DNA of 44,977 bases from Acuticoccus mangrovi (GTDB lineage Bacteria > Pseudomonadota > Alphaproteobacteria > Rhizobiales > Amorphaceae), in the NCBI RefSeq assembly GCF_016411865.1, contig NZ_JAEKJA010000033.1, positions 1 through 44,977 on the forward strand. Direction: 5' to 3'. The first letter of the stretch is position 1. Each line of letters opens with the position of its first letter. Both the position numbers and the translations under genes were made by a program. Below the pieces are notes generated by a model. The model was not told the origin of the DNA. It made no database searches and saw only the letters and a list, made by a program, of their open reading frames with translations. Shown one piece after another: positions 1 through 44,977 of the stretch.

Positions 1-237
1 GGCAAGTCGTCCCGCTACCCCTCGCCGGTGGTGTGCGTGACCTTCCACGACATGCATCACTCCACCTACAACTACAATTACGCCAACCACTTCTCGTTCT
101 GGGACCGGGTGATGGGCACGCTCCATCCGGAATACGACGCCTCCGTGGTGCGCATGGAGGAGAAGATCGCCGGCCATCACCGCAAGGCCGTCGCCGCGGT
201 CAAGGGCGAAGAGATGCAGGGCTCCAACCCCGCCTGA
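1..237 (+). CDS. Sterol desaturase / fatty acid hydroxylase family protein, C-terminal fragment
   Basis: Reading frame 1 is open from the first base and stops at 237, so this is the 3' end of a gene that begins outside the window; 78 residues are visible. The segment FHDMHHSTYNYNYANHFSFW carries an HxxHH-type histidine cluster followed by the aromatic, Asn-rich run and the FWDRVMGTLHPEY ending that are typical of the di-iron membrane fatty-acid hydroxylase superfamily. Family members hydroxylate or desaturate lipid chains or sterol-like substrates at the membrane; the substrate cannot be told from this fragment. The N-terminal membrane helices and the first histidine boxes lie upstream and cannot be checked. 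Confidence 0.8.
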   Translation, partial: GKSSRYPSPVVCVTFHDMHHSTYNYNYANHFSFWDRVMGTLHPEYDASVVRMEEKIAGHHRKAVAAVKGEEMQGSNPA

Positions 238-340
238 GCGCCGAGGGGGGTGGCACTCTGCGTGCTATGCCACATATAGCGCCCGAGTGACGAGAGGAGC
301 GGGCAGGCCCCGAGCCGAAGCCCGCCAGCGAGGAGATCCC

Positions 341-1231
341 ATGTTGAAGCGACTGACCATCGCCGCGGCCGCCGCGGCGTTTGCCATCACCAGCGCCCAC
401 GCCGCCGCCCCCTGGAAGAAGCTGATGAGCCCCGACGAGCTCAGCGCCGCCATGGCGGACGGTGACGTGACCATCGTGGATATCCGCGACCCCAAAGCCT
501 ATGCCACCGTCCACTTGCCGGGTGCCGTCAACGCCCCCTACCCCTCCTGGCGCGGACCCGCCGACAACCCCGGCGAACTGCTCGACGACGCCGCCCTCAC
601 CGCGGTGATCCAGGGCGCCGGGCTCGATCCGGAGGATCGCGTGGTCATCACCCACGCCGGCACCGACCAGACGGATTTCGGCGCCGCCGCGCGCGTCTAC
701 TGGACGCTGAAGTCGGCCGGCTTCCCCGAGCTCGCCATCCTGAACGGCGGCGTGCGCGGCTGGGTCGCCGCCGACAAGCCGCTGTCGGTCGATCCCACCA
801 CCCCCACCCCGTCCACCGGCACCTACTCGCTCTCCGACGAGTGGCTCGCCGACCGCGACGAGATCGCCGACATCGTCTCCGGCAAGCAGGACGCCGCCCT
901 CGTCGACGCCCGGCCCGAGGCCTTCTTCAAGGGCGAGAAGAAGCACAAGGTGGCTGTGAAGGCCGGCACGCTGAAGGGCGCCAAGGACTTTCCCTACGCC
1001 TCCTTCTTCAACGGATCGGACACCGAAGTGGTGGACGAGACGGAGGCTCGCGCCATCCTCGCCAACGCGCCGGTGGGTTCCGAGACGGTGAGCTTCTGCA
1101 ACACCGGCCACTGGGCGGCGACCAACTGGTTCGCGATGTCGGAGCTCGCCGGCAAGGACAACGTGAAGCTCTACCCCGAAAGCATGGTCGGCTGGGTGAA
1201 GGGCGGCGGCGAGACCGTCACCGGCAAGTAG
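341..1231 (+). CDS. Exported two-domain rhodanese-like sulfurtransferase
   Basis: A 296-residue protein. The ATG at 341 is preferred over the upstream in-frame GTG/ATG options because AGGAG sits at 331-335 and a clean signal peptide follows (MLKR, an Ala-rich hydrophobic core, cleavage near SAHA-AAP at about residue 21). Two rhodanese domains follow. Domain 1 (about 28-150) has [19 protein letters not shown] but His-Ala-Gly-Thr-Asp where the catalytic loop should be, so it looks inactive. Domain 2 (about 160-292) has the active-site loop CNTGHWA with Cys253. The protein should transfer sulfane sulfur from thiosulfate or a related donor in the periplasm. The arrangement of inactive first and active second domain is usual for two-domain thiosulfate sulfurtransferases. 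No neighbour fixes the donor or acceptor. Confidence 0.9.
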
Positions 1232-1335
1232 CCGGCGGACGCTCCCTTTCGGCCGGGTCGAAGCGTACGGCTTCCGGTTTCGGCGGGACCCGGGCACACT
1301 CCTCGCGTCGCATCCGACGACGCGAGGAGGCCAGC

Positions 1336-2259
1336 ATGAGCTATGTTCCCTGCCCCGACCCCGCCCCCGGCGACGCGGCGGCGGCCGACGCGATCGAGAC
1401 CATCATCGTTTCCCGCTCCCGCGATCTCGGCGGCTTCGAGGTGCGCCGCGCCCTGCCCTCGCCACGCCGGCGCATGGTCGGCCCGTTCATCTTCTTCGAC
1501 CAGATGGGCCCCGCCGAGTTCGTCGTCGGCGAGGGTATCGACGTGCGCCCCCATCCGCACATCAACCTCGCCACGGTGACCTATCTCTTCGACGGCGAGA
1601 TCATGCACCGCGACAGCCTCGGCACCGAGGTGCCGATCCGGCCAGGCGCGGTGAACCTCATGACCGCCGGTCGCGGCATCGTCCACTCCGAGCGCACCGC
1701 GCCGAGCGAGAAGGCCAAGGGGCCGCACCTCTTCGGCCTTCAGACCTGGGTGGCGTTGCCCCAGGCGTTCGAGGAGATGGACCCCGCCTTCGCCCACATC
1801 GGCGCCGACGATCTGCCCATGGTGCACGACGGCGGAACGGCCGCCCGGCTGATCGCCGGCAGCGCCTGGGGCGCCACCTCGCCGCTCGAGACGAAGTGGC
1901 CGATGATCTACGCCGACATCTCGCTCGACCCCGGCGCCTCGATCCCCATCGATGCCGAGCAGGAGGAGCGGGCGATCTACACCGTCAGCGGCGAGATCAT
2001 GATCGGCGGCGTGCGCCACGAGCCGGGCGCGCTCCTGGTGCTGCGGCCGGGCGACCCCATCACCATCACCAACGTTGGCGTGGGGCCTGCCCGCTCCGTG
2101 CTCGTGGGCGGCGCCACGATGGACGGGCCGCGCTACATCTGGTGGAACTTCGTCTCCTCCCGCAAGGAGCGCATCGAGCAGGCGAAGGCGGAGTGGAAGG
2201 CCGGCCGTTTCGACAGTGTGCCCGGCGACGCCGAGGAGTTCATCCCGCTGCCGGAGTAG
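1336..2259 (+). CDS. Pirin family protein (bicupin)
   Basis: A 307-residue cupin-fold protein with ATG at 1336 and a GAGGAGG ribosome site at 1324-1330. The N-terminal cupin has the pirin metal ligands in the expected spacing: H73 and H75 ([15 protein letters not shown]), H117 and E119 (GRGIVHSER), matching the spacing of His56, His58, His101 and Glu103 in human pirin. The second cupin (about residues 190-270) has no such ligand set. Bacterial pirins are iron proteins with quercetinase or redox-regulatory activities; the exact role here is not determined by the sequence. The gene converges with the phzF-like gene, with a GC-rich hairpin in the 42-bp gap between them. Confidence 0.92.
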
Positions 2260-2275
2260 CGCCCGTGCAGGGCGA

Positions 2276-2298
2276 GCCGCCCGCCACGCCCGGGCGGC
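2276..2298. terminator. Hairpin between convergent genes
   Basis: GCCGCCCG (2276-2283) and CGGGCGGC (2291-2298) form a perfect 8-bp stem with a 7-base loop in the gap between the convergent pirin and phzF-like genes. No U-run follows on either strand, so intrinsic termination is only suggested by position and stability. Confidence 0.5.
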
Positions 2299-2301
2299 AC
2301 G

Positions 2302-3180
2302 CTAGGCGTGGAACACGCCCTCGGCGACGAGCACCGCCTCGCCGGACAGCTCCACCCGGGCGAGCGCTCCGGCCTCGACCTCGAGGCAGAGGGTGACGGC
2401 CGAGGGTCGACCCATCTCGATCCCTTGCGCGATGGCGATCGACTGCAGACCGTCGGGCAGCGCCTCCGCCGCCATCACCACCGCGGCGAGGGCCACCGCG
2501 GCCGACCCCGTCGCCGGATCCTCCTCGATGCCGCCGAGGGGAGCGAACATCCGCACCTGGAACCCGCCCGCGTCCTTCGGCGCGAAGACGTAGACGGACT
2601 GCCACCCCGCGCCGAACTCGGCGAGAGCGGCGCGGTCGAGGGCGATGCGCGAGAGCGCCGAGACGTCCGCCACCGGCACCATGGTGAAGCCGGGGCCCGA
2701 CGTCGCCCGACACGGCCGATAGGAGCCGAAGCCGATGTCCGCCTCGGCGAGGCCGAGGGCGCACGCGAGCGTCGCCATCCCGGGCGCCCCTTCGACCACG
2801 GAGGGCAGGATGGGGGCATCGAACGCTGCCGCGCCGGCCGCCGCGTCGTGCGTCACGGCGCAGCGCACGAGGCCGCCGGGCAGCTCCAGCGTGACCATCG
2901 CCAGCGCCTCCGCCGCACGGCGGGACAGGGCGACCGCGCCCCCCACCGTCGGATGACCGGCAAAGGGCAGCTCGTGCGCCGGCGTGAAGATGCGCGCCGC
3001 CGCCGTGTGCGCGGGGTCGGACGGGGTCAGCATGAAGATCGTCTCCGAGAGGTTGAATTCCTGCGCGATCTTCTGCATGCGCACCGGAGCGATGCCGTCG
3101 GCGTCGAACACCACGGCCAGCGGATTGCCCGCGAGCGGGGTGGCGGTGAAGACGTCGAGAATCTGATAGGGATAGGGCAT
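2302..3180 (-). CDS. PhzF family isomerase
   Basis: A 292-residue PhzF-fold protein with ATG at 3180 (MPYPYQILDVFTATPLAGNP). It shows the family marks in order: the N-terminal DVFTATPLAGNPLAVV segment, the catalytic glutamate E46 in FNLSETIFM (Glu45 in the phenazine enzyme), LPFAGHPTVGGA, and the C-terminal EEDPATGSAA loop. PhzF proteins do proton-shuffling isomerisations with a two-domain diaminopimelate-epimerase-like fold. Only one branch makes phenazines, and no other phenazine gene is present, so the substrate is unknown. The open frame continues upstream to 4062, but that part is antisense to the transglycosylase gene and is not coding. The gene is divergent from that transglycosylase, with 51 bp between the starts. 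Confidence 0.9.
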   Translation of the reverse strand: MPYPYQILDVFTATPLAGNPLAVVFDADGIAPVRMQKIAQEFNLSETIFMLTPSDPAHTAAARIFTPAHELPFAGHPTVGGAVALSRRAAEALAMVTLELPGGLVRCAVTHDAAAGAAAFDAPILPSVVEGAPGMATLACALGLAEADIGFGSYRPCRATSGPGFTMVPVADVSALSRIALDRAALAEFGAGWQSVYVFAPKDAGGFQVRMFAPLGGIEEDPATGSAAVALAAVVMAAEALPDGLQSIAIAQGIEMGRPSAVTLCLEVEAGALARVELSGEAVLVAEGVFHA

Positions 3181-3231
3181 CTGGGCGGGCCTCCGGTCGT
3201 CCGCCCATAGCACTCTCATGGAGCGGCGCAC

Positions 3232-4044
3232 ATGGCGAATTGGCGGCTGCGGGTGATCGCGGCGACCCTGGCGGCCCTGACGAGCGTCGGCGCCGCCGCC
3301 GCGCCGTGCGGCAACACGTCGGCCGGGTTCGCCAACTGGCTCGCGGCGTTCAAGCGGGAGGCGGTGGCCGCCGGCATCTCGCCGCGCACGGTGGAGACGG
3401 CGCTCTCTGGCGTCACCTACTCCAAGCGCATCGTCGGCTACGACCGCAACCAGAAGTCCTTCCGCCTCAGCTACGAGGACTTCTATCGCCGCCGTGTCGA
3501 TCAGAACATGATCCGTCGCGGGCGGGCCTATCTCGCCAAGAACGCCGCCATGATCGGCCGGATCGAGCAGCGCTACGGGGTGCCCGGCGCGCTGGTCGTC
3601 GCGATCTGGGCGCTTGAGACGGGCTTCGGGCGCGACATCGGCAACCTGTCGATCATCCGCTCCCTCGCCACCCTCGCCTACGACTGCCGGCGGAGCGACT
3701 TCTTCACCGCCGAGCTGCTCGCCGCCCTCGAAATCATCGACGACGGCGACATGCGCGTCTCGGAGATGAAGGGGGCCTGGGCGGGCGAGATCGGCCAGAC
3801 GCAGTTTCTCGCCACCCGCTACGTCGCCTACGCCGTGGATTTCGACGGCGACGGGCGCCGCGATCTGGTGCGCTCGGTGCCCGACGCGCTCGCCTCCACG
3901 GCCAACTGGTTCCGCCGCAACGGCTGGCGCCCCGGCGCCCCGTGGGACGAGGGCACCGCCAACTATGCGGTGATCGGCAAATGGAACCGCGCGACGGTCT
4001 ATCAGCGCACCATCGCGGCCCTCACCACCGAGCTCGCCCGCTGA
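3232..4044 (+). CDS. Lytic murein transglycosylase, MltB-like (SLT_2)
   Basis: A 270-residue exported protein: signal peptide at about residues 1-24 (ending AAAAPC), then the MltB/SLT_2 catalytic domain. The catalytic glutamate is E129 in IWALETGFGRD. The GEIGQTQFLATRY segment and the calcium-loop-like DFDGDGRRDLV segment are typical of the family. The enzyme should cleave the MurNAc-GlcNAc bond of peptidoglycan with formation of the 1,6-anhydro product, in the periplasm. A Cys at residue 26 just after the signal could suggest a lipoprotein, but the lipobox is poor (AAAPC), so a soluble periplasmic form is as likely. It lacks the C-terminal peptidoglycan-binding domain that longer relatives carry. 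Confidence 0.9.
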   Translation: MANWRLRVIAATLAALTSVGAAAAPCGNTSAGFANWLAAFKREAVAAGISPRTVETALSGVTYSKRIVGYDRNQKSFRLSYEDFYRRRVDQNMIRRGRAYLAKNAAMIGRIEQRYGVPGALVVAIWALETGFGRDIGNLSIIRSLATLAYDCRRSDFFTAELLAALEIIDDGDMRVSEMKGAWAGEIGQTQFLATRYVAYAVDFDGDGRRDLVRSVPDALASTANWFRRNGWRPGAPWDEGTANYAVIGKWNRATVYQRTIAALTTELAR

Positions 4045-4061
4045 CGCCTGCGCCGAAAGCA

Positions 4062-4823
4062 ATGGCCAGGCTCGCCGTCGTCACCGGCGGCAACACGGGG
4101 ATCGGGCGCCACCTCGCCCATGGCTTCGCCGGTGCTGGCTTCGACGTCGCCGTCTCCTACAAGGCCCGGCCGGAGCTCGCCGAAAGCCTCGTCGGCGAGA
4201 TCGAGGCGGCGGGCGGGCGCGCCCTCGCCATCGCCGCCGACGCCGGCGACGCGGCGGAGGTCGCCGCCTTCTTCGACCGCGTCGAGGCGACGTTCGGCGC
4301 CGCCGCCGACGTTCTCGTCAACAATGCCGGCATCCAGACCTGGTCCTCGCTTCTCGACCTCGACGTCGCCGACTGGGAGGCGGTCATTCGCACCAACCTC
4401 ACCGGCGCCTTTCTCAACACCAAGGAAGCCGCGGCGCGGATGGTCGCCGCCGGCAAGGGCGGGGCGGTGGTGAACATCGGCTCCGGCTGCAACCGCCACG
4501 CCTTCCCGCGTCTCGTCGACTACGGCGCCTCGAAGGGCGGCATCGAGCAGTTCACCAAGTCGGCGGCGGTCGACCTCGGCCCGCACGGCATCCGGGTGAA
4601 CTGCGTCGCCCCCGGCGCGATCCTCAACGAGCGCACCATGGCCGAACAGCCCGACTATGCCGGCGCCTGGGCGAAGATCACCCCGCTCCGGCGCGTCGGC
4701 ACGGCGCAGGACGTCGTGGGGCCCGTGCTGTTCTTTGCGAGCGACGCGGCTCGCTTCGTCACCGGCCAGACGCTGTTCGTCGACGGCGGCGTGTTCACGC
4801 AGGCGAACTGGCCGGCAGGGTAG
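4062..4823 (+). CDS. SDR family oxidoreductase (FabG-like)
   Basis: A 253-residue classical short-chain dehydrogenase. The ATG at 4062 starts MARLAVVTGGNTGIG, so the TGxxxGIG cofactor loop (residues 8-15) is at the usual place; it follows the transglycosylase stop by 17 bp. NNAG is at 87-90, and the catalytic Y154 and K158 are in YGASK. The C-terminal FVDGGVFTQANW is usual for 3-oxoacyl-ACP or sugar dehydrogenase-like members. S33, Y34 and K35 at the end of beta-2, with no acidic residue there, favour NADP(H). The substrate is not predictable. The gene ends five bases before the convergent MFS gene. Confidence 0.9.
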   Translation: MARLAVVTGGNTGIGRHLAHGFAGAGFDVAVSYKARPELAESLVGEIEAAGGRALAIAADAGDAAEVAAFFDRVEATFGAAADVLVNNAGIQTWSSLLDLDVADWEAVIRTNLTGAFLNTKEAAARMVAAGKGGAVVNIGSGCNRHAFPRLVDYGASKGGIEQFTKSAAVDLGPHGIRVNCVAPGAILNERTMAEQPDYAGAWAKITPLRRVGTAQDVVGPVLFFASDAARFVTGQTLFVDGGVFTQANWPAG

Positions 4824-4828
4824 CCGCC

Positions 4829-6046
4829 TCAACCCGCCTTGCGCATCCGCCCGGTGGTCACCACCAGAACCAGCACCGCGCCGGCATTGACCGCGGCAAG
4901 AGCGAGGAGCAGAGCCAGCGTGGCGTGGGCGCCACCGAGCGTCATCGCCAAGGCGGCGACCGCCGGGGCAAGCGCCTGGGCGATGAGGCTCGGCATCGCG
5001 AGCCGACCCATGAGGCGGGCATAGCCCTCCGCGCCGAAGAGGGCGAGCGGCAGCGTCCCGCGTGCAATCGAGAACACGCCGTTGCCCGCCCCATAGGCCA
5101 TCAGCGCCAGCGCCGGCAGCATCGCCTGGGCGAAGAGCAGGCCGATCCCCATCGCTACGAGGAACACCCCGGCGGTCATCGTCCAAATCGGATGGTAGCG
5201 GCCGCCGCCGAGCATCTCGACCACCCGCGCCCCCACCTGTGCCGGGCCGACGAGCGCGGCGAGGCCGACGGCGGTGGCGAGCGGCAACCCGCTCTCCTCG
5301 AGGATCGTGATGAGGTGCACCGACCACGTCGCGGAGACCGCCCCCGCCGTCGTCACGATGGCGGCGAGGAGCAGGAAGACGCCGATCGGCGCGCCGCCCG
5401 CCGTCCGCCGCTCGCGCCGCTCCGGTGCCGGCTGCGGCCGCCGCACCTCCTTGGGCAGGACGAAGAGCTGCAGGGGAAGCGTCACCAGCAGGTGGAGGAC
5501 GGCGTAGGCGACGCACGCGCCGCGCCACCCCACCCCTTCGACGAGGAAAGCCGACAGCGGCCAGGCGATCGTGCTCGCGAAGCCGCCCCAGAGGGTGAGC
5601 GTGGTGATCACGCCGCGTCCGCGCATTCCGTAGAGCCGGCCGAGGGTGGAGAAGGCGGCGTCGTAGAGCCCGGCTCCCATGCCGAAGCCGAGCACCAGCC
5701 AGGCCGCGAAATAGACGGCAAGGTTCGGCGCCGCCGCGAGCGTCAGCAACCCGACGACGAGGGCGAGCGTGCTCGCCACGAGGACCGGCCGTCCGCCATA
5801 GCGGTCGATCAGCCGGCCCACGCGCACCGACACCAGGCCCGACACCAGGAGCCCCAGCGAGAGCCCGCCGACGATCAGCCCGTAGCGCCAGCCCGTCGCC
5901 TCCGCGATGGGCCGCGCGAGCACGGCGAGGAGGTAGTAGGACGAGCCCCACGCGAGGATCTGGGTGACGCCGAGCGCGGAAACGACCCTGTGCCGCCCGG
6001 CCCAGAGGGTCGCTTCGGACGGTGCCGCCGTGCCGACTGCGCTCAT
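4829..6046 (-). CDS. MFS transporter, possible arsenite/metalloid exporter (ArsK-like)
   Basis: A 405-residue protein with about 12 hydrophobic segments and a major-facilitator loop signature near VGRLIDRYGGRP. The N-terminus VTQILAWGSSYYLLAVLA is shared by a branch of MFS proteins often encoded beside ArsR regulators. The start ATG overlaps the stop of the ArsR gene by four bases (6043-6046), so the two are translationally coupled and co-regulated. That context makes an exporter of trivalent metalloids or a related toxic ligand the best guess, as in the ArsK group. The substrate assignment is inference from context and remembered family resemblance; other drug-type substrates are possible. 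Confidence 0.75.
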   Translation of the reverse strand: MSAVGTAAPSEATLWAGRHRVVSALGVTQILAWGSSYYLLAVLARPIAEATGWRYGLIVGGLSLGLLVSGLVSVRVGRLIDRYGGRPVLVASTLALVVGLLTLAAAPNLAVYFAAWLVLGFGMGAGLYDAAFSTLGRLYGMRGRGVITTLTLWGGFASTIAWPLSAFLVEGVGWRGACVAYAVLHLLVTLPLQLFVLPKEVRRPQPAPERRERRTAGGAPIGVFLLLAAIVTTAGAVSATWSVHLITILEESGLPLATAVGLAALVGPAQVGARVVEMLGGGRYHPIWTMTAGVFLVAMGIGLLFAQAMLPALALMAYGAGNGVFSIARGTLPLALFGAEGYARLMGRLAMPSLIAQALAPAVAALAMTLGGAHATLALLLALAAVNAGAVLVLVVTTGRMRKAG

Positions 6047-6396
6047 GCCCCGCCGTCGCCCTCAGCGACGCCGCACTCGGCATCGCCGTCGCCCTCGGCG
6101 GCGCGGCAGCCGGCATCGGCGCAGCACTCGTCGGCGAGAAAGCCGATCAGCGCATCCATCGCGCGATAGTGGGCACGGCAGATCAGCGTCGTCGCCTGCC
6201 GCTCCTGGGTCACGAGGCCGCGCTCCACCAGGCGCCGCAGGTGATGGGAGAGAGTAGAGCCCGCAAGCCCGAGACGCTGCTGCAGGCGGCCCACCGGGAG
6301 CCCGCCGTCGCCGGCCCGCACCAACGTGCGATAGACCTCGAGCCGGGTCGGACTCCCCAACGCCTCCAGCTGTCGCGCGGCTAATTCGATATCCAT
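6043..6396 (-). CDS. ArsR/SmtB family repressor with Cys-rich C-terminus
   Basis: A 117-residue winged-helix regulator. ATG at 6396 (MDIELAARQLEALGSPTRLEVYRTL) is preferred over a GTG at 6414 because ArsR proteins normally begin just before this helix and GAAGG lies 8-12 bases upstream on this strand. The recognition helix lies around residues 45-60 (LAGSTLSHHLRRL). The classical ELCVC sensor motif is absent. Instead the C-terminal tail has a cysteine cluster, C91, C92 and C97 with C108, in the form DECCADAGC, which is a plausible As(III)/Sb(III) or heavy-metal sensor site of the type where ligands sit after the last helix. It leads an operon with the MFS gene and should repress it until the ligand binds. 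Confidence 0.88.
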   Translation of the reverse strand: MDIELAARQLEALGSPTRLEVYRTLVRAGDGGLPVGRLQQRLGLAGSTLSHHLRRLVERGLVTQERQATTLICRAHYRAMDALIGFLADECCADAGCRAAEGDGDAECGVAEGDGGA

Positions 6397-6400
6397 CGAA
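6385..6400. promoter_or_regulatory. Inverted repeat across the ArsR start codon
   Basis: TTCGAT-N4-ATCGAA is a perfect inverted repeat that straddles the arsR-type start codon. It shares the half-site TTTCGA(T) with the upstream repeat at 6441-6458, so it could be a second, lower operator. It may also simply reflect the coding sequence. Confidence 0.4.
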
Positions 6401-6440
6401 ATAACCTTCGACACGATCGCACACCCGCTGTCAAACGATA

Positions 6441-6458
6441 TTTCGATAGAACTCGAAA
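6441..6458. promoter_or_regulatory. Probable ArsR operator
   Basis: TTTCGA-N6-TCGAAA is a perfect inverted repeat in a local AT-rich stretch, about 45 bp upstream of the ArsR-family start. Its position and form fit the autoregulatory operator of the arsR-MFS operon. Confidence 0.6.
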
Positions 6459-6502
6459 CAAGATATCGGCGGGGCCGGCACGCGACCTCCCCGCCGGTCT
6501 GC

Positions 6503-7018
6503 TCAGGCCTTGCGGGTGATCTCGAAGAGGAACCACGCGCGCCGCTCGGCCTGATCGATCCACTCCTCGAGGGCGCTGGTGGAGGCGACGTCGTTGTGCG
6601 CCTCGCACACCCCGTGAGCGGAGCGAAGGATGCCGGTGAGCTGGCGATTGTCTTCGGCGAGCTCAGCGAGCATGTCCTCCGGCGTCACGAAGTCGGCGTC
6701 GTTGTCGGGGATGCGCTGGATGCGGTGGATGTGGCCGATCGAGCGCAACGTGGTGCCACCCACCTTGCGCGCCCGCTCGGCGAGGGCGTCGGTGGTGGCG
6801 AAGATCTCGTCGGAATGCTCGTCGAGCAGCAGATGGTAGTCGCGAAAGTGCGGGCCCGACATGTGCCAGTGGAAGTTCTTCGTCTTCAGATAGAGGGCGA
6901 ACATGTCGGCGAGAACGCCCGTCAGCGCCGCGGCGATATCCTGCGCGGCATTGGATCCGAGGGCATTGGGAGTGTGGAGGGGCGCCTGACGACGCTCGCG
7001 GGGCGTGGATTCGGTCAT
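6503..7018 (-). CDS. dps: Dps family ferritin-like DNA-protection protein
   Basis: A 171-residue Dps/miniferritin. All five ferroxidase ligands are present in the register of E. coli Dps, shifted by one residue: H50 (NFHWHMSG), H62 and D66 (YHLLLDEH), D77 and E81 (TTDALAERA). The protein should form a dodecamer in the cytoplasm that oxidises and stores iron with hydrogen peroxide and protects DNA. The N-terminal tail has several Arg residues (RERRQ), which could contribute DNA binding. ATG at 7018 has GGAG about 8 bases upstream. It is divergent from the next MFS gene. No OxyR or Fur-type site could be recognised by eye. Confidence 0.93.
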   Translation of the reverse strand: MTESTPRERRQAPLHTPNALGSNAAQDIAAALTGVLADMFALYLKTKNFHWHMSGPHFRDYHLLLDEHSDEIFATTDALAERARKVGGTTLRSIGHIHRIQRIPDNDADFVTPEDMLAELAEDNRQLTGILRSAHGVCEAHNDVASTSALEEWIDQAERRAWFLFEITRKA

Positions 7019-7392
7019 CTGAAGTCTCCGTTCTGCCAGCCGGGCGCTTGCCCGAGGCGGATCCGTCGCCAGAGTGCCTCGGTCATATCGCGGCTCGCCC
7101 GACCAGCATAGGAGAATCTAGAGCCTCATGTCCTTGCGGCTATGAGCGTACATATCAGCTCTGCTCCCACCGCAGCTCACCGCGTCCTCGCTCGCCGCCC
7201 CCGCTCGCCGGCGGCGCCGGTCCATTCGTTTCTGCGGCGCACAGGTCTCTTGCCGGCGACCACATTCCGGAAACGGCCGCACGCGACTAGTGTGCGTCGC
7301 GATGCTCCGGCGCGAGCCGGGGCACCCCACCTTTGGCCCGCCGCTCGCAAACCGAGCTCCGGGGCACCCGCATCAACCGTCATGGGAGCCGG
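7019..7392. other. Intergenic region between dps and MFS gene
   Basis: This 374-bp divergent gap should hold both promoters. Seen in it: a small GC hairpin in the dps leader (CGGGC-GCTT-GCCCG near 7044-7057) and an imperfect repeat around ACTAGT near 7279-7297. The small open frames here have no start signal or recognisable product, and no RNA gene was seen. Confidence 0.5.
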
Positions 7393-8601
7393 ATGTCCGA
7401 TCGCCGATCCCGGCCGCTTGCTGGCTTCACGCTTGCGGCCATCGCTCTCGTGCTGCTCGCCAGCTCGGCCCCGACCCCGATCTATGCCCTCCTGCGCGAG
7501 CGGTACGGCATCTCGGTCTTCGACCAGTCGGTCCTTTTCGTCAGCCACACGACGGGCGTCCTCGTCTCGCTGTTCGGCTTTCGTCGCCTCGTCGAGCGCC
7601 TCACCGACCGCTACCACGCGCTGATCGCCGGCACGGTGCTGTGCCTCGTCGGCGCGCTGGTGTTCGCCGCAGCGACGGGCTTCCCGATGGCTCTCGGCGG
7701 GCGGATGACGATCGGCATCGGCGGTGGCCTCATCAGCGGCTCGGCGACGGCCGCCCTGATGGCGATCTGGGGACCGGCCTCCTACCGCCGCGCCGCACTG
7801 TTGGTGACGATCGCGATCACCGCCGGCTCGGCCGTGGGACCGGCCGTCACCGGCTTCTTCCTGGCCGCCGATCTCGCCCCGACGCGGGCGCCCTTCCTCG
7901 TCAGTGCCGCGGCCGCCCTCGTCGTGCTTCTCGGGCTCGTCTTCTCGCCGCGCCCGCCGGCGCAGCCTCGACCCGCGAAGCTGGCGCCCTCGGCGGTCAC
8001 CGGCACCAGCATGAGCCTCGGCCGGCTGATCGGCACCTACGGCACCGGCGTCGGGCTCAGCTGGGCCTGCCTCGGCAGCGTCCTCACCCTCAGCCCCAAC
8101 GTCGCGCTCGACGTCTTCGGCTTCGACACCGCGACAGTCGCCGCCTACGCCATCGCCGCGGCGCAGGTGACGGCCGGCGTGTTCCAGATCCTCGGCACCA
8201 CCGGCACGCCGCGCATCTCGTTCGTGTGCGGCATGATCGTCCAGGCCTCGGGGCTCGCGACGCTGGTGCTTTCTGTCGTCCTCGTCAGCCCCCTCCTCGC
8301 CGGCGCCGGGCTTCTTCTGATGAGCGCGGGCTACGGCCTCGCCTTCGTCGGGGCGGCGGCGACGGTCAACCAATTCGCCCCGCCGCACCGCCTCGTCAGC
8401 GCGACGTCGTTCTTCTATCTCCTCGCCTACGGGGGCAACTTCACGCCGCTCGCGATCGCGGCCTACGCCGATGCGGCCGGCCTCGCTCCGGCGATCGCCG
8501 TCTCCTTCACGGTGATCTGCTGCCTCCAGCTCGCCGTCGCCGGACTGGGGCTCGCCAATCTGCGGCACGGCGAGATCGTCCCCGCCGGCCGCCTCGCCTG
8601 A
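7393..8601 (+). CDS. MFS transporter
   Basis: A 402-residue major-facilitator protein with about 12 membrane segments. ATG at 7393 (MSDRRSRPLAGFTLAAIALV) is chosen because it places a short basic N-terminus directly before helix 1 and has GGGAG at 7384-7388. The opening SSAPTPIYALLRERYGIS, with Pro residues in helix 1, is common in putative drug or metabolite exporters, and the loop VERLTDRYHA takes the place of the usual MFS loop 2-3 motif. No regulator is adjacent; dps is divergent. It ends 16 bp before the convergent molybdoenzyme gene. Substrate unknown. Confidence 0.85.
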   Translation: MSDRRSRPLAGFTLAAIALVLLASSAPTPIYALLRERYGISVFDQSVLFVSHTTGVLVSLFGFRRLVERLTDRYHALIAGTVLCLVGALVFAAATGFPMALGGRMTIGIGGGLISGSATAALMAIWGPASYRRAALLVTIAITAGSAVGPAVTGFFLAADLAPTRAPFLVSAAAALVVLLGLVFSPRPPAQPRPAKLAPSAVTGTSMSLGRLIGTYGTGVGLSWACLGSVLTLSPNVALDVFGFDTATVAAYAIAAAQVTAGVFQILGTTGTPRISFVCGMIVQASGLATLVLSVVLVSPLLAGAGLLLMSAGYGLAFVGAAATVNQFAPPHRLVSATSFFYLLAYGGNFTPLAIAAYADAAGLAPAIAVSFTVICCLQLAVAGLGLANLRHGEIVPAGRLA

Positions 8602-8617
8602 GGCGCCCGCCCGCCCG

Positions 8618-10915
8618 TCAGCCGAGGCCGCGCGGGACGAACTCCGGCGGACGGGACACGCGGACCTCGGGCAGCTCTCCCGTGTAGCGCTCCACCTCCA
8701 CGAGCACGCTCTGCGCCGCCGGCGCGCACGACAACGCCGACGTGCCGAGATCGTGGGTGAGGACGTTGACGTTGCCGTGGACGTCGAGGCTGCCGCCGCC
8801 GTCCACCGGATCGTACCAGGCGCCGGTCGCCATCTGCACGACGCCCGGCCTGATCGCAGCGCTCGTCAGAAGACCGGCGAGGCAGGCGCCGCGGTCGTTG
8901 TAGACGCGCACCACGTCGCCGTCGGCGAGGCCGCGCTCGGCCGCGTCGGCGGGGTTCATGCGCAGCGGCTCGCGCCCGTCGATCTTGCTGTCGCGCGCCT
9001 CGCCCAGCATGTCGAGCTGGCTGTGGAGGCGGGTGCGAGGCTGATTCGAGATGAGGTGCAGCGGCAGCCGCTCGGCGAGGGGAGCGCCGAGCCACTCGCG
9101 CGGCGCGATCCACGTCGGGTGGCCGGGGCAGTCCTCGAGGCCGAAGCCCGCGATGGTCGCACTGGCGATCTCGATGCGCCCCGACGGCGTCGCCAGAGGA
9201 TGGCGCTCGGGATCGGCACGGAACTCCGCCATCGCGACGTGCGGCGTCTCCTCCTCGGGAAGCTCCACCAAACCGCTCGACCAGAACGCGTCGAACGGCG
9301 GCAGCGTCACGCCGCGAGGCACGTTCGCCGCGCGCGCTTCCTCGTAAAGATGCGCCAGCCAGGCCATCTCGTCCCGCCCCTCGGTGAAGGCCTCGGCGAA
9401 GCCGAGCCGCCGCGCGAGATCGGTGAAGATCGCGAAATCGTCCCGTGCCCCCGCGAAGGGCGGGACCACCTGGCGCATCACCGTCATGAAGCGGTCGCGC
9501 GAGTTGGACGCGATGTCGTTGCGCTCGAGCGTCGTGGTGGCGGGCAGGACGATGTCGGAGAAGCGCGCCGTCGACGTCCAGCTGATCTCGTGCACCACGA
9601 TGGTGTCCGGCCGCTGGAACGCGCGCACCAGGCGGTTGAGGTCCTGATGATGGTGGAAGGGGTTGCCCCCCGCCCAGTAGATCAGCCGCGTCTCGGGCAA
9701 GGTGATCTCGCGGCCGTTGTAGCGCAGCTCGGCACCGGGATTGAGGAGGAGATCGGCGATGCGGGCCACCGGGATCGTGCTCTTCGCCGGGTTCGGCGGC
9801 GCCTTGAGGTTGACCGCCGACACCCGCCGCCCGGTCGAGCCGATGCCGTTGGTGGCGCCGTAGCCGAAGCCGATGCCACCGCCCGGAAGACCGATCTGGC
9901 CAAGCATCGCCGCGAGCGCGATCGCCGCCCAGTAGGACTGCTCGCCGAAGTCGGCGCGCTGGATCGACCAGCTGAGGGCGATCATCGTGCGCTGCCGGAC
10001 CATCGCGCGGGCGAGGCTGCGGATCTCCTCGGCGTCGATCCCGGTGATCGAGGCCGCCCAGTCCGCGCCGAAACCGCCCGGACGCCCTTCGATGAGGTGC
10101 TGCGCGAAGGTCTCGAAGCCGACGCAGTGGGTGGCGAGAAAGTGCCGATCGTGGAGGTCCTCCACGACGAGCGTGTGGGCGAGGGCGAGAATGAGCGCGG
10201 TGTCGGTCCCGGGGCGGATCGGCCACCACTCCCCCTTCTGCCAGTCCCCGACATCGTCGCGGATCGGGCTGACATTGACGAGGCGCATGCCGCGCTCGGC
10301 CGCCGCCGCCGTCCAGTGGCGCAACGTGTGGTCGCCGCAGCCGCCCGACTCGATCTGCGCGTTCTTCCAGGGCGTCCCGCCGAAGGCGAGCATCAGCTCG
10401 GTGTCCTCGGCGATCGAGCGCCAGCTCGTCGCCTGGCCCGTGAGCACCTCGTTGCTGCCGAGGATGTGCGGCAGCAGCACCATCGCCGCGCCGTAGCTGT
10501 AGTTGTTGACCTGGTCGGTGGCGCCGCCGAAGAGGTTGATGAAGCGCTTCAGCTGGGTCTTCGCATGGTGGAAGCGTCCGGCGCTCGCCCAGCCGTAGGA
10601 CCCGGCGAAGATCGCCGTGTTGCCGTGCTCGGCCCGCACCCGCGTGAGCTCCGCGGCGAGGAGGTCGAGCGCCTCGTCCCACTCGACCTCGACGAAGGGC
10701 TCGCGGCCGCGCCCTTGCGGATTCGCCCCCGGCCCATGCTCGAGCCAGGAGCGGCGAATGGCCGGCCGACGCACGCGCAGCGGACTGTCGTAGAGCTCGG
10801 CGAGGCCGCGCAGCACCGGGCTCGGGTCGCGGTCGCGCTCGAACGGGGTCAGGCTGACGCGCCCGTCCTGCGCCTCGGCGCGGAAGGCGCCCCAGTGGGA
10901 GTTGGACAGCGTCAT
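8618..10915 (-). CDS. Molybdopterin oxidoreductase, BisC/TorA/DMSO-reductase type
   Basis: A 765-residue bis-MGD enzyme of the serine-ligand class. The segment GSYGWASAGRFHH contains the serine that ligates molybdenum in DMSO, TMAO and biotin sulfoxide reductases. Downstream blocks (LIYWAGGNPFHHHQDLNR, VLPATTTLERNDI, the C-terminal dinucleotide-binding domain LISNQPRTRLHSQLD and GDVVRVYNDRG) follow the family order. There is no twin-arginine signal and no N-terminal iron-sulfur cysteine motif, so it is probably cytoplasmic, as BisC is. BisC-like enzymes reduce biotin sulfoxide or methionine sulfoxide. No cognate cytochrome or chaperone gene lies nearby, which again fits a stand-alone BisC-type enzyme. 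TMAO- or other S/N-oxide reduction cannot be excluded. Confidence 0.88.
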   Translation of the reverse strand: MTLSNSHWGAFRAEAQDGRVSLTPFERDRDPSPVLRGLAELYDSPLRVRRPAIRRSWLEHGPGANPQGRGREPFVEVEWDEALDLLAAELTRVRAEHGNTAIFAGSYGWASAGRFHHAKTQLKRFINLFGGATDQVNNYSYGAAMVLLPHILGSNEVLTGQATSWRSIAEDTELMLAFGGTPWKNAQIESGGCGDHTLRHWTAAAAERGMRLVNVSPIRDDVGDWQKGEWWPIRPGTDTALILALAHTLVVEDLHDRHFLATHCVGFETFAQHLIEGRPGGFGADWAASITGIDAEEIRSLARAMVRQRTMIALSWSIQRADFGEQSYWAAIALAAMLGQIGLPGGGIGFGYGATNGIGSTGRRVSAVNLKAPPNPAKSTIPVARIADLLLNPGAELRYNGREITLPETRLIYWAGGNPFHHHQDLNRLVRAFQRPDTIVVHEISWTSTARFSDIVLPATTTLERNDIASNSRDRFMTVMRQVVPPFAGARDDFAIFTDLARRLGFAEAFTEGRDEMAWLAHLYEEARAANVPRGVTLPPFDAFWSSGLVELPEEETPHVAMAEFRADPERHPLATPSGRIEIASATIAGFGLEDCPGHPTWIAPREWLGAPLAERLPLHLISNQPRTRLHSQLDMLGEARDSKIDGREPLRMNPADAAERGLADGDVVRVYNDRGACLAGLLTSAAIRPGVVQMATGAWYDPVDGGGSLDVHGNVNVLTHDLGTSALSCAPAAQSVLVEVERYTGELPEVRVSRPPEFVPRGLG

Positions 10916-11099
10916 GGGCCTCTCCGCAGGTTCGAACGGGCGCGATGCCCGGGGGCATTCAGATATGATCCATGCCCCGATCGGCCGGCCGCCTCAAGCG
11001 CGAAGCGGCCGGCAACCGTCAGAGCGTGCAGGATAATCCTGAAATGCGCCGAACCGACGGCTCGACGACGCCGCGCGTCGCGTGGGCGTCCAGCCGCGT

Positions 11100-11927
11100 C
11101 TACGACGCGAGGAACGCCGCCATCTCGCTGTGGAACTCCTGCGGATGCTCCATGTAGGGGACGTGGCCGCACGCCTCGAGGACGACGAGGCGACTGTCCG
11201 GAATGCGCCGGTTTCCCGCCTCGTGCGATTCGACCGTGGCGCGGATGTCGTTCCGCCCGGTGATGATGAGCGTCGGAACCGAGATCATCTCCAGCCGCGG
11301 CCGCGCCTGCCCCTCGCCCGAGGCGAGCGAGTCGATATAGGCGGCGAGGATCTCCTTGAACGCCGCGAAACGATCCGGCAGCGCATAGGAGATCAGCTGG
11401 GTGAGGAGGATCTCTTCGGCGACCGAGGCCGGATCGGCGCAGATGTTGGCGATGCGCGTGCGACAGCTCTCGAGCGTCGGGGCGGCCATCGCGCCGCTCG
11501 CATTCTCCAGAATCTTGAGGAGCGCGGTCCGCTGCTTGTCGGGCTCCTGGAAGGTGCCGCCGCTGCCCACGATCACCAGCTTGCCGACGCGCTCCGGCGA
11601 CGACAGGGTCATGAGGCTCGCGATTAGCCCACCATAGGACGAGCCGACGACGGTGTAGCGCGCGTCGGTCTCGCCGTCGATCAACGCCGTCAGATGCTCG
11701 GCGAACAGGGTCTGCGGCGTCCGCCCGGCCAGCGGAATGTGGTCGGAAAAGCCGTGCCCGGGCAGATCGACGGCAATCACCCGATGGGTCTGCGCCAGTA
11801 CGTCGATGTTGCGGTAGAAGATATCGGCCGAATGCCCGATGCCGTGGATGAGCACGACCAACGGCCCCGCCCCGGCCTCGAGAAGTCGCGTGCGATATCC
11901 CCCGGACCACACGAACCTAGCCCTCAT
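11100..11927 (-). CDS. Alpha/beta hydrolase, possible C-C bond hydrolase
   Basis: A 275-residue alpha/beta-fold hydrolase. The ATG at 11927 (MRARFVWSGGYRTRLLEAG) is preferred to a GTG nine codons upstream. It has the oxyanion segment LIHGIGHSADIFYRN, the nucleophile elbow GSSYGG with Ser97, an acid in TGRNDI (about residue 225) and the catalytic His in CGHVPYMEHP (about residue 254). The overall pattern resembles meta-cleavage-product hydrolases (MhpC/BphD group) as well as esterases. It is the last gene of a leftward operon after a VOC protein, and a dioxygenase-plus-hydrolase pair would make sense in ring cleavage. That reading is inference; a simple esterase role is possible. Confidence 0.85.
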   Translation of the reverse strand: MRARFVWSGGYRTRLLEAGAGPLVVLIHGIGHSADIFYRNIDVLAQTHRVIAVDLPGHGFSDHIPLAGRTPQTLFAEHLTALIDGETDARYTVVGSSYGGLIASLMTLSSPERVGKLVIVGSGGTFQEPDKQRTALLKILENASGAMAAPTLESCRTRIANICADPASVAEEILLTQLISYALPDRFAAFKEILAAYIDSLASGEGQARPRLEMISVPTLIITGRNDIRATVESHEAGNRRIPDSRLVVLEACGHVPYMEHPQEFHSEMAAFLAS

Positions 11928-12029
11928 CGCCCTGTCTTTCTTCCTTCGAGCCACTGATGCGCGCCGCGAGGAGGCGGCCGTCGTCGCGGCCCCTCCCCGT
12001 CGTCGATCGGCGCGGCCGCGCCGACGGCG

Positions 12030-13058
12030 CTACGCCACGTTCGACTTGGCGGCGGCGGTCATCTTCTTCAGCCGGGCGACCTCCTCGACGATCGACGCGC
12101 CATGCTCTTCCAGGAGGCGGCTCGCGGGCTCCGTGGAATAGACGAGCGGGATGCCGTCGGGGTCGAGGACGACGAGCGCACCGCGGTCGCCGTCGCCGAT
12201 GACCGTCGCGTTGATGCCCTGCGCCCGGAGCGCCGCGAGCGACGTCGCGATCGGCTGACCCTCGTGCACCTGGACCCCGCCGAAGAGGAGCCGCACGTCT
12301 GGCACCTCGTCGGTCTCGACGAGGCAGACGTCGCAGCGGCCGGGCTCCGCTCCGCTGAGGACGGCGATCTTGTCGGCCTCGTTGATGGAGGTGACGCTCA
12401 TGCCGAGCTTTTCGGTGTAGTAGGCGACCGACGCGGCGAGATCCTTCACCGGCAGCCCCGCGTAGGCGACGTTGCGGGCGCGGATCGGCGCGCTGCCGCT
12501 CTCGAAGAGCTCGGCGGCGGGGCCGCCCTTGCGCTCGGCGAACGGCTCGCTCGCGTCGGGGTCCCAATCGCCGCTGATCAGCTCACCGACATTGTTGGCG
12601 TAGACCGCCTGCCAATCGTCGGTGACGTCGGCGTAGAACTCCAGCGTGAACCCGTTCAGCTCGCTCAAATAGAGGCTATGGGCGATCAGATGATCGGTGG
12701 TGCGATTGATCTTCAGGCCGCGTTCCTGGGCACGGTGGTAGGAGTCGACGAGCTGCTTCTCGGTCTCCATCTCGAAGCCCAGGTGGTTGAGCCCCGGATA
12801 GCGGCCGCGCCCCGACGAGGCCTGCACGTGGCCGCCCCGTCCGATGCGGGCCTTCTCCATCGTCTCCATGAGACCCAGATCGTGATGGGTGTTGCCGTTG
12901 CTCATGAAGATCATCGAGATGCCGGGCTCTCTGAACACCTCCTTGAACCCGCACACGTCGGCATAGAACTTCCCCGATCGCTCGAGGTCGCTGACGAAGA
13001 TGTTGAGGTGGGCGAGTCGATAGGGGGCGAGCAAGATGGAATTCGATGTCGTGGACAT
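12030..13058 (-). CDS. VOC family protein, extradiol-dioxygenase-like
   Basis: A 342-residue protein with two vicinal-oxygen-chelate modules. The first (about 10-150) has a full candidate metal triad: His in YRLAHLNIFVSDL, His in GLNHLGFEMET and Glu in GFTLEFYADV, the pattern of the catalytic half of type I extradiol dioxygenases and related lyases. The second module (about 190-310) has the fold (NVAYAGLPVKDLAASVAYY) but lacks the first His and the final Glu (GIPLVYS), so it looks non-catalytic. It sits between an ABC importer and a hydrolase, suggesting oxidation of an imported compound. GGAG precedes the ATG at 13058. Glyoxalase- or isomerase-type chemistry is an alternative. Confidence 0.8.
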   Translation of the reverse strand: MSTTSNSILLAPYRLAHLNIFVSDLERSGKFYADVCGFKEVFREPGISMIFMSNGNTHHDLGLMETMEKARIGRGGHVQASSGRGRYPGLNHLGFEMETEKQLVDSYHRAQERGLKINRTTDHLIAHSLYLSELNGFTLEFYADVTDDWQAVYANNVGELISGDWDPDASEPFAERKGGPAAELFESGSAPIRARNVAYAGLPVKDLAASVAYYTEKLGMSVTSINEADKIAVLSGAEPGRCDVCLVETDEVPDVRLLFGGVQVHEGQPIATSLAALRAQGINATVIGDGDRGALVVLDPDGIPLVYSTEPASRLLEEHGASIVEEVARLKKMTAAAKSNVA

Positions 13059-13088
13059 GGATTGTCTCCAACGAAACGGGGTGAACTC

Positions 13089-13907
13089 TCAGTGGGCTGC
13101 GGCGGGGCGGCCCGTCGGGACGGCCGCGGTCGACCGTCGCCGCGAGACGTGCCAGGGAACGCAGGCGTGCTCCGCCATTTCGACCAGGTAGAAGAGCAGT
13201 GTGCCGGCCACCGCGAGCAGGATGATCGCGGCGAACACGCGGCTCGTATCGAAGCTTGCCTGCGAGGAAATGATCACGTAGCCGAGCCCGCTCTGGGAGG
13301 CGACGAACTCGCCGACGATCGCCCCGATGAAGGCGAAGGAGATCCCGACCTTGAGGCCGGCGAACACGCTCGGCAGCGCGTGCGGGAAGCGGATCTTCCA
13401 CAGCATCTGCCGGCGGCTGGCGCGGAAGGACCGCGCGAGGTCGAGCATGTCGGGATCGGTCGACTTGAGGCCGAGCACCGTGTCGATGACGATCGGGAAC
13501 AGCGCGATCATCAGCGCGACGGCGATCTTCGGCTCGATGCCCGTCCCGAGCCACAGGACGAACAGCGGGGCGAGCGCGACCTTCGGGATCGCGTTCAAGG
13601 TGACGAGGACGGTATAGAGCGTCTGCTCGACGAAGCGCGACGAGACGATGCCGATCGCCATGACGATGCCCAGCACGACGGCACCGGCGAAGCCGAGCGC
13701 GGTCTCGAGCAGCGTGTGCAGCGTGTGGCCGACATACCAGCCCGGATTGCGCCAGAGCTCGACGAGCACGTCGGACACCGGCGGCAGCAGGAACGCCTTG
13801 ATCCCGAACAGGCGGACGACGCCCTCCCACACCGCGAGCATCGCCAGGATCACCAGGACGACGTTCGCGACGCGGCCGGCGCGGGAGGACCAGAAAGTCG
13901 ACGTCAT
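13089..13907 (-). CDS. ABC transporter permease, SsuC/TauC/ThiX type
   Basis: A 272-residue inner-membrane permease with about six transmembrane segments. ATG at 13907 overlaps the stop of the ATPase gene (13904-13907), so translation is coupled. The BPD_transp_1 coupling region with the EAA-like loop is seen in DLARSFRASRRQMLWKIRFP followed by ALPSVFAGLKVGISFAF. The form is that of permeases for nitrate/sulfonate/taurine and hydroxymethylpyrimidine uptake. Together with the ATPase and binding protein it forms a complete importer. The C-terminal tail after the last helix is unusually rich in Arg and Ala. Confidence 0.92.
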   Translation of the reverse strand: MTSTFWSSRAGRVANVVLVILAMLAVWEGVVRLFGIKAFLLPPVSDVLVELWRNPGWYVGHTLHTLLETALGFAGAVVLGIVMAIGIVSSRFVEQTLYTVLVTLNAIPKVALAPLFVLWLGTGIEPKIAVALMIALFPIVIDTVLGLKSTDPDMLDLARSFRASRRQMLWKIRFPHALPSVFAGLKVGISFAFIGAIVGEFVASQSGLGYVIISSQASFDTSRVFAAIILLAVAGTLLFYLVEMAEHACVPWHVSRRRSTAAVPTGRPAAAH

Positions 13908-14734
13908 GTGCCGCTCTTCTTCATGATGCCCAGAAGCTCGAAGGTGGAGCGGAGGCGACGGGTGTAGCCGGTGAATTCCGGCGTCTCGCGCAGCGCCAGC
14001 GTGCGCGGGCGCGGCAGGTCGATGTCGACGACGTCGGCGATGCGCCCCGGTTGCCGCGCCATCACGATGACGCGGCTCGACAGGAACACCGCCTCGGCGA
14101 TGCTGTGGGTGATGAAGAGCACCGTCTTCGACGACTTCTCCCAGATCCGCTCGAGCTCCATGTTGAGCTCGTCGCGCGTGATCGCGTCGAGGGCGCCGAA
14201 CGGCTCGTCCATCAGGAGAAGTTCCGGATCGAGGAGCAGGCCCCGGCAGATGGCGACGCGCTGGCGCATGCCGCCGGAGAGCTCCCAGGGGTAGCGCGAG
14301 CCGTAGCCGTCGAGCCCGAGATCGGCGAGGAGTTGCAGGGCGCGTGGCCGCCAGTCGGCACGGTTGAGCCGGCGGAATTCCGCCGGCAGCAGGACGTTGT
14401 CGAGAACGGTCCGCCAGTCCAACAGGACGTCCCGCTGAAACACGAAGCCGGTGTTGGCCGGCGGCTGGCGGACGGCCTCGCCGGCGATCTCGACGGTGCC
14501 GCCGGTGATGGGCTCGAGGCCCGCAACGCACTTGAGCAGGGTGCTCTTGCCGCAGCCGGAGGGGCCGAGAATGCTGACGAACTCGCCCTTGTGGACATCG
14601 AGATCGATGCCCTGAAGGGCCGTCACGTCGCCCCGGCCCGACCGGTAGACCTTGTCGAGCCCCGCGAGGTGGATGTAGGGCGCCGCCGTCATCTGATTCG
14701 CGAGACTCTTGTGTTGAACGGCGGGGCGGCTCAT
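13904..14734 (-). CDS. ABC transporter ATP-binding protein, SsuB/TauB type
   Basis: A 276-residue ATPase with all motifs intact: Walker A GPSGCGKST, Q-loop FVFQRDVLLDW, signature LSGGMRQR, Walker B LLLMDEPFGALD, and the switch His in FITHSIAEA. These are typical of the nitrate/sulfonate/taurine importer family. Its ATG (14734) overlaps the stop of the binding-protein gene by four bases, and its stop overlaps the permease start by four. The N-terminal extension of about 15 residues before TAAPYIHLAGLDKVYR could be shortened by a second Met at residue 15, but the coupled overlap argues for the first ATG. Confidence 0.95.
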   Translation of the reverse strand: MSRPAVQHKSLANQMTAAPYIHLAGLDKVYRSGRGDVTALQGIDLDVHKGEFVSILGPSGCGKSTLLKCVAGLEPITGGTVEIAGEAVRQPPANTGFVFQRDVLLDWRTVLDNVLLPAEFRRLNRADWRPRALQLLADLGLDGYGSRYPWELSGGMRQRVAICRGLLLDPELLLMDEPFGALDAITRDELNMELERIWEKSSKTVLFITHSIAEAVFLSSRVIVMARQPGRIADVVDIDLPRPRTLALRETPEFTGYTRRLRSTFELLGIMKKSGT

Positions 14735-15723
14735 TTCGGCGAGAATTCCGTCGTGTACATCTCGCTGGCCGTGGCCGACGCGGGGATCAGCTCCAGGCGC
14801 TTCAGCGTCGCGACCGTCTCGTCCCAGTCGGCGGCGCTCATGTAGCCGACCGGCTTGCCCTTGCTGTCCTCGGAGTCGAGGAACTTCGCGTGGCTCTCGA
14901 ACATCGCGAGGGTCGTGTCGTAGTCGAGCCGTGCGTCGGGCCGCAGCTCGATGATCGCCTTCACCGCTTCGTCGGCGTGACCGTCGATCGCATACTGATA
15001 GGCGCGCGAGGTCACCTCGACGAAGGCTTTGAGCGCGTCCGCCTTGTCCTCGATCGTGGCGTCGTTGGCGATCAGCCCGAAGTCGAGGATCTTCTGGCCG
15101 AAATCGTAGAAGCTAACCGTCTCGATCTCGTTCTTGCCGGCGAGCAGCCCGAGATAGTAGGGCACCGGGCCGACGGCGGCGTCGCCCTTGCCGCTGAGGA
15201 CGCTCGAGACCTTGGCGGAGGAGTCGACGCCGACCATCTTGACGTCGGAGAGCGACATGCCGCCCGCCGTGAGGAAGCCCTGGAAGACCTGCGCTTCGAT
15301 CGAGCTGGTGTTGTAGAGTATCTCTTTGCCGCGGAAGTCGGCGGGCTCCTTCAACGTGCTGCCCTCGCTGAGGATCAGCCCGTAGATGTTACGGTGCAGG
15401 ATGCTGGCGATCGCCTTCACCGGAACGCCCTTCGCCACCGCGATCGCCATCGCGCCGAGCGAAGTGAAGCCGACATCGGTCTGTTCGGCGCCCACCAGGT
15501 TGATGGTGTTCGCGGTGCCCTTGCCGTCCCGGATGGTCAGGTTGACGCCGGCGTCTTCGTACCAGCCATTCTTGAGCGCCAGATAGAACGGCGCGTGGAA
15601 CCCGTGCGGCGCGAACTCCGTCGTGAGGGTGAGGTCTTCGAGGGAAGAGTCCGCATGTGCCGACCAGCCGAAAACCGAGGCCAGAGCGCAGACGCCAAAC
15701 GCAACCAGGTATTTCGAGTTCAT
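14731..15723 (-). CDS. ABC transporter substrate-binding protein, NMT1/THI5-like
   Basis: A 330-residue periplasmic binding protein. The ATG at 15723 is chosen because a good signal peptide follows directly (MNSKYLVAFGVCALAS, cleavage near SAHA-DSS at about residue 24). The mature part starts LTLTTEFAPHGFHAPFYLALKNGW, then GVNLTIRDGKGTANTINLV and DVGFTSLGAMAIAVAKGVPVKAI, the layout of the NMT1/THI5-like family that binds pyrimidine, riboflavin-like, sulfonate or aromatic ligands. It is the first gene of the five-gene leftward operon, and operator-like repeats lie 80-230 bp upstream. The ligand is unknown, but the downstream VOC and hydrolase genes suggest a degradable organic ring compound. 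Confidence 0.92.
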   Translation of the reverse strand: MNSKYLVAFGVCALASVFGWSAHADSSLEDLTLTTEFAPHGFHAPFYLALKNGWYEDAGVNLTIRDGKGTANTINLVGAEQTDVGFTSLGAMAIAVAKGVPVKAIASILHRNIYGLILSEGSTLKEPADFRGKEILYNTSSIEAQVFQGFLTAGGMSLSDVKMVGVDSSAKVSSVLSGKGDAAVGPVPYYLGLLAGKNEIETVSFYDFGQKILDFGLIANDATIEDKADALKAFVEVTSRAYQYAIDGHADEAVKAIIELRPDARLDYDTTLAMFESHAKFLDSEDSKGKPVGYMSAADWDETVATLKRLELIPASATASEMYTTEFSPK

Positions 15724-15802
15724 CGTGGCTGTATCCTTCCAGGCCAGGCGCGGGCGCGGCATCGAGGTCCGTCCGAGGGACGATCGATTGTCGACGCCGA
15801 TT

Positions 15803-15812
15803 TTGAATACAA
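15803..15812. promoter_or_regulatory. Operator-like decamer, copy 1 (TTGAATACAA)
   Basis: TTGAATACAA lies 80 bp upstream of the binding-protein start. The same decamer occurs in opposite orientation at 15943-15952, near the GntR start. TTGnATnCAA-like near-palindromes are a common form of FCD GntR sites, so the pair probably marks regulator binding on both sides of the divergent promoter region. Confidence 0.6.
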
Positions 15813-15841
15813 AATTGCAGCCACTGGAGACCGGGTCAATC

Positions 15842-15859
15842 ACGATTCGTTCGAATCGT
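15842..15859. promoter_or_regulatory. Inverted repeat in divergent promoter region
   Basis: ACGATTCG-TT-CGAATCGT is a perfect inverted repeat with 8-bp arms, between the two TTGAATACAA decamers. It could be an additional regulator site for the ABC operon or the GntR gene. It is followed by an AT-rich stretch at 15876-15900 that may hold a -10 region. Confidence 0.5.
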
Positions 15860-15942
15860 TCCGCAAACGAGCGCAAATTATAGGCTTATATTGCCTAGAT
15901 TCAGGACAGCGTGGCATCTGGCTTGCAAGTTCGGAGGCAGCC

Positions 15943-15952
15943 TTGTATTCAA
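15943..15952. promoter_or_regulatory. Operator-like decamer, copy 2 (TTGTATTCAA)
   Basis: This is the reverse complement of the decamer at 15803-15812. It ends 27 bp before the GntR start codon, a position fitting autorepression. Confidence 0.6.
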
Positions 15953-15979
15953 TTTTCGCGGCAAGCTAGGAACTTCTCG

Positions 15980-16699
15980 ATGAGCGCGACCGATCCCTCT
16001 GGCACGCTGGGCGACACTGCGGCACGCGGCTTCTATCCTGAGATGGTCTACCAGCGCCTGCGGCTCGACATCCTCAACGCGACGTTCGAGCCCGGCACGA
16101 TCCTCCGGCAGCAGGAGCTCGCCGAGCGCTACCAGGTGAGCCGCGTTCCCCTTCGCGAGGCGATGACCCGGCTCACCGCGGAGGGGATGCTCATCCTGCG
16201 CCCCCGCCGCGGCTACGCCGTGATCTCGCTCGAGCCCGATCAGATCGTGGAGGTGTTCGAGCTCCGCGCGGTCATCGAGGAGCACGCCGGCTACGTCGCC
16301 GCGAGGGCGCGCACCAAGGACGATGTCCGACGTCTCGACGCGCTGATCGTCGCGATGGAGGCGCTCGATCCGGCGTCCGCCCGCTACGTCGACGACTGGT
16401 CGAGCCTCAACTACGATTTCCACGTCTGCCTCGTCGGCTCGACCCGGCGCGAGCGGCTCGCCCGCACCGCCGCCGCGCTCCGAGACACCGTGGAACCCTA
16501 CATCCGGATCGAGAGCCGGCTGACCGGCGACATGAAGCACGCCGAGCGCGAGCACCGGGAGATCGCGCAAGCCTTCAAGGCGGGAGACGCGACCAGCCTG
16601 GCGGCGCTGTGCCGGCAGCACGTGGAGCACACGGCGCAACGCCTGCTGCGCCAGATCAGGCAGCGCTCCGCCGCGACCAGCCCGACCCACCTCTCCTGA
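15980..16699 (+). CDS. GntR family regulator, FCD subfamily
   Basis: A 239-residue regulator with ATG at 15980 (MSATDPSGTLG) and a CTAGGA ribosome site at 15966-15971. The winged helix spans about residues 20-85 (MVYQRLRLDILNATFEPGTIL, then LAERYQVSRVPLREAMTRLTAEGML, and the wing LRPRRGYAVI). The C-terminal FCD domain has the metal or acid-ligand residues in ELRAVIEEHAG, SSLNYDFHVCL and AEREHREIAQAF. Such regulators usually respond to an organic acid intermediate. It is divergent from the ABC operon and 41 bp upstream of the Rid gene, so it probably controls both. Possible binding sites are the TTGAATACAA decamers upstream. Confidence 0.92.
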   Translation: MSATDPSGTLGDTAARGFYPEMVYQRLRLDILNATFEPGTILRQQELAERYQVSRVPLREAMTRLTAEGMLILRPRRGYAVISLEPDQIVEVFELRAVIEEHAGYVAARARTKDDVRRLDALIVAMEALDPASARYVDDWSSLNYDFHVCLVGSTRRERLARTAAALRDTVEPYIRIESRLTGDMKHAEREHREIAQAFKAGDATSLAALCRQHVEHTAQRLLRQIRQRSAATSPTHLS

Positions 16700-16740
16700 C
16701 AACGACCCGACCCATCGGCAACCAGAAAGGCCTTCACTGC

Positions 16741-17157
16741 ATGTCTGCCGCTGAATATCTCAATCCGCCCGGCCTCGCTCCCGCTCAGGGGGACTATTCG
16801 CAGGCCGGGACGGGCAACCCGAACACATTGGTCTTCGTGGCAGGCCAGCTGTCGGTCGGCACCAACGGCGACGTCGTCGGGGTGGGCGACTTCGCGGCGC
16901 AGTTCGAGCAGATCTTCGCCAATCTCGGCGCCCTGCTCAAAAGCCTCGGCCTCGACTTCTCGTCCGTGGTCAAGTTCACCACCTTCCTCACTGACGAGAA
17001 CGATCTCGACGCCTTCATGAAGCTTCGCGCCGAAGCCTTCCCCAAGATGTTCCCGACCGCCGACTTCCCGCCCAACACCCTGCTGATCGTCAAGCGCCTG
17101 GTGAAGCCGGAGTTCCTTCTGGAGGTGGAAGCCGTGGTGACCCGCGCCCCGGCCTAG
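16741..17157 (+). CDS. RidA/YjgF-like (Rid family) protein without Arg105
   Basis: A 138-residue protein of the Rid superfamily, with ATG at 16741 and GAAAGG about 8 bases upstream. The fold signatures are LVFVAGQLSVGTNGDVVGVGDF, IFANLGALLKSLGLDFSSVVKFTTFLTDE and the ending LLEVEAVV. RidA deaminates reactive enamine/imine intermediates using an arginine at the position of E. coli Arg105. Here the aligned segment is FPPNTLLIVKRL, with Asn in that place, so it belongs among the Rid branches without the catalytic Arg and need not be an imine deaminase. Such paralogues often sit in catabolic operons for amines or nitrogen heterocycles, which fits the neighbouring ABC-VOC-hydrolase operon. Confidence 0.85.
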   Translation: MSAAEYLNPPGLAPAQGDYSQAGTGNPNTLVFVAGQLSVGTNGDVVGVGDFAAQFEQIFANLGALLKSLGLDFSSVVKFTTFLTDENDLDAFMKLRAEAFPKMFPTADFPPNTLLIVKRLVKPEFLLEVEAVVTRAPA

Positions 17158-17167
17158 CCTCCCACGG

Positions 17168-17193
17168 GCCGGGCCCCGCCGCAGGGGCTCGGC
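17168..17193. terminator. Terminator-like hairpin after the Rid gene
   Basis: GCCGGGCCCC (17168-17177) and GGGGCTCGGC (17184-17193) form a 10-bp stem with one G-U pair and a 6-base loop, 11 bases after the Rid stop codon. No U-run follows. It could also serve the leftward tRNA transcript. Confidence 0.5.
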
Positions 17194-17323
17194 GACGCCC
17201 GCCACAGGTGCATCTCGGAGGGGCCGGCACGGCGAGAGCCGCGCGCGACCTCTCCGCCCCTCACGAAGGGCGGCCGTGCGTTGCGGCTGAAGCGTCGGAG
17301 GGGCCCGCGCCCGGAACGGGGGT

Positions 17324-17398
17324 TGGCTGGGGCGGCTGGATTCGAACCAGCGCATGGCGGTACCAAAAACCGCTGCCTTACCGCTTGGCTACGCCCCA
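17324..17398 (-). tRNA. tRNA-Gln (anticodon TTG)
   Basis: On the minus strand a complete cloverleaf is seen: acceptor TGGGGCG pairing with CGCCCCA, D arm GCC-AAGCGGTAA-GGC, anticodon stem GCGGT/ACCGC with loop TTTTGGT (anticodon TTG), and T arm GCTGG-TTCGAAT-CCAGC. The discriminator is G and the 3' CCA is encoded. Length 75 nt with CCA. U-G opposite the usual first pair (U1-A72 here) is typical of tRNA-Gln. Confidence 0.96.
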
Positions 17399-17511
17399 AT
17401 CGGCCCCTGATCTAGCCGCTCCGCACGGAGGCCGCAACCACGCCGCGCATGCCGCCCTTTCGCAGCCGGATCCGCGCGGCTATGAGGGTTCGACGCTCGC
17501 AAGGCCTCGCC

Positions 17512-18321
17512 ATGACCCTCGTCCGCATCGGTCCCTCCCCCCACATCGCCGTCGCCCACCGCGGCCCGTCCGACGGCGAGCTCGTCGTGTTCCTCCACGG
17601 CGTCGGGGGCGGGCGCGACAACTGGAGCGCAGCGCTGGAAGCGACCGCCGCCGCCGGCTTCCACGCCGCCGCGTGGGACGGGCGCGGCTACGGCGACAGC
17701 GACGACGCCCCCCTCGCCTGGGCCGACTTCCGGCACGATCTGCGCAAGGTCATCGACCACTTCGACGCCCCGCGCGCCCACCTCGTCGGCCTGTCCATGG
17801 GCGCGCGCATCGCGCTCGACACGGCCGCCGCATGGCCGGAGCGGGTCGCCTCGCTGGTGCTCGCCGACACCCATCTCGGCTTCCGCCACCTTTCCGCACG
17901 CGACCGCGCACTGTTCGTCGCCAAGCGCCGCGACCCGCTCCTCGCCGGCAAGACGCCGGCCGACATCGCGCCGGGTCTCGCCCGCACCCTCGTCGGCGAC
18001 CGCGACGATACGGCGACCATCGCCGCCCTCGTCGCGTCGATGTCGCGGCTGCGCACGGCGGGCTACGTCGCCGCCATCGAGTGCTCCGTCGCCGAGGACC
18101 TCGACCCGCTGGTCGATCGGATCTCGCTGCCGACCCTCGTCGTCGTCGGCGCACGCGATCGGGTGACGCCGCCCGCCCTCGCCGAGGAGATCGCCGCCCG
18201 TATCGGCGGGGCCACGCTTGTGATCCTGCCCGGGGCGGGCCATCTGTCCAATATCGAGGCACCCGCCGCGTTCAACGCCGCGCTCGTCGACTTCCTCACC
18301 GGAGTGCGCGCCGGACGGTAG
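17512..18321 (+). CDS. Alpha/beta fold hydrolase (enol-lactonase/esterase-like)
   Basis: A 269-residue alpha/beta hydrolase. The ATG at 17512 (MTLVRIGPSPHIAVAHRG) is chosen over two upstream Met codons because the fold begins here and GCAAGG lies about 10 bases upstream. The HGVGGGRDNW oxyanion loop, nucleophile Ser95 in GLSMGA, acid in VGARDRVTPP and His in GAGHLSNIEAP are all present. The pattern resembles 3-oxoadipate enol-lactonase-like proteins and general esterases, but no aromatic-pathway genes adjoin it, so the substrate is open. It stands alone between tRNA-Gln and the M16 peptidase operon. Confidence 0.87.
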   Translation: MTLVRIGPSPHIAVAHRGPSDGELVVFLHGVGGGRDNWSAALEATAAAGFHAAAWDGRGYGDSDDAPLAWADFRHDLRKVIDHFDAPRAHLVGLSMGARIALDTAAAWPERVASLVLADTHLGFRHLSARDRALFVAKRRDPLLAGKTPADIAPGLARTLVGDRDDTATIAALVASMSRLRTAGYVAAIECSVAEDLDPLVDRISLPTLVVVGARDRVTPPALAEEIAARIGGATLVILPGAGHLSNIEAPAAFNAALVDFLTGVRAGR

Positions 18322-18346
18322 GCGGCTCCTCTCCGCAACCTTGCGA

Positions 18347-18375
18347 TTGGCATGCGACCAAATGCATCCTATAGT
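18347..18375 (+). promoter_or_regulatory. Predicted sigma-70 promoter of the M16 operon
   Basis: TTGGCA (18347-18352), a 17-bp spacer and TATAGT (18370-18375) form a good vegetative promoter 93 bp upstream of the first M16 peptidase gene. Confidence 0.6.
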
Positions 18376-18467
18376 TTCACGCGTAGGACGTTACGAAATC
18401 TTCAGTAGGTGGCGGCGTGGGGCTCCCCTAGCCTCCGCCCCGTACGTTTGACAGGATTGTGCCGCCC

Positions 18468-19889
18468 ATGACGCCGATCACGAACTCCCTCGCCGCGATA
18501 GGAGTGGCCACCCTCATGATGACCCTCCCGGCCACCGCCAAGCCGGTCGACCTCAGCGATCTCACCATCGCCCCCGACGCCACCACCTTCTCCCTCGACA
18601 ACGGCTTGCAGGTCGTGGTGATCCCGGACCGCCGGGCCCCCATCGTCACCCACATGGTGTGGTATCGCATCGGCGCGGCGGACGAGCCGCCCGGCAAGTC
18701 GGGCATCGCCCACTACCTGGAACACCTGATGTTCAAGGGAACGTCGGAGAACCCCGGCAGCACCTTTTCCGACACCGTCGCCCGCGTCGGCGGTCGCGAG
18801 AACGCCTTCACCTCCAACGACTACACCGGCTACTACCAGCAGGTCTCCAAGCAGAATCTGCCGCAGATGATGGCCCTCGAGGCCGACCGGATGCGTAATC
18901 TCCGCCTCACCCACGAGGTGTCGGCGCCGGAGCTCAAGGTGGTGCTCGAAGAGCGTCGCGCCCGCATCGAGACCCGGCCGTCGGCAGAGCTCGGCGAAGC
19001 GGTCGACGCCGCCCTCTTCATCAACCACCCCTATTCGGACCCGATCATCGGCTGGCCCAACGAGGTGGCGAGCCTCACCTTCGAGGACGCGCTCAACTTC
19101 TACCGGTCGCACTACCGCCCCGGCAACGCCGTGCTCGTGATCGCCGGCGACGTGGACGTCGACGAGATCCGCACCCTCGCGGAGGAGACCTACGGCAAGA
19201 TCGCGGACGACAAGGGCCGCGTCACCCGCGTCCGCCCGCAAGCGCAGAAGCTGCGCGCCGACCGCCTGGTGGAGCTCGCCGATCCGCGGGTCACCCAGTC
19301 CTCCACCCAGCTCGCCTGGCTGGTGCCGAGCTACACCACCGCCGAGCCCGGCACCGCCGAAGCGCTCGACGTGCTCGCCGAGATCCTCGGCGGCAACAAT
19401 ACGAGCCGCCTCTACACGGCCCTCGTGCGCGACGAGAAGATCGCCACCTCGGCCGGCGCCTGGTACCAGTCGAGCGCCATCGACGACACGCGCTTCGTGT
19501 TCTACGCCATCCCCCGCGGCGACACCTCGCTCGAGGCGCTCGAGGACAGGGCGCGCGAGATCATCGCCGACATCGCCGACAACGGCGTCTCCGACGAGGA
19601 GCTGCAGCGCGCCAAGACGAGCCTCCTCGCCTCGGCGATCTTCGCCCAGGACAACCAGGCCTCGCTCGCCCGGATCTTCGGCGCCGCCCTCGCCACCGGC
19701 TCCACGGTGGAAGAGGTGCAGACCTGGCCGACGGCCATCTCCGCGATCACCGCCGACGACGTGCGGGCCGCGGCCAAGACGTGGCTCGACGATCAGGCCA
19801 CCGTCACCGGCCGCCTGCTCGAAGCCGATGCGCCGGCGACCGCTGCCATCACCGCGCCCGCCCCCGCCCCCTCGACGGCGATCCGCTAA
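18468..19889 (+). CDS. M16 zinc metallopeptidase, catalytic subunit
   Basis: A 473-residue exported pitrilysin-family peptidase. ATG at 18468 is preferred to a GTG at 18459 because AGGA at 18453-18456 is correctly spaced only for the ATG. A signal peptide (about 1-24, ending PATA) precedes the protease fold. The inverted zinc motif HYLEH is at residues 82-86, and the third ligand is in the ELKVVLEERRARIE helix. The second half has the inactive-domain pattern of M16B proteins. It acts with the next gene product as a two-subunit periplasmic peptidase, as mitochondrial-processing-peptidase-like pairs do. The C-terminus is Ala/Pro-rich. Confidence 0.93.
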   Translation: MTPITNSLAAIGVATLMMTLPATAKPVDLSDLTIAPDATTFSLDNGLQVVVIPDRRAPIVTHMVWYRIGAADEPPGKSGIAHYLEHLMFKGTSENPGSTFSDTVARVGGRENAFTSNDYTGYYQQVSKQNLPQMMALEADRMRNLRLTHEVSAPELKVVLEERRARIETRPSAELGEAVDAALFINHPYSDPIIGWPNEVASLTFEDALNFYRSHYRPGNAVLVIAGDVDVDEIRTLAEETYGKIADDKGRVTRVRPQAQKLRADRLVELADPRVTQSSTQLAWLVPSYTTAEPGTAEALDVLAEILGGNNTSRLYTALVRDEKIATSAGAWYQSSAIDDTRFVFYAIPRGDTSLEALEDRAREIIADIADNGVSDEELQRAKTSLLASAIFAQDNQASLARIFGAALATGSTVEEVQTWPTAISAITADDVRAAAKTWLDDQATVTGRLLEADAPATAAITAPAPAPSTAIR

Positions 19890-19902
19890 GCGCGACGGGA
19901 AC

Positions 19903-21219
19903 ATGACCATGTACCATCTTGTGAAACGCGCTATCGTCGCGACCCTGTTCATCTCGGCCAGCGTGGGGAGTGCCTCAGCCATCGACATCCAGGAAGTCAC
20001 CAGTCCCGGCGGCATCACCGCCTGGCTCGTCTCCGACGACACCGTGCCCGTCGTCGCGGTGGACATTGCCTTCAAGGGTGCCGGCTCGTCGCAGGACCCC
20101 GAGGGTAAGGCCGGCCGCGCCAACCTCCTCGCGTCGACGATCGACGAGGGCGCCGGCGACATGGACTCGGTCGCCTTCCAGACGGCGCTGCAGGACAACG
20201 CCGTGCGGCTCAGCTTCGATTCGAGCCGCGACCATCTCTACGGCGACCTGACCACCCTCTCCTCCTCGGTGGAGCAGGGCTTCAACCTCCTGCGCCTCGC
20301 TCTCACCGAGCCGCGCTTCGACGACGAGGCCCTGACGCGCATCCGCGCCCAGATCACCGTCGGGCTTCGCCGCGAGCAGAACGATCCCGACAACGTGGTC
20401 GCGCGCCTGTGGTCGCGCACCGCCTTCCCGGACCATCCCTACGGCGTCCCCGCCAACGGCACGGTGGAGAGCGTCGCCAATCTCGGTCACGACGATATGG
20501 TCGACGCCTTCAAGCACGGCATCGCCCGCGACAATCTCGTCATCGCCGTGGTCGGCGACATCGACGCCGACACCCTCGCCGCGCTGCTCGACAGCACCTT
20601 CGGCGACCTCCCCGAGCACGCCGACCTCGCCGACGTGGCCGAGGTGGAGCCCGCCATGGGCCTCACGGTGAGCGATACGGTCGACACGCCGCAAACCGCG
20701 ATCCGCTTCGGCGGCCCGGGCCTGCCGCGCAGCGATCCGGACTTCATCCCCGCCTACGTGATGAACCACATCATCGGCGGCGGCGCCTTCTCGTCCTGGC
20801 TCTTCCAGGAGGTGCGCGAGAAGCGGGGTCTCGCCTACACGGTCTACTCCTACCTCGCCCCCTACGCGCACACCGCCGTGTTCGGCGGCGGCACCGCCAC
20901 GCGCAACGATCAGGCGCAGGAGGCCGTCAAGGTCATCCTCGACCAGTTCGAGCGGATGGCGACCGAGGGCCCCACCGAGGAGGAGCTCGCCGACGCCAAG
21001 GCCTATCTCACCGGCTCCTACGCGCTGCGCTTCGGCTCGTCGAGCTCCATCGCCCGCCAGCTCCTGTTCATCCAGATCGAGGATCTCGGCATGGACTATA
21101 TCGACAAGCGCAACGACCTCGTGGAGGCCGTGACGCTGGAGGACGTGCGCCGCGCCGCCCGCCGCATCTTCGGCGAAGGGCGGCCGACCGTCGCCGTCGT
21201 GGGTGCGCCGGCCGGCTGA
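19903..21219 (+). CDS. M16 peptidase-like protein, non-zinc subunit
   Basis: A 438-residue exported M16 homologue with ATG at 19903 and a signal peptide ending GSASA (about residue 25). At the place of HxxEH it has GRANLLASTIDEGAG, so it cannot bind zinc. It keeps the R/Y-type C-terminal motif in REKRGLAYTVYSYLAPY that helps build the active site of the partner. It follows the catalytic subunit by 13 bp. Such paired zinc and non-zinc genes are common in Alphaproteobacteria, and the two proteins probably form a heterodimer in the periplasm. Substrates are unknown. Confidence 0.92.
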   Translation: MTMYHLVKRAIVATLFISASVGSASAIDIQEVTSPGGITAWLVSDDTVPVVAVDIAFKGAGSSQDPEGKAGRANLLASTIDEGAGDMDSVAFQTALQDNAVRLSFDSSRDHLYGDLTTLSSSVEQGFNLLRLALTEPRFDDEALTRIRAQITVGLRREQNDPDNVVARLWSRTAFPDHPYGVPANGTVESVANLGHDDMVDAFKHGIARDNLVIAVVGDIDADTLAALLDSTFGDLPEHADLADVAEVEPAMGLTVSDTVDTPQTAIRFGGPGLPRSDPDFIPAYVMNHIIGGGAFSSWLFQEVREKRGLAYTVYSYLAPYAHTAVFGGGTATRNDQAQEAVKVILDQFERMATEGPTEEELADAKAYLTGSYALRFGSSSSIARQLLFIQIEDLGMDYIDKRNDLVEAVTLEDVRRAARRIFGEGRPTVAVVGAPAG

Positions 21220-21236
21220 CACCACCCATCTGCCTC

Positions 21237-21281
21237 TCGACAGTCAACCGCGGTTCAATATATTCAAAATCGAACCGCGGT
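21237..21281 (+). promoter_or_regulatory. Predicted ydcH-purEK promoter bracketed by ACCGCGGT repeats
   Basis: TCGACA (21237-21242), 16 bp and TATATT (21259-21264) resemble a sigma-70 promoter. A perfect 10-bp inverted repeat, ACCGCGGTTC (21247-21256) and GAACCGCGGT (21272-21281), brackets the -10; the core of each arm, ACCGCGGT, is itself palindromic. It may be a repressor site pair, or a hairpin acting on the upstream M16 transcript or the translation start at 21290. Confidence 0.5.
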
Positions 21282-21289
21282 CTGGCGCG

Positions 21290-21493
21290 ATGGAAGACGA
21301 CAACAACTTTCTGATCGAGCGCCTCAGCGCATTGCAGCAAGAGCACCGGGATCTCGACGCCGCCGTCGCGGCGCTCGAGGAAACGGGCTCGTCCGACATG
21401 CTGCAGATCAAACGACTGAAGAAGCGCAAATTGCAGCTCAAGGACGAGATCCGCATCCTCTCCGCCCGCGTCCTGCCGGACATCATCGCGTGA
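21290..21493 (+). CDS. YdcH-like small coiled-coil protein (DUF465)
   Basis: A 67-residue protein, [20 protein letters not shown] onward, highly charged and predicted to be two helices forming a coiled-coil hairpin. The middle segment [18 protein letters not shown] is the hallmark of the DUF465/YdcH family, whose function is not established. The stop codon overlaps the GTG start of purE (21490-21493), so the two are translationally coupled. No clear Shine-Dalgarno precedes its ATG; the bases in that place belong to the downstream arm of the inverted repeat. Confidence 0.87.
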
Positions 21494-21996
21494 GCGCTCT
21501 CAAGGATCCGGCGGCGCCCGTCGCCATCGTCATGGGAAGCCAGTCCGACTGGGCGACGATGCGTCACGCCGCCGACGTCCTCGGTGAGCTCGGCGCGCCG
21601 CACGACGTCGCCATCGTGTCCGCCCACCGCACGCCGCAGCGCCTCTACGATTTTTCGACGACCGCCGTCGCCCGCGGCGTCAAGGTGGTGATCGCCGGCG
21701 CCGGCGGTGCTGCCCACCTGCCCGGCATGATCGCCGCCCTGACCACGCTCCCGGTCCTCGGCGTGCCGGTGGAAAGCCGGGCCCTCTCGGGGTGGGACAG
21801 TCTCCTGTCGATCGTCCAGATGCCGGGCGGCGTGCCGGTGGGCACCCTCGCCATCGGCAAGGCGGGCGCGACCAACGCCGGCCTGATGGCCGCCTCGATC
21901 CTCGCCCTCTCCGACGACGCTCTCGCCGAGCGCCTCGCCGCCTGGCGCGCCGCACGGACCGAGGCCGTGGCCGACGCGCCGGTCGACGACGCATGA
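21490..21996 (+). CDS. purE: N5-carboxyaminoimidazole ribonucleotide mutase PurE
   Basis: A 168-residue class I PurE that converts N5-CAIR to CAIR in purine synthesis. Start is GTG at 21490, overlapping the stop of the YdcH-like gene. Motifs: [14 protein letters not shown] at the N-terminus, [13 protein letters not shown] with the catalytic His, [13 protein letters not shown], and the substrate loop [23 protein letters not shown]. The stop overlaps the purK ATG. The partner PurK supplies the substrate N5-CAIR, so this is the bacterial two-step route. Confidence 0.97.
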
Positions 21997-23081
21997 TCCT
22001 CTCCCCCGGCGACACCATCGGCATCCTGGGCGGCGGGCAGCTCGGTCGGATGATGGCGATGGCCGCCGCCCGCCTCGGCCTCGACTGCCACATCTACGCC
22101 CCCGACGCCGCCTCGCCGGCCTTCTCCGTGGCGCGCCATCACACCGTCGGCGCCTACGACGACGCGGCCGCCCTCGCCGCCTTCGCCGCTTCGGTCAAGG
22201 TGATCACCTACGAGTTCGAGAACGTCCCCGTCGCCTCGGTCGAGGGGCTGTCGACGCTGGTGCGCCCGGCGCCGCCCGCCCTCGCCGTCGCCCAGGACCG
22301 GCTGGCGGAGAAGGCGTTCCTCGCCGACTGCGGCCTCCCCGTCGCCCGTCATCGGGCGGTCGACAGCGCCGCCGACATTGCCGACGCGATCGCCGAGCTC
22401 GGCGCACCGGCGATCCTCAAGACGCGCCGCATGGGCTACGACGGCAAGGGCCAGGCCCGCCTCACCGCGGACACCGACCCCGCCGCCGCCTTCGACGCGA
22501 TCGGCGCCGCGCCGGCGATCCTCGAAGAGATGATCCCGTTCACCGCCGAGACGTCGACCGTGCTCGCCCGCGCCGCCGACGACCGCACCGTCGCCTACGA
22601 CGCGCCGGCGAACCATCACGCCGACGGTATCCTGCGCCGCTCGGTGCTGCCCGGCCCGCTCGACCCCACCACCGAGGCCGCCGCGGCCGAGATGGTCGCC
22701 GCCGTCGCCGCCCGGCTCGACTATGTGGGCGTCCTCGCCATCGAGTGGTTCGTGTCCGCCGATCCGGCGCGCCCGCTGATCGCCAACGAGATGGCGCCGC
22801 GCGTCCACAACACCGGCCACTGGACCGAGGACGGGGCGATCACGAGCCAGTTCGAGAACCACATCCGCGCCGTCGCCGGCTGGCCGCTCGGCGCCACCAC
22901 CCGCCTCGTCGACATCACGATGCAGAACCTCATCGGCGCCGACGCCGACGATTGGGCCCGACATCTGGAAAATCCGGCCGCCCGCCTTCATCTATACGGC
23001 AAGGGGGCGCACCGACCGGGGCGCAAGATGGGTCACGTAAATTTCGTGGGCCGCCCGGTGGACTCTTCAGCGAAGGGCTGA
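21993..23081 (+). CDS. purK: N5-carboxyaminoimidazole ribonucleotide synthase PurK
   Basis: A 362-residue ATP-grasp ligase that carboxylates AIR with bicarbonate and ATP. The N-terminal [21 protein letters not shown] nucleotide fold, ATP-grasp segments [12 protein letters not shown] and [17 protein letters not shown], and the metal/catalytic segment [18 protein letters not shown] are intact. ATG at 21993 overlaps the purE stop by four bases. The product feeds PurE directly. Confidence 0.97.
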
Positions 23082-23246
23082 TAGCGGTCTCGGCTCGTCT
23101 ATGTTGACCAGCCTGTTTCGGCGTGCGCGCAACGCGCTCGCGACGGAGTGGCGGTCGCCCATGGTCGTTGCGGTGGCGCCCCCGCTTCAACACCCGGCAC
23201 GACGGTGCAGCCGTGATGCACCGTGCAACAAAAGGAATGTGACCAC

Positions 23247-23471
23247 GTGCAGGTTCTCGTTCGGGACAACAACGTCGACCAGGCGCTGAAGGCGCTGAAG
23301 AAGAAGATGCAGCGCGAAGGCATCTTCCGCGAAATGAAGATGCGCAACCATTACGAGAAGCCCTCCGAGCGGAAGGCGCGCGAAAAGGCCGAGGCCGTCC
23401 GCCGCGCTCGCAAGCTGGCCCGTAAGCGCGCTCAGCGCGAAGGTCTTCTCCCGGGCAAGAAGCGCAGCTAA
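23247..23471 (+). CDS. rpsU: 30S ribosomal protein S21
   Basis: A 74-residue basic protein. The GTG at 23247 is chosen since AAAGGA lies at 23231-23236 and S21 sequences begin (M)[13 protein letters not shown]; an upstream GTG would add an eight-residue, non-family extension. The body [17 protein letters not shown] and the Lys/Arg-rich tail ending LLPGKKRS are typical of the alphaproteobacterial form. S21 joins the small subunit near the anti-Shine-Dalgarno region of 16S rRNA and assists initiation. The 165-bp gap after purK should contain its promoter, but none was clear. Confidence 0.95.
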
Positions 23472-23532
23472 GCTTCTCGTCGATCCGGCTGGCGTCGCGT
23501 CGCCTCCCGCAACCCTGTATCGTGTGTTGGTG

Positions 23533-24381
23533 ATGATGCGAGTTCCATTCGTCCGAACGGCGGCGCCGGCTGCGCTCGTGGCAGCCGCGCTTGGCGGCTG
23601 CGTGGTCGACCAAGCCGCTACCGGGTCCGGGCGCTTCCTCAGCCCGGAGGCCGGCTCGCCCACCAACATCGCCTCTCTGACCGAGGTGGTGGAGGCCAAT
23701 CCGCAGGATGCCAGCGCCTACAACATGCGCGGCACCGCCTACGGCCGCGCGGGCAAGACGAATCAGGCGATCGAGGACTTCAACCACGCCATCCAGATCG
23801 ACCCGAACTACTACCAGGCCTACGCCAACCGGGCGCTGGTCTATCGCCGTCAGAACAATCTCGACGCCGCGCTGTCGGACTACAACCGCGCCCTCCAAGT
23901 GAACCCGGAGTACGACAGCGCGCTGGTGGGACGGGGCAACATCTATCGCCTCAAGGGCCAGCGCGAGCGGGCGCTCGAGGACTTCAACGCCGCGATCCGC
24001 CTCAACTCCAGCGACCCCCGCGCCTTCCACAACCGGGCGCTGGTCTACCAGTCGCAGAAGCTCCATTCGTTCGCGCTGGAAGACTTCGGCATCGCCATCG
24101 GCCTCGATCCGAAGGCGCCCGAGCCCTACAACGGCCGCGGCGTCTCCTACCTCGCGACCGGCGACGTCGACGCCGCGCTGGACGACTTCAATCAGGCCCT
24201 CGCCCTCGATCGCGACTACGCCGACGCCTGGGTCAATCGTGGCCTCGCCCTCGAGACCAAGGGCGACTACAACAAGGCTCGCGCCGCCTATAACCGCGCC
24301 ATGCAGATCAGCCCGGGCTTTCCCGCGGCGAAGGAAGGCATGGGCCGGATCGACGCCGGCAAGCCGCCGGTGCGCACCTGA
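23533..24381 (+). CDS. TPR-repeat lipoprotein (NlpI-like)
   Basis: A 282-residue protein with a lipoprotein signal (LVAAALGGC lipobox, Cys about residue 20) and about six tetratricopeptide repeats between residues 50 and 275, each with the pattern AYxNRGxxYxxxGxxxxAIxDFNxAIxLDP. It is probably anchored in the outer membrane facing the periplasm, where TPR lipoproteins such as NlpI scaffold cell-wall enzymes and proteases. Two adjacent Met codons (23533, 23536) compete as starts and no strong ribosome site is seen, so the first is taken. The location after rpsU is a recurrent arrangement in Hyphomicrobiales. Confidence 0.88.
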   Translation: MMRVPFVRTAAPAALVAAALGGCVVDQAATGSGRFLSPEAGSPTNIASLTEVVEANPQDASAYNMRGTAYGRAGKTNQAIEDFNHAIQIDPNYYQAYANRALVYRRQNNLDAALSDYNRALQVNPEYDSALVGRGNIYRLKGQRERALEDFNAAIRLNSSDPRAFHNRALVYQSQKLHSFALEDFGIAIGLDPKAPEPYNGRGVSYLATGDVDAALDDFNQALALDRDYADAWVNRGLALETKGDYNKARAAYNRAMQISPGFPAAKEGMGRIDAGKPPVRT

Positions 24382-24441
24382 GCGCACGCTGCCGACCGCC
24401 CGAGCCTCCGTCGCGAAGGAGCGCCGGCCCCGCCTCACCCC

Positions 24442-25485
24442 TCAGGGAATGACCTTGCGCTCGCGGAACTCCTGGAAGAGGCGCAGGAACATCGCTTCGC
24501 TGTCCACCACCGGGGCGAAGCCCGCCTGCCGTATCTTGGTGGTGGACGAGATCACGTCGTAATCGCAGTTGAAAACGAAGTCGCCGAAGCCCCAGCTCGC
24601 GACCTTGTCGTAGGGCACGGGCAACAGGCCGTGCTTTGCGACGATGCGGTCCCACACCGGCCCCTTGTCGGCCATGAACTCGGTGAGGGAGATGGTCTGC
24701 ACGTCGCCCACCTCCATGCCGAAGGCCGCGGCGAAGGCGGGCCAGATCTGGTTCCAGCGGAAGAGATCGCCGTTGGTGAGGTTGTAGGCCTCGCCGCCGA
24801 CGGCGTTGAGCGCGGCCCATTCGGTGCCGGCGGCGAGCTGCGCCGCGTCCGTCACCTGCGCCAGCTTGCCGTAGCAGGTCGCCGTGCCCGGGAACTTCAG
24901 CGGCAGGCCGAGTTCCTTGGAGATGGCGGCATAGACGGCGATCACCATCGCAAGGTTCATGGGATTGCCGACGGCGAAGCCGCAGACGACGTCCGGCCGC
25001 ATCACCACCGCGTCCCAAGCCTTCCCCGCGGCCGCGCCGAGGAGATAGTCCTCCTGGTCGTAGTAGAAGTTCGGCGGCATGTGGCGCGGATCGCTCTCCT
25101 TCGCCGGCGTGCGGAACTCGCCGATGTGGACGCCGTAATATTTGGCGCCCTCGTAGAGCATCGCCCGGCGGAAGGCGGGTGAGGCCGCCTCCGTCGCCTC
25201 CACCAGTGACGTCAGCATCGCGGTGTTGACGCTCACCAGATCCTTCGGGTCGGCGTGCTCCTGATAGGCGGCGAAGAAGAGGTGGGTCACGTCGGTGAGG
25301 GGCGCGATCGCCGCCTTGGTCGCCGCCGTGTCGAGGAGGTCGACCGACAGATAGGCCGCGGACGTCTCGAAGTCCGGCGTGCGGCGCGAGAGGGCTGTGA
25401 CGCGCCAATCCGGCAGGGCGGAGAAGTGATCGGCGAGGTTGCGGCCGATCACCCCGAGACCGCCGGCGATGAGTGCGTGAGGCAT
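24442..25485 (-). CDS. PRISE-type SDR (progesterone 5-beta-reductase/iridoid synthase-like)
   Basis: A 347-residue extended-type SDR with ATG at 25485. The cofactor loop GGLGVIG is at residues 8-14, and the SRR at 33-35 suggests NADPH. Instead of YxxxK it carries the PRISE layout: a lysine in YEGAKYYGVH (K115) and a tyrosine in PPNFYYDQEDYL (Y141/Y142). PRISE enzymes reduce activated C=C bonds of enones. It starts 13 bp after the esterase gene's stop, in the same direction, so the two are co-transcribed. Bacterial members are mostly uncharacterised; a small enone or terpenoid-like substrate is plausible. Confidence 0.88.
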   Translation of the reverse strand: MPHALIAGGLGVIGRNLADHFSALPDWRVTALSRRTPDFETSAAYLSVDLLDTAATKAAIAPLTDVTHLFFAAYQEHADPKDLVSVNTAMLTSLVEATEAASPAFRRAMLYEGAKYYGVHIGEFRTPAKESDPRHMPPNFYYDQEDYLLGAAAGKAWDAVVMRPDVVCGFAVGNPMNLAMVIAVYAAISKELGLPLKFPGTATCYGKLAQVTDAAQLAAGTEWAALNAVGGEAYNLTNGDLFRWNQIWPAFAAAFGMEVGDVQTISLTEFMADKGPVWDRIVAKHGLLPVPYDKVASWGFGDFVFNCDYDVISSTTKIRQAGFAPVVDSEAMFLRLFQEFRERKVIP

Positions 25486-25498
25486 CGAAACTCCCGTA

Positions 25499-26440
25499 TC
25501 AGGCGAGCGCTGCGCGCATCGCCGCGCCGCATTCGGTGAGCGCCTTGTCGGCATGCGGCACCAGCCCGCGCAGCGAGATGAAGCCGTGGATCATGCCGTC
25601 GTAGCAGGAATAGGTGACCGGCACGCCCGCCGCCGCGAGCGCCTCGGCATAGGCCTTGTCGTCGTCGAGGAGGGGATCGAAGCCGGCGGCGAGCACGTAG
25701 GCGGGCGGGAGACCCGCGAACGACGACGCCCGCAGCGGCGACGCCGTCGGGTCGGTGCGGGTCGCGGGGTCGGGCAGATAGCTCGCCGTATAGAACGGCA
25801 TCGAGTTCAGCATGTAGCCCTTCGAGTAGAGGCGCTTCGACGGGGTGTCGGACACATGATCCACCACCGGATAGATGAGGAGCTGGAAGCGCGGCATCGG
25901 ACCGCCGGCGTCGCGCGTCAGGTGACACACCACGGCCGCGAGATTGCCACCCGCCGAATCGCCGCCGACGGCGATCCGCGCCGGATCGATGCCGAGCCCT
26001 GCCGCGCCGGCGGCGCTCGCCGCATGGTGGAAGGCGCCCATCGCGTCCTCCACGGCGGCGGGGAAGGGGTGTTCCGGGGCGAGGCGGTAGTCGACCGCGA
26101 GCACCTTGCAGCCGGAGGCGTTGGCGAGGACGCGGCAGGTGGAATCGTGGGTGTCGAGATCGCCCCGGATGTTGCCGCCGCCGTGGAAGTAGATGAGGAG
26201 CGGGGCGGGATCCGCTGCGCCGTCGGGGGTGAAGAGGCGGGCGGGCCGCTCCACCGCGCCGCACGGCACGGCGATGTCCTCCACCGCGGCGATCGGCACC
26301 GCCGGCCCGTCGACCGCCGCCATGTCGGACTTGAACTCCGCCCGCGCCTCTTCCGGCGTCTGCGCCTCCACCGGCGTGGCGTTCGGGTCTCCGGGCGCGG
26401 CGAGGATCTCGGCGAGGATGGGATCGAGGGTCTTCGTCAT
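25499..26440 (-). CDS. Alpha/beta hydrolase fold-3, HSL-type esterase
   Basis: A 313-residue esterase of the hormone-sensitive-lipase group. ATG at 26440 starts MTKTLDPILAEIL. The oxyanion motif HGGG is at residues 86-89, the nucleophile is S162 in GGDSAGGN, the acid is in AAGFDPLLDDDKAY, and the catalytic His is in YDGMIHGFIS. No signal peptide, so it is cytoplasmic. It hydrolyses short-chain esters or lactones. It precedes the PRISE reductase in an apparent operon whose upstream genes encode an LLM oxidoreductase and a GntR regulator. Confidence 0.92.
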   Translation of the reverse strand: MTKTLDPILAEILAAPGDPNATPVEAQTPEEARAEFKSDMAAVDGPAVPIAAVEDIAVPCGAVERPARLFTPDGAADPAPLLIYFHGGGNIRGDLDTHDSTCRVLANASGCKVLAVDYRLAPEHPFPAAVEDAMGAFHHAASAAGAAGLGIDPARIAVGGDSAGGNLAAVVCHLTRDAGGPMPRFQLLIYPVVDHVSDTPSKRLYSKGYMLNSMPFYTASYLPDPATRTDPTASPLRASSFAGLPPAYVLAAGFDPLLDDDKAYAEALAAAGVPVTYSCYDGMIHGFISLRGLVPHADKALTECGAAMRAALA

Positions 26441-26602
26441 CGGGTCACTTTCGGGCGAAGGAGAAGGGTGGACCGGTGAAGCGACCGCCCGTCCGCCGGC
26501 CGCCGCACCCGAGAGAAGCAATCATCGGACCTATGGCTCGTCGCTCGGCGGGAGAATGAGAAGGGCCCCGGTGGCCCGCGACGCCGTCGGCAGCGGGCGC
26601 GC

Positions 26603-27703
26603 CTAGGCCGGCTCCGGCGCGAGCTCCAGATGCGGCACCACCTCCTCCATGAAGCGCTTCTGCCAGCGGCGGCGCGGCTCGGGCGGAACCCCCGGCGTCG
26701 CCGTCTGCAGGAAGATGTGGTTGTAGCCCGCCTCGACGAAGCGCTTGGTCTGGGCGATGACCGTCTCCGGGCTGCCGATGAGCTGCCCCTTGGTCCACGG
26801 CGGAATATTCGCCGGATCGCAGCGCTTCTTCATGCCCTCGAAGATGCCGCGCCAGGCCGAGTAGGTTTCGAGGATGCGCAGATGCTCGCCCTCGCCTTCG
26901 TAATGGTCGAGCTGGGCCTGCATGAATTTCGGGATGAACTCCTGCGCCTCGGCGACGGCCTCCGCGTCGGTGTCGGCGACGATGCAGTTCACCATGATCG
27001 GCGTGAGGTGCGCCGCGGGGTCCATGCCGTTCTGCGCCGCCCTCGCCTTCCAGAGGCGCACGATCTCGGCCTGCTTGTCGAAATCGCCGAAGGAGGAGCA
27101 CATGATCGGCAGGCCCATGTCGGCCATGATCTCCGCGCTCGTCGGGGTGGAGCCGACGGCGCCGTAGAAGGTGATACCGGCGGGGTCCACCTTCGGGCGC
27201 AGCCGCGTCGGCTTCGGCACGGAGAGATAGCGACCCTCGTAGGTGATCGTGTCCTCGGTCAGCGCTTTGTGGACGATCTCGTAGGTCTCGCGGAAGCGGT
27301 CGCGCGATTCGTCCATGTTCGGGATGCCGAAGCGCTCATATTCGAGGATCGCCGTGCCGCGGCCGATGCCGATGCCGATCGGCCGCTTGGTCAGCAGGCG
27401 GAGCTGGGCGATGTCCTCGGCGAGGCGCAGCGGCTGATACCAGGGCGGAATGATCACGCAGGTGCCGAGATCGATGGCATCGCCGTAGCGGCCGGCGATG
27501 TAGGCGAGGAGCTGCAGCGGGTTCGCGGTCGGGAAATAGTCGGAGAAGTGATGCTCGATCATCCAGAGCTTCTCGAAGCCCTGCTCGATCGCGAAGGCGA
27601 CGTCGCCGAACATGTCGCCATACATCTCGCTGTCGGACATGCCGGCGGGGCCGACCGCCGTGACAGCGACGCCGAAGCTCACAGTCTGGGGTCCACCCGT
27701 CAT
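26603..27703 (-). CDS. LLM-class flavin-dependent oxidoreductase
   Basis: A 366-residue luciferase-like TIM-barrel monooxygenase. The ATG at 27703 is preferred over an upstream ATG/TTG at 27730/27733 because GGGAGG lies at the right distance before it. Family segments are EHHFSDYFPTANPLQLLAYI near the N-terminus, GIGIGRGTAILEYERFGI, and GSPETVIAQTKRFVEAGYNH. Such enzymes use reduced FMN or F420; in a proteobacterium FMNH2 is likely, delivered by a separate reductase that is not seen nearby. With the following esterase and enone reductase it could insert oxygen into a ketone and open the ester formed. That scheme is inference. Confidence 0.9.
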   Translation of the reverse strand: MTGGPQTVSFGVAVTAVGPAGMSDSEMYGDMFGDVAFAIEQGFEKLWMIEHHFSDYFPTANPLQLLAYIAGRYGDAIDLGTCVIIPPWYQPLRLAEDIAQLRLLTKRPIGIGIGRGTAILEYERFGIPNMDESRDRFRETYEIVHKALTEDTITYEGRYLSVPKPTRLRPKVDPAGITFYGAVGSTPTSAEIMADMGLPIMCSSFGDFDKQAEIVRLWKARAAQNGMDPAAHLTPIMVNCIVADTDAEAVAEAQEFIPKFMQAQLDHYEGEGEHLRILETYSAWRGIFEGMKKRCDPANIPPWTKGQLIGSPETVIAQTKRFVEAGYNHIFLQTATPGVPPEPRRRWQKRFMEEVVPHLELAPEPA

Positions 27704-27727
27704 CGCTTCGCCTCCCGTTGATTGCGA

Positions 27728-27758
27728 CATCAATGGTATGTTTTCTAGGCCATTGATG
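27728..27758. promoter_or_regulatory. Inverted repeat upstream of the LLM gene
   Basis: CATCAATGG (27728-27736) and CCATTGATG (27750-27758) form a perfect 9-bp inverted repeat with a 13-bp AT-rich spacer in the 74-bp gap between the GntR gene and the LLM gene. It may be an operator or a leader hairpin. Confidence 0.55.
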
Positions 27759-27777
27759 CGGCGCTGCCAAGGGGCGC

Positions 27778-28539
27778 TCAGCGCTTGCCGTCGAGGAACT
27801 CCATCATCGCCCGTCGCGTCGCCTGCACGTGCTCGGCCATGATCTCCGCGGCGCGGGCGGCATCGCGATCGGCGATGGCGTTGTAAAGCGGCTCGTGCAT
27901 CGCGTTCGCGTCCTTGCGCAGCTTGATGAACACGCCGCCCACCGGCAGGAACATCGCCCGCCGGATCGCCTCGACGCTCTTCAGAAGGTGCGGGTTCTTC
28001 GACGCCCGGGCGATCTCCATGTGAAAGCTCGTGTCCGCCGCGTTGAAGGCGGCGATCGGGTCGGGGTCGTCGTCCTCCGCGGAAGAGGCCGCGATCGCCT
28101 CCTCCATCGCCGCGAGGGCGGTGCGCATCACGGCGAGGTTGTCGTCGCCGCGGCGCTGGGCGGCGAAGCTCGCCGTCGCCTGCTCCACGACGATGCGGAA
28201 GTCGAAGATGTCGTTCAGCTCCACGCGCTTGCGCTTGGCGTAGACGCGCAGCTCCTCCGGATCGCGGGTGTGGACGTTGTTGACGATCAGCCCGCCCGAC
28301 GCTCCCCGCCGCACCGACAGGATGCCGTCGGCCACGAGCACGCGGACGGCTTCGCGGATGGTCGAGCGCGACACCGACATCTGCTCGGCGAGATCCCGCT
28401 CGGGCGGCAGCTTCTGGCCGGGCAGGAACAGGCCGAGGTCGATGGCGCGGCGGATCTGCTCCACCACCAGCTCGTAGGCGGCCGTCAGATGGACGGGGGC
28501 GATCTTGGGGTCAGGCTCGCCGAGGTGGTCGCCGCTCAT
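27778..28539 (-). CDS. GntR family regulator, FCD (FadR-like) subfamily
   Basis: A 253-residue regulator. The winged helix covers about residues 18-90 (AYELVVEQIRRAIDLGLFLPG, LAEQMSVSRSTIREAVRVLVADGIL, RRGASGGLIV). The FCD effector domain follows, with the acid/His ligand set in DFRIVVEQATA, ADTSFHMEIA and MAEHVQATRRAM. It sits at the hinge between the leftward LLM-esterase-PRISE genes and the rightward ligase operon, so it could control either or both. The divergent region contains a GTATAC-type near-palindrome at 28594-28603 that may be its operator. Confidence 0.92.
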   Translation of the reverse strand: MSGDHLGEPDPKIAPVHLTAAYELVVEQIRRAIDLGLFLPGQKLPPERDLAEQMSVSRSTIREAVRVLVADGILSVRRGASGGLIVNNVHTRDPEELRVYAKRKRVELNDIFDFRIVVEQATASFAAQRRGDDNLAVMRTALAAMEEAIAASSAEDDDPDPIAAFNAADTSFHMEIARASKNPHLLKSVEAIRRAMFLPVGGVFIKLRKDANAMHEPLYNAIADRDAARAAEIMAEHVQATRRAMMEFLDGKR

Positions 28540-28593
28540 CGCCGGCCGAGGCGGCGCGGGAGGGAAGGGCTTGCGGGGAATCCCATTGGACTG

Positions 28594-28601
28594 ATACGTA
28601 T
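28594..28601. promoter_or_regulatory. Possible GntR operator (ATACGTAT core)
   Basis: ATACGTAT is a perfect palindrome inside TGATACGTATACC, about 55 bp upstream of the GntR start and 153 bp upstream of the first ligase gene. GTATAC-like cores are common in FadR-type GntR sites. The site is short, so chance cannot be excluded. Confidence 0.45.
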
Positions 28602-28753
28602 ACCTTTAAGACGCGTCGACCGGAGAAATTGTAGCATGCTCACGCCGATTCAACCGCAGCGGGGTCGGACTTGACCGTGAGCCTCTCCGAATTCGGCAGG
28701 ATGGCGGCACACCTGCCTCCGCCCGGGCCGGGAAGTCAATCTCGGGCGGCGCG

Positions 28754-30118
28754 ATGAGCTTCGCCATCGATCCGGCTCGGCTCGAGGCGCAGGCGGCCGA
28801 GCTCACCCGCGAGGGCGTGCGCCATGTCGAGCTGCAGGTGCCCGACCTCGACGGCGGGCTGCGCGGCAAGCTCGTCAGCATCGACAAGGCGATGTCGGCG
28901 AAGGGCGCGGCCTTCTGCACCATCCTCTTCGGCCTCACCTCGGTCGACGATGTCTACGAGTCGGTCCATTCGTCCAGCGACAACGGCTTTCCCGATAATC
29001 TGATCGTTGCCGACCCCGACACCGTGGTGGTGTTCGACGCCGGCTCCCGCCGCCTCGGCGCCGCCCTCTGCGACACTCTCACACCCGACGGCAGCCTCTT
29101 CCCCCTCTCTCCGCGCAGCCTGGTGCGCACGGTCGCGGCCGACGCCGCCGACCTCGGCTACGAGATCCGCTTCGGCTTCGAGTACGAGATCTGCGTGGTG
29201 AGGCGCGATGTGGCGCTCGCGGCGGGCGACTGGTCTAACCTCACCCCGCCCGACACCGTCCGCAACGCCTACAGCCTCCTGCGCACCGAGGAGCTGCGCG
29301 ATCTGGGGCTCGAGCTGATGGACCGCCTCGCCGACGTGGGCATCGCGCTCGACGCGATCCACACCGAGCTCGGCCACGGCATGCTCGAGATGGCACTCCC
29401 CCACGCCCCGCCGCTTCAGGCGGCCGACATGGCGGCGCGCGCCAAGCTCGTCGTCAAGCAGACCGCCCAGTCGCTCGGCTACACCGCGTCCTTCATGGCG
29501 AAATATCGCATGTCGGAATCGGGATGCGGCGGCCACGTCCACCAGAGCCTGTGGAAGGACGGCGCCCCCGCCTTCCTCGACGGCGGCGCGCTGTCGCCCG
29601 CCGGCGCGGCCTATGTTGCCGGCCTCGCCGCCACCATGCCCGACTTCGCGGCGATCTTCTTTCCCACCGTCAACGCCTACCGCCGGCTCGACGCCGGGGC
29701 ATGGGCGCCGGAAAACGCCTCCTGGGGCCTCGACAACCGCACCGCCGCGCTGCGCGTCATCACCACTTCGGCAAAGGCCGCGCGGGTGGAGCATCGCGCC
29801 CCCGGCGCCGACGCCAACCCTTACCTCGCCGTCGCCGCGATGCTCGCGGGCGGCGTCCACGGGCTGCGCTGCGAGCTTTCCCCCGGCGCCCCCGCCACCG
29901 GCAACGCCAGCAAGGATGCGCGGTTTCGCCCCCTCCCCCGCACCCTCGCCGAGGCGGTCGACCTCTTCGAGGCCTCCCCCGTCGCCCGCGCGGCCTTCGG
30001 CGACGCCTTCGTGGATCACTTCGCCCTCTCCCGGCGCGAAGAGTGGCGGCTCTGGACCGAGTACCTCCAGAATGCCGTGACGAGGTGGGAGCTCGATCGC
30101 TACTTCGTCACCATCTGA
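28754..30118 (+). CDS. Glutamine synthetase family ligase 1
   Basis: A 454-residue glutamine-synthetase-fold enzyme. Catalytic ligands are in place: E143 and E145 (FGFEYEI), E205 and E212 (HTELGHGMLEMAL), His in GCGGHVHQSL (H261/H263), ATP/glutamate Arg region SWGLDNRTAALRV, and RVEHRAPGADANPYL (E346, R348). The length and divergence from GlnA (no adenylylation-site region) place it among gamma-glutamyl-amine ligases such as PuuA, GlnT or GmaS. It would join glutamate to an amine with ATP. It is the first gene of a rightward operon (next start 11 bp on) and is divergent from the FCD GntR. The amine is unknown. Confidence 0.88.
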   Translation: MSFAIDPARLEAQAAELTREGVRHVELQVPDLDGGLRGKLVSIDKAMSAKGAAFCTILFGLTSVDDVYESVHSSSDNGFPDNLIVADPDTVVVFDAGSRRLGAALCDTLTPDGSLFPLSPRSLVRTVAADAADLGYEIRFGFEYEICVVRRDVALAAGDWSNLTPPDTVRNAYSLLRTEELRDLGLELMDRLADVGIALDAIHTELGHGMLEMALPHAPPLQAADMAARAKLVVKQTAQSLGYTASFMAKYRMSESGCGGHVHQSLWKDGAPAFLDGGALSPAGAAYVAGLAATMPDFAAIFFPTVNAYRRLDAGAWAPENASWGLDNRTAALRVITTSAKAARVEHRAPGADANPYLAVAAMLAGGVHGLRCELSPGAPATGNASKDARFRPLPRTLAEAVDLFEASPVARAAFGDAFVDHFALSRREEWRLWTEYLQNAVTRWELDRYFVTI

Positions 30119-30128
30119 GGAGCCGCCC

Positions 30129-31499
30129 TTGACCCCTGCCGGTGTCGCCCCCGAGGCCCTATCCGAATTCCTCGATGCCCATGCCATCGAGACCGTGGTT
30201 TGCGCGCTGCCCGACATCTGGGGCCGCCTCGTCGGAAAGCGCCTGACGCGCCGGAGCTTCGAGCGCACCGTGCGGGGCGAGGCGCTGAACGGCTCGGTCT
30301 ACCTCTTCTGCGTCGACATGGACATGGACCCGCAGCCCGGCTACGCCGTCACCGACTGGGCCCGCGGCTTCCAGGACTGCCGCTTCCTGCCGGACCTGTC
30401 GACGCTGCGCCTGGTGCCCTGGCTGGAGCGCACCGCCTTCGTGCTCTGCGACGCGGCCAACGAGACGACCGGCGAGCTCCTCGACATCGCCCCCCGCACC
30501 CTATTGAAGCGCCAGATCGCCCGCGCCGAGGCCATCGGCCTGCGCTTCAAGTGCGCCACCGAGCTCGAATTCTTCCTCTTCGACGACAGCTTCGCCGAGG
30601 CGTGGGAGAAGAAATATGATGGCCTGCGCCCGGTCTCGCGCTACCGGGCCGACTATCACGTCTTCCAGTCTGCTATGGACGAGGGCTTCATCAGCGCCGC
30701 CCGCCGCCAGCTTCTCGAGGCGGGGGTGGAGGTGGAGTTCTCGAAGGCCGAATGGGGCCTCGGCCAGCAGGAAATCAACCTGCGCTACGCCGACACCCTG
30801 GAGATGGCCGACCAGCACGCCCTCTATAAGACGTTCATGAAGGAGCTTGCCGGCCTCGCGGGCAAGTCGCTCACCTTCATGGCGAAGCCCTGGTTCGCCG
30901 AGGTCGGCTCGTCCTGCCACATCCACATGAGCCTGTGGAGCGCCGACGGCACGCCGGCCGGCTGGTCGGACCGCCACCCCGCCCATCTCTCGCCCCGCTT
31001 CGACCACTTCCTCGGCGGCCTCACCTCGGCGACGGCGGACATGATGGTGTGCTACGCGCCGACCGTGAACGCCTACAAGCGGCTCCAGCCGGACTCGTTC
31101 GCACCGACCGCCATCGCCGTCGGGCTCGACAACCGCACCGCCTCCTATCGCCTCGTGGGGCACGGCCCATCCTACCGGGTGGAGAACCGCGTGCCGGGCG
31201 CCGACGCCAACCCCTATCTCGCCCTCGCCGGCATGATCGCGGCGGGCCTCGTCGGCATCGAGGCGAAGATGCCGGCTCCGGCGCCCTACGACGGCAACGC
31301 CTACCTCGAGGAGAGCTTCGACCGCGTGCCGGCCTCGCTCGCCGCCGCCACCCGCCTCTTCCGGGCGAGCGGCGTCGCGAAGAACGCCTTCGGCGAAGCC
31401 GCCCATACCCACCTCGTCAACTTCTTCGAGCGCGAGGTCGCCGCCTACGAGGCGTCCGTCGGCGACTGGGAGCGCCTGCGCTATTTCGAGCGGATCTGA
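30129..31499 (+). CDS. Glutamine synthetase family ligase 2
   Basis: A 456-residue paralogue. It begins at TTG (30129), supported by GAGGAG at 30117-30122 directly after the stop of ligase 1; no ATG is available near the family start MTPAGVAPEALSEFLDAH. The N-terminal beta-grasp segment LPDIWGRLVGKRL, E145/E147 in CATELEFFLF, GLGQQEINLRYADT, HIHMSLW, GLDNRTASYRL and ENRVPGADANPYL are all intact, so it should be active. It resembles ligase 3 in these blocks more than ligase 1. The tandem placement suggests two ligases of different specificity, or a hetero-oligomer, in one pathway. The rare start codon may lower its expression relative to ligase 1. Confidence 0.88.
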   Translation: MTPAGVAPEALSEFLDAHAIETVVCALPDIWGRLVGKRLTRRSFERTVRGEALNGSVYLFCVDMDMDPQPGYAVTDWARGFQDCRFLPDLSTLRLVPWLERTAFVLCDAANETTGELLDIAPRTLLKRQIARAEAIGLRFKCATELEFFLFDDSFAEAWEKKYDGLRPVSRYRADYHVFQSAMDEGFISAARRQLLEAGVEVEFSKAEWGLGQQEINLRYADTLEMADQHALYKTFMKELAGLAGKSLTFMAKPWFAEVGSSCHIHMSLWSADGTPAGWSDRHPAHLSPRFDHFLGGLTSATADMMVCYAPTVNAYKRLQPDSFAPTAIAVGLDNRTASYRLVGHGPSYRVENRVPGADANPYLALAGMIAAGLVGIEAKMPAPAPYDGNAYLEESFDRVPASLAAATRLFRASGVAKNAFGEAAHTHLVNFFEREVAAYEASVGDWERLRYFERI

Positions 31500-31517
31500 C
31501 CGCCGTTGGAGACCTCC

Positions 31518-32270
31518 ATGACCCAACCTATCGCCTTCGTCACCGGTGGCACCGGCGGCATCGGGCGCGAGATCAACCGCCGCCTGGTGGCCGACGGCTA
31601 CACCGTCGTCGCCGCCGACATGGCGGTGGAGGAGGCGGCCTCCGGCGGCCCCTCGCCGGACCAGGCGGGCGTCCACCTCGTGCGGATGGACGTGCGCGAC
31701 GGGGCGAGCGTCGACCGCGCGGTCGCCTACGCCGCCGGCCTCGGGCCGCTCAGGGTGGTGGTCAACTGCGCCGGCCTCCTGCGCCACGGGCTCGTGGAAG
31801 AGATCGTCGACGAGGCGCTCGACACCGTGTGGGACGTGAACCTCGCCGGTGCGGCACGGGTCTGCCGGGCGGCGAGCCCGCACCTGTCGGAGGGATCCTC
31901 GATCATCAACATCTCGAGCATCACCGCCCGCGTCGGCCGGATGCGCGGCGGCGCGATGTACGGCGCCTCCAAGGCGGCGCTCGAGGCGTTCACCCGCTAC
32001 CTCGCCGTGGAGCTCGCCCCGCGCGGCATCCGCGTCAACGCGCTGGCGCCGGGCTTCATCGCGGTGCTGCCGATGAGCCCGTCGATGCGTTCGATCGCCC
32101 ACGCCGACAACGACGAGGACGCCCTCGCCTGGTGCGTCGCCCAGAGCCCGATGGGCCGCACCGGTCGGCCGGACGAGATGGCCGGCCCCGTCGCCTTCCT
32201 CGCCTCCGACGACGCCTCCTTCATCACCGGCCAGGTGATCGTCGCCGACGGCGGCGTCAGCGCCGTCTGA
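31518..32270 (+). CDS. SDR family oxidoreductase
   Basis: A 250-residue classical SDR. ATG at 31518 has GGAG at 31507-31510; a TTG at 31506 is less likely. TGGTGGIGREI is the cofactor loop, D38 in VAADMAVEE suggests NAD(H), NCAG replaces NNAG, and the active site is YGASK (about residues 156-160) preceded by ISSITARVG. It follows ligase 2 by 18 bp and so belongs to the ligase operon. Oxidation of an alcohol group on the gamma-glutamylated amine would be consistent (as amino-alcohols are handled), but this is inference. Confidence 0.9.
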   Translation: MTQPIAFVTGGTGGIGREINRRLVADGYTVVAADMAVEEAASGGPSPDQAGVHLVRMDVRDGASVDRAVAYAAGLGPLRVVVNCAGLLRHGLVEEIVDEALDTVWDVNLAGAARVCRAASPHLSEGSSIINISSITARVGRMRGGAMYGASKAALEAFTRYLAVELAPRGIRVNALAPGFIAVLPMSPSMRSIAHADNDEDALAWCVAQSPMGRTGRPDEMAGPVAFLASDDASFITGQVIVADGGVSAV

Positions 32271-32309
32271 CGTCGGCAGCGTCGGGGCGGCTTCGAGGCG
32301 ACGCGCTTC

Positions 32310-33674
32310 CTACACCCGCTCGAAGCCGCGGCGCAGGTCGAAGTCGGTCACGGTCCGGTCCGCCTCGGCCTGCTCCCAGCGGGCGGCGTGGACATAGTGG
32401 TCGACCACCGCGTCGCCGAAGGCCGCGCGCAGCATGGCCGAGCCTTCCAGCGACTCGGTAGCCTCGCGCAGTGTCGCCGGCACCTCCGCGAGGGTGCCGC
32501 TCGCCTGATAGGCATCGCCGGAGAAGGGCGAGGCGAGCTCGAGCCCGCGCTCGAGCCCGTCGAGCCCGGCGGCGATCAGCGCGGCGAAGGCGAGGTAGGG
32601 GTTGAGATCGGCCCCGCCGACGCGGCACTCGAGGCGCACCCCCTTGGTCTCCTCCCCCACCACGCGGACGCCGGCCGTGCGGTTGTCGAGCGACCAGACG
32701 ATCTTGGTCGGCGCGAAGGTGCCCGGCGAGAAGCGTTTGTAGGAGTTGACGTAGGGGGCGAGGAAATAGGTGATCTCGCGCATGTGGGCGAGGACGCCGG
32801 CGAGATAGTGCCGCATGGTGCCACTCATGCCGTGCGGCGCCGCGGGATCGTAGAACGCCGGGGCGCCGGCGCTGTCCGCCAGCGAGTGGTGGATGTGCGC
32901 CGAGTTGCCGGCATAGCGGTTGTGCCACTTCGCCATGAAGGTGATCGCCCGCCCCTTCGCCCAGGCGATCTCCTTGGCCGCGTTCTTGATGATCACGTGC
33001 CGGTCCGCCATCGTCAGCGCGTCGGCGTAGCGCACGTTGATCTCGCCCTGGCCCGCGTCCGCCTCACCCTTGGTGTTCTCGATCGGAACGTCGGCGGCGA
33101 GGAGACCGTTGCGGATCGCCCGCATCACGCTCTCCTCCTTGGTGGTCTGGAAGATGTTGTAGTCCTCGTTGTAGGCGCTGATCGGGGTGAGGCCGGCGAG
33201 CCCCTTGGCCTCGGCCTCCTCGAAGCTCTCCTTGAAGAGAAAATATTCGAGCTCCGTCGCCGTGATCGGCGCGAGGCCGTGCTCGGCGAGGCGGGCGATC
33301 TGGGCTTGCAGCATCGCCCGCGGAGAGTGGGCGACCGGCCGGTGGTGATGGTCGAGGACGTCGGCGAGGACGAGGGCGGTGCCGTCGAGCCACGGCGTCA
33401 GGCGCAGCGTCGAGAGGTCCGGCTTCATGATGTAGTCGCCGTAGCCCTTTTCCCAGCTCGCCGAGCGGTATCCCTCCACGGTGTACATCTCGAGGTCTGT
33501 CGCCTGGAGATAGTTGCACGAGTGGCTCTCCGCGTGGGCGGACGCGAGGAAGAAGGGTGCGGTGAAACGCTTGCCCATCAGCCGGCCCTGCATGTCGACC
33601 TGGGCGGCGACGACGGTGTCGATGGTGCCGGCGGCGACGAGGTGTCTCAGTTCGTCGAGGGTGAGGATGGGCAT
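32310..33674 (-). CDS. Glutamine synthetase family ligase 3
   Basis: A 454-residue third member, encoded on the opposite strand and facing the ligase-1/ligase-2/SDR operon. ATG at 33674 (MPILTLDELRHLVAAG). Key blocks: VDMQGRLMGKRF, TELEYFLFKESFEE, AGQGEINVRYADALTMADRH, NSAHIHHSL, WSLDNRTAGVRVVG and LECRVGGADLNPYL. All catalytic acids are kept. The frame extends upstream to 34001, but that region has no coding character and contains the terminator of the next operon. The conserved EDYNIFQTTKEE segment, matched by ADYHVFQSAMDE in ligase 2, marks the two as closer relatives. Probably a gamma-glutamyl-amine ligase; it has its own promoter. Confidence 0.88.
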   Translation of the reverse strand: MPILTLDELRHLVAAGTIDTVVAAQVDMQGRLMGKRFTAPFFLASAHAESHSCNYLQATDLEMYTVEGYRSASWEKGYGDYIMKPDLSTLRLTPWLDGTALVLADVLDHHHRPVAHSPRAMLQAQIARLAEHGLAPITATELEYFLFKESFEEAEAKGLAGLTPISAYNEDYNIFQTTKEESVMRAIRNGLLAADVPIENTKGEADAGQGEINVRYADALTMADRHVIIKNAAKEIAWAKGRAITFMAKWHNRYAGNSAHIHHSLADSAGAPAFYDPAAPHGMSGTMRHYLAGVLAHMREITYFLAPYVNSYKRFSPGTFAPTKIVWSLDNRTAGVRVVGEETKGVRLECRVGGADLNPYLAFAALIAAGLDGLERGLELASPFSGDAYQASGTLAEVPATLREATESLEGSAMLRAAFGDAVVDHYVHAARWEQAEADRTVTDFDLRRGFERV

Positions 33675-33871
33675 CCGGCCTTCGTTCCTGTTGCGGCACC
33701 CGCCGGGCGGCGGACGCGGGATGGGCGGCGCACCTGGCGCCACGGTCCGACGCGGGGCGGTCGCCCACCCGCGCGGGCGCCCGCACGGTCCGGGACCGGC
33801 GGGAGCGCCATTGCGGCACATGTTCGCTTCGCGCACGGCCGTGGGCAAGATCCCGCCGGCCGACGCGAAAA

Positions 33872-33893
33872 CCCCGCCGTCGCGACGGCGGGG
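33872..33893 (-). terminator. Intrinsic terminator of the DUF2218-PepSY operon
   Basis: CCCCGCCGTCG (33872-33882) and CGACGGCGGGG (33883-33893) form a perfect GC-rich 22-bp palindrome followed, on the minus strand, by a TTTT run (33868-33871). It lies 27 bp after the PepSY stop codon and is a strong rho-independent terminator for that leftward operon. Confidence 0.85.
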
Positions 33894-33919
33894 CTGTTCG
33901 CGTGGCGCGGCGTCGGAGG

Positions 33920-35080
33920 TCAGCCGCTCCGCGATGCGGCGACGGGCCGACGGATCAGCGGCCGGATCAGCCGGCGGAAGGCGAGCGCGAACCCCGTCCA
34001 CACCAGGAACACCGCCGCGAGCGAGGCGAGACCCGCGATCGTCTGCCCGAGGACGCCGTAGACCTCGCCGGTGTGGATGAAGCGCAGCCAGACGCGCGCC
34101 CGTCGGGCCGGCGTCGCCGCCTCGATGCCGCGCTCGGCGAGAATGCTACCGTCGGCGCGCGACAGGGTGAGGGTGCGCTGCCTGCCCGCCTGCGCCCCGT
34201 TGCCGGTGTCGACGGTCGCCTCGACGGCCTCGGCCCCGACAGCTCCGAGCGGCACGGTGATGGTGCGCCAGTCCAGCGTGGCCTCGCGAAGCCGGTCGAG
34301 GAGGCCGTCGAGGTCGAGCGGTCCGGTGGTCGCCGTCGGGCCGCTCGCGTCGGGGTGCGCCGCGGGAGCGGGGCGCGACTGCGGCCCGGGCCGGCCGCGG
34401 GTCGGCGTCTCGCCATAGAGCGCGAAGACGAGGCCGTTCGCCCACGGGTAGGAGAACACCACGCCCGAGGCGACGACGAGCACCAGCGGCAGGCTCGCCC
34501 AGATGCCGAACACGTGGTGCCAGTTGTAGTCGCGCGCCTTGGCGGTGGGCAGGCCCCGGCGGAAGACCACATGCGTCTTCACCAGCGGCCAGCGCCAGCG
34601 CTTCGGCCACCACAGCACGAGGCCCGAGATCACGATGAACAGAAAGGCGAGGTTGGCCGCGCCCGTGATCGCGCGAGCGACCGCGCGCCCCTCGCCCTCT
34701 AGCGCGAACCAGCGGTGGAAGGCCGTGACGCCCCGGAAGAACGCCTCGACGCCTTCGACGCCGCTCCCCATGACGGCACCGGTGGTCGGATCGAGAAAGG
34801 CCGTGGCACGGCGGCCCGCCGTCGCCTTCACGAGACCGTCGGACGTGAGGACCAGAAACGCATCGTCGCCGAGCGCGGCGCGTGCCGCGTCGGCGAGCGC
34901 ATCGGCATCGAGCCGCGCCCCGTCGCTCGCAGGCACGGTGAAGGCCTGCCGCTCGGCAAAGGCCACGATCTGACGCTCGTAGGTGAGAAGCACGCCGGTG
35001 ACCGACATCGTGAGGATGACGAGCCCGGCCGCGAGGGCGACGGACAGATGCGCCCAGAAAACGGCACGGCGGACACTCAT
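33920..35080 (-). CDS. PepSY domain membrane protein (PepSY_TM)
   Basis: A 386-residue inner-membrane protein with about four helices: 8-30 (HLSVALAAGLVILTMSVTGV), 130-158, 188-212 and 345-370. Conserved histidines near helix ends (FWAHLSVALAAG, AFHRWFA, NWHHVFGIWASLP, RFIHTGEVYGVLGQ) are those thought to bind heme in PepSY_TM proteins, some of which act as ferric-siderophore reductases next to TonB receptors. The periplasmic loop (about 212-335) is Pro/Arg-rich and repeats a PepSY-like segment. It starts 39 bp after the DUF2218 stop. A role in iron release or periplasmic electron transfer is likely but not shown; no TonB receptor is in this window. Confidence 0.9.
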   Translation of the reverse strand: MSVRRAVFWAHLSVALAAGLVILTMSVTGVLLTYERQIVAFAERQAFTVPASDGARLDADALADAARAALGDDAFLVLTSDGLVKATAGRRATAFLDPTTGAVMGSGVEGVEAFFRGVTAFHRWFALEGEGRAVARAITGAANLAFLFIVISGLVLWWPKRWRWPLVKTHVVFRRGLPTAKARDYNWHHVFGIWASLPLVLVVASGVVFSYPWANGLVFALYGETPTRGRPGPQSRPAPAAHPDASGPTATTGPLDLDGLLDRLREATLDWRTITVPLGAVGAEAVEATVDTGNGAQAGRQRTLTLSRADGSILAERGIEAATPARRARVWLRFIHTGEVYGVLGQTIAGLASLAAVFLVWTGFALAFRRLIRPLIRRPVAASRSG

Positions 35081-35119
35081 GGCGGGCTCCTCAGCGATCG
35101 GTGGGGAGATGGGCGCGCG

Positions 35120-35422
35120 TCACGGCTCCGTCGACCATGCGGCGGTACGCCAGTCGACGGACAAGGTCTCGCGGAAGGCGAAGCGCACGAGGTGGCGCTC
35201 GACGACGTTCATCAGGCGCCCGCATTCGGCGTCGTCGACGGCGTCGACGCGCATATGGAGCACGTCCGGCTCGGCCGCCAGGGAGCAGACGCCGGCGGGG
35301 AAGGCGATGCGGCCGCTCCCCTCCTCCATCTCCACGGGCAGCTTGTGGGCGAAGTGCTTCAGCAGCTGACTGAGATAGCGGGAGGCGTGGGGCGTTGCGA
35401 CGTCGGACTGGGCAGGGTTCAT
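35120..35422 (-). CDS. DUF2218 domain protein
   Basis: A 100-residue soluble protein of the DUF2218 family: YLSQLLKHFAHKLPVEMEEG at the N-terminus and VVERHLVRFAFRETLSVDW at the C-terminus are the family marks, including the conserved His and Arg residues. The family is often encoded beside siderophore receptors and PepSY reductases, pointing to iron metabolism; its biochemical function is unknown. ATG at 35422. It leads a two-gene operon with the PepSY gene. A strong hairpin (35523-35545) lies about 100 bases upstream, probably in the leader. Confidence 0.88.
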   Translation of the reverse strand: MNPAQSDVATPHASRYLSQLLKHFAHKLPVEMEEGSGRIAFPAGVCSLAAEPDVLHMRVDAVDDAECGRLMNVVERHLVRFAFRETLSVDWRTAAWSTEP

Positions 35423-35522
35423 AGCGTCTCTCCGCGGGTGGCTTCGTCGACGGCAGCCAACCCTCTTCGGAACCGGCGACGTCGCGACGCCCCGAAGACG
35501 CGGCCCGACATCGGTCGACGAT

Positions 35523-35545
35523 GCGAGGCTGTCGGTCAGCCTCGC
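35523..35545. repeat. Hairpin upstream of DUF2218 gene
   Basis: GCGAGGCTG (35523-35531), loop TCGGT and CAGCCTCGC (35537-35545) form a perfect 9-bp stem with a 5-base loop. There is no U-run on either side, so it is more likely a leader structure or protein site than a terminator. Confidence 0.5.
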
Positions 35546-35642
35546 TCGTCGAGCCTTCTATGCAGAACAGACAAAGTGCGCTCGAGGGACTTGTCGCGAC
35601 GCGTCACAGCGCGCAACCGCTGACACGCCTTGATACAAAAAA

Positions 35643-35669
35643 CCCTGCCGCCCGAGGTGGGCGGCAGGG
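35643..35669 (-). terminator. Intrinsic terminator, leftward
   Basis: CCCTGCCGCCC (35643-35653), loop GAGGT and GGGCGGCAGGG (35659-35669) form a perfect 11-bp stem. On the minus strand it is followed by TTTTTTG (35636-35642). It should end transcripts from the secreted-protein pair, leaving a 3' region of about 250 bases that contains repeat copy A, or the transcript of a small RNA arising in that repeat. Confidence 0.85.
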
Positions 35670-35735
35670 TCGAGAGAAGCGACCCGGGCGGCGATCGCTT
35701 GCGGGTCGCTCGCGATCCGCGAAGAAGTCGCAGCC

Positions 35736-35853
35736 GACGACGGAGCATGGCATGGCGGGGGCCCTCTCCATGTCGTGCGGGATCGGCAGTCCCCAGCAAC
35801 TGTTCAGGGTTCAGAGCGATGCGAAAGGGGCCCATTCTCGCGAACGGGTCTCC
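35736..35853. repeat. Dispersed direct repeat, copy A
   Basis: From GACGACGGAG to ACGGGTCTCC this segment matches 38304-38425 in the same orientation, with identical blocks such as TGTCGTGCGGGATCGGC and GTTCAGGGTTCAGAGCG and only scattered changes. Similarity may continue a few bases to the right (CTTCCGCACGTCC against CTTCCACAACTCC). The two copies flank the AT-richer secreted-protein pair. On the minus strand both copies read MGPFR-ALNPE-LL-TADPARH. Confidence 0.8.
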
Positions 35854-35911
35854 TTCCGCACGTCCGATGTGACCATCGCGTCACCCACCGGAGAGCGGCC
35901 GAGGTCATGAT

Positions 35912-36916
35912 TCACTCAAGCAATGCGCTCCACTCTTTCTTGAAATAATCCCGAACACATTCCTGCAAATCAGGGCTCTTGTCGGACCACTTATATATCA
36001 TTGCCGCGATGTAGCTTCCGTAATCCTTACCACTTAAGCTATATCGGTAATTCTGCTCCGCGATTTCGGCTCGATTTGCCACATCTTCGCAGGTTTTAGC
36101 CGTGATGACAGCATACCTCTCGAGCGCTTCCGGGGGAGGCGGGCCGAATTTTTCGTTGCGACAAAGAGTTCTTTCGGCGATGTCCAGGCTCATCAGCAAG
36201 GGGTTACCGAAGCCGTACGACACGCTGTTGTAGGGGTCCAGCTCTCGCATGACCGTGGGCATGGCGGCATGGGCTTCCTGACAAGACATGCTGAAAAGCA
36301 AATCTCGTTGTTCGTTTATCTTACGCTGAAGCAGTTCATGAAATGAATTCTCGTAACGTGATAAATCTTGCCGTGACGATTCCGGGCGAAACTCAAAATC
36401 GTCGGGAATGAAGCCCTGTTGTTGCCCGACATAGATCCTAAATTGATTGTTAGCGCTACCTTTTTCAATAAACCAAGGCGCCCCTTCTTGTTTAGATGGC
36501 GATTCTGTATAAAGTATAATATTGATTTGGTCGTTCCAGTCGTACCGGCCGTTTCCCTGAAAGCCTTGCTTCTCCACTTTAACAGGAAACCGCTCGGATT
36601 GGTCGAAATTCTTTTGTGCCCTCTTGAGCGTGCTCGCAACTGCAGTGCGTATATTTGAAAATCCAGTAATGTAATCACCAATATAAAGATTGCCCGCCAT
36701 GGCGGCAGGGCTGTACGCCTGTACCGCTGTGATGCGGGTCGTGGAGTGGTAATGGCCGCCGCCGGCGGCGCGCTTCGTCACGACTTCCACCTGAAGGCCC
36801 AACTCGGGAACGGTGAACACGTTTTTTGTATTGGGTGGAAGCTTGGCCACAGTCTTGATCTGCGCCTCGGCGGAGCCCGCCAGCAGAAGCAGTACAGCAG
36901 TCAGTCTTGCAAGCAT
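35912..36916 (-). CDS. Secreted protein of unknown function with PDZ-like segment
   Basis: A 334-residue exported protein: signal peptide MLARLTAVLLLLAGSAEA (cleavage about residue 18), then a PDZ-like stretch at about 35-115 with LGLQVEVVTKR, the SPAAMAGNLYIGDYITGF carboxylate-loop-like turn and FPVKVEKQG. The C-terminal half is helical and has four cysteines (SMSCQEAH, ERTLCRNE, TAKTCEDV, LQECVRD), perhaps two disulfides. ATG at 36916 has a good GAGAAGG site and overlaps the upstream gene's end by 16 bp. Base composition and codon use are AT-richer than every neighbour, which suggests transfer. I do not recognise a family; the PDZ call is by pattern only. Confidence 0.75.
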   Translation of the reverse strand: MLARLTAVLLLLAGSAEAQIKTVAKLPPNTKNVFTVPELGLQVEVVTKRAAGGGHYHSTTRITAVQAYSPAAMAGNLYIGDYITGFSNIRTAVASTLKRAQKNFDQSERFPVKVEKQGFQGNGRYDWNDQINIILYTESPSKQEGAPWFIEKGSANNQFRIYVGQQQGFIPDDFEFRPESSRQDLSRYENSFHELLQRKINEQRDLLFSMSCQEAHAAMPTVMRELDPYNSVSYGFGNPLLMSLDIAERTLCRNEKFGPPPPEALERYAVITAKTCEDVANRAEIAEQNYRYSLSGKDYGSYIAAMIYKWSDKSPDLQECVRDYFKKEWSALLE

Positions 36917-37722
36917 GCTTTTACCTTCTCGTTCGGGGCGAGAGCGATGGAAAGCAGGAGTCTATCTCGGGTAAAATAGTCTTCCAGATTCTCGATGAAT
37001 CGATCACCTGCCGTCGCCCGGTACGTCTCTTCGAGACAGCCGCAAGCACCCCCTGCCGCACCCTCAACGATACTCGGCAAGGTTTCGGCGCACTTTCTCT
37101 GAAAAATCGAGAGCTTGCTTCGCGCCTGAAGCGGTGGCCGGCCCAGCATGGTCGCATGCAGGTTGTAGGAGAACTGGCGTTCTTCGGGCGTGTCGCAACC
37201 CAGCTCGCTGATCAGACCTTCGATCAGGTTCTGCAAACGGATCTGCCTGGCACGATCGCGATAGATCATCATGTCGCGCAGGTGCGCCGGATCGTTCGCT
37301 CGGGCGAATGCCGCTTCAGCCGAGTCGCGGTATTTCGCACGCACCGAGTAGGATCTGGTTTTGCCTTCCAAATGGTTGATCGTCACACCGTTTCGCTTGG
37401 TCAACTGGTCCACGCGATGGGAAAACGAAAAGATTGGTTCGTTGGATTGACCGATGACACAGTCTTCGGTGTACAGGATCTCAAATCCAAAAGTCAGCAT
37501 GGCCAGCTGATACTTCATCCACTCGACCACGTTGGGATCGAGACGGTCGCGGGCGTCGACACCGTACCCGCGTCCCAAATAGATTTCCCGTGCCATGTCA
37601 TCGTCGATCGACAAACGCTCCTTAGCGCCCGCCTGACTTGAAGGCGATTGCGCATTGACTGGAACGCCTGCCACAAATACCGACAAGATAGAAAGAAAAG
37701 CGTAAGCTCGATTGAGTTTCAT
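36901..37722 (-). CDS. Secreted protein of unknown function
   Basis: A 273-residue exported protein with signal peptide MKLNRAYAFLSILSVFVAGV, cleavage near VNA-QSP (about residue 24). ATG at 37722 follows a GAGG site. The mature protein is mainly helical and charged. The C-terminal third has clustered cysteines (LGCDTPEE, QRKCAETLPS, GGACGCLEETY, KACLQD at the end), suggesting disulfides and periplasmic or extracellular location. It is the first gene of a two-gene leftward operon with the PDZ-like protein and shares its AT-richer composition. No family is recognised; the two proteins may act together since they are overlapping and both exported with Cys-rich C-termini. Confidence 0.72.
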   Translation of the reverse strand: MKLNRAYAFLSILSVFVAGVPVNAQSPSSQAGAKERLSIDDDMAREIYLGRGYGVDARDRLDPNVVEWMKYQLAMLTFGFEILYTEDCVIGQSNEPIFSFSHRVDQLTKRNGVTINHLEGKTRSYSVRAKYRDSAEAAFARANDPAHLRDMMIYRDRARQIRLQNLIEGLISELGCDTPEERQFSYNLHATMLGRPPLQARSKLSIFQRKCAETLPSIVEGAAGGACGCLEETYRATAGDRFIENLEDYFTRDRLLLSIALAPNEKVKACLQD

Positions 37723-37761
37723 TTTGCCTCGATGTGCAATAGTCCTAAAAGATTGGTGATT

Positions 37762-37797
37762 GTTAGAACATTCTGGCAGTAGAATCCAGGTTCTAAC
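37762..37797. promoter_or_regulatory. GTTAGAAC inverted repeat upstream of the secreted-protein operon
   Basis: GTTAGAAC (37762-37769) and GTTCTAAC (37790-37797) are perfect inverted arms, with nested TTCT/AGAA pairs (37771-37774, 37781-37784). It lies 40-75 bp upstream of the start at 37722, where an operator or leader hairpin would be. The same octamer occurs in the motif at 39729. Confidence 0.5.
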
Positions 37798-38303
37798 GCT
37801 ATAAACACTCGGTGATCGGCGGGTTGCTGCGAACGCGATGGCGGCCCGGATTCCGGCAACAGACCGGTTGGTGACAAATCTCTCGAAGCAGCTGTTCTTA
37901 TTGGGAAATCTGTCGACACAGTTACGTCATCCAAAAGCCGTCGGGGCATTTGAACGCCGTGGCGGGCGATCTCTGTGAGTCAGGCGCTGGGCGCTGCGGC
38001 CGTTGGCCGCGCTCCGATCGATCCGCGCTCAGGCCTCGTCGCCGCGGTCTGTGGCGGCGAAACCGGTGACGGCCCGTTCTTCCACGACCGTTGCCCATCC
38101 GGCTTTATCCGACGGCTCGCCGGATCGTCTTCGACGTGATGGGTGATCATGCGGTGTCGGTCGGGCCGATTCCGGGGGCTGTGCCCGAGAGCCGGACTCG
38201 GGAGGGGAGCGTTCGGCCCTCCTCGGCCAGCTGTGCCATGGCGCGGACGAGCCTGCCGCGGATCGGTGCGCGAGAAGGCGAGGCCGGCTTCAGCGAGCGC
38301 CGC

Positions 38304-38425
38304 GACGACGGAGCGTGGCGTGGCGTGGCGTGGGTCCCGTCGATGTCGTGCGGGATCGGCGGTCTCAAGCAACCGTTCAGGGTTCAGAGCGGGGCGAAAG
38401 GGGCCCATGCGCCCCAACGGGCTCC
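38304..38425. repeat. Dispersed direct repeat, copy B
   Basis: This is the second copy of the segment at 35736-35853, same orientation. It differs by scattered substitutions and by an expanded CGTGG tandem. After ACGGGCTCC an extra stretch of about 25 bases precedes the point where weak similarity to copy A resumes (CTTCCACAACTCC near 38449). Confidence 0.8.
38314..38333. repeat. CGTGG tandem, four units
   Basis: Four perfect CGTGG units inside repeat copy B; copy A has only a degenerate CATGG pair at this place. Confidence 0.75.
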
Positions 38426-38500
38426 AGGCCTCTCGGGGGACGGGCTCCCTTCCACAACTCCGAAGCGACCGCCTCGCCAACAGACAGCGGGCGGAGCGCC

Positions 38501-39676
38501 TCACTCCCCCTCGATCAGGGGGATCTTGTTCGCCGGCGGCGTGTTGCGGCTGCGGCGGGAGCGGACGATGCCGTCGATCACCGTCATGCCGACGCCGGGC
38601 AGGTTGCCGAGCTCGATGGACTCCAGGATCGTCTTGCCCGGCGCGTGCTGGGCCTGGTCGAGGAACACGAAGTCCGCCGCCCGGCCCGGCTCGATGATGC
38701 CCACGTCGAGCTCGCGCATGCGGGCGGTGTTGCCGGTGGCGAAGCAGATGGCCGTTTCCGCCTTCACGTTGCCGAGCGCGGCGTAGAGAGCGATCATGCG
38801 CAGGATGCCGAGCGGCTGGACGCCAGAGCCCGCCGGCCCGTCGGTGCCGAGAATGAGGCGGTCGAGCTCGCCGATCTCGCGCGCGGTGTTGAGGGTGAGG
38901 AGGGCGGCCCGCTCGTTGCCGTTGTGCACCACCTCGAGGCCGCGCTTGCAGCTCTCGCAGAGGCAGACGATCTGGTCGTCGGGCAGCGCGGAGTGGCCGC
39001 CGTTGATGTGGCCGATCACGTCGGTGTCGGCTTCGAGCACGACGTCCTTGTCGATGAGGCCGGAGCCTGGGATCGACGGGCCGCCGGTGTGGATGGTCGA
39101 CTGCATGCCGTATTTTCGGGCCCAGGCGACCATTTGGCGGGCGGTGGCCCCGTCCTTCACCGAGCCGAGGCCCACCTCGCCGAGGAGCTTCACGCCGGCC
39201 TCCGCGAGCTCCTTGAAGTCGTGCTCCTCCAGGCCGTGCTCGATGACGGGGGCACCGGCGTGCACCTTCATACCGGAGGGGCGGAGATTCTCGTACCAGC
39301 GCTGCGAGGCGATCGCCATCGCCTTGAGGCCCACGACGTCCTTCGGACGGCCGGGCATGTGCACCTCGCCGGCGGAGATCATGGTGGTGACGCCGCCGTG
39401 GAGGGTGGAATCGATCCAGTGGAGCTGCTGCTGGCGGGGGGTGTAGTCGCCCACCACGGGGTGGACGTGGCTGTCGATGAGACCCGGAGCGAGGGTCACG
39501 CCGTTCGCATCGATGACGAGATCGGCGCCATCGCGGTCGAGGTCGGCGGCACGGCCGACCTGCGTGATGCGACCATTTTCGGCGATCACGCAGTCCGCAT
39601 CGAGGATCGGCTCCTCCATGCGGCCGGAGAGGAGGAGGCCGATATTGTGGACGACGAGCTTCTTCGGATCTGCCAT
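38501..39676 (-). CDS. Amidohydrolase, enamidase-like
   Basis: A 391-residue metal-dependent amidohydrolase with ATG at 39676. The metal-site motifs are LIDSHVHP (H70, H72), KLLGEVGLGS, STIHTGGPSIPGS, VIGHINGGHSALP and LILGTDGPAGSGVQPLGILR. The runs HTGG-SIPGS, GTDGP-GSGVQPLGILR and the C-terminal SRNTPPA resemble, from memory, the enamidase of nicotinate fermentation, which hydrolyses the cyclic enamide 6-oxo-tetrahydronicotinate. A role in opening a lactam or cyclic amide is therefore plausible. No other nicotinate gene is present. It is divergent from fpr, with a pair of matching operator-like motifs between. Confidence 0.87.
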   Translation of the reverse strand: MADPKKLVVHNIGLLLSGRMEEPILDADCVIAENGRITQVGRAADLDRDGADLVIDANGVTLAPGLIDSHVHPVVGDYTPRQQQLHWIDSTLHGGVTTMISAGEVHMPGRPKDVVGLKAMAIASQRWYENLRPSGMKVHAGAPVIEHGLEEHDFKELAEAGVKLLGEVGLGSVKDGATARQMVAWARKYGMQSTIHTGGPSIPGSGLIDKDVVLEADTDVIGHINGGHSALPDDQIVCLCESCKRGLEVVHNGNERAALLTLNTAREIGELDRLILGTDGPAGSGVQPLGILRMIALYAALGNVKAETAICFATGNTARMRELDVGIIEPGRAADFVFLDQAQHAPGKTILESIELGNLPGVGMTVIDGIVRSRRSRNTPPANKIPLIEGE

Positions 39677-39725
39677 GACGAGAGCCTTCTGCCGGGGGGC
39701 GCGCGGAATAGCCCCAGGCCGGGGC

Positions 39726-39825
39726 ATCGTTAGAACACTAACACTAGCCTCGCCTGGCACAAGCGCTGCATGCAATTGGTTGACTTCGATCGGCAAGGCC
39801 GGTTAATTGTTTGTGTGCTAACGAT
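39726..39825. promoter_or_regulatory. Paired inverted 20-bp motifs between amidohydrolase and fpr
   Basis: The segment at 39726-39745 reads ATCGTTAGAACACTAACACT. The minus strand at 39806-39825 reads ATCGTTAGCACACAAACAAT, identical at 17 of 20 positions. Each contains a GTTAG-N4-C(T/A)AAC near-palindrome. One lies 50 bp before the amidohydrolase start and the other 84 bp before fpr, as expected for a regulator controlling a divergent pair. Confidence 0.65.
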
Positions 39826-39908
39826 ATCGGGAGACATTTGCGAAGGATGCGCGAGCGCCCTAAGGGTGACGTGCGGCCGACGCCTCCCCTAACGAAGCGA
39901 GCGATTTC

Positions 39909-40721
39909 ATGACGACCACCGAAGCGGGTGAGCCCGCCACCTTCCCCATCCCGGCGAACGTCTTTGCCGAGAAGGTGACGGAGGTGAAGCACTACACCGA
40001 CCGGTTGTTCAAGTTCCGCCTGACGCGGCCCGCGAGCTTCCGCTTCCGCTCGGGCGAGTTCGTGATGATCGGCCTGCCCAACGCCGAGAAGCCCGTGTTC
40101 CGCGCCTACTCGATCGCGAGCCCGGCGTGGGACGACGAGCTCGAATTCTTCTCGATCAAGGTGCCCGGCGGCCCGCTGACGGAGCATCTGCAGAAGATCA
40201 AGGTCGGCGACACGGTGCTGATGCGCAAGAAGCCCACCGGCACGCTGGTGAACGACGCGCTGCTGCCCGGCAAACGGCTCTACCTCTTCTCCACCGGCAC
40301 CGGCATCGCCCCGTTCGCCTCGATCGTGCGCGACCCGGAGACCTACGAGAAGTTCGACACGGTGATCCTCACCCACACCTGCCGCGAGGTGGCCGAGCTC
40401 GCCTACGGCGAGGAGTTGGTGGCGGAGACGGTGAACGACCCGCTCGTCGGCGAGGTCGTCAGCGGCCGCCTGGTCTACTTCGGCTCGGCGACGCGCGAGC
40501 CGCACGCGCAGACCGGGCGCATCACCGACCTCCTGAAGTCCGGCAAGCTCTTCGAGGCGCTCGGGCTGCCGAAGATCGATCCCGAAACCGACCGCGGCAT
40601 GATCTGCGGCTCGATGGAGATGATCGCCGACACCAAGGAGATCCTCGAGAGCTTCGGCCTCGTGGAGGGCGCCAACAACAACCCCGGCACCTTTGTCGTC
40701 GAGCGCGCCTTCGTCGGCTGA
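39909..40721 (+). CDS. fpr: Ferredoxin-NADP reductase
   Basis: A 270-residue FAD enzyme of the bacterial (subclass II) type. FAD-binding RAYSIASPAW near residues 64-73, GTLVNDALLPGKRLYLFSTG, the NADP-binding GTGIAPFASIVRDP, and the C-terminal GSMEMIADTKEILESFGL and VERAFVG are typical. It exchanges electrons between NADPH and ferredoxin or flavodoxin in the cytoplasm, for iron-sulfur assembly, oxidative stress or oxygenases. ATG at 39909. A terminator follows. The operator-like motif upstream is shared with the divergent amidohydrolase gene. Confidence 0.95.
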   Translation: MTTTEAGEPATFPIPANVFAEKVTEVKHYTDRLFKFRLTRPASFRFRSGEFVMIGLPNAEKPVFRAYSIASPAWDDELEFFSIKVPGGPLTEHLQKIKVGDTVLMRKKPTGTLVNDALLPGKRLYLFSTGTGIAPFASIVRDPETYEKFDTVILTHTCREVAELAYGEELVAETVNDPLVGEVVSGRLVYFGSATREPHAQTGRITDLLKSGKLFEALGLPKIDPETDRGMICGSMEMIADTKEILESFGLVEGANNNPGTFVVERAFVG

Positions 40722-40760
40722 CCCCTTTCGGCCGAGCCCGTTCGGCCGACGCCGCCTCCC

Positions 40761-40788
40761 GCACCTCCGCGCCACGCCGCGGAGGTGC
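40761..40788 (+). terminator. Terminator after fpr
   Basis: GCACCTCCGC (40761-40770), an 8-base loop and GCGGAGGTGC (40779-40788) form a perfect 10-bp stem 39 bp after the fpr stop, followed by a pyrimidine-rich CCATCCCTTCCTTTCCC tract. Confidence 0.7.
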
Positions 40789-40828
40789 CCATCCCTTCCT
40801 TTCCCGCGCAGCGCGTTCGGGATGTGAC

Positions 40829-40857
40829 TTGACGTTGCAGCCGTTCCACGTCATGAA
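40829..40857 (+). promoter_or_regulatory. Predicted promoter of the GntR-PhyH operon
   Basis: TTGACG (40829-40834), a 17-bp spacer and CATGAA (40852-40857) form a plausible sigma-70 promoter with a good -35 and weaker -10. The -10 lies inside the 24-bp palindrome, so a bound repressor would block it. Confidence 0.5.
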
Positions 40858-40876
40858 TTCGGAATTCCGAATTCAT
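40853..40876. promoter_or_regulatory. Perfect 24-bp palindrome, probable GntR operator
   Basis: The 12-bp half ATGAATTCGGAA is followed by its exact reverse complement, giving a gap-free 24-bp palindrome that ends 11 bp before the GntR start codon. Its length, position over the -10 region and AT-rich setting in GC-rich DNA strongly suggest an autoregulatory operator. Confidence 0.75.
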
Positions 40877-40887
40877 TCGGTGCTGCG

Positions 40888-41565
40888 ATGACGCCTCTCG
40901 ATCAATCCCCGATCCTCGTCGACCGGACCTATGACGAGCTCGTCATGGCCATCGCCGCCTGTCGGCTGAAGCCCGGCGAGCGCATCCGCCAGGCCGACCT
41001 CGCCGAGCGGCTCGGCGTGTCGCGTCAGCCCGTCAGCCATGCCCTGCAGCTTCTGAAGCGCCAGGGGCTCGTGGAAGACGTCGGCCGCAAGGGCCTCGCC
41101 GTCGCCCGCATCGACCCCCTGTCGCTCACCGCCCTCTACCAGGTGCGTGCCGCGCTCGACGCGCTCGCCGCCCGCCTCGCCGCCGAGCGGATGCGCGACG
41201 GGGCGCTGACCGGCACCGACCGCGCCCGCCTCGCCGACTGCATCGCCAAGGGCCGCTCGCTCGGCGAGGACGCCGGCATCGAACGCCTGGTCGCGGCCGA
41301 CGTCGCCTTCCATCGCCTTCTCAACGGCCTCTCCGGCAATGCCTGGATCGCCGATACGCTGGAGCCCCAGTTTCCGCACATGATGCGCTCCATGATGGTG
41401 GTGCTCGACGATCCCGGTTTCCGCACCCGCGCCTGGCGCGAGCACGCGGCGATCGCCGAGATGATCCTCGCCGGCCGACCCGCCGAGGCCGCCGACGCCG
41501 CCCGCATCCATGCCGAGGCCGCCGGAGAGGAGACCGGCCGCCGCCTCACGACCCTTTCGGGCTGA
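40888..41565 (+). CDS. GntR family regulator, FCD subfamily
   Basis: A 225-residue regulator. The winged helix is at about 10-75 (RTYDELVMAIAACRLKPGERI, LAERLGVSRQPVSHALQLLKRQGL, VGRKGLAVARI), followed by an FCD domain with ligand-type residues in YQVRAALDALAARLA, AADVAFHRLLN and WREHAAIAEMI. It is first in line with an oxygenase, an SDR and an acyl-CoA ligase, which it probably represses until a pathway acid or acyl compound binds. Its likely operator is the 24-bp palindrome immediately upstream. The gap to the next gene is 66 bp. Confidence 0.92.
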   Translation: MTPLDQSPILVDRTYDELVMAIAACRLKPGERIRQADLAERLGVSRQPVSHALQLLKRQGLVEDVGRKGLAVARIDPLSLTALYQVRAALDALAARLAAERMRDGALTGTDRARLADCIAKGRSLGEDAGIERLVAADVAFHRLLNGLSGNAWIADTLEPQFPHMMRSMMVVLDDPGFRTRAWREHAAIAEMILAGRPAEAADAARIHAEAAGEETGRRLTTLSG

Positions 41566-41631
41566 GCCCCGCTCCGTCCGTCGCCGCGACGAAGCCGTCA
41601 GAGCTTCGCGCCAACCACGAGGAAACGACCC

Positions 41632-42435
41632 ATGAAGCTGACACAGGATCAAATCGACGAGTTCAACCGCGAAGGCTTCCTCTTCATTCCCGAGGCATTC
41701 TCGCCGGAAGAGGTCGACGCGCTGCGCGAGGCCTCGGACGAAATCTTCGCCGAGAAGCGCGAGGAGATCTGGTACGAGAAGTCCGGCGTTCCGCGGACCG
41801 CCTTCGCCTGCCAGCGCTACAACGAGGCCTTCCGCCTCCTCGGCCGGCATCCGCGGCTGATCGAGCCGGTGGAGCAGCTCTTCGGCGAGAAGCTCTACAT
41901 GCACCAGTTCAAGGTGAACGCGAAGGCCGCGTTCGCCGGCGACGTCTGGCAGTGGCACCAGGACTACGTCACCTGGCAGAACGACGACGGGATGCCCGAG
42001 CCGCGGGCGATGAACATCTCCGTGTTCCTCGACGAGGTGATGCCGATCAACGGGCCGCTGATGCTGATCCGCCGCAGCCACACCCACGGCGCCATCAAGG
42101 CCGGCCACGACACCTCCACCACCGCCTACCCGCTGTGGACGCTCGACAACGACACGGTGGCGAAGCTCGTCGCCGAAGGCGGCATCGCCGCCCCGACGGG
42201 CAAGCCGGGCGGCCTTCTCATCCACCACGGCAACCTGGTGCACGGCTCGGCGGGCAACATCACCCCCTACCCGCGCAAGATCGTCTACCTCACGCTCAAC
42301 GCCGTCTCCAACGCGATCCGCACGCCGACGCGCAAGGAATGGATCGCACACCAGGACTTCGCCCCGATCGAGCCCGTCGACGACGACGCGCTCGTGCGCT
42401 ACGCGCGCAGCCGCCACCGCGAAGCCGCGGAGTAG
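41632..42435 (+). CDS. Phytanoyl-CoA dioxygenase (PhyH) family oxygenase
   Basis: A 267-residue Fe(II)/2-oxoglutarate oxygenase with ATG at 41632 and GAGGAAA upstream. The facial triad is H109 and D111 in WQWHQDY and H204 in HHGNLVHGSAGN; R215 (YPRKIVYLTLN) is placed to bind 2-oxoglutarate. The stretch DDGMPEPRAMNISVFLDE followed by NGPLMLIRRSH resembles EctD-type hydroxylases, but the EctD signature WHSDFETWH is changed, so ectoine is not the expected substrate. With the SDR and acyl-CoA ligase downstream, hydroxylation of a carboxylic acid or amino-acid-like compound, then oxidation and CoA activation, is a reasonable pathway guess. Confidence 0.9.
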   Translation: MKLTQDQIDEFNREGFLFIPEAFSPEEVDALREASDEIFAEKREEIWYEKSGVPRTAFACQRYNEAFRLLGRHPRLIEPVEQLFGEKLYMHQFKVNAKAAFAGDVWQWHQDYVTWQNDDGMPEPRAMNISVFLDEVMPINGPLMLIRRSHTHGAIKAGHDTSTTAYPLWTLDNDTVAKLVAEGGIAAPTGKPGGLLIHHGNLVHGSAGNITPYPRKIVYLTLNAVSNAIRTPTRKEWIAHQDFAPIEPVDDDALVRYARSRHREAAE

Positions 42436-42442
42436 CCCCGCC

Positions 42443-42481
42443 GCCACGGGGGCACGCGCGACAGCGCACGCCCCCCGTGGC
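42443..42481. repeat. Hairpin between PhyH and SDR genes
   Basis: GCCACGGGGG (42443-42452) and CCCCCGTGGC (42472-42481) are perfect 10-bp inverted arms around a 19-base loop, starting 8 bp after the PhyH stop. There is no U-run. It may attenuate transcription into the SDR and ligase genes or protect the upstream mRNA. Confidence 0.55.
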
Positions 42482-42518
42482 ACACTCGCGCCAACAACAA
42501 TAATGCGAGAGCACGGGG

Positions 42519-43316
42519 ATGGGTGAACGCATGGCCGGCAAGGCCGTCATCGTGACGGGTGCCGGGTCGACGGGTCAGGGCTGGGGCAACGGCAAGGCCG
42601 CCGCCGTGCTCTACGCCCGCGAAGGCGGCAAGGTGCTGGCGGTGGACCGCCGCATCGCCGCCGCGGAGGAGACGGCGGCGATCATCGCGGGGGAAGGCGG
42701 CACCGCCGTCGCCTTCGAGGCGGACGTGACCGACCCGCTCGAGGTCCTCGCCATGGTAAAGCGGTGCGTCGACGTGTTCGACCGTCTCGACGTGCTGCAC
42801 AACAATGTCGGGATCGCCGAGACCGGCGGCCCGGTGGAGGCGACCCTCGACAGCTGGGACCGGGTGATCCGCATCAACCAGACGAGCGTGTTCCTCACCT
42901 GCAAGCACGCTCTGCCGGTGATGGAGGAGCAGCGCGCCGGCGCCATCGTCAACGTCGCCTCCATCGCCGCCATCCGCTCGCTGGGCTTTCCCTACGCCGC
43001 CTATTCGGCGTCGAAGGCCGCGGTGATCGCGATGACGCGCAACATGGCGATCGAGTATGCGCCGAAGGGGATCCGCGCCAACTGCGTGCTGCCCGGCCTC
43101 ATGAACACGCCGATGATCCGCGCGCCGCTCACCGCCTCCTACGGCGGCGACGTGGACGAGATGATCGCGCGGCGCGATGCCCAATGCCCCACCGGCAAGA
43201 TGGGCGACGCCTGGGACACGGCCTACGCGTCGCTGTTCCTCGCCTCCGACGAAGCCCGCTACATCACCGGCCACGAGCTCGTGGTGGACGGCGGCATCAC
43301 CCAGAAGTGCGTGTGA
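42519..43316 (+). CDS. SDR family oxidoreductase
   Basis: A 265-residue classical SDR. ATG at 42519 or 42531 (second Met, MAGKAVIVTGAG); the first is taken. The cofactor loop is expanded, VTGAGSTGQGWGNGKAAAV, and D in VLAVDRR suggests NAD(H). NNVG takes the place of NNAG, ASI precedes the active site, and YSASK holds the catalytic Tyr and Lys. The C-terminus ends VVDGGITQKCV. It lies 10 bp before the acyl-CoA ligase, so the two are co-translated. It probably oxidises the alcohol formed by the PhyH oxygenase, by context only. Confidence 0.9.
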   Translation: MGERMAGKAVIVTGAGSTGQGWGNGKAAAVLYAREGGKVLAVDRRIAAAEETAAIIAGEGGTAVAFEADVTDPLEVLAMVKRCVDVFDRLDVLHNNVGIAETGGPVEATLDSWDRVIRINQTSVFLTCKHALPVMEEQRAGAIVNVASIAAIRSLGFPYAAYSASKAAVIAMTRNMAIEYAPKGIRANCVLPGLMNTPMIRAPLTASYGGDVDEMIARRDAQCPTGKMGDAWDTAYASLFLASDEARYITGHELVVDGGITQKCV

Positions 43317-43326
43317 GGACGGCCCG

Positions 43327-44940
43327 ATGCTGACGCAAAGCGAGCCATGCGCCGCCCCGCGGGGCGGTCTCCTGCCGGTGTCGACGCGGGTGATGAACCT
43401 TGCCACCTTCCTGACCCAGTCGGCCCGGCGGCTCGGGGACGAGATCGGCCTCGTCTGGGGCGACGACGTCTGGACGTGGGGCGAGATCGAGGCGCGCGTC
43501 GCGGCGATGGCCGCGGCACTCGCCGCACGCGGGGTGCGCAAGGGCGACCGCGTGCTGGTGCAGTCGAAGAACTGCAATCAGATGTTCGAATCGATGTTCG
43601 CCTGCTTCCGCCTCGGCGCGGTGTGGGTGCCCACCAACTTCCGCCAGACCCCGGCGGAGGTCGCCTATCTCGCGAGCGCCAGCGGCGCCACCGCCCTCGT
43701 CTGCCATGCCGACTTTCCGGACCATGCGGCCGAGGCGCTGGCGGCCGCCCCCATCGCGACGGCGATCTCCATCGGCCCCTCCACGTTCGGCGAGAGCTAC
43801 GACGATCTCGTCGCCGCGCATCGGGCGACGCCCGCGCCGACGGCCCCCGTCGACCGTGACGATCCGGCGTGGTTCTTCTTCACCTCCGGCACCACCGGCC
43901 GGCCCAAGGCGGCGGTGCTGACGCACGGGCAGATGGCGTTCGTGGTCACCAACCATCTCTGCGACCTGATGCCGGGAACGACGCACCGCGACGCCTCGCT
44001 GGTGGTGGCGCCGCTCTCCCACGGCGCCGGGATCCATCAGCTCGCCCAGGTGGCGCACGGGGCGAAGACCGTCATCCCCGGCGCCGCCCGCTTCGACGTC
44101 GCCGAAGCCTGGCAGCTCGTGGAGCGGTGGCGGGTGACGAACATGTTCACCGTCCCCACCATCGTGAAGATGCTGACCGAGCACCCCGCCGTGGCGCGCC
44201 ACGACCACTCCTCGCTGCGCTACGTGATCTACGCCGGCGCTCCGATGTACCGCGAGGACCAGAAGCACGCCCTCGCCGTGCTCGGCCCCTGCCTCGTGCA
44301 ATATTTCGGCCTCGGCGAGGTGACCGGCAACATCACCGTGCTGCCCCCCGACCTCCACCGTCTGGAGGACGGGCCGGACGCCCGCGTCGGCACCTGCGGC
44401 TATCCGCGGACCGGCATGGAGGTGGAGATCCAGGACGACGCCGGCCGTCCGCTGCCTGCCGGCGAGACCGGCGAGATCTGCGTGACGGGGCCGGCGGTCT
44501 TCGCCGGCTACTACGACAACGAGGAGGCGAACCGGAAGGCGTTCCGCAACGGCTTCTTCCGCACCGGCGATCTCGGCCATCTCGACGCCGAGGGCTTCCT
44601 CTACATCACCGGCCGCGCCTCCGACATGTACATCTCCGGCGGCTCGAACGTCTATCCGCGCGAGATCGAGGAGAAGGCCCTCACCCATCCCGCGATCGAC
44701 GAGATCGCCATCGTCGGCGTGCCGGACGCGCGCTGGGGTGAGGTCGGCGTCGCCGTCTGCGTCCTCAAGGCCGGCGCGAGCTTGGAGGCCGACGCGCTCG
44801 TCGACTTCCTGAAGGACAAGGTGTCCGCCTACAAGCTGCCCCGCCGCGTCGAGTTCTGGGAGGCGCTGCCGAAGTCGGGCTACGGCAAGATCACCAAGAA
44901 GGCGATCCGCGAGGAGCTCGCCGCCCGAGGCGCGATCTAG
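43327..44940 (+). CDS. Acyl-CoA synthetase (AMP-binding, ANL superfamily)
   Basis: A 537-residue acid-CoA ligase. ATG at 43327 is chosen because GAGGAC precedes it and the longer frame upstream overlaps the SDR gene. The P-loop is TSGTTGRPK (186-194); further core motifs are YFGLGEVTGN (A5), FRTGDLGHLDAEGFLYITGR (A7/A8) and the catalytic Lys in SGYGKITKK (about K521). The enzyme adenylates a carboxylic acid and makes the CoA thioester. The chain length or aromatic nature of the acid is not evident. It closes the GntR-PhyH-SDR-ligase operon. The last 37 bases of the window after it hold nothing recognised. Confidence 0.93.
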   Translation: MLTQSEPCAAPRGGLLPVSTRVMNLATFLTQSARRLGDEIGLVWGDDVWTWGEIEARVAAMAAALAARGVRKGDRVLVQSKNCNQMFESMFACFRLGAVWVPTNFRQTPAEVAYLASASGATALVCHADFPDHAAEALAAAPIATAISIGPSTFGESYDDLVAAHRATPAPTAPVDRDDPAWFFFTSGTTGRPKAAVLTHGQMAFVVTNHLCDLMPGTTHRDASLVVAPLSHGAGIHQLAQVAHGAKTVIPGAARFDVAEAWQLVERWRVTNMFTVPTIVKMLTEHPAVARHDHSSLRYVIYAGAPMYREDQKHALAVLGPCLVQYFGLGEVTGNITVLPPDLHRLEDGPDARVGTCGYPRTGMEVEIQDDAGRPLPAGETGEICVTGPAVFAGYYDNEEANRKAFRNGFFRTGDLGHLDAEGFLYITGRASDMYISGGSNVYPREIEEKALTHPAIDEIAIVGVPDARWGEVGVAVCVLKAGASLEADALVDFLKDKVSAYKLPRRVEFWEALPKSGYGKITKKAIREELAARGAI

Positions 44941-44977
44941 GCTGCGGCCTCAATCAGCACCACCATCGGATGATGAT

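What the first reader, a model, noticed from the sequence alone, without database searches (positions are those of the whole stretch)
35736..38464. AT-richer secreted-protein islet flanked by ~120-bp direct repeats
Two genes with base composition unlike the rest of the window are bracketed by imperfect direct repeats (35736-35853 and 38304-38425) in the same orientation. The repeats share long identical blocks such as TGTCGTGCGGGATCGGC and GTTCAGGGTTCAGAGCG. No transposase or integrase is present. Direct repeats around foreign DNA fit insertion by recombination between dispersed repeats, or a segment duplicated at integration.
Basis: partly seen in the sequence, partly recalled or inferred. 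Interest (0 to 1): 0.72.

Follow-up and report, generated by a model that had tools for sequence, protein, structure and literature searches.

The report
Orphan gene pair between transposon relics
The two matching stretches around this pair of foreign-looking genes are the worn-down front ends of a common kind of bacterial jumping gene (IS110 family), so the setting looks like an ordinary mobile-DNA scar, although no clear relatives of the two genes turned up in our searches.

Summary
Two direct repeats (81-84% identical) flank two genes with GC3 0.57 and 0.64, against 0.90-0.96 for eight neighbouring genes. The repeat was found nowhere else in the 5.46-Mb assembly.

The repeat is not an anonymous sequence. 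It is the left non-coding end plus first transposase codons of an IS110-family insertion sequence. Near-complete ~1.1-kb copies lie in same-genus genomes, and the same non-coding end lies directly upstream of annotated IS110 transposases on Sphingomonas and Shinella plasmids. The intact transposase aligns nearly end to end with IS621, a bridge-RNA recombinase.

Both window copies are relics. B (38490-38132) has two internal deletions; A (about 35898-35655) keeps a few dozen codons. Neither has a detectable right end. So "no transposase present" holds only for an intact one. Each left end lies 10-13 nt after a stop codon, and the two relics sit at or near both islet/host borders.

A short duplication made at integration is not needed to explain the repeats. 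IS-mediated capture of the islet is possible but unproven: the three same-genus genomes with a close amidohydrolase orthologue carry other DNA beside it, so no empty site was found. The islet proteins gave no convincing relative in any search made.

The parts
38132..38490 (-). Relic B of an IS110-family element: left non-coding end (38490 to about 38318), then two transposase remnants; right end missing
   Evidence: nhmmer to the element profile: positions 2-185 (E 4e-41), 347-407 (9e-6), 673-787 (1e-6) of 1113. tblastn: transposase residues 60-80 and 169-199 in 307-aa numbering.
35655..35898 (-). Relic A of the same element family: left non-coding end with a ~24-nt deletion, then transposase remnants; right end missing. 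The outer 35850-35898 is tentative
   Evidence: nhmmer positions 72-311, 35849-35655, E 4e-36. Outer part: local alignment, shuffle p 0.0035-0.02. tblastn: transposase residues 1-10 and 23-44.
36901..37722 (-). Islet gene 1, 273 aa; signal-peptide-like N-terminus by eye; no family
   Evidence: ORF; GC3 0.64; no Pfam or NCBIfam family, PHROGs only E 0.18 or worse, no PDB sequence
35912..36916 (-). Islet gene 2, 334 aa, overlaps gene 1 by 16 nt; signal-peptide-like N-terminus by eye; weak hint of a PDZ-like domain at residues 20-119
   Evidence: ORF; GC3 0.57; Pfam GRASP55_65 E 0.0083 and PDZ_6 E 0.043, both below cut-off; DegP family E 0.15
37723..38131 (.). Stretch between relic B and islet gene 1, GC rising from 0.41 to about 0.7; no match in same-genus genomes
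   Evidence: Fine GC; DNA search of 61 genomes found only itself and one 37-nt match in another family
35641..35671 (-). Terminator-like hairpin (13 pairs, then T-run) at the inner end of relic A, downstream of the islet genes
   Evidence: Pattern scan; 5 found in the region against 3.3 expected from shuffles, so not more than chance as a count
38501..39676 (-). Host amidohydrolase; its stop codon lies 10 nt from the left end of relic B
   Evidence: Pfam Amidohydro_1, 8.6e-14; distance; 79-88% orthologues in three same-genus genomes
35120..35422 (-). Host-composition DUF2218 gene on the other side of the islet
   Evidence: Pfam PF09981, 3.1e-32; GC3 0.91

Best explanation
The flanking repeats are two relic insertions, in the same orientation, of one IS110-family element whose near-complete copies live in the same genus. 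The part they share is the element's left non-coding end, where this group is expected to encode its bridge RNA, plus the start codon region of the transposase. Shown: homology to near-complete elements, loss of most of the transposase, no detectable right end, position 10-13 nt after stop codons, and no third copy found in the assembly. Inferred: the element lived at this locus as two neighbouring copies, and the AT-rich pair of orphan genes came to lie between them in an unstable, insertion-prone stretch; afterwards both elements decayed by deletion. Whether the element carried the islet in, or merely settled at its edges, is not decided.
For: Seven fetched same-genus stretches carry the repeat, and in most it is followed by an IS110 transposase reading frame or remnant. 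Two intact copies have Pfam PF01548 and PF02371 and align with IS621 over residues 7-305 of 307, E 3.2e-28. The profile of four near-complete copies finds B in three pieces and A in one. In 5 of 8 plasmid records with the non-coding end, the match runs into an annotated IS110 family transposase. The left end is 161-162 nt in the four copies measured, and an RNA fold is supported across 12 sequences: 8 cells changed on both sides, 0 of 500 shuffles as high. The only two copies in 5.46 Mb lie 2.57 kb apart; for two random places that has a chance of about 0.001 (arithmetic: 2 x 2573 / 5457789).
Against: No right end was found for A or B, so neither can be shown to be one complete insertion. The outer end of A is only weakly supported. 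Whether A and B share an origin is unresolved. The assembly is a draft, so further copies could be missing. Tree columns are few (about 100).
Confidence: 0.88

Rival explanations
1. Composite transposon: two IS110 copies in the same orientation moved the islet as one unit, from the left end of B to the right end of A.
For: Same family, same orientation, cargo between, foreign composition, relics at or near both borders. Nesting of two copies occurs in G002.
Against: Right end of A not found. The cargo was not found elsewhere. No empty site seen.
Confidence: 0.12
2. Independent hits: the islet arrived by another route, and the element later inserted once downstream of the amidohydrolase gene and once downstream of the second islet gene.
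For: Both left ends lie 10-13 nt after a stop codon. A and B are cut differently and each carries 14 private changes in the aligned columns. Relatives' copies lie among other mobile or defence genes.
Against: Two independent insertions 2.57 kb apart are unlikely (about 0.001 by the arithmetic above) unless the spot is a hot spot; FastTree joined A and B with 0.82 support.
Confidence: 0.45
3. Tandem or nested pair first, islet second: two neighbouring copies were there, and the foreign pair entered between or inside them by recombination or by a lost mobile element.
For: In G002 a complete copy sits inside the left end of another (L038 7985-9585). Pairing of the only two copies found.
Against: The DNA between relic B and the islet (37723-38131) matched nothing in the genus, so no junction can be read; nothing dates the steps.
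Confidence: 0.35
4. The repeats are a segment duplicated when the islet integrated, or direct-repeat attachment sites of an integrase.
For: Direct orientation and flanking position.
Against: Each repeat is the left end of a known kind of element that occurs without the islet in four other same-genus genomes. No integrase family in the two islet genes; the one tRNA in the window is 18 kb away.
Confidence: 0.03

Closest known systems
IS110 family, IS110 group (IS621; ISCro4)
   Same: Transposase with PF01548 and PF02371, aligned with IS621 and ISCro4 chains in the PDB (E 3.2e-28 and 3.5e-31). Left non-coding end far longer than the right one (161-162 nt against about 20 nt after the stop codon), as passages of PMC11208160 give for the IS110 group. 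Foldable left end with two hairpins.
   Different: The two window copies are relics without an intact transposase or right end; the bridge-RNA role is inferred, not shown.
IS110 family transposases on Sphingomonas sp. NIC1 and Shinella sp. HZN7 plasmids
   Same: 76.7% and 67.5% protein identity over 99% of the query. The same non-coding end, at 90% and 75%, lies directly upstream.
   Different: They lie on plasmids; three Shinella records carry the non-coding end without an annotated transposase under it.

Membership tests
IS110-family insertion sequence (the element) | Transposase with DEDD domain PF01548 and C-terminal PF02371 | tested here: met
   Both domains in the two intact G002 copies; a third, truncated copy has PF01548 only
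IS110-family insertion sequence (the element) | Left non-coding end much longer than right (IS110 group, not IS1111) | tested here: met
   161-162 nt on the left; right tail short in the three copies whose right end was read
IS110-family insertion sequence (the element) | Bridge RNA with target- and donor-binding loops in the left end | tested here: inconclusive
   Fold z -2.39, 2 of 200 shuffles as good. Covariation: 4 pairs with double changes (16 of 500 shuffles as many), 8 such cells (0 of 500), further pair types not above shuffles (208 of 500). An 8-mer of the right tail recurs in the left end, 51 of 5000 shuffles as long. No transcript or binding shown.
IS110-family insertion sequence (the two window copies) | Complete element with open transposase frame and both ends | tested here: not met
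   Only positions 2-787 with two deletions (B) and 72-311 (A) of 1113 recognised; no transposase match in the own genome at E 1e-10
Composite transposon | Two copies of one element around cargo | tested here: met
   Relics A and B, same orientation
Composite transposon | Both outer ends of the unit present | tested here: not met
   Left end of B found; right end of A not found
Composite transposon | Same unit at another place, or an empty site | tested here: inconclusive
   Islet genes not found elsewhere; flank not syntenic in the three relatives
Integrase-type genomic island | Integrase gene and tRNA-linked attachment site | tested here: not met
   No such family in the two islet genes; only tRNA in the window at 17324-17398

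The most novel reading that the evidence does not exclude
A bridge-RNA-guided IS110 element carried two orphan secreted-protein genes as a composite unit. The left ends that outlive their transposase (here, in two other same-genus copies and on Shinella plasmids) would then be more than debris: bridge-RNA-bearing non-autonomous ends that a transposase elsewhere can still use.
Probability: 0.07. Interest if true: 0.6.

Novelty: new member of a known kind. Interest (0 to 1): 0.27.

Why it matters
It turns an unexplained pair of direct repeats into a readable scar: two dead IS110 elements beside a foreign gene pair. It shows that a repeat of about 120 bp can be just the well-conserved left end, with presumed bridge RNA, of an insertion sequence whose transposase has gone, so such repeats should be compared with IS110 left ends before being taken for attachment sites. 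The orphan gene pair itself remains of unknown origin.

Tried and rejected
Rejected: target-site or integration duplication, and integrase attachment sites (see rivals). A known RNA family: Rfam gave only two matches below the curated cut-off, E 0.14 and 0.89.

Led nowhere: structures of the two islet proteins were predicted from single sequences with mean pLDDT 41.3 (334 aa) and 35.3 (273 aa), too poor, so no fold search was made. PDB sequence search of the 334-aa protein gave an artificial design protein (SAKe6AC-LB, whole-sequence E 2e-6, no single stretch passing), which I take for a repeat effect and not a relative. The 273-aa protein gave one marginal match of 69 residues with two stops, E 0.0045, in 385 class genomes. 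Defence-gene models found nothing in the islet proteins. The tree of element copies was unresolved: FastTree joined A and B (0.82), IQ-TREE did not (supports 21-77). In one search I meant to drop one poor copy but a name mismatch kept it in, and one row (G002C4b) carries foreign bases in its first columns. In one search only 14 candidates per genome were scored, so weaker copies may be missed. Searches of genomes were samples of the order, class and phylum, not all of them.

Full report
What was checked. The two repeats exist at the stated places. They match at 84% over an ungapped 104 nt and 81% with gaps, E 4.2e-27, and are the only two matches in the own assembly of 5,457,789 bases. The two genes between them have GC 0.51 and 0.55 and GC3 0.57 and 0.64, against GC3 0.90-0.96 in eight neighbouring genes.

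What the repeat is. A DNA search of 61 genomes (own and 60 relatives) found matches in 8: five of the eight same-genus genomes, with 10 copies in all (G000 two, G002 four, G003 one, G005 two, G007 one), and three genomes of other families with a short piece each. Read on the strand opposite to the window's, the repeat runs into a start codon. In the fetched stretches a reading frame follows that carries Pfam PF01548 and PF02371 in both intact copies tested and aligns with IS621 and ISCro4 transposase chains in the PDB. Complete copies measure about 1.1 kb. A search for the transposase in 21 genomes found two full-length open copies, both in G002, and none in the own genome at E 1e-10. In named plasmids the non-coding end occurs in 8 records; in 5 of these the match runs into an annotated IS110 family transposase and in 3 it does not.

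The window copies. A profile of four near-complete copies (1113 positions) finds relic B at 38490-38132 as positions 2-185, 347-407 and 673-787, and relic A at 35849-35655 as positions 72-311. The pieces of B overlap by 4 nt at each deletion, which suggests deletion at short matches (inference). The left end of A probably continues to about 35898 with a deletion of about 24 nt, but that alignment is weak (p 0.0035-0.02). No right end was seen for either: the profile's last 325 positions match the window only at chance level (E 8.9 or worse). Left end B lies 10 nt after the amidohydrolase stop codon and left end A, if at 35898, 13 nt after the stop codon of the 334-aa gene. In the seven same-genus loci compared, the nearest same-strand stop codon lies 46 to 458 nt off in five; one has none within reach and one only at 555 nt.

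The left end as a presumed bridge RNA. It is 161-162 nt long in the four copies measured. One copy folds better than shuffles (z -2.39; 2 of 200 as good). With eight sequences the alignment gave almost no covariation (term -0.01). With 12 sequences, five of them from plasmids, 96.7% of cells pair, 8 cells change on both sides (0 of 500 shuffles as high) and 4 pairs do (16 of 500), while the number of further pair types is not above shuffles (208 of 500); slid versions pair at 30-52%. An 8-mer of the right tail recurs in the left end (51 of 5000 shuffles as long), as a donor guide should. By eye, without a control, 6 of the 8 copies with an intact left end have CG, then C or T, then CCC just outside it, similar to CCCGTCCCC in the left end itself. 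What is known of bridge RNAs here comes from passages of PMC11208160; PMC11208158 was seen in a listing only.

Synteny. Orthologues of the amidohydrolase at 79-88% exist in G004, G006 and G007, followed by the same FNR-like gene, but none of the window's genes on the other side of the islet, nor the islet genes, matched in the 15-16 kb fetched. DUF2218 relatives in the genus are 40-48% identical and elsewhere. PepSY relatives of 63-66% in G005 and G006 lie on other contigs.

The islet proteins. The 334-aa protein found only itself in 61 relatives, 397 genomes of the order and 398 of the phylum. The 273-aa protein found only itself in 61 relatives, and in 385 of the class itself plus one marginal piece. 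Pattern scans of genome contigs and viral contigs and protein searches of plasmids and phages gave none. Pfam, NCBIfam and PHROGs gave nothing above their cut-offs; the sub-threshold matches of the 334-aa protein to GRASP55_65 and PDZ_6 and DegP all cover residues 20-119 and hint at a PDZ-like domain. That both proteins are secreted is judged by eye from the N-termini; no predictor was run.

Reading. The repeats are two IS110-family relics. The pairing of the only two copies is unlikely by chance (about 0.001 for two random places), so they are linked by history: a neighbouring pair, a hot spot, or a carried unit. The evidence does not choose. A nested pair in G002 shows that copies of this element do land in each other. 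The islet's origin remains unknown. That the setting is a mobile-DNA scar is well supported; that the element moved the islet is not.

Noticed in passing
L038:7985-9585 (G002 contig 4): A complete IS110-family copy sits inside the left end of a second, internally deleted copy, at a run of C in its presumed target-loop region: the element inserted into its own kind.
   Followed up: partly
L080:1198-1504 and L082:1174-1465 (Shinella plasmids): Two left ends with about 48 transposase codons and nothing after; their flanks look alike by eye, so probably one old event on related plasmids.
   Followed up: partly
L041:7114-7323 (G003): A left-end-only copy lies beside SspC and SspD genes of a DNA phosphorothioation defence system, with a sub-threshold DndB match on the other side.
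   Followed up: partly
L039, L042, L043, L044 (G002, G005, G007): Other copies lie next to transposases of other families or a serine recombinase, and the G002 pair in L038 next to a replication initiator.
   Followed up: partly
window 15001-16000: A second, milder drop in GC (0.61), not examined.
   Followed up: no
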